Shown here piece by piece: positions 1 through 64,000 of a stretch of DNA of 64,000 nt (positions are counted from its first letter, which is position 1; each line of letters starts with the position of its first letter). Source of the stretch: Capitulum mitella. Lineage: Eukaryota; Arthropoda; Thecostraca; Pollicipedomorpha; Pollicipedidae. The notes beneath the pieces were generated by a model. That model was not told the origin of the DNA and searched no databases. It saw only the letters and a program-made list of their open reading frames with translations. Both the position numbers and the translations under genes were made by a program. The stretch is taken from positions 10,003,501-10,067,500 of the forward strand of contig CP099848.1 of assembly GCA_030062745.1 (NCBI GenBank). Direction: 5' to 3'.

Positions 1-1904
1 GGTAACCTTTGACCCGCCGGAAAAGCGGCACCGGACCGAGGTGAGCAAATTGAAATTCACCGGCCGCCGCGCCCGTGACCGGCTGGGTAAGATTTCGTCG
101 AAAATGAATGGCAGCGCCGTCAAGGCGCCGCCTGGGATGCCGCGGTCCGCCAGGAAGGAGCTTCTGCGTAACGTCCGACCTAAGGCCGCTATAACCGCCA
201 GATGGCCGGGATATGAGATCCATAACTCAGCATCGACGCCCCGCGATGCGGTGTGATGGTCGGTCACAGAGGAGCTGTGTTATACGCCATGTCGCAGACG
301 ACCCAAGGTTGCAACCTCAAGACGGTGCTCAGGCGAGAACGAAAGGGCTCTCTAAGGATGACAATTAGCGAAATTCTTGCAATCGTCCACGACGCTCGAA
401 CACGTCGTGGCCTACTTTCATATTTCTTTCGGTTTTGTGTGGGAGCCAATTACAAAATTATATTTTTTACGTCCCAAGTCACCGCAGATCACAGTAATAT
501 TGAAGGTTGCTGATCTGGGCTACCTTTGTCATACACTGGACTTGCGGAGTGCAATTTCATTTTATCTGTAAGGTAATATGACCTTTCACGTCAAAAGCTG
601 CACCCAAGATACCTGAACCTACCACACGGATTTCATAGTTTCAACGGTAATGGTTTCCGATATCATAGGGGTCCATTTTGTCACTTTTCCGCTGTGCGTG
701 CTCTCAGATGCCCTCCTTCGCGTGCGTTCAGCTACGTTAAAAGTCGCCCGAGATGCCCCACTGCACGCATTATTTTCCAGTACAAGCTTCCTGAAATGAG
801 ACACAAATTTGCAACGCACCAAAACATTGTCCTTTCTGGGAACTTTTTGACGTATCAGCTATCAGAACTTTTTGACGCAGCAGCTGAGACTCGCCTGAGT
901 CATATGTAAACGCCAACATCAATACTAATCGCATTCGCATTACGCCGATAACATTATGGTAACCACTGATCAACCACGTGAGATTGCAAATTTCCACCCA
1001 CAGCTGTCCGGGCATGGATGGGTTCCCGGCTTCTTTCAGCTTCAGCTGACGGGTCACAAGATCACAAGGCATCTCTCTACCTTGCCGACGGAAGACTTCA
1101 TGGTAAGCGTGCCAGTGTCTGGCTTTCTTTTCGCGGATGGGCCTGTATCACTATCATCAGAAGTTCGCATGGCACGTGCCTTCGCTTGCAAAATGCGGCG
1201 GTATGCCTTGCCCGTCCATCAGCTGCACGAGCTCGAGGACAGATGTCCTGTCCCATTCTTCAATTGAAGAGCTTGCTACCGCCCAGGCAATGGTCAGGAT
1301 ATGCATTAGAAACGATATGCGCTAGATTGCAACGATATGCATTGACATGTATTAGAAACGAGGAAAAACTTCGCCGGGACTCACCTGAGCTTTCACAGCA
1401 GCGTAATGGATCTGCGCCACTTGCAGGTCAAACCGCTTTGTGCTAATCTCTTCTTGAAGTTCGTTGCTCTTATTAAACAGATTTGATTCCAAACTCCTGC
1501 AAAAACAGCGTTCTTCTGTCAATCAAATGTAAGATATGACGCGTGCCTTTTAAGTAGTGCAGCAATTGCACGCATTGTAGCAAAACATTTCATACCATTT
1601 TATTTATGCGTTAATCACAACTGTTTCACGACAGGGAATTTGTAAATGCTAACTCAAATGGGACCCAAAAGGATGCCCCGTGTTTTAGGTTCGACCTTTA
1701 ATTAAAACAAAATTAGCATCTAAATTTCGAAAGCAACACTTACAAATTAAAGTAGCCTAGTATGTCAGGAAATGCTCCGTTTCGCTGAACTACAACAATG
1801 CAAGGGGCCATGTCATGTTATGCTCATTACTACACCGTTGTGAAAAAGGCTTACGTGATGTATAGCATGAAATTTGCAGCAAGATGGCTCAGGCAATGGC
1901 AAAG

Positions 1905-2764
1905 GCAACCCGCTCCCGACGGAGGGGCGGTTGCCAAATCCAAACATCCATTCACCGTCAATGGGCAAAATTCCAATGACGTCTGACCACTGGCCTGCGG
2001 TCAGTTCACCAATAACTGTTGTGAGTGAAAATGCACTGCCATCAAAATCGGCGATGAATGACTCAGATCCGGTAGAAATGACAGAACTGGGTCGCACAGT
2101 TGCAAATAATACCAAGAAGTTCAAAAAGTTTTAAAAAATTGCGAATTTTGGAAATAAACATGCTCTCGCGAATGTTTATTGCACTCCACGAATAGTGCAG
2201 ATTGATAACTAACGAATTTTTCAACATTTAAGCACGAGAAACCATCACTAGAACCACTAGGATCAAGAAACAATTCTTGGAAAGGCATATTTTGCGAAAA
2301 TAAAGTAACACTAAAATTAGTTCCCGTTAACCTCACAAACCTCACACCGCCCTCGTCAGCGGCGCGCGCCGTGCAGCGTTGCGAAAATCGCCGTTTCCGC
2401 GTATATATTAAACGAATCAGAGAAATTAAACGTGTATAGGCATCTGCGAACTTTTACCTGTCCGCTGGTACCTTTATCTAGACTTAACTAGTACAGCTCT
2501 TTATTAGTATAGCTCTTGAGATCCAGGCCATTTCTCGGTCTTATGCAGTCGGCTATGAGAAAACGTATACAGGGCGTAAATGGCTTACACATAACCCAAA
2601 ACCAAAAATGAAGGCAGTTTCGAGCTTTACTTGTCACGAGCTTTCCAACGGTGTGTTTATTTTTGTCGTGCGACGGGGGGTCGGTCGTGAGTTGGAGGGA
2701 ACAGTCAACCGTCCCCCCATGTGCGGGCGTGCATGGCGCCGACCCACAGTCGGGCGCGAGTTAA
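1905..2764 (+). mobile_element. Family I TTAA element, copy 1 (internally deleted)
   Basis: It begins GCAACCCGCTCCCGACGG and ends GGGCGCGAGTTAA. These match the ends of the longer copies, which begin TTAACCCGTTCCCGAC. The body from about 1935 onward (AAAATCGGCGATGAATGACT, then a CTCTCGCGAAT block) is shared with copies 2-4. About 350 bp of the 5' half found in those copies is missing. The left flanking tetramer is GCAA instead of TTAA, consistent with point changes after insertion. It has no coding capacity and is classed as non-autonomous piggyBac-like by its termini. Confidence 0.7.
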
Positions 2765-3294
2765 ATAAAATTTGTTTGCAAAAGGGTAGAGCGGGGCAAC
2801 ACGCCTCCTTTAGGTAACGCGCCCCCTTCCCATTACCTCCAGTATTCAAGGTTATTAACAAAAATGCGATTGCAAAATAGCGAAATTTGTCTTCTGCTGT
2901 TACCTTTCAGTTGCCTTTGTGCATGCCTGCGATACAAAGTGGATGCGCTGGAGAGGCAGTAAGTTTTCGGCCTTAATTTGTGCCATTTTTAGTGTGAAAG
3001 TACATCGTGTTTGCACAGTACGATTTGACGCTTCTGCCGCGATATGCCGATGGATCAGTTCAACTCTGCATTTGCTTTCTTTGGATAACAAAGGAAAGTG
3101 ATAAGAACAGCTTATAAGTTTCGGAATAATGTTTCTTTACATAGAATAACGTTCGAGGTAATGCGCCCCTCAAATATCAGGTAGTGTTCCCGGGGAGTGC
3201 TGTACTCGTGAACGTGCTTAATGTGCCACAAAATTTAACTTGCCCAGAGAAGATTCTAATTGTATTGTATGGACACATCATACATTACTCGTTT

Positions 3295-3405
3295 GTTTGA
3301 TAACCGATGGTTGATGACCATTAACCCTGGGCTGATAACATAACCATGAGGGTTGGTACAGAGTTAAGGGTTGATAATATAACCACAGGTTGATAACCAT
3401 ATAAA
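3295..3405 (+). repeat. Degenerate GGGTTGATAACATAACC tandem block
   Basis: GGTTGATGACCATTAACC, GGCTGATAACATAACC, GGGTTGATAATATAACC and GGTTGATAACCATA follow each other at roughly 25-30 bp. Confidence 0.6.
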
Positions 3406-6400
3406 GACCATGGGTGACACCGGTGCTTATGACTTAGTAAGAATGAGCACATCCGACGTTCATTCGATGAGGACTGTCGCCGTTGAGCAATGTCGATATG
3501 GCATGTCTCCGGGAAAATGGCCGATGGAGCTATTAACTCGACAGTTTTAGGAAGCACACATAAATGTTCCAAAATAATGTAAACATAATTTCAGAGTTAT
3601 CAAAGCGGTCCTTCCGGGACAACTTGCAAAAAAACTCAAGGAGTTGCCCCCCTCCCCCCACTGGCGAATGTTGTCGTATGGTAAAAACAACATTGCCAAT
3701 CGCCTTTGCTTTTGCCAGCCGAGCAAAGGAAGGCAAAACTGTGCCTTTTCGTGCGTCCTCATTACCTCAGCTCGTGATTTTTTTAAAAAGTCTATGACAG
3801 GAGAATCAATCGCGTGCCAAATTTAGAGCCAGATCGAAGAACGGTTGGCCGCGTTTGTGAAGAGCGACGGCGCATGAAACGGGGCGTTTTTCGATCCCAT
3901 CGATGCCCGATATAGTGTTGCATCATGGTATATCTGAAATATTTTAGGCCGACTTCCTTGTGACCAGGTTTCAGCTAATCCTCAGCCGCTCCTACATTCA
4001 TACCTAACTACTGATTATCTTCATGAAATGGAAGTTAACATCGATTTCATAATAGATGGTGCCCGGAGATAAGAGATCGATAGAAAGGCGCAACATGACC
4101 TTCGCAGTCATCGGCATTTTTGCACAAAAAATATTTTCGTTCTCGTTGATGCAGCTGCACATTTGTGCAAATATATCGTCACGTTACATCCATCGGTACT
4201 CGTCTGTTGGGATCAGAGGAGAGACGATGGTTGAAGTGTCTGAAATGTGTACAGAACAAGCTTATCCCAAAAGATAATTCAGCCATAAAATTCCCCGTTC
4301 AGTTCGGATCAGACTGTTGCATACATTGCAACACCCACTTTTGTGTAAAAAATCCCGATGTAAATAATGTAGCGAACTTCCAACTTCTAGAAAAGAACAG
4401 CGTTTTAAACTTTAAGTCTGATTTACATGATTTTTTAATTGATTTCTCATTTGTATTTAACCTTTTCATGTTTTAATGTTGTGTTTGAAGTTTTACTTAT
4501 TGTTGGTGATGTGATATTAGATGTAAATGAGATAACATTAAAAAACGTAGATAACACTACTAAAAACAAGTAACATAACACTACGAAACGCCTAGCATTA
4601 ACGTTATCAGATATCGTCAACATGAAACATCTGAGTTTTTGCAACGCCCACTAAAGGAACACTGGCAACAACTTAACTTTCCGCCCATTTATATGGCGTT
4701 CACGGCAACCACCTCAGATCTGGATTCAACCACGGCGTAATGCCACTCTAATGTACCCTGAGCTCACTCGCACAGCTGCATCGATCACCACTGATCCGGT
4801 TACGCCAGGTCGAACATCTGCGCCCTGCCTGGCTGGCAAAGGTGTGCGTAGAACAATGGACCCGCGGCCTGTTCAAAGCCACAGCACCAGGCGTGGCTGG
4901 TCAGGCGTGGCCCTCGACCCCGAGACGGAAGGTTCTCGGTTCGAATCTGGCAGAGGGCGAGGTTTCGCCATCCGCCAGTCGCCCGCACGGGCCGAGCGAC
5001 GCCATGCAAAATGGCCTAGGCAGATGGAAACGACGAGAAACTGAAATCCCGAAACTGAAAACTGACCACCCAGCCGGGGCCGTGTGCCGGTGTCAGGCTG
5101 CGCACCAGCGGACGGGCCGTCACTCCGGCCAGCAGCCGACACCGTCAGTCGGTCGATGGATGGCTCATCCGCATGCACCGCAAACGCCGCCGCCGCGACA
5201 ATTTCTGGCGCGGCGCGCCGCATTCAGATGCAAATTCATCTAAGGGCCCGCGGCGCTCCGGAAACAGTCCGTTTATCGAAAGATCCGGTGCAGATCTAGG
5301 CCTGAAAGGAGCTGCCCATTTCATGCGAGGCCAGCGTGCATTTAGACGTGTTGCCTGGCGGCCGGCATTTCCGCAGCGCGAAGAACGGACGCTCCGTTTC
5401 TGCCAGAAAACAGCTTGGCAGCCCATGACGTGCCTCGGACACGTTCAGAGACCGATACACCGTTTTTAGTGTAACAATTTATGCTATATGTAATTGCGTT
5501 TAACCATAGAATGATTAAGGTGCGAAGCGTTTGGCAACAGACTTGTCTCCTGTTGTCTCCGGGGAAACTGTGAGTGCTTCGGTTTGGGATATAGGTGGAG
5601 GTGGGCCAAAGCACACTCAGACATTGAGGCAGACTGAAATGACAGCAGCATGAAGAGTTTCAGGTCTGCCGCAGCCCACGAACTTTAATTAACCTCTCAT
5701 TATTTTGCGCCTAAGTAACTCTCAGACGAAACTGTATAAGCACACATCACAACGTTAACGATCATTACCGAACGATTGAAACTTGGTCGCCGAAAATATG
5801 CGGAAGTATGACCATCAACCCAGAATAGCTATGTGGACAAAATAGACGGAAAATACTTGGAACCTAAGGTACTGTAGATGGGAATGAGGCCTCTATAGAC
5901 ATTAGCCATTTCCTTCTGACATCTGCACGATCCAATGTCCTTCCCGCAAAAAAAAACGTTGCCGCCGCGCCGACCCGGTCCGCTCAGTTCGATTTCTATG
6001 CTCCCTTCCGCAAAAATCGTGTGGCTGACGTCCTCGCTTGTGACTAAACAATTAACTCAAATGAAACTCACTCAAGTGACAGAAGGATGGAATGTCTTCG
6101 GCAGGTGGTGGCGTGAATGGTTATACCACCCATCCTCACAAAACGTTAAATAAAGCCTCAGGCCGTCGTTGATCTCATTCTGAGAACTTGGCACCGACTC
6201 GTAAACTCGGCTCATTTGATTGGGACAGTCCGAAGCTTTCCATCAGTTCATGGCCAAAATAAGACACAAAATCGGTTGCATTCTTAGCGAACTTCCCCAG
6301 CCGGAGTTTGGTTTTCTTTGCAGCCGGAGTATGGTTCGCTAGATGCGTTACTGACAGGCGGGCGTCACAAGATGCTGACCGTATTACGGCTGGAAGGTGG

Positions 6401-7332
6401 ATATGGGCGCTGCGAGTGTGCTTTCACAGTTCGAACAGAAACTAATCTTCTTAACGCAAGATGCCATGCATAAGAGGTGATTTTCGATATTGTTGGAGCG
6501 ACATAGTCGTGAAAGTGATGCGCACATTTGTTGGTTATTTTCATCTTTGTTCAATCCAACGTAGCTAACATTTCGTCCTCCAGCGTTGGTTATAGGATTG
6601 CCACGTCTAGTCGTAGCAGCCATAATCAATCCAAGTACTTCTAGCAAGCGTAAAAAAACATGCGAACTGTATCATCTGAGCACGCCTCAGGTGCTTCGAC
6701 AACTGTTGCAGTGCCTGATCAGCTCGCGTATTCACGTAGCCGAAACCGCAGCGCAATACAGAATGTCTGTCTTCAAATGAACATATGAAATACGCCACAT
6801 CGGATGAAATTCACGCAACCAGAAATGGGCCAACAGCAGGTATTTATCAGACTCTACGCCTGTTGCTGTGATATCCCCACCTCTCTGTCATGAATTACGA
6901 TGATGTTGATCACGATATGAGGACCGATGATGGTGTTTTACTGTTGAGCTTGGATGACATCCTCTAAAATCCTGTGCCACGGTGCGTGATGCCACAACTC
7001 CGTTCCTCGCAAATGATCCATTATTCATCCCGAGGAGTCTTCGTTCTCAGAATACCGAATCGAGATGTTTCTGAATGTCGCAGCACCTCATGGAACTGTT
7101 ATCTTGTTGAAACACAATGCATGCGTTGAAACGTCTCAGGCCCATATGCGTATATTTAAATTGCCCGTCTCATCTTCAACCAGCTAAATTTTAAACGGTC
7201 GCCTAAAAATACCTGTTTGTGCAAACGTTGCAGACTAGTGTAACATATCTGAAAACCGACTTTGATTTTTTGGGGTTCTTTCGGGTAAATTCACAGCACG
7301 CAGCCCACAGATGACATGATAATTTCACTTAC

Positions 7333-7432
7333 GCACAACAGGTCTTCTTCTCGTTCCATGTATTGCTTTGCTGCAAAAGCCTGCCCACAATCGCTCGCAT
7401 TTATCTGCCGGACCGTTTGACCCAGAATGCGC
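7333..7432 (-). CDS. Putative exon E of the same gene: end of coiled coil
   Basis: This is a tentative exon of 100 bases. A very strong polypyrimidine tract (C-rich run at about 7440-7465 read on the minus strand) precedes the acceptor GATCAG, and the donor is TGC before GTAAGT, a perfect match to the consensus. Exon D leaves two bases (AG). Adding the G of this exon makes Arg, and the frame then stays open through RILGQTVRQINASDCGQAF and AAKQYMEREEDLLC, ending in phase 0. Human FER and FES have a similar helix (hydrophobic, small, Ala-Gln/Lys, then Glu-rich) closing their coiled coil. An acceptor five bases earlier would give a different phase and a stop. Support is from splice sites and phase only; the peptide is short. 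Confidence 0.4.
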
Positions 7433-10400
7433 CTGATCTTGTTGGAAGGGGGGGGGGAAGGAGCGGAGGGGAGGGCGCATCCGGTCACGAGCGCTGCCGG
7501 CGGACGCTTGACCTTGGCCTAATGGCCGTTATCGGTCACCTGCAACTGGGAAAGGTCAGGCGTTCATCACAGTTCAGCGCGGCGAGACGCCGGTAATGTG
7601 GTGATTGGGCCGGGAGCTGCCGATGATGTGTCTTGGACGCGTTAAAAATGCGCCCCCTGACGTCCCGTTCTTACGGCGGTGTCGCAAATTATGACCCGCC
7701 ATTTATCCTGACGGGAATTTATTCCCAGGGGAATATCGTGCATTGGCACAACTTCAGGACCAGGTATCCACAGAGACGAGCTCAGTTACTGAGGCGTGCT
7801 CATTGTCGAAACCGTAATATTAAATTGGGTATGGAATGCTTTCTTCTACAAGCAACTTCTCTTTGCATAAACTGAGAATACCGAAACCTGCTACCTACTA
7901 ATATCAGCGCGATGATCTTCAGTCTGACGCCACGGCTGACTGACCCCAAAAAACACAATGAATGCCCAACTATGTCTCTTCATCTGTCGCATAACAGATG
8001 GAAGTCGTCGCTCTAATAATCGCCGCGCCAATAAAACGATGGAAGCTTTTCAATTTTCTGTTAAGTTCCTTGGTTCTTTTGGCATTGTTGTCTAATTGTC
8101 TGTCTGTCTGAAGTCACGTTCCCAAAAAAAGAAAAACGGAAGAGGAAATCTGCTGAATGAAAAAGCCAAACTTTTGACGTGGCTTTTATTGATCTTCAGA
8201 CCGAGTCTGCTGGTGGATTCATCAAGTTCACGCCCTCAAAATGGTCGCCACAGGTGCCCAATCGGCGGAGCCAAACGTCCTCACGTATCATCAATAGCGT
8301 ATTACATTCGGCTGATTTCCCCCGGGGACGGGAAGTAGGCCACTGCCTCGTTTACGGGGATCAGGAACGCCCGTAAGAATGCAGAATGTACAATATTTCA
8401 TCAGAGAAAACCGTCCGTGAAGGAAAATGGTGTACGTAACCAAAACTGTTGTAGCTTAAACCGTGCACGAAATAAACCCCCTTTCAGAACCTGAAACGAA
8501 ACTCGGCCGACGCACCAGCCGCGCCAAACGCTCTGCTTCTCCCTTATTCGGCAAGTGGAAGACGCGCGGTAACCCAGCACCGTCCGAGCACGGGCGGGCC
8601 GCCGGCTGCCTCCACACCCACCTGCTGAGCCGCTCCCGACCTGCGGCCGCCCCGCGGCACGTCAGACCCCGCGGCCACGCGCCGAGCTGTGGCGGCGACC
8701 GGCCCGCCAGGTCGAATGCGCGCCGGGCGGGCGGCGCCGAGCTCGCGGCGCGCCGACACGGCTCAGATCAAGCGATCGAAAGAACGTCTTTCGCCTGCGC
8801 GCCGCCGACTGGTGGCGGCGACAGGAGCGGCAGACTGGGGCGGCTTCTGGAGGGCCGAGGGGCTGGCTTCTGGAGGTCCGAGGGCTGACCTCTCAAGCTC
8901 TGAGGGGCTGGCTTCTGGAGGTCAGAAGGGTTGGTTTTTAGAGGACTGAGAGGCTGCGCTCCGGAGACCAAAGATTCCTTTTGGGATTCCGGAACGGCTG
9001 TCTTTTAGTGGACATGGAAAATCGAAGGAAATGGCTACGTCCAACTCTTGGCACCGGATGGATGGGGAAGCTTAGCTTGTATCCCGTAGAAACGAGGACT
9101 GATCTAAGGGCATCCTTCTGTCTATCTAGGGATGAACGAAAGAAGGATGAAGGAGCAAATTGGGGTGGAGGATGCTTTTTCGATGACTGCAGGTGACGGA
9201 TATGTTGAAGATCAAACGTCCAGGTTCTTCGAAAATGGTTTTGCCGATAACGATGGCCGATTTTATTGAATTAATAGTACTTAAAGGAGCCGAATGTCAT
9301 TTCTGTCAGTGACAGAAAATTTGCGGCCGACATTCCTAGGGTTCAGAATCAATGAGCAGGGTAAATGAATATTTTACATGGCAATACCTCGACATGAATC
9401 CTGTCTAACACTTTTACCGGCAACCCGTGCATCGAAAAAAGATGCGATCATGACGTTGCTAATTTCCTCATTTCAGTCAAAACGAACGCTCACAGCGGAC
9501 GAAAAAAGAACAGACATGTCCATTGCAAAATATGAATATATGCCTCGGACATAATTAACTTGCGAAGAGGCATACAGCTTGAAAACCTGTCATCTGGATG
9601 ACTCCCCATGCTTCCGAATTTCCTGCCATTGTGTCCACCACACATCTACCACGCGTAACTCCATGCTCTGGTATTCCGCAGAGGACGCGGCGGGCATTTT
9701 GACATAATCAGTTGGTCCCGCGACGGCAACCAATTGCACATCGGACGCCAGTGTGCGCAGCTGAATCCGTTTCCCCGGCTGCGCGTCGAATTACAGCCGG
9801 CGTCGACCGCGGCGGATAACCATCACGCAGGATGACCGTGATCAAACGTACGGGCTGGCACGGTGAAACGAGCCGCGGCCGGCACGGATCCGGAAATACG
9901 ACTGAGATCCGGAACAACGGACACGGAACCAGACGGAGCGGCGCCAGCTTAACGCGAGAGAGTCGTTGCTGAGAGGGGCGGATAAAGCTGTCCAGGACAC
10001 GGTGACGTATTGGCTTATCGTGAAGCGGGATGCTGCAGGTCCTCTTTTAAGAGGAATATGGATCCTTGGGAAATTAGCAGCCAAGGGCTGCTCGTTATTC
10101 GCGACCCTGCTCGGAACATAAACATGCGCTAAGTGGTGTTTAAGACCCAGCTTTGTGTCTCTGATTGGACACGGGTCGAACGATGACGATGATTCCCGTT
10201 CACTGCCACAGGAAACTGAAATTATCTCGCGCCATAGGTGTAGGAAAGTCTCACAAAGTGGGGGTGCCAAAGTCAATTCTGAAGCTGATTCTGTTCATGC
10301 ATTGTCATAGGGTTAATGTTCAGCATTCTCGGAAAAAGGAAATGCCATGCCACCATCGAACCCCCCCCCCCCACGTCTCTCCCTTCCCGCTCCTTCGCTC

Positions 10401-11147
10401 ATGTCTTGCGCGTTCTAAATACCTTCCAAATGTTTATCGTTTCATACTGTTCATGTTCAATGAAAGATTCCAAGAATGCTTCAGCGAATGAGGTACCTGA
10501 CACACCCTCAAACGTCATACCACGCGAAATGCACCTCAGGGAAATAAAGTTAACACGAAAAGGTTAACGCAGTTTTTGCAACAAATCACAGTACGTGTTG
10601 TGTTGACCATCATCTGCGGTTTTCACAACCAAAGAAAAAGTCTCCGTTGTCATCAGTACGTCACTGTCATGTCCGCTAAACAGGTCCGGTAGCAAATCCT
10701 CTGACTAGAAATTGCTGTCAGTCAATCAGTTATGCTGCTGAATAAGCTTATTCCGTGCCGTGGGGTACAGGGAAACCAGTAGGTCTCTTACAACCGGATT
10801 TCAAACACCTTCTGGTGATCACCAAGCTCCAGGAACACCGCAGTGGCTGTTCTGCCTGGTCTGCCTGCTCCGGCAGCTGTCGACTAACCCGTGGATTGTT
10901 CGAATTGGGTGATGGGAGCGGAAATCGAAAGCGAAAAAATCGAAATCGTGAATCGAACAGGCTAATAGAAGCAAATCAAGACGGGAGAGCTTGGGGGCTT
11001 TGACGACAACTTTGATCGACTCCCAGAAAATTCTGCCGCCTCATCAGAGCGTAGGGTTGGTAAGGATCTGTGCTTTAATTTTTTTAAACCAGATACCCAC
11101 CCTCCCAGTGTCCTGAACCTCCGTCTGGGCGATGCTGCGCTCCTCAC
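7433..11147 (-). other. Intron between exons D and E (3.7 kb)
   Basis: Inferred intron of the F-BAR gene. It contains a GC-rich patch (8500-8820) followed by a three- to four-unit minisatellite (8838-8962). 9000-11100 is unremarkable mixed sequence with no protein motif, RNA gene or clear mobile element that I can identify. A poly-C run occurs at about 10358-10370. Confidence 0.4.
8838..8962 (+). repeat. Short minisatellite GGCTTCTGGAGGTCCGAGGG
   Basis: Three to four units of about 30 bp, for example GGGGCTGGCTTCTGGAGGTC at 8860 and again at 8906, degenerate toward the right. It follows a GC-rich patch. Confidence 0.75.
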
Positions 11148-11317
11148 CTCTGCTGCATGCGGACCAGGCTGTCGATGCAGTCCTGTAGCTGGCGGATCTT
11201 GGCGTCCAGTTCGGCAGCCTCTCGCTGCAGGGCGCTGTACCGGCTGTGCAGCGAGAGCGACGCCAGCCGGTCCTGCACCAGCTCGTCGCGCAGCTGGGTC
11301 ACCGACCCCGGTCCGTC
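11148..11317 (-). CDS. Exon D of the same F-BAR gene: coiled-coil segment
   Basis: This exon is 170 bases, entering in phase 0 and leaving two bases into a codon. It follows GTCCGTGCTGCAG and ends ATGCAGCAGAG before GTGAGG, a strong donor. The product begins DGPGSVTQLRDELVQDR and continues with SRYSALQREAAELDAKIRQL and a similar final turn. Leucines and isoleucines fall at heptad spacing, so this is a coiled coil. In the Fes/Fer family a coiled coil of this kind (often called FX) follows the F-BAR and aids oligomerisation and phosphoinositide binding. A degenerate copy of the first 27 bases of the exon lies 71 bp upstream in the intron. As an isolated coiled coil it could belong to another protein; strand, phase and order support the same gene. 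Confidence 0.62.
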
Positions 11318-12320
11318 CTGCAGCACGGACGGGTCAGGGCTCAGGTGGCGGTCACTGGGGACAGCTGGGCCACCGACCCCGCACCGTCCTTAACCCGTGC
11401 GGCGGAATCGAGTCAAAGGTTGGGTGACAGTAACTAAGGGACGATTGTGTTATCGACCCTAATTTATCCAGTGGCATGAACCTGAGTCCGTACAGGGGTT
11501 CAGATCCATGTGATCAGGGTACATCAAAGTCACATGTCAGTAGCATTGCCCGATGAGTATGAAACCCGTGCCATGACCACGGTGAACTATTTTGTCCACC
11601 GTTGCTACGCAATAAACGTACAGAGACGTCAGCGCAATGTTTTCATTTCCACTAACGAGGGAAATGAGCATTCCTTCATTGGAATGCTTATTTCCTTCAT
11701 TAGAGGAATGCTCATTTCCCCGAAAGAAAATGCACTGATCGTTAATGAAAACACTCCGTAAGATACAACGCAATGTAACGGTCTCATTACCATTTATATG
11801 AACTGCAGACGGCGCCAGATCCCGACGTGACGTAATGTGCCGTTTGCAGTGTGTGCCGAGGACTATGAGGCATTGCTGGAACGTTACAGTGGGGCGAAAA
11901 ATCCAAGTTGAGGGTAGAAGGCAGTAAAAGCTTTATTACCCTCATTGCCTTCCAGCTCATCAAAGGTTCATCACCACATGAACAGAGATCAGGCTGCCTA
12001 ATAAGGTGCAAAAAAGTCTGTCCTAAAAGTGTAACAATATTTGAGCAACAGTGTCATTAAAAAGTATGTCGCTTCGGAAAAATCGTACTGTAGGCGTACT
12101 TTACGTTTGAGGCCGTTTTAAACATAGTAAGATCTCGGAGACTTTCCATAAATAGGTGTGGTTGGTCTAGAAAAATGGCACGGAGTATGATTTAGGCACC
12201 AGTTTTTCTGAAAATCGTACGGAACTTTCAGAAACTGTAGTTCGAAATCCAAAGAGGCTGCGCACTTTTAGCGAACTGAGATTTCATGCAAGGCAATCGC
12301 TCGGAAAAGTTCAGATCGGG

Positions 12321-12321
<1 letters not shown>

Positions 12322-12396
<75 letters not shown>

Positions 12397-12418
12397 GCGT
12401 GTGCGTGTGCGTGTGCGT

Positions 12419-12452
<34 letters not shown>

Positions 12453-12459
12453 ATGTGTC
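12322..12459 (+). repeat. (GT)n microsatellite with GTGTGC block
   Basis: About 68 GT units, with a block of GTGTGC hexamers at about 12391-12430. All open frames over it are artefacts. Confidence 0.97.
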
Positions 12460-13917
12460 CGGGCTTGGGTGTCTCTGACGCCCGAACGCGCCAGCCGATG
12501 GCAACAGAAGTGGGACCATCGGGTGCGCTGACTCGATGGACAAATTGTAGTATATGTTTCAAAGCGATTCGTGACATGCGGCACGTGCCACGTGGCGCGA
12601 GGCGGACCTCTGCAGAATTCAGTTAATCACGGGTGCAGATCAAGCAACGGGTGCTGTTGACCCGAGCCTTGGTGGGCACATGGACTCCGACTTGCGGGTG
12701 CGGGCTTTTGTGGTCGGGACCCACGCGCAATCCACGTGGCGATCTGACGGAACGTGTTTCGATTTGGACTCGGGGACCTCTGAGTGCCATTAACAGTGAC
12801 TTAAGTGGCCGAAATTTGGTGGGTAGATAGACCAGCACTAGGCTGTCCACGGTTTCCCATATGATTGACAGGATGCACCGGGCCACTTGCAACGCACGCG
12901 CGCCTCTTTTACACCGTGTTTCTTACGGACCAATTACAGGAACGCAAACGGCGCAGTCTGGTGCAATGATGGTTTGAAAAGGTGAAAGGTTAGTTGGGCC
13001 ATTAATTTCGTTGGATTCAGGCCGAAACGAGGATGCAGCTTGCAAGTGAAACGCGAGGTGCCCGAGAGTACCGCACCTCCTTCATTCCTGGAAAATTACT
13101 ATCGCTGGGGTGCTGAAAGTTTGTGTAAAAAGGGACACAGTTGTTGAAGCTCTTATCCCTTTGCCATTCAGACTTTTGGTTTGGGAGCTGTTGATACCGA
13201 ACGCGCCAAATTTTGTGGTGGCTGGAAAATCACAAACGCCATCCAGAACAAGCAAAATTTAAGACATCAATGGCAAGATGTCAGCCGTGTGAGCGTGCAG
13301 CTTGTTGGACTTGGGATCCTCCGTTTGCGGAAAGGTGCACAAATGATTTCTACCCGCATGACGCAAAACCACTACCAAGGGATGTTGAAAACTGGTGGGT
13401 AGGAGACGTGATACGTGGCAGTCAATATATGTGGCTGCTTTGCATGCCAATAGCTTCAGCCTGGTGTGTGCAGGACGCACGCTCTGAGGTGTACCCCTTT
13501 GCAATTCAGACCTTTATTTGGCAGCCGTTGATGCTGGAGGTGCCAAACATGCGGCGGGCTGCAAATTCAGCGATGCAGGGCGAGATGAAAGGCAACAAAA
13601 AGGCCGTGGTGTCAGGACCTCGTATTCCGGCACTGACTTTTTGTTATTCGTTTCCTGCACTCAGACAGTCCGACTCACCGCATAGGATAGCTTGAATGAA
13701 CTACCTTGCTTCAATGTTCCGGTACAGAATGGTCGTTCGGTCCACAAAGCCACCAGCCAATGACGTACCGACTAAAAAAATTTGCGACATCTATGAATGA
13801 TAAGTGACACTACTAGCTGCCGTCCACTGGCAGACTTGAATCTACATTAATTAACAGCGGCTCCGATGGATGCTGCGACCGCGCATGAGGTTTGCCATTT
13901 AAGCGTGTATTTAAACG

Positions 13918-13985
13918 ATATATATATATATATATATTTAAATACATTTATCATTCATATATATGTAAATATATCGTTACATCAT

Positions 13986-14041
<56 letters not shown>

Positions 14042-14107
14042 TACATATGTGCACGCCTAAATACATCGTCAGCAGTCATTATATATATATATATATATAT
14101 TTATATA
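13918..14107 (+). repeat. (AT)n microsatellites in three blocks
   Basis: AT runs at about 13918-13937, 13988-14040 and 14080-14107, separated by related AT-rich text (ATACATATGTGCACG). Confidence 0.95.
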
Positions 14108-16321
14108 TTGACTGCTAACGACCAAACCCAAAAGACGGTTGCATTAGTCCACAGAATGCTCTGGCAATGGGTAAACCAACAAGCCTGAACTTTATTTACA
14201 CTCGCTGCTGTCCCATCAATGCCTGTCCAAGGGTATTCTGCCCGAACCACACCCCTCTTCCGCCTTTTCAGGCCAAACCTGGCGGTGTTTGCTCTCCCCC
14301 TGATGGTCTGGACTGCCTCCCAGGCGGGTGGTCCCGGTCCACCCACCCCGCCGTCTCCGACAGTGCCATCTGGGACCGGCGAGGCCGGTCGGTCCGGACG
14401 TCGTGTAATAGCGCGCTAAAACCAACCGGTAACGATCAGGCCGGGCAAGGCCGGACGGCGGCGGCGTGGGTGGTGTGGTGACCTGCACACAGCCACCGAG
14501 GTGGCCATTCATTGTCCGAAGTACGTCAGCATCCCCTGCTCATCATAGATCCCCTCCGTGGCTCGATCGTTTGGTTACAAAGGTCTGAATTCACGCTTTT
14601 GTAATCTAGCCCCTTGCTTTCGTGGTGGTTAGCTCTCTGTGAATGGGTATTTCTAGGGCTAACATTTGCATGCTTTGCTCGCAACTCGTGCGGTAGAAAT
14701 CTCAGCTCAGCAGAGATGTTCCAGAGATTCAGTGGCTGGAAGTCCTCCCCAATATTCTTTGGCGTGAGTGTTCTGCATGCAAATTGAGGGTGTTCCAAAT
14801 CATTTCCGATAAAAAACATTCGTCTGCGATCAAACTAGCGAGAATATCTTGAATGAAAAGAACGCTAGAAATGCCGAAAACGTCCAGGAAACCAAAAAGA
14901 TGCTTTGTTTCGAACGTTAAACAATGCAATCAATCAAATCGTTGGCATAGTATGAACCATTTATACATCACGGTCATTCGTATCAAACACTCTCGTCTTT
15001 AAATACTCACTACGCAAGGTCCTTCTTCCATCTTTTAGAACCAGAACTAAAGGAGGTATGCATTGTTTTCGCTTGGTTTCTCTTCTACGGTTTCTTCATG
15101 AACAAAAATTATGAAAGGTTGTATGCCAAACAATACATTCAAAATACATATCGACTAGAGGCTGACATAGAAAGCCCAAGTGATTGAATCTGTTGCCATG
15201 CCATTCCCAAAATAAACCGCGCGACCAGAACAGGGTACCGTCGTGGCCAACCTGGAGCTCGTCTTGCTGTCTAAGAGTCTCCAAACGTTTCGTCGCCAAT
15301 GAGTAGCATCCCATACATTGAAGATGTATTTACATATATCACTGGAATGAACAAAGCATTTTTGCAGGTTGACATTCGGTTTCTTCTGCATACTGATATC
15401 TCCTCATTGCAATGCTGGCTTTCGTAATCATAACATTTTATTTACTTTTCACTCAAATTTCTGATTCACACAGCGGCAGCCTTTGCTGTCTGTAGCAGGA
15501 TATCCTCGATACATCTTCGGTATTTGTCAGTGCCAGGGGCCAAATTTCCCTCGTTGATAACTGGAAGTCGTTGGCAACATTCTCTCCACAGCCCGCACGT
15601 ACTGACATGGCCATTGCTAGGGGATCAGTATATAATATAACTTCACCATTGCCCATACTCGAAGAAATCTCAGAACAGATTGTGGCTTTAAGGAAGCCAT
15701 GGCAGTAGACTTTGTAACCGACGAATCAGTACTTAACTACCTGTACCAATCAACAGTGCATTGCGGAATCGACAGATGTTTTCAAAGTGGGCGACAAGTG
15801 AACGTCAGCAAATCGATCATCGTTACCTAACCCGACAAAAAAACGCTAGTAGGAAACGAACGAGTACCTGCTTCTCAGACGAGGCGACAGTACGGAACAG
15901 TAGCCCTTTAATTTTCGCCCGTCTAGGGCCTTCTGCACAACGCGAACGTATAGGGGGCCGTACCAACGCGAATGTTGGTACGGCCCTCCGACCATTTCCA
16001 CACCGTACTTCTACAGCGTCGCGGGAAAAAACGTGTTGCGCGTGACGAGATCTCGCGACTGATATCTCTTTTTACGGTCCTCAGGCCAACGGATGGCCTT
16101 CTAGGTCGGTTCAGAGGTCAGAAATTGGCTGAAAGTGGTACTTTTTGGGTTTAAGCGCAAATGAAGGCCAAAGAATAAATGATGACGAAACGGAACGGAT
16201 ATCATAGTGTTCGTTCGTCGACCAACAATGAGTCCATCTGTACACCACATGATGGTATTTTACCCATGGATCCCGATCCAGGTCATGCTAGGTCAATCCT
16301 TGTCATGTGGGATCGTCGGCT

Positions 16322-17546
16322 TTAACCCTATTCCCGGACGGCTAGACAGTATGGACGATTCCTGGCGGAGGGGGGGGGGGGCGGATTCGGCCCCCCCCGA
16401 GATCTCGAGAACTACACATCCGATTTCATCGCAACAAACGGCAATCGATTTCCATGACGCAAACCACATTTTTATAAAAAGAAATTTTCAAAATTTTGAA
16501 AGGGGTGGATACAGGACAAAAATGCAAAATGATGGACATTTTTGAACTTGTTATAACTCGATTGATTATAGACCGACTTTGATGAAGTTGGCATGAATTG
16601 AGAGATTATGGATAGGACTTTTGCCATAGGTCCATACATTTGAAATTTTGAGAAAATTCATAGGCGTTCACATGGTTTCAAAAATAGGAGGAACAGTTTT
16701 TCAAAAACTCAGTTTTCAAGAAATTTAAAAAAACGCTTTTTTAGCTTTTATTAGTCATGTCATGCTGAAGAAGTACAAATCGTATTACGATGTTTGTGTA
16801 ATGTTAGCATAGGCGGTGCCAGGGACATGAAAATGGGAAACTGTCATGGTCACGTGTTCTTCAAGCCAGCTTACCACCTTTGACTTTAAATGACCTCCAG
16901 TGACCTTAGAGTTACTTGGAGTGATCTTGTGTGCTTTCATATTATTTGGATACGTTTCCTATCATTTGGATTCACTCTATTTCCAAAATTCCATTTTACT
17001 ACTATGATATGGGGTGCGCTTACTGGCATGCTAGGTCATAGCTCCGTAACCCGACCTGATATCAAGCTGAAACTTGGTACACAAGTAGAAGGCACCCTTC
17101 TACGTCATATAGATTCCTGGTTTGACATTTGAAAGATAGCACCAAAATTCTTACTATGAAACCAAAGTCTCACTTTTGACCTTGACCTAACCTTGTAAAG
17201 CGAGAAGGCCAACAAAAGACCAAGAAAATTGTATCTGTATCTTGTCCACCCATTTGCCTATACATCTATATAAGGTTTCCAGTTCTATCTTAAGTACGCT
17301 ATTTTTGGCAGTCATTTTCCTGTTACTCTCAAGTGGGCCAAAAATGGCATGAAGTGCCTCCAAAAAACGTTGCCTGGCTCCGCCCCTGAGCAAAAAAGAC
17401 TTACGAAATTTTGTGACAATACATACAAAGGATAGTTAGGAAAGGTCACCAAGTTTTGTAAAACTGCTTCAAAAATCCTGGAACTGGCAAGCAGAAAACC
17501 CGAGGGAGGCGGATTCAGCCCCGCCCCATGCCGGGAATAGGGTTAA
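16322..17546 (+). mobile_element. Family II TTAA element, copy 1 (1225 bp)
   Basis: It begins TTAACCCTATTCCCGGACGG and ends GCCGGGAATAGGGTTAA, so the inverted ends are nearly perfect over 16 bp and TTAA flanks both. Next to the ends are a G-run at left and GGAGGCGGATTCAGCCCCG at right. The interior includes GAGATCTCGAGAACTACACA and several AGGTCA/TGACCT motifs. An inner segment (TGCCTGGCTCCGCCCCTGAG, near 17368) resembles a hAT-type end and is present in both copies. It is non-coding. Confidence 0.8.
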
Positions 17547-19124
17547 TGCATTCTCGGAGCTGCAGAAGCATTTTTGTAGATAATAGTAGATTCTGAAGTA
17601 AAATGTAGCATCTCAGTTAACAAGCAGTATTGTCGAATAACATATAAAAATCATCTTAGGTCATCCAAGGTCATCTTAGGTCATTCAACGTTATCTAAAG
17701 CCAATGACCTAGAATGACCTCCGATTAGCTAAATATCGTAACTTAGATGCCTTAAAAGCGTTTTCGGAGTTGACATCCAACACGGAATTTAATTTTAGGC
17801 ATGCCGTGATATTGCAGACCCATCACTCCGCGGCCGACGCCGCTCCATCCGTCAGAGTAAAAGTCAGGCGTTCGCTGTGTGGCGTTCTCTTTTGATGACA
17901 TCACAAGTAAACTGCACCAAGTTTATATCATTCAATTCGTTATAACTCAAGCTATCCGAATATATGGGTTGTTTTGCGATATCTGTTTCCTATCGCATTC
18001 CCAAAGATAAAAAGTAATGTGCTTCCCGCCGCAACTCATGACCCCAGATTACCTCCTCGATAATCCCCGAGGTGTGCATAAGCCAATAAGTCTATGTGTA
18101 GTCTTACAGAATATATAATTTGGAGGCGGTCGATACATACCTTATTGTATTTGCGCGCTCCAACCATCTTACAGTGAGACAAAACTGAGACCGTTGTAAA
18201 CTGGCCGCTTCGGCGCGAGAAGACGGCTTGCATTGTTTCCGTTATGACGTCCTAACTCGTTACCATGGCAACGTAAAAAAAAATATTTTGACCATAAAAT
18301 GCGAAAAAGATGCCCCAGAAACTAAAAGTCTCAGATGGATCAAACGGACCGTTCGGAAGTTGTCCTCGGAGAACCTCAGGGGGGGTTGCATCAACTCCGC
18401 CCCTCTGCACGGGCGAGGGTCAAGCGACCGTCTTCGCCTTGCCGGTTCTGCGTTACGGAAAACCGTTTCAGTTCTAAAATGGCTTGTGTCAATCAGACAT
18501 AGCGGGGTCTTGAAATGCCGATCGGCAACAGAACTGCAAATTTCTCCTGCCTGGAGCTATTTAATAGGGCAGTGCAGAGCACAGTACAGCTCAGAATGTC
18601 TGGAGCACGATTTGAATAGTTTCTTATCTGTTATCTTTCCAAAAAGCAAAAACATATATCTGATCTCGCTTAGCTTATTTCAACCAGCGTGATTTATCCA
18701 ACGTTACTTCAACAGAATACGTCCTAAATCTGGCATCGATTTCAAAACCAATGCATGCTAATGTCTTGCCCTCGACACTGTCGGCGCCGTGACGTCAGAG
18801 TTATGGCGCATACATGCCGATGGGTTTCCCGTGGGGGTGATCAATGCTTGCAACAGCCCGCAAGGCAGGTAGGGCGTTGATTCTACCAACTTGACAGTGA
18901 CGCTACCAACTCTGGATAGATATAAAAGTAGCATTACGGTGCTGAGTGTGCAAAAGCCGACTAAAAATACCTCTGGTCCCAACAATTTAGCAAATGCTCC
19001 TACATCGATGATGAAATTAACTTACTACTCGAAATGATGGTACTGAGAAGTAAGTCAACCATCGCAGCTGCGCACCTAAAACTGCACCAGCTTTACGTAA
19101 CGAAACGAAAAGAGAGAGCGAGAG

Positions 19125-19346
<222 letters not shown>

Positions 19347-21813
19347 CAAAATCCTGAGGAAGCCGATAAATAACAGTCTTAAAGTATCATTATTGCCTGA
19401 TGTATTACTTTTAAACATTACTACATATTTCGTATGATGATACATTCTGTGCATTACGTGGACAGTTATATTAAAAAAATAGCCTAGTGAACTGGATTTC
19501 ATTGCTGTATTGCGACAATTACTAGCGATCAACTCAGCCGCGGCAGATAACTAAAGAGCACGGTCTGTGACCTCCGCAGCTCTCCGTCTTTCCAGTGATC
19601 ACAGGCCGCGGCAGAGCCGTGTCGCCTCGTCCGAGCCCGTCGGCCGGCACCCCGGCGGCCGCCGCTGCCCAGTTTCTGCCTCGGTCACGGCCGCCGGCGG
19701 CTGAGCCGTTTGTCAGTCGCAGGCCTCCAGCAGCTGACTGCACCCGGAACGACTGGCTTTGCCGCCGACCATAAGCGGAGACGGAGCGCGGCCAGCAAAA
19801 ACCCGATTGCCCGGCCTGCTTCCTGCCGGGACAGGGTAGCACTTCAAGCCTAGACGAGGACTAAAGAGAGCGCACCTACTCTCCCGTTAGGCGGGCCAGA
19901 CTTCAGGCCATGTGGGGCGACTGAGAAGTTCGACGAGGTCTTCTTGTCGGGGGTATGAGCGGGGGTTGGGGCCAGAGGATGGGGGGGGGGGGCCAGGACG
20001 ACATGCTGGCTCGGGGCAGGCTGGATGTCTTCGTCTGCGATCTGCAGACATTGCCCGCACCGGAAGGGGACGGTCGACATCTGGTCCCTCAGGCAGACGG
20101 CGGGACTAAATCAGGGACTGATGGCCGAGATCAGGACCAGCTCATAGCATTTTAACCGTATGGCCACATAACATTCCATAAGGAAGGTTGTGTCATTAGA
20201 AAAGTATCGGACTTCAGGATTCAACTGCATGCAATACTATTTTGATCCAATGTCCGGCCCCTGTCCAGAAGACATCGCAATTGATGTAAAAGGACGTGAA
20301 CGCTTTTAGCGTCCAAGTCATGGACTGGTCTGAAATTCCAGGATTTTTGCATGACGAACTTTTCAGGGGGCCGTATTGCCATTTACCAAAAGGTGATGCA
20401 CCACGAGTTCTTAAGTTTTCTTGTACTAAGTAATGCTTCCAGAAAGCGTATTTCGGCCAAGTGGCCGGCCTCATCTGCAGAATAGAAACGCCTTGGATCG
20501 TTGCACTTATCTCACAAGTTCCGTCAGAAAGTCAACGGATGCAGCGCAGTTTCAGAGTTTCTCGTCGCGAGCCCCAATCTTCCTTATGGCCTCATACACA
20601 ATTCAAGAAGAGCTCCCTGGCAGGCTTAATGTGCAACTCTCGCAGCCTTATGCGATCTGATACAAATCCGATTCCACCCGTTCCCTTTCCCACTTCCGGC
20701 ACGAAATGGGACGGACAAATCGGGACGAGCTCTTTACAACTGGCAACGGCCCAAAGTCCAAACGGAATGAAATTCTTGGAGACATATTTGCATTTTGAAC
20801 AACTCACACCCAGGCTGCCTTTTTCCCTGATTATTTTCTTCGCAAAATAATAATGCAAAAATGGCTAACACACATGAAGCGTTGGATTGTTACACCCATC
20901 TTTGCATAAGGCTCAACACACGAAGCATTTCTTGAGTGAGGTGTGCCACTATTTGCAAAAAAGGGAGAAACCTTGAAAACACAATATGCGATAATACGAT
21001 GATGCGTACACTGCTGGCGATGCTTTTGGCAATTTGTAATAAAGATTAATTAAGCGGGAAAATGTCACGTTTCACTGCTGCTGCACCAACTGTCCTACTC
21101 AGGCTTAAAACTGAACCCTTGCCAGTACAGCACAGCTGATGCAGTCTATTCTCTGTTGTTTTCCGCAAGATTTCCTGCAACGACTGCTACGACAACCCTG
21201 GAAATTTTGCGAAGCTGGATTTGAAGCTTTTACGGACTGTCGGAAACTTTGACTTCATTATCTTTATAGGTCACGTAAGCTACGAAATCTTTCTCGAGAG
21301 AATGTTATGATATCATAAAACTCATCACACGGTTATGGCCCATCGTCTTGCAACAATGACAAACATTTTAAATTTTGTGTGATACGTAATCTTAATCAGT
21401 CTCATGTGTGGGTGTCACTCCTACTGACAGTGACCTCTGGAATTGGATTCGCACTAAAATCATCGCCATCACAGTTAAAAATCAAGAGTCGAGGCCACTG
21501 ACCCTTGCACATTTTACTGACTTTGTAGAAGTCGTCAGGTAACATTGGTTTCACTTTCCATTAATCGTCAGACGTCGTTCTGGCCCCTTAAAGGCGCCGC
21601 GAGGGTTGTGTCTAGGATTGTCCGCGCATGTTGAAAACCGAAGCATTGTGGAAAGCCTACGCTGCGAAAACAAATGAGTGCGTTATGCAACGTTTCATCG
21701 CAAAAGCACCACCATTTATCCACAATCCAACTAAGCCACGCTGCCAACTCACAGCACCACTAGCGCCACCTACACAACAGCGTCGTCTTTAGTTGACCGG
21801 TCGTGCCACCTAC

Positions 21814-22014
21814 CTGGGCGGAGGCGAGTTTCGGGTCGGCGGACGTTTTGGGCGGCAGGAACGCAGACGCGGCGGGCCGGGCGGCGGCCGCCGAGGCGGA
21901 CGACACGGCCGGCAGCGTCTCGGCGTGTCGCACGAGCGCGGCGATGTCCGCCCGGCTGCTGATGCCCCGGCAGAGCGAGCAGAGCGACTCGTACCGCCGA
22001 CTCCGCTCCACGGT
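21814..22014 (-). CDS. Exon C of the same F-BAR gene
   Basis: This exon encodes 67 residues, phase 0 at both ends. The acceptor is GACCGGCAG with CTGAC branch-like sites just upstream, and an in-frame stop lies a few codons before it, so the frame is closed upstream. The donor is CCCAG before GTAGGT. The peptide begins TVERSRRYESLCSLCRG, the end of the last long F-BAR helix. It continues with ADIAALVRHAETLP, an Ala/Ser-rich linker and FLPPKTSADP. In Fes/Fer proteins the same place holds the end of the F-BAR, a short acidic or hydrophobic segment and then an aromatic-Pro stretch leading to the coiled coil. The region is strongly GC-rich compared with flanking intron. Whether it joins exon D directly is not proved, but the phases agree. 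Confidence 0.66.
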
Positions 22015-23493
22015 CTGCCGGTCAGCCGTCAGAGCGAGTCAGCGCCGCCGGCTCCCCCGCGCGGAGTCGCCGTCGACGGCGTTCGTGTCGCGGCCTCGCG
22101 CGCGGTCAGAGCGGTCAGAGTGCAGCGGATGTGGCATTCGACTAGGCAGGTATGTAGCTGAGGCCTGACCAACCTTTGTGCACAGTCATGATCGGCAGAA
22201 TACCCCTCACGCAACTGAGAAGCTGCTAGAACCGACGTTCATATATCATTGGTCTTGCTCCAGTGCCTGAAAGAAGCATCATCGCCACAACTGCTACCGT
22301 TATCATTGAAACATGTATGTGGTTTATGACGCGGATTGTGTGCATTTGCACGTTGTTACCCGAACAGCAACGGGGAGGTGTCACGTCATTATCTCAATTG
22401 CGGGACGGCATCACTAATCAAATAAAAACAGGAAGTAATGATTCCGATTAATTTTTAACGGAGCAACTCTTGTTGTCCTGCAACACGCAAAAAACTCATA
22501 TGCGGGACCAAAATTCTGAGTAGATTCTATTGCTAAAGAAAAAACGTAACCTTTGGTGTCGCGTCGCGCCAAGATGCCCTGAAAATATAGCAACATCAGT
22601 GTGTCACAATGGGAGAATGCATATATAATGAGACAGACGTGGTTGTGTTCGAGTCTTGATGCCAGGTTCAGTTAATTCCTTGGCGTAAACTTAGATAAAA
22701 TCTGGGTTGTTTTACGTACTTGGTATGGAAAGCCCAATGATGGATAAGTTTACATTTGAAGACTGACTTTGAAAGTGGCTCGGGATCAGGGATGGGCACA
22801 GCGAAGGATCTTTTTTTGAGGCTCCTGAACATTACACCGCAATGGCTGGCTGCCTGCTTAGACATCAGCACAATGGTTGCGGCGCAGCCATCGCCAAGGA
22901 CGCTGGTGACGTCACGGTCCGATGCCTGACGATCGGACAGCGTGGTTGGCTGCTCTGAGATGTCATGTCAACATTTATCAGGCGATGAGTTCAGTAAGGC
23001 GCCACTGGGTATGCGTGATCAAAACCGGAAGCTAAAGGTAAGTTTCTGCCCGACGAAATCGCAAACAATCCTTGGTATAATTGCCACCAATATTAAGAAT
23101 GTATCATCCTGTTTCTAGCCATACTTTCCACTACTTGATTTTTTAAAAACTAAGAACAAAGTCGTAACAATAACGTACCACTCAGTAATACCGTGCTGCA
23201 GTCGACTGGCGGAGAACAACATTATTCTGCGGCGGAAAATGTAGTGCCGTCAAGGTTAAGGTTATTGGCATCAACGATGGTAGACCCTGCAAGCATCTTC
23301 AAGCGATTAATGACGTCATATACATGAAAATTCTATTCTGTTGCCACAAACTGAACTTGGAGGAACTGCTGAATTATTACGCCGTTATATTATTGCATTG
23401 GATAATTGTTGGGATATCTGATATCAGTATTACTATATTATGACATTTAATACTCGTTAGATTACATTAGGTTGCTACGTTGGGTTGTGCTGG

Positions 23494-23607
23494 GCTAGGT
23501 TAGATAAGGTTAGGTTACGTTAGGTTAGGTTAGGTTAGGTTAGGTTAGGCTAGGTTAGGTTAGGTTAGGTTAGGTTAGGCTAGGTTAGGTTAGGTTAGGT
23601 TAGGTTA
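23494..23607 (+). repeat. Interstitial TTAGG telomere-type repeat
   Basis: About 110 bp of GGTTA repeats on the plus strand, with GGCTA variants spaced about 30-35 bp apart and a decaying edge at left (CTAGGTTAGATAAGG). TTAGG is the telomere repeat of most arthropods. Ordinary sequence on both sides shows it is internal and not a chromosome end. Confidence 0.9.
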
Positions 23608-24732
23608 CTATGTTTATATCGCATTAGTTATTTCCCAAACCTTTTTTATTACTCTTGATTGGACTTTGAGTCCGACCGACGACCAATCAGCGTCGAGATC
23701 TCACATAAACAAATTATTTAACGCAGAAACGTCAAAAATCCCTCCGCGAGCGTCTGGCGGTTAGCATACCAGTGACGACGCAATCTGTTTCGGGGGAAAT
23801 AATGTGTGCTTCAGGTTTTTCGGGCTGAAAACGTAAGTAGTACTTATCAGTATTGCATTTGAAGCGCCATGCAACCACTACTACGATTATTTTCCCTCGA
23901 AGTAAGCGCTCGGTCAAAATCTTACTGTGGACCCTCCCGGAGGCTCCTGAAAACTCTTGAGGCCGTCGATACGACTCAAGATCACGCATTTCTGGAGTCA
24001 AGATACGCGTTATGTTAACCCGTCCCCGACGGGGCGGCAGTTGACGGTAATGGTTGAGCAGGCTTCCCACTTCTCATAACTCCAAAAACCCACGTAGTTG
24101 CCAAGCCATATTGGTGTCAAAAGGTGCGCAATTGAAAAATAGGTCAATTGCAGGCTTGTGTGCCTTATTAATGCCACAGTTTCTCCAAAATAACCTCTTG
24201 AAGTGGTCCAGTCACCGGCCGCCTTCACAATTAGCACGACGGCAAAGCACGGAGCATCCCCGCGAAACAGATCAACGCCAACCCAAAGGGGGTCGACAGT
24301 TTGCGAAGGTTTCGTGAAATATGACGTCACTGAAAGATTTACTAATATGCAGCAATCTCGAAACTCGAAATGAGGAATCTGGCGGTATTGAAACGGGACA
24401 GGTCGAGGTGGACTGGGACCGATCAAGGACAGGCGCGATGGCCCTGGGAGAGAACAGGGACAGAGAAGGATAATAAAAGAGAAGGGATTGTACATGGATA
24501 TGGAATCGGACCAGGATGGGATAGGGAGAGAGATCAGGACTGTATGGGGACGGGCATTGAAGGGTATTGAAACGGGACGGTGAAAAGACGCTGGGACAGG
24601 AAAGGGGCAAGTAAAGAGATGGTGGCGGGACGGGGACAGAGAGGGACGGAAAAGGGAGGGAAACAAGGTTTGGTAACTATGGAGAGGGATAGTAACGGGA
24701 CAGGCGCAGTGATGGGGTATTGGACGAAGCCA

Positions 24733-24930
24733 ATAACCCGGCGTTGGCTGGGGTGTTTTACCACTTTCCATTGACGAGAAGGTTTAACCCGCAGCGCCCC
24801 CTCCCCATCTATCTCGAGAACCAATCGCCCGATTCGGCTGATTCAAACGGCAATCGATAGCGCCGAACCGTGCGGTCCTGCGGTATATGCATGGTTTAAT
24901 TTTGAGCCACTGCTGATGATGTCACAGATA
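24733..24930 (+). mobile_element. Fragment of a third TTAA-type family
   Basis: It starts ATAACCCGGCGTTGGC and continues through ACCACTTTCCATTGACGAG, a second TTAACCCGC motif and CTCGAGAACCAATCGCCCG to about TGATGATGTCAC. It matches, in reverse, 34250-34531. The 3' part is cut off by the hAT-like sequence at 24929. It lies in the loop of the large inverted repeat. Confidence 0.55.
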
Positions 24931-25050
24931 GGGATGCACCGGATATCCGGTCCGGCCGGATATCCGGCCGGATATTAGAGATTATCCGGTATCCGGCATC
25001 CGGCCGGATATTTTTGTGATCCGGCCGGATATTGCCGGATATTTAAGTTC
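24929..25050 (+). mobile_element. hAT-like terminus with CCGGATATCCGG subterminal repeats
   Basis: It opens TAGGGATGCACCGGATATCC, like hAT ends of the type AGGG-TGCACCGA, and continues with repeated and inverted GGCCGGATAT/ATATCCGG motifs to about 25050. Only one end is present. It lies in the loop of the large inverted repeat and cuts into the third-family TTAA fragment. Confidence 0.45.
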
Positions 25051-25768
25051 CCGGTGTACGATCAAGACGTTTCTCTAATGTCTGTGTCCAAAACCGTTTC
25101 AGGAGAAACGTGGCTTGTTGTATTAGATTGTCGATGTAACTGGCAGTTCCAGGTCGGCCTGGAGACCATGGAACCAATATTTTTCTGCATTGGTCCGGGA
25201 GGTCCCGTCCCGCCACCATCTCTTAACTTGTCCCTTTCCTGTCCCAGCGTCTTTTCACCGTCCCGTTTCCATACCCTTCAATGCCCGTCCCCATACAGTC
25301 CTGATCTCTCCCTATCCCATCCTGGTCCGATTCCATATCCATGTGCAATCCCGGTTATCCTTCTCTGTCCCTGTTCTCTCCCGGGCATCCGCGCCTGTCC
25401 TTGATCGGTCCCAGTCCACCTCGACCTGTCCCGTTTCAATACCGCCAGATTCCTTATTTCGAGTTTCGAGATTGCTGCATATTAGTAAATCTTTCAGTGA
25501 CGTCATATTTCACGAAACCTTCGCAAACTGTCGACCCTTGTGAGCTGGAGTTGATCTGTTTCGCGGGGATGCTCCGTGCTTTGCCGTCGTGCTAATTGTG
25601 AAGGCGGTCGGTGACTGGACCACTTCAAGAGGTTATTTTGAAGAAGCTGTGGCATTAATAAGGCACACAAGCCTGAATTTGACCTATTTTTCAATTGCGC
25701 ATCTTTTGACACCAATATGGCTTGGCAACTAAGTGGGTTTTTGGAGTTATGAGAAGTGAGAAGCCTGC

Positions 25769-26982
25769 TCAACCGATACCCAGTTGATTGCCCCCCTTGA
25801 GGTTTTTCTGGAATTGCGAGAGAACGGACAAACACAGCGCCACAAAACTTCGTGTAACTTTTGCTTCATTAATTTTGCATCTCGTGTCAAAATTTTGACC
25901 TCAGGTCGGGTCAGGTGCCTGGCCTAGGTCAGGTCAAACAGACCTATGTCAAAAAACGTTTAGCGCCCTCTAACTTTTTCGCAAAACAAGATATCTCAAT
26001 AATACCTTTAGGGATTAGTGATCGTAATAGATGCAACAAATCTGCTATCTCAGATTTTTCGGAATTTCCCGGGTGATTGACCTAAGGTCAAGCCCATTTT
26101 GTAGACATATCGTCGTTCTTTCGGAAATTGACGGAATATTTCATAACATTTTTAATGTGCAGACAAGCAGACATCTAGTTGCCGCCATTGGACAAAGTAT
26201 CAACGACTTCCAGCCATTGACCTGAGGTCAGGTCACGAATAACTGCAGTGAGCCAAAATGTACCACCGTCAAAATCGACGATGAATTACTCAGAATGGGT
26301 AGAAAATGGCTGAACTAGCTTGCACAGACGTAAGTAATACTAAGAACCTCAAAAAGTTTGCAAAAATTGCATATTTTGGAAATAAATAGGCTCTCGCGAA
26401 TAAAGCTCGGCCAATTCTGTAGATTGGTAACGAATTAATTTTTCTGAAACTTAAGCATGAAAAACCATCACAAGAATCACTAAGATCAACAAAATTTACA
26501 TAGATGGGCTTTTATCGCGAAAATAAAGGAACGCTAAAATTAGTTACCGTCAATTTGGTACCCCATACGGCAGCAGCGCATACCGACAGCTGGCGGGAGA
26601 ATTGCCGTGTCTTTAACTCAACGTTTCGGCGTATATATTGAACAAATCTGGGGAATTAGATGTGTATCGGCATCCGCGGACCTTTACTTGTGCACTGGTG
26701 CCTTTATTTAGGCGTTATTTGTCACAGCCCGTGAGATTCAGGCCATTTCTCGGTCTCATGCAATCGGCTATGAAAAAAAACATATATAGGGCGTAAATTG
26801 CTTACATATTATCTAAAACTAAAAATGAGACCAGTTTCGAGCTCTATTCGTCACAAGCTTTCCAACGGTATGCCTATTTTTATTGTGCGACCAACCGTTC
26901 GTGAGTTAGAGGGGGGGCGGCCAACTGCCCCCCCCCCCAGTCGCCGACGTTCGAAACGGACCGACGGTCGTGCGCGGGTCAA
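25769..26982 (+). mobile_element. Family I TTAA element, copy 2 (TCAA borders)
   Basis: This is a 1.2 kb copy sharing almost its whole length with copy 4 (35015-36236), including CCTAGGTCAGGTCAAACAGA, the GATATCTCAATAATAC block and the terminal G/C-rich ends. The left end reads TCAACCGATACCC and the right end CGCGGGTCAA, so both border tetramers are TCAA. It abuts the right arm of the large inverted repeat (25199-25774). It is non-coding apart from chance frames. Confidence 0.75.
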
Positions 26983-28517
26983 AACGCGTATTGAACCTTG
27001 GCCGGACATGAAGGACATGAGGAATGCCACCCGTCCCCCCACCCACCACCTAGTTTTTCTTCGACTTACGCTGGGCTGTTAGCGACGGAGATTTTATTTT
27101 TAAGTAGCTGCTTTTTATATTTACCGCTGAAAATTCCTTTTCGCTGAAAATTTCAAGTTTCTCCGACCTTTGATTCGTTAAATGTGACCTTGTTCTCGAG
27201 GGCATATTATGACCCCAAAGCGCGATGTACTGTAAAAATGTGCGAGCAAGGCGTCAAGCGCATCGCAGATGCCATATTTCCTGATTGTTTTGCAAGCTGC
27301 ATCTCGCATGCACCGGAAATGTATACTTAGATGCTAAAACAAGTCAAGGTCAAGGTCAGGTCACGAAAAATATCGTATTTTGTGGAAAATCTACCGCGTT
27401 TTCAGAAAGCTGATTTGGTAGATATCTCGAACATAGATTTTTGAACACGTAATTTGATGCTGTCAGCCATATACAAACAGACACGCAAACATACAAACAC
27501 ACTCAGACGCACAAACAAACACATACAAACTTACAAGAACAAAGCAATATATTCCTTTTATTCTGGACTTTTTCTGAGCCCTATCAGAAGTGGCCATTCA
27601 GAATTACTTTTCGTAGTACTACATAACATATGTTGATAGTAGGCCATCGCCTGATATGACATGTTAATAGGTCATGCTGTTTTGACACGAGAGACGCACT
27701 CCGACATTATTTCTCATTTTTTCTGTTGTGAATTTGCAGCGAATGTCCGATTCGTACTGTTCGGGGCGAAATGAGGTATTTGACATCGGATGACCTCGGT
27801 TCACCTTCCGTTATTTTTCTGCTCTGCTCATGAATCTGGTTCGATAAACCACCTCAAGCTGTTTCGATTTACAATCAGACTTCGATACCTAACACATTGC
27901 CTTCAAAGAAGTGTCGGAATCGGATTCTGTTAAAAAGGGCATATGCTGACCTGACCTGGAATGCGACCAGCTGACCTCAGGCGGTAAAGTCAATACTCAT
28001 AAGAATGATCAGAATGTACTCCATCTGATTTAGCACCACAAATGCCTGTGCCATTGCAAGACGGGGACTAACGTGCGAGACATTCCGTTTGTAACGCACG
28101 AAGTAAAATATTTTTGTTTGACATGACCTGGAAGGTCAGGGTTGATCACCAGAAGGTCAAACCTAGCACCGTTAGATTTAGCACGTTCAAAGGAATCCGT
28201 TGGTCTTTATCGCGAGGCTCTATCTCAATTAGGAGGCAAATGGTTGGGGGGGGGCGGCAACCATCACCCAAGCCATTTGAGGCGAGTTCTAGGATGGCGA
28301 AATAGCAAGTGCGGGCGAGGGTCAATCGCGTATGATCATCACCTCCCGCAGCATCAAGCGCAAATGCGTGCTGACAGAACTGGCCGTACTTGGAGGTGAT
28401 AGGTACTTGAAAAAAATCAGTAACCGTAAACTGAAATCGCAGTTTGGACGATCCGTTGCAGCTTTGTAACAAAGACGAGATGCCTTTTAGACCTCGTCAG
28501 ACGTGCAAGAAATCCAG

Positions 28518-29733
28518 TTAACCCGCGCCGACTGTGGGTTGGAGCCAGGCACGCCCGACTGGGGGGGTGGGGTTGACCACCCTTCTAACTCCCGAACGGT
28601 TGGCCACACGATAAAAAAAAAAAACAGGCACACGAATGGAAAGCTCGTGACGAGTAAAGCTAGCAACTGACCTCATTTTTAGTTCTGGAGAACATGTAAG
28701 CCATTCTCGCCCTATATATATCTTCTCATAACCGCCTGCATGAGACCGAGAAACGGCCTGGATCTCAAGGGCTGTAACTAATAAAGGCTAAATAAGGGCA
28801 CCAGCGGACAGGTAAAAGTCCGCAGATGCCGACACACGTCTAATTTCTCTGATTTGTTTCATATCTACTCCAAAACGTTGAGTTAGACTCGCGCATCTCC
28901 GCAACGCTGCACGACAGGCGCCGACGACGAGGGCGGTATGAAATTAAGAGGCACGAATTTTTGTGTTCTTTTATTTTCGCGAAATACGTCTTTTCGAGTG
29001 CTGTTTCTAGATCCCAGTGGTTTTTGCGGTGGTTTCTCGCGATTAAATAATGGAAAAATTCAGTAGTTATCAGTCTGCATATTTGGTGGAGCTTTATTCG
29101 CGAGAGCCTGTTTATTCCAAAATTTTGCCATTTCTTTCAAAGTTTTTGAACATTTTGGTATTATTCGCAACTGTGTGAGCAAATTCTACCATTTTCCACC
29201 CAATCTGGATTATTCATCGACGATTTTGATGACAGTGCATTTTGACTCTTAATAGTTATTCGTGACCTGACCTCGGGTCAGCGGTCGCAGGTCATTGAGA
29301 CTTTGCCCATTGACGGCGAGTGGGTGAATGGATCTCCTGACATTCAAACTGTTACCAAAAATTCCGTCAGTTTTCGAAAAAACGACATGTGTTGAAAACG
29401 GGCTTGACTTTGGGCCAATGACCCAGATGTTTCCCCAAAAAATCCGAGATAGCAGATCTGTTGCATTTATCAAAATCTCTAAGCTTCGAAAGTTTTATTG
29501 TGCTATCATGTTCTACAAAAAGTTACAGAGCTCTAAACGTTTTTGGACATGGGTCCACGTGACCTGATCTAGGCTAAACACCTTGCTTGACCTGAGGTCA
29601 AAATTTTGTTACAAGGTGTAAATGATCAAGCAAAAGGCACACAAAGTTTCGTGGCGCTGTGTTTGTTGGTTCCCTCGCAATCTCGGAAAAACCAAGGGGG
29701 GCGGTCAAACGCCCCCAGTCAGGGGTGAGTTAA
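28518..29733 (-). mobile_element. Family I TTAA element, copy 3 (inverted)
   Basis: This is a 1216 bp inverted copy of the same family. On the plus strand it begins TTAACCCGCGCCGACTGTGG and ends CAGGGGTGAGTTAA, with TTAA at both borders. Internal landmarks of copies 2 and 4 appear in reverse order: the TATATATCTTCTCATAACCG block near 28716, the CGCGAGAGCCTG block near 29099 and the AGGTCA-rich block near 29580. It is oriented opposite to copy 2, which lies 1.5 kb away. Confidence 0.78.
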
Positions 29734-30584
29734 CAACACAAACACACTGTGGACGGATCAAGAAGGAGGGACAATGGGACCATCGCTCTACCTTCAAGAG
29801 ATGGAGCGGACTTAGGCGCGTGTAAAAGTGCAGTTTTTACATAAAACAAACTAGTTGGCAGGAATAAAACAATGGTTCTTCTAAGCTTCAAAACGGGCTT
29901 CCGACTCTCTCAAAGTGTCCCTCATAAACCAATTATCCCTTCCTTGGAAGAGTTTTCCATCCGCTCCTGATACTGAAATTCCATTGAAATAACCTTACTT
30001 TAGTAATGACTGTTAATCGAGTTACTATAGTATCAATCCCAATAATATCATGGGTCTTGCTGCAATGAAATCAAGTATTTAAAATGAAAAATATTTCAGA
30101 AAAAGATTCATCTACTTCTGATTCATTTACTTTTAAGGAAATCATTACATGTTCAAAAGTTTAGATGAACAAAGAATGAGAGGAATTGTTATTAAAGAAT
30201 TCCTTTTCATTTGCATTTGGGATTCGCGAAAAGGAGAGTTGCTTACAGAACAAGACAGGAGGTGCAGCAAATTAATAGAAGAAATAAGGAATTAGAGAAG
30301 AATCACTTTTCTATCTTGTTGGTTTGTCAAAATAACCCTTATGGGAACTTATACTCGGTCCCCCCGTTCAAGACTCCTATCGCAAAGAGAGGACAAGAAC
30401 AAAAACGACAGCACAGTAATCCTGATGTCCCGAATAAAAAGGACGATCTTTTTTGCAAACATGTCTTTCTACGTTGACAGACATAAAAGCAAAAAATGTG
30501 TAAACCGGCGTCCTTAGGCAATATTAATAGATCAGATACTTGTTAAACGTTTCCTCATTGATCATGGTCACAAATCAGTTCATG

Positions 30585-31146
30585 CCAGTAGCCCCGTTTC
30601 CGTGACATAATTGGATTACAAGTCGGATTTCCCTCGGGAGGCAAATCGTGATTTCAAGTGGCGTTTCCATGACCGTACTCAGCAAATCACGATTACATTC
30701 GATATTTCCGAGTACGGATTACTTCAGGAAATCTCGGATTCGCCGCCAATTATGGCGCATGTGTGGCATTTCCCTTCAGGGCGTACATAAATCTCTTCCA
30801 TAGTAGATTACCGAATGGACTAAGTTGTGAGAGGCTGGTGTTGTGTGAGATTTGAGAGCGCCATAGTGCCAGTTTATCGTTTTTTTTTTGTCGACAAGCC
30901 GCCAACAGGCAGGAAACTGGTTTCGGCGATAGCTCACCTTCGCAGGACACCAAAACAAATGCGGCGCATAATGCTGCCATGTGCTTCTAATTCATGGGTA
31001 ATCCGGATTTCCTCGTCAAATCTTCTTTTTCAATGCGGATCCGCAAATCTAATCCAGTTTGCTAAAAGACATGTTTCCATGATCCCTGAAATCGAAATAT
31101 AAAAGGAAAATCCGGATTTGCTAGTACCATGGAAAAGGGGCTAGTG
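30585..31146. mobile_element. MITE-like element with CASTAGCCCC ends
   Basis: The left end reads CAGTAGCCCCGTTTCCGTG and the right end CCATGGAAAAGGGGCTAGTG, an inverted pair with few mismatches. Internal text is also mirrored in places: GCAAATCGTGATTTC near 30641 and AATCCGGATTTGC near 31109. Length is 562 bp. I do not see a clear target duplication and cannot name the superfamily. Confidence 0.6.
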
Positions 31147-31214
31147 TCATTTAAGTAATATGCAGAAGATGTTTACGGAAACACGTCATTTTCCTTTTAG
31201 TTGTTCCCCTGTTT

Positions 31215-31495
31215 TTCAAGGTTGGGTGTTGCCAACGATTCGCGAACAGTTCACGAACCGCTGTTCGTTTGTGTTCGTTTGCGTTCATTTGCGACTGCCA
31301 CCGGCCAGTCAGGTGCTCGCGAACACGCTTTGCTCTCAAACGGTTCGCGAACTACTGGCGACCTCGTTATGGACGCAAAATGACCTCAGTAGTCGGAGCG
31401 CTCGAAAACACCAATAAACAACAACTGCTGGCGAGCGCAAAAAGTTCGCGAGCTGTTAGCGAACGCGAACAGCGATTGAAACGGTTCCCAATCGC
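31215..31495 (+). mobile_element. TTCGCGAAC-rich MITE-like repeat, copy 1
   Basis: It starts near GGTTGGGTGTTGCCAACG and carries TTCGCGAACAGTTCACGAAC, GCTCGCGAACACGC, GGTTCGCGAACTACT and GCGAACGCGAACAGCG. The end, GAAACGGTTCCCAATC, is a rough inverse of the start. A shorter inverted relative lies at 32262-32405. It is non-coding. Confidence 0.5.
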
Positions 31496-32261
31496 ACCAT
31501 CAAATGGTTTATGTGGTGCTGAATTGGTCGTTTTTTTGTAGGATCAGAATTAAGCAAAAGGCGGATATTTTCTTAAATTACTGGCAAAATAAGTGAATTT
31601 TAGCTTACATTCCTAATGCAGGTGTTCTCAACCGGGAGGAATTCTCCGAAAGGGAAAATACATGACCAAATCTTAACCCTGTTTCAGTCAGGAAAGACCA
31701 CCCCCCAGGCAGCGCAAGTTGGTGCAGGCTGGAAGGTGATGTTGCCACAACCATAATGCGGAGGAGTTTGCTGCACGTTTTCTGGTCATCTGGTCATGCA
31801 GTTTTTAGGTTTCCTAGTCGTCGCTTTGGCGCTCAGCTTAGCAACTTGACTGGCGGCTTGGGCTCTCCAGGCACTGGTGAGTGCGCACACGATATGCGCA
31901 GCGAGACCAACGGTTTTATTTAGGCAGAAACGAGTGAAATGCAAGGTTCAAATGGTGCGAACATGGCATTGATCACGCAACACCGTGACAGGCCCGAATG
32001 CCAAGGAAAAGACATATCGTCGTACTGTATTGTATTGTTTTGTATTGTATTGCATTCCATTGTTTTGTAAGGCACTGAGAATTCCACTCTTGCGAAAAAC
32101 TGGTTATTACATTCCCAGGTCAAAAAGTTTTAAAAAAGTAAGATGAGGTATTAGGTAAGGCATTCTCACGCGCGCACACACAATCAGTCGACAGGAAGAA
32201 ACAGTAAGGGAAACACAAATAGAAGTTACTTAGCATCGTCAGTTTATTGTAAGGTTTCCTG

Positions 32262-32405
32262 CTCTCAAGCTGTTCGTGAATATTTCGTGTTTGTTTACAT
32301 TCGTTAGTGACTGCCCGCCAACCGCCAAGCTGTTCGCGAACACGCCGTGTTCGCGAACAGTTCGTTCGTCTTCGTTTATTAATTGAAACTGGCGAACACC
32401 CAGCC
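32262..32405 (-). mobile_element. TTCGCGAAC-rich MITE-like repeat, copy 2 (inverted, short)
   Basis: It shares AAGCTGTTCGCGAACACGC and GTTCGCGAACAGTTCG with 31215-31495. The minus strand begins GGCTGGGTGTTCGCCAG, matching the start of copy 1, so it lies in opposite orientation and is shorter. Confidence 0.5.
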
Positions 32406-34067
32406 TTGCTATATTTGACTCTGGGTCACATCAAAGCCGTTTATGGTCTCAGCCCAAATGGCTGTGACGAAGAATTGTATAATCCACTACCCTGTTATAG
32501 CCGTGATTAATCTGAACACAGGAGTGATGAAAGAGACGAGTAGATGGCAGCACCGGCGGCTGCCTTAACGAAACAAGCTGGTTTGTGAAGCGATAGAAGG
32601 AGGGAATGGTATCCTGAATTTTGATATTATTGTTTTAACAAAATGAAAGCAACTTTATAGTCCCCCAATCACTTCATCTGCTTTTAATCATATCACTGTA
32701 AGCATCTGGCTCAGGATTTGAAAGTAATTTAAATTCCTTTTTGCGCACTGTTGGCATGATGGCGCAACGAGCCCTTTCGCCCCAGCGCGTTTAGGGCGCC
32801 GAATGACCTCGAAGTCGGTGCGTCCCTAGGCTCCAGCAATCAACCAATCAATCAATCGTCCCATGCATTCTCCTGGTGGTGTGGGAATATAACTTCACCC
32901 ATTTGCATATGACGACGGACCGAAGCCGTATCAAGATTTCCTTTAGACATGCCATGTGGGACGAGTTCGTATGAGCTGCCAAGGCATTTACTCCAGATTG
33001 TGTATTTTTTGGAGCAGTCGAAACGGGCGTTTCGAGGCCGTTTTCAGAAAACATCAGGGGATTCGCACCCACTGGCCTGCACTTCTTTGTAGTCAATCAT
33101 TGGAAACAGAGGCGAAAAAGATATGTGCTGGCCTTGAACTATGGTGCACAAGTGACAAGGCCTGTTGCCGGTTCAAACTACAGTGGGAAAACAACTAGCC
33201 ATTCGGCCCATGCATCCAGCTCGCACTTCCGTGGAACTTTCCGATTCCACGGTTGCTCGACTCGAATCTTCGTTTAGACTGCCTTATGAAGAAGAAATGG
33301 TTGCTTACTTCAAACTAGATTTCAGGCAGGAGTATGCCGAGAATTGAGAGAAGAACATCGCGTCTTAAATAATGGTGAAGCCGCCAGCGAGCAGGGGCGG
33401 CCGAAATTGGATTAACTCAGACACAGCCAATTTGGGGAACACTATTAGGATCGGTGAGAACGAAGTGAGGTTCCACGTGAATGCGGACTAATGGATTAAT
33501 TTCGCCCCCGCCATCCTGCAAATGTTGAACCAGCGATCAATGCGGCTACAATGGCCGCGGACCATGAGGTCGTCGCGTGCTTCTCGGTAGCCATCTCTGC
33601 GCCATCCAGGTGGAAAAGGGGCTTGTGTTTTTTGCCATCGTTGTGAAGCAAACCGCTTCAAGAACTTCGCCGAACTTTAAACTCCCTTCAACTCGCCAGT
33701 CATTAGGGGGGAGGGCGTTTAACGCCGCCCGCCCACCCACCCGCAGACTTCTTGAATATCTCCTGAACGGATGTACGCAGAGTCTTGAAACCTTCAATAC
33801 CTTTTCCTTCATCAGTTCTGCACACATTGACGAAGATTTGGAAACGAGGTCATCTTGGGTCACGTCTTTGCAGCATCTTAAAGAAAATCATCATTTGCGA
33901 TTCCGCCTTAAATTTTACTCTGCCGCTTTATTGTGATTGCTTTGATGCATGGTAATTGTGGCTTGCAGTGAACATCAGCATTACCTTAGAGCTCCAAATA
34001 GAGCACCTTGACTTCGCGCTAGGGCATCCTAATGTCAAAAATGTCTACAATTTTCAAGTTTCGGTTC

Positions 34068-34130
34068 AAATATATATATATATACATATATATATGCAAT
34101 ATATATATATATATATATATATAGATATAT
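34068..34130 (+). repeat. (AT)n microsatellite
   Basis: TA runs interrupted by ATACATATATATATGCAA, then a second run to about 34130. Confidence 0.95.
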
Positions 34131-34249
34131 ACAAATATAAAAAATCAAATGCAACAAAAAATCAAATACAAAATTCAGATTTCCAATGCTGTTTTGGAAA
34201 AGACCTGAATGAACAGATTTTTGAATACTGGTAGACGGATAATCGATTT

Positions 34250-34531
34250 TTTTGCAAACGTCTGACCTGACCTATAACGTCATCAGTGACCTGAAAGTAC
34301 AAAATGTCAATGACACAAGATCGCATGGCACGACGCTATCGATTGCCGTTTGAATCAGCCGGATCGGGCCATACTGGTTCTCGAGATATAGCGCGAGATA
34401 TATCTCGATACATCTCGAGATGTATCGCCATACTATATCTCGAGATATAGCGCCCTCACCCCCGGGGGGAGCACTTAACGCCACCCTCAATCAATGGAAG
34501 GTAGTGAAACATCCCAGTCAATATCGGTTAA
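34250..34531 (-). mobile_element. Third TTAA-type family, second fragment (inverted)
   Basis: On the plus strand it ends CAGTCAATATCGGTTAA with TTAA at 34528-34531. It shares TCGATTGCCGTTTGAATCAG and TCAATGGAAGGTAGTGAAAC with the reverse complement of 24733-24930. A run of nested CTCGAGATATAG/TATATCTCGAG palindromes (34380-34455) appears to have grown within it. Its left border is unclear. Confidence 0.5.
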
Positions 34532-34870
34532 CAAGCTTTGTAAAAATGACAGCTTCCTAAAATTTCGTGATGAAAAGAAATGAGAAGTAACTGAACACCC
34601 CATACAATGGAGAGCTTCGTTCCAGAGCAATAACAAAAAAAAAAATGTTTTTCATGTCAGGTCAACAACGAAAGATGTGCCTTGGAGCATTTGCTTCGGA
34701 AGTTATTTGTCCTCGAAGACTGTTTGATTTGCAATTATGTTAGCTAGCTAATGCGCAAAATGACACAAGAGTACCATCATTTTGCAGTTTAAGTAACTGG
34801 CAAGAAAAATCAACGTTCCCTCGTATGTTAAAAGAACATGTTTCATACGAGGTATGTTCAGGAGTATGCA

Positions 34871-36260
34871 TAGGCGCAGCCAAGTGGGGGGAGGGGCCGG
34901 GGGGCCCGGGCCCCCTCTTAGGTCCGAATTTTTGTGAAAACCATTGCACATCGCCTTCCCGACGGGCAGTTTTCGTATGATTTCAGTTCACGCTGAGCTT
35001 CATGCCCCCTCCCGTTAACCCGTTCCCGACTGGGGGGGGCAGTTGACTGCCCCCCCTGAGGTTTTTCTGGGATTGCGAGAGAACCAACAAACACAGAGTC
35101 ACGAAACTTTGTGTACCTTTTGCTTCATCAATTTTACGCCTCGTGTCAAAATTTTGACCTCAGGTCACGTCAGGTGCCTGACCTAGGTCAGGTCAAACAG
35201 ACCTATGTCAAAAAAAGTTTAGCGCCCTCTAACTTTTTCGCAAAACAAGATATCTCAATAATACTTTCAGGGATTAGTGATCGTGATAGATGCAACAAAT
35301 CTGCTATCTCAGAATTTTCGGAATTTTCCGGGTCATTGACCTAAGGTCAAGCCCATTTTTAAGGAATATCGCCGTTTTTTCGGGAATTGACGGAATATTC
35401 CATAACATTTTTAGTGTGGAGTGAAGCAGACATCTAGTTACCGTCATTGGGCAAAGTAGCAGTGACTTCCAGCCATTGACCTTAGGTCAGGTCACGAATA
35501 ACTGTAATGGGCCAAAATGTACCACCGTCAAAATCGACGATGAATTACTCAGAATGGGTAGAAAATGGTAGAACTAGCTTGCACAAACGTAATTAATACC
35601 AGGAACCTCAAAAAGTTTGAAAAAGTAGAATATTTTGGAAATAAACAGGCTCTCGCGAATAAAGCTCCGCCAACTTTGTAGATTGGCAACTAATCAATTT
35701 TTCCAAAATTTAAGCATGGTAAACCATCACAAGAACCACAAAGATCAATAAAATTGACATAGATCTTCTTTTTTCGCGAAAATAAAGGAGCGCTAAAATT
35801 AGTTCCCGTCAATTTGGTACTGCATACGGCAGCGGCGCACACTGCTGGCCGGAGAATTACGGTGTCTTTAACTCAACGTTTCGGCGTATATGTTGAACAA
35901 ATCTGGGGAAATTAGACGTGTATTGGCATCCGCGGACATTTACTTGTGCGTTGGTGCCTTTACCTATGCGTTATTAGTCACAGCCATAGAGATTCAGGCC
36001 ATTTCTCGGTCTCATGCAGTCGGCTATGAGAAAGCATATATAGGGCGTAAATTGGCTTACATATTATCTAAAACTAAAAATGAGACCAGTTTCGAGCTCT
36101 AATCGTCATAGGCTTTCCAACGGTGTGCTTATTTTTATCGTGCGACCAACCGTTCGTGAGTTAGAGGGGGGGCAGTCAACTGCCCCCCCCCCAGTCGCCG
36201 GTGTTCGGGACGGACCGACGGTCGTGCGCGGGTTAAGGAATTCCTGGCTGCGCCCCTGGA
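34871..36260 (-). mobile_element. Small hAT-like element split by family I copy 4
   Basis: The two parts are 34871-35018 and 36237-36260, about 172 bp together. The left end reads TAGGCGCAGCCAAG and the right end CTGGCTGCGCCCCTGGA, an inverted pair. Flanking octamers AGTATGCA (34863-34870) and AGTATGTG (36261-36268) look like an 8-bp target duplication with two changes, as expected for hAT. The body (TGAAATCATACGAAAACTG and CAATGGTTTTCACA when read on the minus strand) is shared with the intact copy at 37435-37592. Confidence 0.75.
35015..36236 (+). mobile_element. Family I TTAA element, copy 4 (complete, 1222 bp)
   Basis: This is the best-preserved copy. It starts TTAACCCGTTCCCGACTGGG, ends CGTGCGCGGGTTAA, and has TTAA on both sides. 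The ends are inverted: a C-rich opening, then G-run, CAGTTGACTG and C-run, mirrored at the right. It carries many AGGTCA/TGACCT hexamers, including TGACCTCAGGTCA near 35155. It has inserted into a small hAT-like element (34871-36260), and removing it with one TTAA restores that element. Ends, target choice and resemblance to the relic at 37782-41360 support non-autonomous piggyBac. Confidence 0.82.
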
Positions 36261-36452
36261 AGTATGTGACCTTATTTCGTCTCTCTTAAACCAGTTGCAG
36301 TCCAGAGACAAGAGCGAGGCAAGTGCAGTGGTAGACCTAATTGCGCATGCGCATTTTTTTCATCCTCGCCTGGTGGAGTCAGTCGTTGCTAGGTAGCCCG
36401 TGTGCATAGTTGTGTGGCATTTGTTCGTCGCATTTTCACTTGACCCGCCATT

Positions 36453-36926
36453 ATGGAACGTGCTGAGCAGCCTTACTGCATTAAGTTTTGCAGAAAGCTT
36501 GGTAATGTTCAGGCTTAAACAACCGTTATGATTCAACATGCTTTCGGAAACGATGCTATGGAGGTTACACAGATTAAGGAATTGTTTAATCAGTTTAAAA
36601 ATGGCCGAATTTCGGTTGGCAGCGTTCCGGTAGGCTGTCAACAAGCCGAATCCACATGTCCTTGACCAAATTCTCCAAGCTGAAGATGCCACTGAAAGGG
36701 TCCCGATTTGAAAGCAGAGAGGACATCACGCAGAACGCGACGGCGCAGGCGGTAGTCATTCCAAAACAGGACTTCCAGAAATGTTCCAGAAATGGAACAA
36801 CCACTGGGCTTGGTCTATAGAGTCACAAGGGTCCTACTTTGAGAAAGATTAGAGTTGAAACTGGAAAGGGAAGCTACTTTTTTCGCCAACCTTAACGGTG
36901 GATACTTTTTGAACATACTTGGTATG
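36453..36926 (+). pseudogene. Internally deleted mariner transposase
   Basis: The first part reads MERAEQPYCIKFCRKLGN, a stop, then the stretch ending AFGNDAMEVTQIKELFNQFK and NGRISVGSVPVG. This is the N-terminal helix-turn-helix of mariner (Mos1/SETMAR-type) transposases. From about 36655 the text jumps to LKGSRFESREDITQNATAQ, then DFQKCFQKWNNHW and SYFEKD with a stop at 36850, which is the mariner C-terminus. The whole catalytic DD34D core is absent, so this is a deletion derivative. The motif GGATACTTTTTGAACATAC (36900-36918) resembles a mariner right inverted end. I did not find the matching left end. Confidence 0.82.
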
Positions 36927-37434
36927 TATTTGGAAACGACCGCTTGCTGGCTTTTTCTCAGATATTTGGTTCTTGTAATCTTCAACCGGACGAAAGATAT
37001 TTTCCTTAAAAAATCTACTTCGTCCCCAAAACGCCATCAAAGTTAAATTTGACGTTCGAAATTGTAATGTTTGCTGCGACTACCAGTGGCGAAAAGCAGG
37101 CTTGTGCTTGATTCAGAACTGAATCAGAGTCAGTGTCCGATTGGAATAGTTCTTTATGAATCCTGAATGCATTCTTCAAGACATTCTTTACAAAAATATT
37201 AATACGCTGAATCATGAAATAACGAGTTAAAGCGAATCATGGCCCACCTTTAACTCAAACTCATTAAAAAGCAGTGTTCGCACAAATCATTTAAGAAAGC
37301 ATTATGACGCTTTGAAATCCATGTCTCTGCAGGTTATAAGAATTGTGCAAGTACGGTACTTGATGTAGGGTTGGTATTGTTTTGAGACGACCCATTTTCA
37401 GCTTTTTGTGCGGCTATTATTAGAGGGGACTGTT

Positions 37435-37592
37435 CAGGGACGCAGCCAGGGTTTTCTTGGGGTGGGGAACTCAGTGTGATCTGAAATCATACGAAAACTG
37501 TCGATGGAAAAACGATATGCAATGGTTTTCACAGAAATGCAGGCCTAAGGGGGGAGCAGCCCTCCGCCCCCCCCCCCTTGGCTGCGCCGGTG
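37435..37592 (+). mobile_element. Small hAT-like element with perfect 8-bp duplication
   Basis: This 158 bp element begins CAGGGACGCAGCCAGG and ends CTTGGCTGCGCCGGTG, which is an imperfect inverted pair. It is flanked by GGACTGTT on both sides (37427-37434 and 37593-37600), a perfect 8-bp target duplication. An 8-bp duplication with CAG-type ends is the hAT signature. It has no coding capacity. The same body occurs inverted at 34871-36260. Confidence 0.82.
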
Positions 37593-37781
37593 GGACTGTT
37601 GATACTTTGTGTGGATTGGTTGATTCGTTGATACTTTGTGGGGAACAATCAAACCTTCATATGTTTTCGGCCATGAAGTCTTGAACGTAATATCGAACAC
37701 AACACTGAGTCTACACAAATTTGGAAAACGTCGCTTCGAGTGTGCGTCGAATCAGACGGCTGGTTGGTTGATTGGTTGGTT

Positions 37782-40700
37782 GTAAACCCTCTCCCGGCAA
37801 GGGGTCCTAAAACAAGGGGTCGTTTTAGAAGCCACCCTGAGGTTTTTCTTGAATAACTTTCTAGTGACGGGAGATAGGACGTTGATTTCTTTTGTGGCTA
37901 TGTTTTTAACATTTACACGCCTTGAGTAAAACTTTCAAAACTTTTCTATTTCAGTTCAGTAAGCCGTGACTTCGAGTCAAAGTCATGTCGGTCGTGTTTT
38001 TAGCCAAATCGAACAAGTTCTTCCATTCGCTGGAAACTGGGTTTTACAGTGCTAGGTTTCATGTCTTTTTTCCATCAATGCATTCAATTCAGGCGCCAGT
38101 GACCTAATTTTAGTGCATCGGAAGGGTCAGGTCATCAGAGCTCATGCTTGGCCAAACGCGCGTGTCAGACGTTGACGTGAAACGCAACTGCAGTTTCGTA
38201 TATCGAATATGTGATGCCTTCACTGGCAAGGATGCTTTGATGCTTTGATGCTTTGATGTGGTAGCGTCAAAATAATGTTGATGCTACCACATCAACAATA
38301 TTTTGACGAACATCATTTGGTCTATTGTGAAACCAATCTGGAGATCAACGTCACGGTGGGTCGGAGAAACTCAAAAATGTATAAGCAAGTAATGATAATG
38401 TTTTTGGCTACCATGGCTGATGCAGACATGCTGTCTTCGGATTCGGTCATTCTTCAGCTCGTTCTGCCTATACCGGCATGAAAAGACATTGCTCTTTCCA
38501 GGGCCAAGTAAGGACAATGTCAGGTCAAGTGAAATCAAAAAAGGTCAGGCCGAGGTCGCGTGAGGTCATGACCTGGTACTGTCAGTGCCTAAACGAGGCA
38601 AATGAACTGCCATACAACTGCTTGTGACAACAAAATGCCACTATGCGTGTCCCTACGTGCAACCAAGAGCATTTACACATCGCACACTGAACGTCTGACG
38701 TTCGTAAACGATCAGACTACATAGATGCAACTCCATATCTGGAACTGTGGGCTGCCTCGAGCGGTCGGCCCGTCGTGTTGCAGCGCGCTCAGTGTCGGCT
38801 GGGCCGCTCGAGACCTGTGGGCTATTCATTAGCTGTGTGTACAGCTATTAGCCTAACCATGGCGTCCTGTCGATCTAACCATGCCGTGAACAAGCCTGGA
38901 TCATCAAACCAGAAAGTCAGGACCAGCAGGAGATTCAGACAATGTTGAACAAGCTGGAAAGTGATTCCAGTAATGGAGCAAAATATTGGCTTTCGCTGAA
39001 CGATGAAACTAGAACATGTGGAAAATGTGGCCGCGCCGGAGGCTGAATCCGAAACGGATGGAGCTGCTCAAGGTCAGCGAGATGAAAGGGAGGAACAGGG
39101 CAATCTCAACAAAAAAAGAACGTCCAATGACCCGAATTAATCAGGCAGAAATGAAAATGACTGCAAAGTCTGATCGAAAGTGGACAGCAGCAGCACCGAA
39201 CACAGACGTACAGGCCTCCGACCGAAATCAAATGAAGGATAGGCCCCACGGTAGCAACGAAAAGGCGTCACTTTTTGGGTGACGAGCAAGGAGGGACTGG
39301 ACCGGTTCATAACGGGCACAATACTGGAGAAGATTATGCGGGGGCCAAATGATGAAGCCCGTAAGCTGGTGGAGCGAATTAAAGACGATGCCGAATCACG
39401 GACGAATTCAGCGACCCGTATGCCCAGCCGTCGGCAACAGCTGAACGCCTACCTAGGTCTTATCATTATCGAGTCTGAGGACAAGGTCAGAAGTGTGACA
39501 TCGACGACATGTCCCTGGGACCATTTTTAAAGCCGGTCGTTCGCGCCGCCGTGACCTGCGACAGATTCAAGTTCGCCACGCGCGTTCTCCGATTCGACGG
39601 CAAGGTCAGCAAGGCCGGAAGAATGCGGAACGCCACGCTGGCTCCGATCCGAGAGCTGATCGAGACCTCCAGTAAGCATCTGCCAAAACACTGCTCGCCA
39701 TTTGACTGCGTCACCGCAGACGAGACGCTGCACAGATGCAAGGGACGATGCGGCTTCATCGTCTACATGTCGCAGAAGCCGCGCAAGCACTGCTTGCTGA
39801 TCCGCAACAGTGCGACTCTCGATCACGGCGCATAACCAAGAACGTCCAGCTTTGACATCGGAACTGACGAACATATCCCCACCGCAATCACGCGTGGAAT
39901 CTACCCGTTTAGTTCTTGAAATATATTCGGACGCATTTCTCATTGCAGGGTGGGCACACGGGGATGGTCGATAACCATCTTCTTCTACGTGCTGGACGTG
40001 GGTGATTTACAGAGAAGTACACCAGGACTTCAGCTCGCTACCATGAAATATGGCGGACGCAGAAGGTACACACGTGACCTCACGCTGGCCCTGATCACAC
40101 GCGAGTGCACGCACCGTGGATGGGGCCAGAGTCCGAACGGTGCAGGCCATCCAAACCGTTATCAAAAAGCCAGGAACGCAGCGGTCCGAGGAAGAGGCCC
40201 AGAGTGATCCTGTGCATGCATCCATGCAGCCAAGGGTGCGGCAGTCCGCGAGAGATGCCCAGAGTGTGCCCGTGTGGGAGCACTGCCGCTCATGTGTACT
40301 GTGCGGGCGGGCTGCCGGCTGTAAAGAATCACGGAAACATGCGAAAATGAGTCAGGTCAGGTGTCTCATGCAGGTCATTCTCCCGCAACCGCGTCGGGAG
40401 CAAGGCTGAGATCGTGTGCGCCCTCTTCGCAGCAGTCTGCGCAGTCTGTGACGCGAGACGCGCGAAGAGGGTGCAATGTGTAGGACATGCAGAGCAATTG
40501 TCAGGTGCGATGAATGCAAGCATCATGTTGATCGTATCCGGCTGAGTTCTCGCGTGTGTACCTAATAGGTAAATGCAACCGCACATTGTATCTAGCTTAG
40601 TTAATCAGTCTGAGTGCGCCTATTCACACCTGTTCTCAAGCATCAAATTCGTTTAAAACAGTTGTGATAATTACGTATATCATTCGTACGCAGTATCTAG

Positions 40701-41360
40701 CACTGCCTGTATCTAGCACTGCCAGGTAGTTTAAGATACAACTGGCAGCTGACTCAGTTCGTTGGGTGAGGCGCTGACAGCTCAGAATACACACAGAATG
40801 GTTTCTAGCGTTGGTTATACTGTTTAGGGATAACTGGAAGGCAAATGCTTTGTTTGCGCGAGTAACTACTCTGGGAAAAATGTAGAAGCATCAGCGTTAC
40901 GAAATCATGCAATGGTAGACGTTACTACTGTGTAACATAATTCCACGATAACTAGTGGCAAGCAAACACCTTTGGAAGTTTGATTTGATTCTGAATCGCG
41001 ACCGCAACAATGATATGCTAAGACAGACCATGCACCCGTTTAACTGCACACCAAATTTGGTGGCTTTAGCTCACTGGCTAAGACAACGAACAACACACTG
41101 GCGCTTTCAGAATCGATTTATTTCGATCAGTTTGGAAACTATATTGCTAAGAAAACTTCGACACATTTTGACATGCCGCTTTGAGATCATAATCGTGACC
41201 TTGGAAGTCACATGCTGACCTGATACGGAAAAATCGGATGTCGTTGACTTCTTTGCGTGACGAGCAACACCGGGTTTTACCGCGTTGCTCAAACTCTCTT
41301 CAAAAGTGAGTGCGGAGGGTCGGTCGTTTTAGAACCTTCCCGCGGCGGGCGAGGGTGTAA
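37782..41360 (+). mobile_element. piggyBac-like element relic (3.6 kb)
   Basis: The left end reads GTAAACCCTCTCCCGGC and the right end GCGGGCGAGGGTGTAA, an inverted pair flanked by GTAA on both sides. Subterminal mirrored blocks (CCTAAAAC...GTTTTAGAA at the left, GTTTTAGAACC at the right) support the borders. The broken transposase lies between (38890-40400). The first 300 bp resemble family I copy 4 in order and wording: CCCTGAGGTTTTTCT, an ACACGCCTTGAGT block, then AGGTCA-type hexamers. That makes this a relative of the source of the short elements. Confidence 0.72.
38890..40400 (+). pseudogene. Broken piggyBac transposase (DDE_Tnp_1_7 type)
   Basis: Pieces in several frames follow the piggyBac protein in order. 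An N-terminal EIQTMLNKLESDSSNG (about 38927-38975) resembles the acidic start. TSKEGLDRFI (39279) and LNAYLGLIII (39449) match the segment before the catalytic core. RFKFATRVLRFDGK, then TADETLHRCKGRCGF and YMSQKP (39560-39780), match the RF-x-FDDK and first-Asp DE-x-L-RGRC regions. RGWSITIFFYVLDVGD (about 39960-40005) matches the Arg-Trp-Pro helix, and CVLCGRAAGC (about 40295) the C-terminal Cys-rich domain. The part holding the second and third catalytic Asp (between about 39800 and 39950) is missing. Frame changes and stops separate the pieces, so it cannot make active enzyme. Confidence 0.78.
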
Positions 41361-41689
41361 AAATGGCCCCGCCGGGCAAGGATTAAGGAGAGGATCGTTG
41401 CGCAGCACCATGGGAAGGAAAAGGGAGATTAATGGGGGGCTGCGTGGCGGAGGAGGGAGATGCTGTGGAGCTGGAACTTGAGCCAATTGAGAGGAAGGTG
41501 ACACACTGATAATGGGTTACACCGCATTGGTCGCACTCTGATCGAGACAGGCCAAGATATGACAGGTGTTGGGGGTCAAACAGGTGAGTCCCAGACGCTT
41601 GCGAGCCAGTATTTCTCCCTTCTGGCGAGAGGGCTGGCGGCTGCTGGGTCAGGAACGGAGCAGCGGTTTCACTGTGTGTCTGTGACGAC

Positions 41690-41880
41690 CCTTGGGATCA
41701 CGGTCCGTTGAGCGTGAGCGGCGAGGGCCTCGGACACCAGTGGGGTCGCCTCCTCCGGGGTGGCGGCCAGAGGAGTGACCGCCGTGGGTGACGAGCCGGC
41801 CCTCGCCAGCTAGTCGGCCTTTCCGCTGTTCGGGATGTTGGCGTGACCGGGCGTCCACAGGCGTCGGACTGAAAGCTTGA
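41690..41880 (-). pseudogene. LINE RNase H domain fragment
   Basis: The minus strand reads LSVRRLWTPGHANIPNSGKAD, then a stop where family members have Glu, then LARAGSSPTAVTPLA. This is the hallmark block of the RNase H domain in non-LTR retrotransposons (Trp-x-Pro-Gly-His-x-x-Ile/Val, Asn/Gly-x-x-x-Ala-Asp, x-Leu-Ala). Upstream sequence to about 42000 has hydrophobic text but no further motif I can place. It is a short dead fragment; the clade cannot be assigned. Confidence 0.65.
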
Positions 41881-43914
41881 GTGACGAGATTGAACGGACA
41901 AGGTACTGAAAGATACGAAGGCATGGATAGTTACGGAAAGACGAAAGACAGGAAAGACGAGGTTGTTTGAAGTAAATGCCGTCTTTCGCATCGCGAGAAG
42001 TGAATATTTTGACTCGGAGCAGGCGAGTCAGACAGAGTTCTGAGCGCCTTGAGTGAGAATGGAATCGACTCGCGACACACAACTCAGACGCAAACCTAGT
42101 GTACAGAGCGCCACACCGCACGGTCCGCATTCGCACGAACCCAAACCCAACATCCCGCAAACCCGCCCGATCCCAGGCGCGGCTCATGATAAATTAGCGG
42201 AATTCACGGACGCTTCCTCCATTGGCCCGCAAGTTCCAGCTGACCTCTGCCGGCGTGCGGCGAGACCTGGCGCAGCGTCTCCGCGCCGTTACACCGCCTG
42301 CCGCGCCCCAGGGAACAGTAGCGGCCCCGTGACGGCCGCGCGCCGCGCGCTAACGGGCGGGCCGCGGCGGCCGACCGTCATCCCAGCTCGATGACGCACG
42401 GCTCCCCCTGCCTCCCCCCCCCCAGGCGCTCCGCCGCCGACGTGTGTGGGCGGAGACCCGAGAGCGCGCCTGCAGCGACACCGGGCCGAGGACAGCTCTC
42501 TGGAGTGATGACCTTTGAGCGCGTGTAGGTAAAATTCTTACGCCCATTCTACCGAGGCGGCACCGAGCCAGGCAAAGTGCGGTAACTTCCACGCCGATCT
42601 CGGTGGGAAAAGACTCAATCCCATTGGTTACGACACTTCCTTACGCTGAAATTGGGCACCGATAACGGGCAGTCATCGATGACTGGCTTTAATTACTCTG
42701 ACTTGCAATTCAACGCGCCATTGCTTTCGTGCAATCAAACTGGGATTTTGAGCTCCACGCGAAGACGATTCGGTAACCTAACCATTGGAAAATGGCTCAA
42801 AGTGAAGTGAAAATGCCGATTGTCGATAAAAGTTAAATTATGTACCAGTCATGAGTTGTGGATAACCGAGTGTAATGCTATGCAACGAGAGCAAACATTT
42901 CAACACGTCAATAAATGTCGAGGGCTGCTCATGTTCACGTCATCCGCAAAACTGGACATTGTCCACATAATCGGGAGGTCGTGGCTGTACCGCGTAGCTT
43001 GCGAGAAGGGCTCAACGCGCACGCCGACCGCGTCACTCGAGCACCGTTCGTGATCCATGCGGTCGTTCCGCAAAGGCGGTCTGAATTTGAGAGCAGCACG
43101 ACCGATATGCCATTCGGGCCTCGTATCACGCTCGGGCGTAAAGTTCGCGTCTCCGGCGGGAAATCTTCCACTTGGTAGGCGCGCAGCGCCGCCGCCAAAA
43201 TTAGATGACGCAAATGTGGGCAAAGAGGACCGTCTCCGTGGGGCCGCCAGACTGCGTTAGCAAAGGGAGGTGACGCCGAGCGAAGCGGGCAGAATACCGG
43301 AGCGAACGCTGGTTGCAGGGGCAGCTTTTCCGTGATGTCCAGTTGAGTTACGTGCTGCTTACGACTCGACTGCTTTGTTTCTGTTCGGGTGTTAAATCCA
43401 CGTTTTGCAACAAAACTGCTTTTTGTGCTTCTGCAACGGCACCCTTCCATGACACACACAAAGGCATTGGAAAGAGGGACGAGTGATCAGTGCAGGTTTA
43501 TGAGAAATTTAGCATTATGTTTTTCCATTTCATTGCATGAAGCGAGTGACTTCGCAGGTATTCCATTGACGTCCTTTACATACACACACAAACACGCGCA
43601 CAATTTTCCTGGGTTCATTCGTGACAAAAGTATAACTTATGATTACGGTTTTTTCACGTCTTTTGTACTCTTGTGATATCTTTAATTTTTTCAGTCCAAT
43701 TCCATTCAGTTCAAAAAAGGCAATTCACGGTTACCGGTCCAAAAATTATGAATAAATGTGGCTTTAATACCTTTGCTGATTAACGGACCATACGTAATGC
43801 ATTTATGCATGCAAGGATGTATGAACATGAACAACTGCATGACTTGAGAATAGCCTGTTGTATGAAAGACGTGGTGTATGTTGTCTTAAATGGTCATATA
43901 AGCTCACGTGTTTA

Positions 43915-44188
43915 CAGGCACGTAGCCAGCATTTTTCTCAAGGGGGGGCAAATGTCAAATTTTTTCACACGCCACTGACATATGACAAAATTTGCAGGAA
44001 AAAGCGGCAGTTTTATGCAATTTACATCATATTTCAAGCACAGGAAAACATATAATGTTCGTTTTTGCAAAACATATATGATCACTATTCTGTATTGGCG
44101 CGAAATCGCCATATATCTAATGTAGACTGCTTGGCACAGGGGGGAAGGGGGGGGCATGGCCCCATACCCTCGCTTAGCTAAGCCCTTG
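43915..44188 (+). mobile_element. Candidate hAT-type MITE
   Basis: It begins CAGGCACGTAGCCAGCATTT followed by a G-run and ends CGCTTAGCTAAGCCCTTG after another G-run and C-run. CAGGCACGTAGCCAG is a familiar style of hAT end in animals. The two ends pair only roughly, and flanking octamers CGTGTTTA and TATGTTTG agree at five of eight positions, so the right border is uncertain. Confidence 0.45.
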
Positions 44189-44614
44189 TATGTTTGCTTC
44201 TCCAGTGTGCTCTTCTCTTCAGCAGAATCAATCATTTCAGCATTTTTTGATTTGGTTCTAATGGGGCGTATTTGGACATTTAACCCTGCAAATGTATCCA
44301 TTTGTTTATAGTGAGACATTGCCGCAAGGACATTTGGCACTTTTGCATGACCAGGTGGCTCCATCATCGTACTGGACCGGTCTTTTTCATTTCTCTGTCA
44401 AAAAAAGGTGGAATAACACTACAGCCAAGGTTCTTCATCGGGTTCGGACCTACTCGTAGCCATGTGCATTTTTTTCCTCTAATGGGCTGGCTTCTGGTGC
44501 CGGCGTTATGTTTCCTCTTCGTCAAAGGCCAGTAATTCTCCCATCAACACCAACATAATGTCTTTGGCACACAAACTAACTTCTTTATTCCCTTCTCCCT
44601 CCTCTTCTTCTTCA

Positions 44615-44870
<256 letters not shown>

Positions 44871-45057
44871 ATTTCTTAAAGACTCTTTCTCTAATGCCAC
44901 TAAAGCAGGCGATTCTACCTTCTCCGACGCGCGTTGTATCTAGCCGGCCGGAGTCCTGCACCCGCCAGGAGCGGGTCCCGCCGCACCAGGACAAACGGAG
45001 GCGCCCCGCGCATCCCGCCGCGTCATTCACAGCCGGCCGGCGCGGCCAGGCCGCTCA

Positions 45058-45290
45058 CCATGCTGCTGAAGAGGTCGGACTTAGTGTTCAACCTGTAGCT
45101 AAAGACGTTGACCTCAGTGTTCACCCTGACGGTGATGACGTAGGCCTCAGTGCTCACCCTGCTGGTGGCGAATTCGGCCTCATTCCTCACGATGCTGGTC
45201 ACGAGGTCGGCCTTCGTGTTCACCCTGCTGGTTACGAGGGCGGCCACAGCGCTCACCTTGCTGGTGACGAGGTCGGCGGCCTGCAGAAGA
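45058..45290 (-). repeat. 33-bp minisatellite derived from the exon B splice donor
   Basis: There are six intronic units plus the exon B end itself. On the minus strand a unit reads GACCTCGTGACCAGCAGG followed by GTGAACACGAAGGCC. Each repeats the last codons of exon B (ADLVTS) and the donor region. Units have diverged at several positions but all keep length 33, so the exon frame stays open for about 78 codons past exon B. Confidence 0.88.
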
Positions 45291-45337
45291 CTCTCGGCGA
45301 TGATGCTGCTGACGTCGTTCTGCACCTCCTCCAGCTC
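45257..45337 (-). CDS. Exon B of the same F-BAR gene
   Basis: This exon has 27 codons, phase 0 at both ends. It starts after CCGGCCGCAG and ends ACCAGCAAG before GTGAGC, a near-consensus donor. The peptide starts ELEEVQNDVSSIIAESLL and ends AADLVTSK, an amphipathic helix. It joins in frame to exon A and to exon C, where F-BAR proteins have the long helix after the Leu-Pro turn. Beyond the donor the intron carries six further 33-bp units derived from the exon end (45058-45257), all open in the same frame. The precise 3' border is therefore the least certain part: a later donor would add 11 residues per unit. The chosen border is the best donor and gives the expected family spacing. Confidence 0.68.
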
Positions 45338-48300
45338 CTGCGGCCGGCCGGGAACAAGGTTACGTCCGGACCGCGCGTCAGTTCTCGTCTTGCCGACTCG
45401 GCAAGGACACTTCAGTGTCGGCGCGATGCGTGGCCGTAAACGAAAATCATGGGAGACTGAATCGGCGGAAAGAGTATGGCGTGAGAGCATGACGCGATGA
45501 TGAATATGATGTCAGAGCGGTGAACGGACGATGCATAAATAATGTGAGAGCACGATGTGATGATGAATTGATATGAGACCAGCACACGGACGATGTATAA
45601 TTGTCAATTTACAGAAACCATGAATTGGCAAATTTGGGTTGAAACAGTCATCAAGTATAAGAAATGCCGTTTTAATCCGATGACGTCACCCACGGTACCC
45701 AAAATAATGTCGAAATACTCACAAGCATTTCCCGCTTAACTATTTAACTTAAAAACGCGGCATTTCATGATGCAGTTATCTACAATGACATGTCGGGTAA
45801 GCCTCATTGATCTCATTTTGTCGATTGCATTGTCAACTTCTCGCGTTTGTTGGGTCAGATATATTTGCTTTGCTTGGGAATATTACTAGGCAGTGAGAGA
45901 TTAATCATTGTCAAATCAAGATCATTTTAGGGCATATGCCGAGTATGCCAGACGACAGCCAGTGGATTTATCCAATTTGTACGGCATGGTTATTCAACAA
46001 AGGTATGGGGTGGCAGGCATTAAACTGGTTTCCAAGTGGAAAACTCGTTTCATGCGTCGAGTCTGATAGCCTCTCGGGCCCCCTTTGTGGCCATTACCAT
46101 TTCCGGGTGACCTGAACTTTCTCCAACGCGGCCATTGTTCTACCATGCTGGTAATGGTTCCCGGAAAGGCGTCCAGCTTACATTTAGGCATATACCTCTC
46201 CAGGGGGTGGTCGGTAAGCGTGACGACCTCCCAACCTTCATGCGGAATGGCTTTAAAAACGTTTTAGTGTAATAGACTGCGGGGACCGACAAAATCCAGT
46301 CACCACCAGGAAAGCGGCCGCTCGCAACGTTTCCTTAAGATCTCCACACCGATTATCGATCCCGGTGCCTCACTGACGGCCTGAAGACGTCGGGAAGATT
46401 TCCTGCATCGCCCAATCTGTGGAGGAGATGCTTGATTTGACGTGCCGGCGTCGCGTGACCCACGTTCACGCGCGGTCACGTGCAGGCGTGCTGTCACGCA
46501 GATGCTCGGATTCCGCGGATACACGGAGCTCCGCACGTGCCGCCGGGTCCCGAATACGCAGCATCGTATGGGACGACAAAGGCAGGGGTGCGGGTTGGGG
46601 GGAGGAGCAAGGAACCATTCTGAGTCAGTTCTTTCCAGTCAACGCCCATAAGGTCGGTGTTGGATTTTAAAAAGTTGGGGGGGGGGCAAATGCCCCCTGC
46701 CCCGCTTCCCGCGTCCTTGGACACAGACGTACCGTCAGGTTCGCAATACGGAGCACCGTACGGGACGACACGGAGCGGCGAGTGATGATCAAGGTCCCAG
46801 CACAGTGAGGAATGTCTGACACCTGACAGTAAAGTAAACCGCAGTGGCACGTGGCACGGACCACGTGACACGATCATACCGTATAATCAAATACGTGCAG
46901 AGGTCACAACAAAATAATTTGTTTTAACTATGAATATGCAAAATAATTTCATTTTCACGACGTTTAAGTTGCCCATAACGACTTTTCGATCGCTATGAAA
47001 TTTGGCATAGGTGGTATAGGTGGCATAGGTCCGTGTGAAACCTTTCAACATACAATTTCATAATTTAGGTTAACAGCCTTGATAAGTCAAGGAGCCATGG
47101 CCTCTTTCTCCAGGGCAGGGAGGAATCTGAACATGGATACGGTTCATCGTCGTGTAGACGTGTCCGTGCTTCGTGAGCAATATCACGTCGAGTGCAGCAG
47201 GCCTGCTTTGCCTCCGACTCAAGATTTCCTCTCGTGGCAGCCAGAATTCCCGACAATATACAGCGTGCAAATGGTAACCAATCAGAACACAGAAATGCCA
47301 TACTCGGCCAGGAATTACAGAAATACGTAAGAATATACTAACATGACTTCTCGTGGGGTCACGAGTGAAATCCAACTGCAAATTAAAAGAACCAAGCTGG
47401 ATATCACTGTGTGGGAAAAACACCAAGCTACACATTCGGTTTCGTTCCATTGTTCTATAATGCCGTGAGTGGAAATGGCTGCGGGGTCGTACGAATTCCT
47501 CTGCACTTTCCGTAGGTGGCCAAATGACGAATACTAGCGAGAGTTAATGATTTCTTTGTGGGAGTGGGTCCACTAAAGATGCCTGAAATAGCGAAACAAG
47601 GTGCTTTCTTCTCAGACTTTACCGGCAGGCTGTCACGTGCTGGCACTTGGAAATTTAAAGTCTCAGCCAGTGACCACGCAACCCGGAAGCCCATAATCCA
47701 GAGAGCGCCACACGCAGGCGTTCAGCACTCACAGCTTGGCGTCCCACAGTTTAAACCCTTTTTTCGAGTGCACGGGGATGCCGCTTCTTCCCGGCATCCC
47801 GTTGACACCTGTTGCTGCTTACTTGATAAACAAATAATTTTGAAATATTTGGAAGCAATGTATGGTACGACCGATCTACAAATCATGTAACTTCCTGTCA
47901 TTCCAAAAAACGTCGGACAAATATGTGAAGATTCAACACATCAAAAACTGCCCGAAAATGAGTGACCTTCGACAGCGTGTTTAACGTTGGTTGCATTTCA
48001 GAGGAGCCTACAAAGAACGCACTGACGGGTAAAAGACGATTGAGGACAATCCATTGGTTCGGCCAATGAACCAGCGAATTGAGCTTTAAGTAGATCAGTG
48101 TTTGTATTCGTCAGTTATTCGGGCGAAGGGGCTCGTCGATAACGCGATCACATGGCTGTTTGCGTTCGTATCATATCTTTAGGGATCCAGGAAATAAATC
48201 CTGCCGGTAATCTGTACCGTAATCGAAGCAGCCATATAACCGATATGTGTAGTGACGTAATGGAACTTTCGGTGAACTTTGGACCGGTGTTTTATATCCA

Positions 48301-50380
48301 TAAGTAAAAAAGAACAACTTGAAGCCAACATCCTTAACATCAGCCGTTACTAAAACTGCCGTAAAGCTCATTGTTCAGCGCCAGCTCGCTGCCTAAATTT
48401 CCCAGAATTGTCTGGTCTCCTTGACTCAGTTTGAATTGAGACCAAATCACCCAGCAGAAATGGCTCTGTCAAGCGTGGCTTATTTTATTATTTCTGTTAA
48501 GGACAGAAGCGAGGGATATCTCCTCTGGCTCACTGCTGTGAGCAGACAATTTGAAGTAATCGGTCTTAGCGAACTACAGGACAGCTGCAGCTGCATGAAA
48601 CACTTGTTGAATGCCCATATCTCAGCAGTCAGAACCAGAATGTTTCCATCACAGACCACGATGAACAAAAGTCTCTCATAAGGCCAATGTCAAATGTGAA
48701 GCAATAAAGAAATCATTCCAAGGCTCAACACTTGGACCTCTTCTTTACAAATTTTTTTAACAGTGAAGTAGTCTTGTTCCTGAGGCCAGCGTAGGCCAAT
48801 ACACTAACGATAAGCAGGTTGCTGTATCTGGTCAAAAAATACAAATGATATGGTAACACCCATGGCTCGGACCGCACGCACTCTCCGGTAGCCAGGCCAA
48901 CCTAGATAACAAGGCCATTTGAGGTTATGAACTCGTCTATGACCTACATTTTATACTGAGGAAATCCAGGAAGATCTTAAAAAAATGTCCTTGGTCAGTT
49001 TTGGTTTTTCGCATATACAGTCTATTTTACTACAGTATGATTCGTCTCAGGAACAAAGCCAAATCGGTGCTGCGCAAATCTAACAAATTCTTGACGTCAT
49101 CTGAGGTCAAATATGACCAGCAAGACCGCTCTCTTGGCCTTTTCCCATCCCAAATGAGCTTCTTTCACGTCATGTCTCATAGAGAAGGCAGATAAGCGAG
49201 TGATACAGTGGTGGGAAACTGCACCTCACATGTTTTAGGTTATGAAGCCTTCCACTGACCTATGATTACCTGGTTAAACAGCGATTTCAAAAGACAGAGC
49301 CCTTTTTTTCAACGCCGCTCTGGGTTGTTCATGTAGGAGCATCGCAATTTTGACACCGCTGACTATGGTCGATCCAAAGTTATGCTGACGAAACTAAAAC
49401 GTGTCCAAAAACCGACACTCTTGAATGAAAGCTGTAACGTTTGTCACCGAATTGCTTCAAGGCCCGACATATGCTGAAGGTTTTTGAAATTACTTTTGGA
49501 GGACAATAAATGTGCTTACAGGATAATAATCGATGACGTCTTTAAGTCGTTTCTGACGGGTAGGCCATGCTCCCTTCTGTCTGTAACTGATTTTGATGTG
49601 TTTGAGTGTGTGCCGCAAGAAAAATCACCTTGTGAAGGCTAGAGGTCTGCATCCCCATTTTCCTTGCCGTTAGGTTCAATCCCCTCCCCCATGATACATG
49701 CAGTCACTCATGACCATCAGCTCCTGTTAGGCGCCATGTATCTGATCAGCTCTTTTTCGCAGTTGGCAGTATCTCAATCTATCGAGATCCCAGGCTCCGA
49801 GTTCTGAAGAGTTCCTTCTTTTGCCGGCTCAATCCACCTCAGTGTTTTCAGAACTGACTTGTACATTCCTTTGCGCGCGACCTCCAGCTATCTATCACCA
49901 TGTCTTCGTGTCCGTCTCCCTCGGCGCATCTCTGTTCCGGTCGCCTGGTTCCTCATTCAGCGCCCTTTCGGCCACCGCTCAACGCTGCCGACTGTAGCTG
50001 CCGCCGTACCCCGGCGGCCGGGGTACGGCGCTGGGCGGGCGCCAGCGAAAGCCCCGCGCCGTCGCGCCCGTCCTCAAACCGCGTCCGCGGCCGTCGGCGG
50101 TCCACCGGGCCGGGCCGGCCCGGCCACCCGTGAAGATAGCAGGCCGCCGCGGGGCGCCGCTGAGAGAGAAAAAAAACCGCTGACCTTGGCGCGTCGGAGC
50201 CGCGTGATCGGATCAGGTTAGCGTGCGGGCAGGCGCCGGATTGGTCCCGGTGGCGGGATGTGACTCGTTACCCCTTCAATCACTGACTGATGCGACGGGA
50301 AATAGGCGACGCTGCGGAAATACGGTGAGGGTGGCGCTGCTGTGACGGACCGAGCTACCCAAACTGGTGTATATCCACAG

Positions 50381-50470
50381 CAGGGGCGGTTCCAGGATTT
50401 CGCCAAGGGGGCGGGGGGCGAATGTTCGTCGCGAGGCGCCCTCCCGGCCGAGGCCCCCATTTTTTCTGCC
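50381..50470 (+). mobile_element. Possible hAT-like terminus
   Basis: The text CAGGGGCGGTTCCAGGATTT followed by a G-run resembles common hAT ends (CAGGGGCGGATCCAGG style). I do not find a partner end or a target duplication, so only a terminus is claimed. Confidence 0.35.
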
Positions 50471-50689
50471 CTCCAAATATGAAAAACGTTGGTCTGCTCG
50501 GGTCCAGGGAGAAATATCTGATGTAATTTTGCCTTTTTTACCATGTAAATTAGCCGAAAAAATTCAAACGTGTCACCCATTTAAGGGAATTTTGCGTTTT
50601 GTTCCCCCACAAAATGGCCGAAATATGACAATAACGGCGGGATTTTAAGCGGCTACGTCTCCTCCTCTATTTGCAATGTCGTTTCTGTA

Positions 50690-52330
50690 TCTGGTCCAGG
50701 AGCCCCCTACCCTGGTAGTTTATGGGACTTGCTAGCTTAGGCTGGAATTCCTCTTGCGCTCACAGGGGCACTAGTGGTGGTCTTGGGCCGTCTATCAGGG
50801 CCCTCTAGTGGTCTCAGGCTCCTTTTACAGCTTCACATGTCCCCTGGGACGTCTTATGCGCTCCTTTGGCAGTTTCAGAGCCACCTGGGGCAGTATCATG
50901 GGCCCATCTGGCAGTTTGAAGTACACTTGAACCGTCTCAAGTTCCCTCCTGTCGCCCCTGGGGAACTTTTGCCTTTCAAGGAGCCCCTCAGGCAGCAACG
51001 AGGCTCCTCTATAAGTCTCTCTCTCTCTCTCTCTGCCGTGACAGAGACGCCTCCGGCAGTCACCTAGGTCCTTTACCCGTTTCAGGAGCTGTCTGGACGT
51101 CTCAAGGCTTAACAGTTTCAGGAGCCCCTCTGGTCGTCTCAGGGGTTCCTATCGCTGGGGACTGCTAGTTAGCAGTCTCAGACCTCTCCCTAGCAGTTTC
51201 AGTGGACCCGATGTTGTCCTTGGCGCCCCTCTTGTCTATCTGGAGAACATTTTGTGCCGTCTGGGGCCTTCTGCCAGTTGCAAAAGATCTTTCCGCGATT
51301 TTAGGGCCCCTGTGCATTGTCATGGGCCCTCTGAGTCTCCGGTGGTCTCCATGGCTGCATCAGGGTCTTCCTCTGTTACACAGGGCATATCGGACAGTCA
51401 TAGGGCCTATCCAGCCGCACCAGGGGGTTTGGTGACGCTTCTGGGGCCTCACTGTCAGTCTCAGGGGACCTTTCCGTGTCAGGAGCTCGTCTAGCACACT
51501 TGGGGGCCCTCTGGCCGTCCAGGGCCTCTATGTCGCCTTGGAGGATCTCTTATCGTCTTTGCCCTCACAAGGGTCCCTTTGACATTTCTGGCGGTCTCAG
51601 GGGCCCATCATGCCGTCTCAGGACCCACCTGATCTTCCCGGGGCCCCCGACTGCATCAGTAGCCCCTCAGGTTTTCAAAAAGACGAGTGTAGCCAATCTG
51701 GGGCCCCTCTCGAAGTTGAGGCCATTGATGAATCCATGTTCAGGGGCCCTGTCTGGCTGGCCAGGTCAGACCTTATGCTGTACTAGGCACCCTCTTAAGT
51801 TCTTGCTGTCTCAGGGGTCTCTCTGGCACTTAAAACGGTCTCATGGACCCTTTGCTGTTTTGGGGCCACTCTTGTGGTCCCAGGGGCCATTGGATTGTTT
51901 CACGGGCCCTTCTATCCGTATCAGGAGCCGTCTTGCCGTCTCAGGGTCTCATTAACCATCCCGAAGGCACTCTGACTGCTTCAGGAATTTTCAGTTTTCC
52001 ACACAGGTCCGTGAAACCCAATCGGGGCCTCTATCACATTCCAGGAGCGCCTGTGCCGTCCTGGGGACTCACTCCTTATTCTGGCCGTCTCAGGGATTCT
52101 CAGTGACCCTTCGGGCGGTCTCAGGAGCAATCTGCCGTGTTGGGGCCCTGTTGTGGTCTCAGGGGTCCTGTGGGAGCATCTATGCGTTTCAGGGGTCATC
52201 TAACACTCCCAGACATCTAACACTTCCTGGCTGCACCAGGAATCCGTCACGTTTTCAAAGAAATCACGTGAAGCTCATACGGTGCACCTTCGGGTCCCCT
52301 TTCGAGTCCTGAGAGGGGCCTCTTCGGGGC
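50690..52330 (+). repeat. Long degenerate minisatellite
   Basis: A 1.6 kb stretch repeats the phrase GTCTCAGGGGCCCCTCTGGC with heavy divergence at spacings of roughly 20-35 bp. A short (CT)n tract sits at 51013-51035. Open frames of 60-160 codons here follow the repeat and I do not accept them as genes. Confidence 0.75.
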
Positions 52331-52849
52331 CGGCCTGAGCGGGCCCCCTTTTCAGGCCTCAGGGGCATCGCCCCCATCCCCCCTTGGATCCGTGCCTGGT
52401 CCACGAGCGACTCGGAACGGACGCGGACGCAAGAGAAGGTCAAAGCCAGACCGCCCCTCCACCGCGGGAAGGTCACGCCGTTCCCGGATCGGCTGTGGAC
52501 CGTTGTGGGACGGGGGTATCCGGTCCCAATCGGGAACCGACGTGCAGAAGATCTGCAGCTAGTCACGTGACGTTCGGAGCTGGCCAGGCAGGCGGCGCTC
52601 TCCGACAGGTGGAACTGCTCTGAATGTTTGGGTAGCCGGCGCGGGCGCCCCTCCCCCGCCAGACCGCGCGTGTATCGACGGCTGCCGGCGGTCGGCGGGG
52701 AGGGACAGGTGGTTTGATAGAAATGGTGCGGGGCCGATGGGCGTGGTTCCAGTCGTTATTCAGCGACTCGGCCTGGCTGCCTGGCCTAGTTCTAACCAGG
52801 TTGGACGTGAGTCAGTCAATAATGCGTCACGGAGGACAGTCAGCGAGGC

Positions 52850-52955
52850 CGTCCCCGGTTGTCAGCCTGACACCAAGTCCACCCCAGTTATCACCCTGAC
52901 ACCAGGTCCAGCCCCTGTCGTCGGCCTGACACCAGACGGAGCCTGGGTCGGCCCG
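52850..52955 (+). repeat. Three-unit 30-bp tandem repeat
   Basis: CTGACACCAAGTCCACCCC, CTGACACCAGGTCCAGCCCC and CTGACACCAGACGGAGCC recur at about 30-bp spacing. Confidence 0.7.
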
Positions 52956-54439
52956 TCCAGTCGCTCTACGGCTACCGTTAGCGCTGCCGGCTCTGTTTGC
53001 AGGAGTGCCCCGCCCCGCGCCCGCCGGCGTTCGGCCGGACGAGCCCCGGGGAGCGTGCTGGACGCTTTTTGCCGCCCGGCGACCGCGCTGAAGGACTCAG
53101 GGGAGGCCGTAACTCGGACCGTTATTCTGACGGACGAGACTGGCCGCAAGTAACGAACGAGGAGGCTCCGCCCGCTCCCGGCTTGAGGGATGGCAGACAG
53201 AAATGGCTTGTTCACGGGGCAAGGGGTACATGGTAACGAAGCTCTTGAATTTGCGACGACGTCAAGTGAAGGTTAGGAGCACTTTGCAGCTCTGTGAAGA
53301 ATTTGTGAATAACTTTTGTATTAGGCTGCTGTACAGCATAATTTAAACGTGGATTCTGAATCGTTAGCCACAACGAAGCATACGCAAATTGCTATGTCAT
53401 GTCTGTCGTTGAACCTTCAGATGCCTCATGCTCTTTCGAGTCGAAAAATACAAAATAAATTAAAAACACCTCCCACCCTGGTTTCCTCATTGATTTCATT
53501 CCAGCATACTCACACACGACACTGTGAAATATTTTCTGGGTTCGGAGGAAAAGAGCCGATCCTATTTTGTGGCGCACCTCAAATGCATTACGTAGTGACG
53601 CTGGTGGAATAGGAAATTAGTACGGCAGGCCTGATAAATATCTCTTAATCACTGAATCGGCAATGCGCTAAATCCTTAAAAAATCCATCTTGCCTTGGCC
53701 AAATCATTCCACAGTGGCTTAGATTTCCTTGGTCGGAAATATGGATTGGCTGACAACGAAAATCTAATGAGTATGCTGGTTGCATGGTTATGATGTATAA
53801 TGCTCAATCTGCTGCTCCTTTTTCCAAGTCTAGCACGCTACGCAATTATGCAAATTTATGTGCCCCAGTTCAGTTTTGTTAGAAATGTAACAGATAAGCC
53901 AGGCGAACAGCCGTTGGAAATCCTCGAGCACAAGCGCGCATTGGACCATCCAACATTGGGCCAGTTTTATGACAATGCTCTTGCAACACCTCGCGGCAGA
54001 ACGGCTCAGAGCGTTCGCTTCATTTGTGTTGGCCCTAGCAGACGGCTTCTGCGTCATGGAGCCCGTCTGAGACGCTGGCGTGCGTGCTGACGGATGACGC
54101 ACCTTCTCGTCGGCGCACGAGTGTCAATCTAGTGCCACACCACAGAGCACGATGCCGACTGGCAGTTTCCCTTCTCCTCAAACACTGGCTGCACGCCGCT
54201 TTGTGTGGTGTGTTGAGTGCCAGTTCTCGAGCGTCCTGTTCATGCAGCTGTTCAGAGCATAGTTTCAGAAGGCCGGGCCATTAAAACGGTCTGAGTGCTT
54301 CCTCTTGAAATGTCTTTTAACATGTAACTCACGCATCGTGTCTACCAGTTCGCTTGAGCTATGTGCGATAGCCCAGCTATAAGTCATTTTCGTTTTCTAA
54401 GTCCATCTTTAGTCCCATTTACATGACCGCCGGGCAAAG

Positions 54440-54912
54440 CAACTCATCCGCCTACTCGTAGGACAGAGATCAGACTAATCATAGGAACAGAAACTCATCT
54501 ATTCATGGGACAGAGATCAGTCTACTCATAGGACAGACATCCGCCCACTCATAGGACAGATATCAGCCTACTCACATGAAGGAGGCCCGCCTACTCCATA
54601 GGACAGAGATCAGCCTACTCACATGACGGAGGCTCGCCTACCCATAGAACAAGAGATCCGCCTACTGACATGACAAAGGTCCGCTTACTCATGGGACAAA
54701 GGTCCGCCTACTCACATAACAGAGATTTGCCTCCTCACAGGACAGAGATCTGCCTACTCATAGCACAGATATCTTCCTACTCATAGAACAGAGATCTGCC
54801 TACCCATAGGACAAAGGTCTGCCTACTCATAGCACAAACATCCTCTTACTCATAGGACAGAGATCCGCCTACCCACAGGACAGAGGCCCGCCTATTCATA
54901 GGACAGAGATCA
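54440..54912 (+). repeat. Minisatellite, unit about 24-26 bp
   Basis: About eighteen units of CCGCCTACTCATAGGACAGA plus GAT, with CAGCCTACTC, ACATGA and GAGGCCC variants. It lies inside the A-B intron. No coding frame runs through it. Confidence 0.9.
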
Positions 54913-55564
54913 GTCGGTTTGCTGGGCGCAAAGGAATCTAGTCATTTAAAACACTTTGTTTTTGCTTAGAGCATTTGTTGAAATAATGTCTGTCGGCGAC
55001 AACATTTTTAAGATTTTGAGCTCCGTGTGAGTTTGCGAGACGCATGCATAGAATTAGAGTCATTTCTAAGTACAGCTTGTTGCATGCGTTATGAATTCCA
55101 CCTCCGACTGTGTGATTCCACGACACGGTTGATTCTATGAGGAAGTTTAACCCGCCGTAAAAAAAATATGACGCGACCACGTAGGCAACACTTTTTTTCA
55201 TTTCATATCATTTCATTCGATTCGTAACGGCTTGTTTCCGTGCAATCAAAGAAACACTCTCAGCTTTTGACAGTCTGCGTTTTTCTTCGTAACAAAACAG
55301 CACTAGCGCCGAAAGGGATAAACCTGGTAAAGAAATCTACACCTAAACGACAAACATCACACAACAGACCAAATTCAAGACTGATCGTGTCCATGACAAC
55401 AACACATACCATACAGGCAATCGCCATCCTTTAGCAGATCAAAATTCCACTCTTCGTGAACCCCTCTAACGGGGTGTGTCTTAGCCACATAACGCGTCCA
55501 CGACATGAAGCGGGACACCCTGTCTGCCAGCGGGCAGGCACGCTGGTCGGCCGCCATCTCCCAC

Positions 55565-55729
55565 CTGCATCAGCTGCGGCAGCGTACTTCCGTTGAACTC
55601 CACCACCATGGCGTTGGCGGCGTGCAACTGCTGGACGTAGGCGTTGTGCGCGTCGAAGTAGGCGGCCAGCGTGGCGTTGCTGGGCGACGACACGTGCGCC
55701 CGGTACGAGTCCGAGTAGGCCTTGTGGCA
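55565..55729 (-). CDS. Exon A of an F-BAR protein gene (Fps/Fes/Fer-like)
   Basis: This exon encodes 55 residues in phase 0 at both ends. A pyrimidine-rich tract ending TGCCTGCAG precedes it on the minus strand, and it ends CAG before GTGGGA, a good donor. The core reads FDAHNAYVQQLHAANAM and then LPQLMQ. This matches the helix of FCH/F-BAR domains in which a His-Asn-x-Tyr-Val motif is followed about 20 residues later by Leu-Pro and a hydrophobic pair, as in FES and FER. F-BAR domains dimerise and bind curved plasma membrane. Continuity with exon B (LPQLMQ then ELEEVQ) fits the family pattern, in which a Leu-Glu-rich helix follows the Leu-Pro turn. F-BAR assignment is fairly secure; the exact subfamily is inference. 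Earlier exons of the domain are not identified. Confidence 0.72.
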
Positions 55730-57787
55730 CTGCAGGCAGGCACGGTGAGCACGGTGAGCACGGTGAGCAGGTCAGTGAGCCGCGCCCGGCACCGGCGCCA
55801 CACTGCCGACATGAATACACGGGCTTCAGGACCGCCTGTGATGGCGTGAACGCACGGGAACGTCAGCGACAGGCGACGGGGGAACTGCCCGCCATTGCAT
55901 GCGCGCATGGAAGATCTCAGCGGGCCCTCCGGAAATATTGGGACGAAACAGAATTTACTGCAGCAGACCCAGTGACTCGCCTCTAACGAAACTGATGGTG
56001 AGCTCGACGGCGCCTTAGGCGCTGTGGCTCGACGACTGGCCGGGATGCGAGAGTGGCTGATAGAAAGTTTAGACAACATTTTCAGCGTCATTATTAATGA
56101 CATTTTTATCTGCACGTCAGAGGGGTTTGTCGCAAGTCAGCCTTATCGTGCGGAGGCCGGGACTGCCGCCGAGGCGTGGTCAGAATAGTTCTGCTCGAGG
56201 CGTCGGACCAGTTGCTGCGCAATGTCGGGAAGTGCCTTCAAAACGACGGCGCGATGACCTCGTGGATTGCTTGACTCTTTGTTTTGGAGAAAATGGCGCT
56301 GGGTTCATGAACTTTCAAAACACGACGCGACCACACACCGGGGCTGAACCGAGCGTGAAAACAAAGTCTTGGAGTTTAGGTGTACGTTGCATGAGTCTTG
56401 GTGCTTTGGTGACAAAATATAACGTAGTAATGTAATTCATTGCATCCTTTGGTTCTCCTCATTATAGCACTCCATGACGAAACAGCACGATGTCCATGTT
56501 CTTTGTTGCTCTTTTTAAGGCTAGCTCGCATCTTTGTAAGTTAAAGCAATCCGAACAATACAAAGCGTAAGAGAAAAAACTGTACATAAATGAATGTGAA
56601 CTAAAACATCAATGATAAACTGATACCATCGAAGCCCGTACAGCTATGGGAAATCCGATTTCGAACATTCTGAGCCTATTCCACAGAGACTGAAATGTAA
56701 AAACAGGAATTCGGAATTCAGGACAACAACAATTAACAACAGGCAAAAACATGCATTATTGCTCTGGCTGCTACAAAAACATTTCCACGCTTTCCTTCAG
56801 CCAACGGTATTTGCTGCGTTGAGACAGACATAACTGACACTTCAGACGGGGCCGCGACACGTGTTAAAAACACCTTCGCTCCTGCTCAGTCCGATTTTTT
56901 CCCGAAAAACTGGGCTTTATTGTGCCCAGGACGCAGGATTGCGCCATTCGCGCGAAGGTCGGCTCAATAGCGCTCTTTTTCTTCCACCGGTATGCCTGCC
57001 ATATGAGAGTAGTTATCTCCGGGGTGATGAAACATTCCTGCACGGCCACTTTTTCAAAACGATTTCCGGACTCGGCAGTGCGAAAACCACCCAGCTCAGT
57101 GTTAACTATTCCACCCACCTCTCCAAATAATGGCAACGTATTTGTGTTCCATGGGTTTAGCACTCCTTTCAGCTCACTGTGAGATTTATTGCTATTATAA
57201 AGCTTAAGTCTTGTCAAACCTTCGTTGTAAGCCATAGAGCCAGTTCAGCAGCCACAGCAATGTGCGGGGCCAGCAAAGTCAACAAGACAATGGCAGGGCG
57301 ATATCTGGGGAATAAGAAAAAAATCCCGCAACGAAGGTGAGTTTTTTAGGGTGAGTGACCGTTCGTTGCATGGACTGAGCAGCACACCGAAAGGGGAAGT
57401 TCCAGACGAACTGGTAATTACGTGGCGAAAGTTATACGCGTCGACAATGACGACAGATCTCGTTCGTAGCCAGCTAATCCATGAGACGTATGGCCTTTTC
57501 ATACGCGGTTCCATCTCGCCTTGCTAGGGCGGCAAGACGAGCAGAGTGTGTTTCTTAGAAGTGCTTGTATGTCCGGTACATCCACAGATACTGGGATGAA
57601 AATAGCGTACATGGATCATAACAATGGACCCGAGTAATTGTGATCCATATCGTTAGCGTGAGCAAAATGTGTCACCACAACTTTGAAACGGTGTCGCTGT
57701 GCTGTTAATACCAACGGCCTCTGTTACACGAAAATTAAAACAGAAAACACGTCATGCATTTTCCTAAGCTTAGGCCTCAAGCCTCTG

Positions 57788-59168
57788 CTGTACAAAGTAT
57801 CCCAGAATGCATCAGATTTTGAAAGTCAATAATTCCGGCAGTTATGGACGTCAGACATTGATCCTTGGTTCAGACAAAACTACATTTATGGGGAAGTTTC
57901 CCCGTAGCAAAAGGTCACGGCCAGTGCACACGCGTCGCACTACAGCGCGCGCTCGAACAGCCCCTTTCCTGCGTCTGGCAGAGCTCATCCCTCCGCAGGA
58001 CCTGTCTCACGGCTGGGGCCCACACATCCGGCTGGGTCTTCCTGAACGCCGCTCGGATTTTCGCCCTCAGGTCTTTAAGACTTGTGGGCGACTCCTGGTG
58101 GACTTGGTCCTTCAGATGCCGCAGAGGAAAAAACCTGGGGTGTTCGGGCCTGGGATTGCGCAGGCCAGGAAATCGCCGTCTTCTCGGAGACAGCACGACG
58201 CCTGATGTGTCCTGAAGCCATCCCAGAGCCAGCCGACGCGTACGGAAGCGCGCTGCCCTGCTGCAGCCACTAGAGGCCGATAATGTTGACTCACTTTCGG
58301 TTGAGCTCCTCCCAGAGCCGAAAGAGCACTATCAAGTAGCGATCTGCAGTGGCTGTTGAGGTGTTTTCCTGGCGGTCCCGGAAGAAGAAATCAGGGGGCC
58401 GATGACCCCCTGGCTGCTGACCGTGCACCAAACAGCCACTTTGGGCGAATGCAAGAGAGCTGTGCACATTTCGGCTGGTGGCTGTTGGCCCCAGTAGCAT
58501 TGGTTTTAGCGACGAAACATTCATACAAATGAGAATGCGGCTCATTGGAAAACCACAGGTGGTCGATGAGATACCAGAGGCAATAGCCTTCTCCTTCAGC
58601 AAAGTGAGCAGCTTCACTCTTTCTTCTTCGTCACATGAATTTAGTGTCTGGTGAGTTTGTATCTTGTAGAGAACTAGATGGAGTTTATTTCTTCGAGATC
58701 CTATAGGTTGCCGACTTAGAGACATCCACGTGTTGTCCAAGGCGACGGGCCGAGGTTGTTAGCTCGCTGGTGATGCCACGTGAGACCTTCTCGACCTCTG
58801 CCGGGCCCGACAAGATGATGGAATGGCCTGTCTGCCCCCCACAGCGGCTCGCCACAGTCACGTGATTCTGAAACTTCTCCGTTAACCTGAGTACTGTTCT
58901 TCTGGCTGGAGCAACGCGGCTTGAAAGAATGCTCTTCCAGTTTTCTCTGAGTAAGGATGACAGATTTTGTCTGGGGAAAAATCTGGACAGTTTTGTGTTT
59001 TTGCTCCGTGTTCACCCAGGACATGATGCAGAGTGCCGATTCGGCAGCAATGCAGTCTCTCATGAATTTTCCTTCGCGTGGTGTATGAAATGTAGGTCAC
59101 ACTTTGTGCAGAGGACGTTTATTAAGGAAACAAAAGTGATGCCTTTTTATGGGACACCCTGCATATCG
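57788..59168 (-). mobile_element. Decayed mariner/Tc1-like element with broken transposase
   Basis: Read on the minus strand, the element starts near CAGGGTGTCCCATAAAAAGG (59145-59164). At its other end the plus strand reads TACAAAGTATCCCAGAATGC (57791-57810), a diverged partner, giving about 1.38 kb. Between them pieces in several frames follow a mariner/IS630-type transposase: an N-terminal HTH region (58720-59100); LVLYKIQTHQTLNS (58650); HLWFSNEPHSHLYECFV (58510-58560), the DE-x-HF-L region; WDGFRTHQASCCLRE (58200-58250), matching the QDGA-x-H stretch; GPNTPGFFLCGI (58110-58150), matching the DL-x-P-x-DFFLWG motif; and LKDQVHQESPTSLKDLRAKI (58050-58110). Stops and frameshifts are frequent, so it is inactive. 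Confidence 0.75.
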
Positions 59169-59938
59169 GTGGCATTATGAACAGTGGAAGCTGTTTTCGT
59201 CTAAACGTAGCAACGCAGGTACTTAGACAGAGATTAGATATTTTCTTTGAGCACATAGGTCGCTTGCATAAGAAGGCACTTAGTTGCATTATTAGTCTTA
59301 AGTAACTGAATCTCTTGAAAATCAAGCACTTAAGGAGAAACGGCACCATATCACCATATCCATATCTATCACCATTTCGACATCACTTTTCGAGGTGAAT
59401 GATCAAGGCACATTTCAGATATGAGAGGTCGACGATTCTGCGTATTCGTGCATTCCATGCTGACGAAACTGTAAACTACTCGCATAGATGTTTGCTACAA
59501 TAAATGCAAAATCGCCTGCCGAGAAAGACCCTATGTTTCGCGTTCCATTCACGTCACATGTCTGGTGAAGTTAAATATCGCGTCAGCGTCTATCGCCAAG
59601 TCGACTGAAGGACCTGAAACCATTTGTCTCAAGTGAGGTGTGTTTTCGAAGGTGGAAGGGCCAGAACGATCTTTAAATATTTTTTCAGAGTAATATCATA
59701 GGGCTTATGTTGAAACTATTCTTCAAAGCCCCACTCTGCCTACTCTTTGGGATAATGCATCCATACATGTAGTCACAGAGAGTTCTGGATGCTGGCACGA
59801 AAATAACCTCGTCTTTGCTGAGGATTAACGCCACCTGCGACTTAGCAAACGGCAAGAAACCCCCCTGGATTACGTTGTTCCGAAGCGCACGTGAACATAT
59901 GGGTTTGATTTTATAAAGAACCCAAATATTTTGGCACA

Positions 59939-60030
59939 CCTTGAGGTGCCTTCGTTGGTGGGATCAGTGTAAGTGTCAGAGCAAGTGTCACTGATTCCAC
60001 TGATGAAGGCATCTCAAGCCGAGCCGAAAT
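59939..60030 (+). repeat. Imperfect long hairpin with hammerhead-like core
   Basis: CCTTGAGGTGCCTTCGTTGG (59939) pairs with the later CTGATGAAGGCATCTCAAG over about 30 bp, loop about 19 bp. The right arm contains CTGATGA (60000-60006), a GGC/GCC pair and GAAA (60026-60029), the conserved strings of a hammerhead ribozyme in the right order. Confidence 0.6.
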
Positions 60031-61050
60031 ATCTGGGCTCTATATTAGATGAAATCAATATGCTCACGTACAAACCGAAGCAGATTAATCATCTGCTTAT
60101 TATATTAATTAATTAATTAATCTACTTATTATATTAATATGCCCACTAAATAAAAATGTCATAGCAAACTCGTATCAAACCCCTTTTTTGACAACGGTCG
60201 GCGATTCTGGGATATTGAGCCAGGCGTCAGCGCGGCGCAATACGTGACGACTGAATCGTGGATCAGGAACATAAACGGTGTACGATTACCAAATAAGGCT
60301 GATGGTTCCAACAGTTTAACGCTCGCCAGATTAGCGCGGCTGCCATCCCATGTGGAGTCTGCATTAGATTGCCAGTGAACGGTACGCATTAAATACGTCA
60401 AATTTGAGACAGCTGATCCCAAAACATTCTGCTGATAAAAAACTACCAGGTAATATGACAGACCACTAGGTGCTTTAAGGGAGCCAGATTTGGTATCATT
60501 TGAACCAGAAAGCCACCTGCTACATGATCGCTGGTGTTTCGTTGCTCCTTTTCGATTAGGTGAGAAATGAAATGGGGGAAGGTGGTAACCAGTCGCCTCG
60601 TCCGGAGTATGGGTAAAAAAACCTACGTCCGGTGCGAGTTAATTTTAAAATGATGGCCTGTCAGAACTTTGTAATCTTCAGCCAAACGTCAGTACGGAAT
60701 GACGGCAAAGCCAGAGAGTATCATCTAAAAGAATGGCTAATCGCACTTGCATTCAGCAGCGCTGAAAATTGGGTTCGGATTTCTTCGTTGAAAGATCGTA
60801 GAGCGCAGTACGACGGCAGAATAACGGCTGGATGCTTTTCAGGCTCATGCCGCGGAACATCTTGATCCAGCTAACACACTGCGAGGCGAGACGTCTGTAT
60901 CTCCTGCTGATCTTCCTCGAGAGACCGCTCTCTTTAGCGGAGACGCTGCGTCATCGCCGAGCCCGGCTGATACAGCACGACGTGCCTGTCCCCGGGCCGC
61001 CAGCCGGAGCGGCAGCCTCGGCTTTTGTTAGTTGTCCGGAGTTGGCCGTC

Positions 61051-62213
61051 TCAACCTTATACCCAGCATGGGGAGGCTGAATCCGCCCCCTCGGATTTTC
61101 CATGCCAATTTCAGGGTTTTTGATGCAGCTTCAGGAAACTTGGTCACTTTTCCTTCGTATTCTTTCTACGTACTGTAATAAAATTTCTTAATCCTATTTT
61201 GCTCAGGAGCGGAGCCAGGAAACGTTTTTGAAAGGCTATCTTTGGCCCTGTTGAGGGTAAAAGGAAAATGGCTGCCAAAAACTGGCGTTTTTAAGACAGA
61301 ACTTAAAACTTGATAGGTAAATAGCTGGGGATGCGTACAGATATAATTTTCTTTATCTGAGGTCATTTCACAATGTCAGGTAAAGGTCATAAGTCAAAAT
61401 CTGGTTTCATAGTAATTATTTTGGCGCTGCTTTTCCAAATACCATAACTGGAATATACATAACGTAGAAGGATGCCCTCTGGTTATGCAACAAGCTTCAG
61501 GTCGATATCAGGTCGGGTCACGGAGCTATGACTTAAAATATCAGTGCGCGTACCCTACATTACAACAACCGTAAAATGTAACTTTAGAAATAGTGAAATT
61601 AAATAACTGGAAACATTTTCAAAAAATATGAAATGCACCCAAGATGATTCAAAGTCAATGGAGGTCATTTAAGGTCAACGGTCGAAAGCTGACCTGATGA
61701 ACTTGTGACCACGACATTCCCCCTTTTCCATGTCCCTGGCACCGCCTATGCTAGCATTATGCAAACAGTGTCATAAGGTTTGTACTTCTTCAGGAAAGAA
61801 TGACTAGCAAAAGGCATTTTTGAATTTGTGTTAATTCGCTTTTTGAAAAACTAATCCTCTTATTTTCAAAGCCCTGTTAACGCCTAAGAATTCTATCAAA
61901 ATTTAGAATGCATGTACAAACAGTTAAATTTCCATCCATAATCTCTCGATTCATGTCAATTTCATCAGTCAGTCTATAAGCAACAGGGTTATCACAAGTC
62001 CAAAAATATCCCATTCTGATTTTTGCCTCCCCGTCTTCACCCCTTTCATAGCTCTGAAAGCTTCTTACCATAAAAATGTAGTTTACATCATGGCAAATCG
62101 ATTGCCCTTTGTTGCAATGAAATTGGATAAGTTCTCGAGATCTCGGGGGAGGACCGACTCCGCCCCCTGCCGGGAATCGGCCATACCGTCCAGCCCTCCG
62201 GAAGTAAGGTTAA
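61051..62213 (-). mobile_element. Family II TTAA element, copy 2 (inverted)
   Basis: This is an inverted relative of 16322-17546. The plus-strand right end reads CGGAAGTAAGGTTAATGG, preceded by GCCGGGAATCGGCCATACC, which aligns with the reverse complement of the start of copy 1. The left end reads TCAACCTTATACCCAGC, so that border is TCAA. Shared interior landmarks include CATGTCCCTGGCACCGCCTA (near 61729) and GAGCGGAGCCAGGAAACG (near 61206). The copies differ at many positions, so it is old. Confidence 0.75.
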
Positions 62214-63339
62214 TGGACGAAAGAGGGACGGCACATGAGCGGTCTCGGGAATGAGGCCGCGGCCGGCCGGCGGCCGGCCAGCGTTCTCTTGGCAAAACAA
62301 CAGCGTGGGAGCACGTCGCTCCAAACATGTGCTACCTTCAGGGAACTTCACGGTGTGGTGCAACCAGCAAAACAGACCGCCGGAACCATGAAGTTTCAAG
62401 TTCTAAAAAGACAACAATGATTTTGTTGTCTTGTTAAAAGAGCGCGGCTAGCCTCCAGGCAGGATCCACTTCTGACGGCTGAAGTTCCGCAGCAATCAGT
62501 CAAACGTGGGAAGTCGCAATTGAATTATTCCGTAGCCATAAAGTTGTGTTTCTCCGGGTCAGCGATCTTGTAGTATTGTATTACTGTATTACCGTATTAT
62601 TATTATAGACACCAACAGGCACAGTCGCCCAATTACTGGAGCAGTCAAATATTAAAAATATTCTGCCAAATGGTCAAATTTTAAGTCCTTTATGATGTCC
62701 TGATAGACAAGTGCACTGGCTGTTCTCCTCTTTTGATTTCTGTCCGACGCCAGTTAATGTCCTGATGGCCAGGTATATTACTTTAAATAACAGCTGAGCA
62801 GGCAGCAAACTAGGCAGAGTCAGTGGAACGTTGTCATCTTGCTGAGGTCGCTGCTGCCCTCATCGAGTTCTTACTACTCTAAGACCCAGCAGTTTAGTCT
62901 TATAAACCTCCAACCGGTCAGAATCTCACTGCCCGTGTATTACTCTGAATTGCTGGCTAACATCTGATCTCCTGCTTTACTGCCTCTCCCAATGCCTCAG
63001 TCTGACGTCTAACGGCCGTCGGTGTCCGCTCTCCTCGGTAAACAAACATCACGTAACAAGACGTGTCAGGCATGACCTGCGGAAACTAGTGCCGGCTGGG
63101 GCTGAGAATCGGCCGACTTCTCGTCGGTTCCCGTGCCGACGCACGCCGCTGCCGACGTGATCCCTCACAGGGCCTGAAACGAAGGTCTGGACGGCCGGGC
63201 GCGCCGGTCGCCCCAGCTGGCTGACGTCACACGAGACCCGTCATACGATCAGGCGGGCCAAACCACGGCAGAAGCCGCGGCGTCGGCGTGTGGCCGGCGC
63301 CGAGCCGGCGGCGCTCCGCCTCCCGTCCCCTGGACGTCT

Positions 63340-63700
63340 CCCGGCCGGCAACAACCGACTGGTGCCGGGTAACTATGTGTTTATGAAGACAGTCAAAGGT
63401 CTTGGGTTTGCGCAGCGCAAACGTAGCGGAAGAGTAAAGAATAGTACTTTAAATCGCCATCAGCAAAGGGGTGAAATAATAGATGCATTTGACGTGCCCT
63501 AAAGGGTTCTGGAGTGCGACCGACGGTTGCCGGATAACCCATGTGTTTATGAAGACGGCCAAAAGTTTTGGGTTTGCACATCGTTAACATAGGAGGAGGA
63601 AAAATGTAACATGTAAAACCGCTTCAGCACAGGGAGTGACGAAATGAATACATTTTGCATTCGGAGTAGGGCTCTGGAGTACATGCGATTTCTGATTATC
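63340..63700 (+). repeat. Tandem duplication, unit about 165 bp
   Basis: GCCGGGTAACTATGTGTTTA at 63363 recurs as GCCGGATAACCCATGTGTTT at 63529, followed in both by a GAAGAC, a GGTTTGCRCA block and GGAAA-rich text. A third partial unit starts at the CTCTGGAGTAC near 63671. It looks like the edge of a small satellite. Confidence 0.65.
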
Positions 63701-63867
63701 AATACCTGCCGAAAATGAGTGTTTTTAATTTGGCTGAGCCTACGCTCAACGCCTTTAGGACTAAAGGATGACTATTTTGATGAAAAGGACAACTTTTATT
63801 ACTCTGTTAGTCTGTCTACCGCGATTGCAACTATGCTGACCCATTTCAGATGGTTCACCCTGCCCGG

Positions 63868-64000
63868 TTAAGCCCGATACGTACGATGCCGTGCTGGGGG
63901 GCAGATTCTCTCCCTTCCCCCAACGATCTCGAAAACTATTGGTCTGATTTCCTAGCAAGAAACGCCGTTCGATAACCTATAGCGAGACCTACATTCCTGA
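63868..64000 (+). mobile_element. Start of a further TTAA-type element, cut by the window end
   Basis: It begins TTAAGCCCGATACG, followed by a G-run, a C-rich stretch, then CGATCTCGAAAACTATTGGT and AACGCCGTTCGATA. This order (TTAA-CCC end, G/C-run palindrome, CTCGARAACTA, AACG-CGAT) parallels the starts of family II and the third family. Confidence 0.5.

What the first reader, a model, noticed from the sequence alone, without database searches (positions are those of the whole stretch)
45058..45337. A minisatellite made from the end of an exon and its splice donor
Seen: beyond exon B the intron carries six 33-bp units, each a variant of the last codons of exon B plus the donor. All units keep the exon frame open, and several keep an AGG or CAG before GT at the equivalent place. 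Inference: the array could offer competing donors that add 11 residues per unit at the end of an F-BAR helix, or could be neutral decoys. Since 33 bp is three helical turns of coil, an extension would keep helix register.
Basis: partly seen in the sequence, partly recalled or inferred. Interest (0 to 1): 0.8.

Follow-up and report, generated by a model that had tools for sequence, protein, structure and literature searches.

The report
Minisatellite copied from a splice junction
In this animal genome the end of an exon and the start of its intron have been copied six more times in a row into the intron; the same kind of duplication is known from lancelets and is most likely a harmless by-product, although a read-through could in principle lengthen a helix of the protein.

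Summary
On the minus strand seven 33-bp units run from 45280 to 45050: the first holds the last 24 nt of a coding exon (45337-45257) and 9 nt of intron with the donor; six degenerate copies follow, without indels. The gene looks like an F-BAR protein; the donor at 45256 gives exactly the spacing of a solved F-BAR. The copies look neutral: exon-derived and intron-derived columns changed alike (0.194 and 0.185 per site), pN/pS is 2.15, and neutral decay leaves the frame open in 60-69% of simulations. Such arrays are known as 'mirage' minisatellites in amphioxus, reported not to disturb splicing. Three more lie in the part of this genome that I read: lipase donor, MRPL55 acceptor, syndapin acceptor. 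Boundary arrays are not clearly above chance (3 seen, 0.8-1.2 expected, P 0.08-0.15). Against neutrality: copies at 45157 and 45058 keep strong in-frame donors, and the read-through is predicted as one helix (pLDDT 95.5; antisense control 49.3). An optional extension of 33 or 66 residues stays open; RNA would decide.

The parts
45257..45337 (-). Exon B, 81 nt, phase 0 at both ends: ELEEVQNDVSSIIAESLLQAADLVTSK
   Evidence: AG acceptor and AAG|GTGAGC donor; ungapped fit of exons A+B+C to the FBP1 and CIP4 F-BAR domains
45248..45280 (-). Unit 0: last 24 nt of exon B plus 9 nt of intron with the authentic donor (GT at 45256-45255)
   Evidence: donor score 10.5, the best of the array
45215..45247 (-). 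Unit 1 (intronic), AGG|GTGAAC, weak donor (5.1)
45182..45214 (-). Unit 2 (intronic), ATC|GTGAGG, weak donor (3.9)
45149..45181 (-). Unit 3 (intronic), AGG|GTGAGC, GT at 45157; use would add 33 residues in frame
   Evidence: score 8.4, 99.6th percentile of minus-strand GTs in the window
45116..45148 (-). Unit 4 (intronic), AGG|GTGAAC, weak donor (5.1)
45083..45115 (-). Unit 5 (intronic), donor lost (TT in place of GT)
45050..45082 (-). Unit 6 (intronic, last), ATG|GTGAGC, GT at 45058; use would add 66 residues in frame
   Evidence: score 8.3, 99.5th percentile
55565..55729 (-). Exon A (F-BAR-like), upstream of B
21814..22014 (-). Exon C (end of the F-BAR-like part), next exon found downstream of B
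11148..11317 (-). Exon D (coiled-coil-like by eye)

Best explanation
It is a minisatellite of the 'mirage' type: a tandem duplication that took in an exon-intron boundary. A 33-bp stretch holding the last eight codons of exon B and the first nine intron bases was duplicated head to tail (shown: the seven units). Only the first unit is bound to the exon by selection; the copies fell into the intron, multiplied and then decayed (inferred from equal divergence of exon-derived and intron-derived columns and from pN/pS not below 1). Splicing most likely keeps to the original donor at 45256, which is the strongest site in the array and the one that gives the canonical F-BAR spacing (the spacing is shown; the use of the donor is inferred). 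The array is then a neutral by-product of minisatellite turnover in a genome rich in minisatellites, with occasional cryptic use of the copies at 45157 and 45058 not excluded.
For: Units and register. Changes per site in units 1-6: exonic columns 0.194, intronic columns 0.185. Changes at codon positions 1/2/3 are 16/17/9; pN/pS 2.15 in the exon frame, so no purifying selection. Donor 45256 scores best (10.5), and the B|C junction leaves 50 residues between the LPQLMQ motif and the conserved D, as in FBP1; the ungapped fit is the best of 80 offsets for both F-BARs (z 4.3 and 3.8; the two are related to each other). Two of six copies keep a strong donor, the other four are weakened or lost. Three further exon-boundary arrays lie in unrelated genes: lipase donor C10:9911344-9911546, MRPL55 acceptor C10:10147811-10148580, syndapin acceptor L003:1054-1424, with the families named by Pfam. 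The number of boundary hits is near chance. Amphioxus mirages are reported to splice normally.
Against: No indel in seven units at 72% match, while the seven other comparably degenerate arrays (matches 77% or less, at least 5 copies) have 1 to 10% indels in their better row. Hydrophobic helix positions are lost in 1 of 28 cells against 4 to 5 expected, and proline plus glycine number 1 against 4 to 5 expected (P about 0.03-0.08 over the settings tried; several measures were tested). The read-through is predicted as one confident helix. The low third-position change (9 of 42, P about 0.05) is not explained by plain neutrality. In human segmental duplications 66% of intron changes caused by such repeats have support for a transcript that keeps the repeat in the exon (PMC2812944, passages).
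Confidence: 0.77

Rival explanations
1. The array is a set of working alternative donors. Splicing at the copy at 45157 or 45058 adds 33 or 66 residues to the last long helix of the F-BAR; 11 residues per unit (about three helical turns) keep the helix face and the reading frame.
For: Both copies score like exon A's real donor; the in-register donors are all phase 0; read-through predicted as one helix 2-92 of 93, pLDDT 95.5 (five models 76.5 to 95.5), antisense control 49.3; no indels; few helix breakers; repeats at exon-intron boundaries in human segmental duplications often have transcripts that keep them.
Against: pN/pS 2.15 and no excess of conservative changes (BLOSUM P 0.67-0.82); the F-BARs compared have no such insert; amphioxus mirages are reported to splice normally.
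Confidence: 0.12
2. The copies act at the RNA level: repeated donor-like sites bind U1 snRNP near the true donor and help define it in front of a 23-kb intron, without being used.
For: GT kept in 5 of 6 copies; the GTGA columns have 1 change where about 5 are expected, P 0.02 for that place alone.
Against: Not significant once every four-column window is counted (P 0.37); four of six copies have lost -1 G, +1 G or +5 G.
Confidence: 0.06
3. The array is constitutively exonic: exon B really ends at 45059 and the protein carries six extra hendecads.
For: Highest coding score of the window for 45032-45352 (50.0); good donor at 45058.
Against: It would put 66 residues into a stretch whose length otherwise matches FBP1 exactly; pN/pS above 1.
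Confidence: 0.05

Closest known systems
'Mirage' minisatellites of amphioxus: Adh3, globins BflGb6 and BflGb9, further loci cited there (PMC3087553, passages read), Adh, troponin C and PGBD5 (PMC3902484, one passage read)
   Same: Tandem repeats that span an exon-intron boundary, with part of the exon and the splice signal in the unit; donor and acceptor sides both affected; many but not all copies keep AG or GT.
   Different: Here the genome is probably that of an arthropod (inferred, not proved), the unit is a multiple of three and keeps the frame open, and the units are more diverged (mean p-distance 0.316; BflGb6 units are given as 81-100% identical).
Internal tandem repeats at exon-intron boundaries in human segmental duplications (PMC2812944, passages read)
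   Same: Minisatellites with units of about 30 bp that change exon or intron length at a boundary.
   Different: Those are described as recent and variable, many with transcript support; here no transcript was available and the units are old.
Intron gain by tandem duplication (potato RdRp, PMC4974935, search listing and start of abstract only)
   Same: A tandem duplication within a gene; the role of AGGT there is recalled.
   Different: Here the array lies inside an intron that exists already; no new intron is seen.

Membership tests
Mirage minisatellite | Tandem units span an exon-intron boundary | tested here: met
   Unit 0 holds 24 nt of exon B and 9 nt of intron; exon end supported by the F-BAR spacing
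Mirage minisatellite | Copies carry the splice signal, not all of them intact | tested here: met
   GT in 5 of 6 copies, -1 G together with GT and +5 G in 2 of 6
Mirage minisatellite | Regular splicing from the authentic site | not testable with these tools
   No RNA data at hand
Mirage minisatellite | Length instability between individuals or cells | tested here: inconclusive
   One assembly only; high divergence between units (mean p-distance 0.316; adjacent 23.5 and non-adjacent 22.2 of 33 identical) speaks against recent turnover
F-BAR protein | Sequence match to an F-BAR or FCH profile | tested here: inconclusive
   No F-BAR match by Pfam or phmmer for A+B+C+D and no FCH match in the window; ungapped fit to FBP1 z 4.3 and CIP4 z 3.8
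STAC protein | C1 domain followed by STAC-type tandem SH3 | tested here: inconclusive
   Downstream minus-strand exons outside the window match C1_1 (20.4 bits, below the cut-off of 26.5) and SH3 over the cut-off, best PDB hits STAC3 and STAC2; that they belong to the same gene as exons A-D is inferred from strand and order

The most novel reading that the evidence does not exclude
A minisatellite born at a splice donor has become a tunable coding module: alternative use of the donors at 45256, 45157 and 45058 sets the length of an F-BAR helix in blocks of 11-residue hendecads, changing the curvature or the partner fit of the dimer. The excess of amino-acid changes with the helix kept would then be diversification.
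Probability: 0.1. Interest if true: 0.75.

Novelty: new member of a known kind. Interest (0 to 1): 0.36.

Why it matters
Under the name mirage I saw such arrays only for lancelets (searches; the library lacks most subscription journals); boundary repeats of a similar kind are also described in human segmental duplications. Four cases in about 0.3 Mb of a genome that is probably arthropod suggest that minisatellite-rich genomes make them routinely, at about the rate expected if arrays fall at random with respect to exon edges. That would make them an ordinary source of duplicated splice sites and a test bed for how the spliceosome picks one of several similar donors.

Tried and rejected
Pfam and phmmer on exon B with its frame, on exon B alone, on A+B and on A+B+C+D found no F-BAR; weak matches such as Dynactin (16.5 bits, cut-off 25.6) were set aside. 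An FCH search of the own genome gave 14 matches at E up to 10 (8 over the cut-off), none in the window. A search of the own genome with the A-D protein gave 7 matches; the 4 with E below 1 are the exons of this gene, so no paralogue was found. A 132-base query of units 0-3 matched twice, both inside this array. I suspected another boundary array at the last SH3 exon (C10:9945281-9945322); it overlaps a stop codon, not a donor, and was dropped. Arrays near FCH exons in L004 and L005 do not reach an exon edge. The idea that splice sites attract arrays was tested and is not established: the 43 edges are approximate and were picked by me, partly after seeing the arrays; three non-splice edges were left out; and the region was chosen because of this array, so even P 0.08-0.15 is flattering. 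Donor scores rest on a human-like matrix recalled from memory, helix costs on a recalled scale.

Full report
What is there. Read on the minus strand, a coding exon (45337-45257) ends AAG|GTGAGC. From 45280 seven 33-bp units follow head to tail to 45050: one over the exon end and donor, six in the intron. Units share 18 to 26 of 33 bases and differ from their consensus by 42 changes in all, with no indel. The period is far above chance. The repeat does not extend further: the 33-mers before and after match the consensus at 12 of 33 each. A 132-base query of units 0-3 finds only this place in the genome, which has 477 Mb in 16 contigs.

The gene. A codon-preference scan and the splice signals give four minus-strand exons in the window: A 55729-55565, B, C 22014-21814, D 11317-11148. 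Profiles do not recognise them. Laid without gaps on the F-BAR of FBP1 (2efl) and CIP4 (2efk), A+B+C fit at one offset that is the best of 80 for both (8 and 7 identities of 70, z 4.3 and 3.8). From the LPQLMQ motif to the conserved D there are 50 residues here and in FBP1, so the B|C junction at donor 45256 is the canonical one. Further down on the same strand, outside the window, lie exons like C1 (below Pfam's cut-off) and SH3, the latter nearest to STAC3 and STAC2. One gene with F-BAR, C1 and SH3 is my inference. No paralogue was found.

The organism. Syndapin of this genome is nearest to the chain called Syndapin (3i2w; its species recalled as Drosophila). A genome of 477 Mb in 16 contigs is compatible with a barnacle: Capitulum mitella is given as 463.09 Mb and 16 chromosomes (PMC8416341, passages) or 512.06 Mb (PMC11331182, passages). 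Neither size equals this one, so the species is not settled.

Is it translated? Against: changes fall 16/17/9 on codon positions 1/2/3; pN/pS is 2.15, above 99% of 600 neutral simulations; copies of exon and copies of intron have diverged alike (0.194 and 0.185); changes are not conservative by BLOSUM. The open frame is expected in 60-69% of simulations, and one antisense frame is open as well. For: no indels; hydrophobic positions and absence of helix breakers slightly better kept than expected (P 0.03-0.08, several measures tested); the read-through with exon B folds in silico as one helix with pLDDT 95.5 (five models 76.5 to 95.5), while an antisense frame of the array gives 49.3 and strands. 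The predictions used single sequences, and a repeat of a helical seed is likely to be called helical, so this shows possibility and not use. Only one control frame could be run.

Donors. With a recalled matrix the authentic donor scores 10.5, copies 3 and 6 score 8.4 and 8.3, copies 1 and 4 score 5.1, copy 2 3.9, and copy 5 has no GT in register. The donors of exons A, C and D score 8.2, 10.1 and 10.0. Cryptic use of copies 3 and 6 is therefore credible. The GTGA columns changed once against about five expected (P 0.02), but some four-column window does as well in 37% of simulations.

Not alone. In 264 kb around the window and 14 loci of FCH matches, minisatellites are common. Three more span exon edges: the donor of a lipase exon (51-bp units with 40 nt of exon and 11 of intron; a second lipase gene has the same length to its donor), the acceptor of MRPL55 exon 2 (the joined peptide matches Mitoc_L55 across the junction) and the acceptor before the syndapin start (edge inferred). 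Against 43 exon edges of the 264 kb, 3 lie in arrays where 0.8 to 1.2 are expected (P 0.08-0.15; edges approximate, picked by me, in a region chosen because of this array). An excess over chance is therefore not shown.

Known kind. Amphioxus genes carry the same structures under the name mirages; splicing is reported to be undisturbed and array length unstable (PMC3087553; PMC3902484; passages read). The original Adh paper is not held. In human segmental duplications, repeats at boundaries are tied to new introns, and 66% of intron changes also have a transcript with the repeat kept (PMC2812944, passages), which keeps the coding reading alive. This locus meets the structural features of a mirage; splicing and instability could not be tested. 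I file it as a new member of that kind, in a lineage for which I saw no earlier report.

Noticed in passing
L036:7844-8046 (C10:9911344-9911546): 51-bp tandem array of four units, made of the last 40 nt of a lipase exon plus its donor; one unit is 1 bp shorter. A second donor-side mirage.
   Followed up: yes
L025:311-1080 (C10:10147811-10148580): 41-bp and 108-bp tandem array that ends across the acceptor and first codons of MRPL55 exon 2: an acceptor-side mirage with very similar units (98% match for the 108-bp period).
   Followed up: partly
L003:1054-1424: 32-bp array of about 12 units that ends over the acceptor before the start codon of a syndapin gene; three upstream copies keep AG|G at the equivalent place.
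   Followed up: partly
39497-39808 (+): Transposase fragment (Pfam DDE_Tnp_1_7, E 8.7e-10), piggyBac-like by recall.
   Followed up: no
54446-54913: 23-bp minisatellite of about 20 units, 74% match, in the intron between exons A and B.
   Followed up: no
19111-19342 and 44618-44730: Long AG/CT dinucleotide tracts (116 and 57 copies).
   Followed up: no
L004:1933-2188: 33-bp array with GGTGAGC-like motifs in the intron after a syndapin-like exon, about 280 nt beyond its donor; does not reach the exon.
   Followed up: partly
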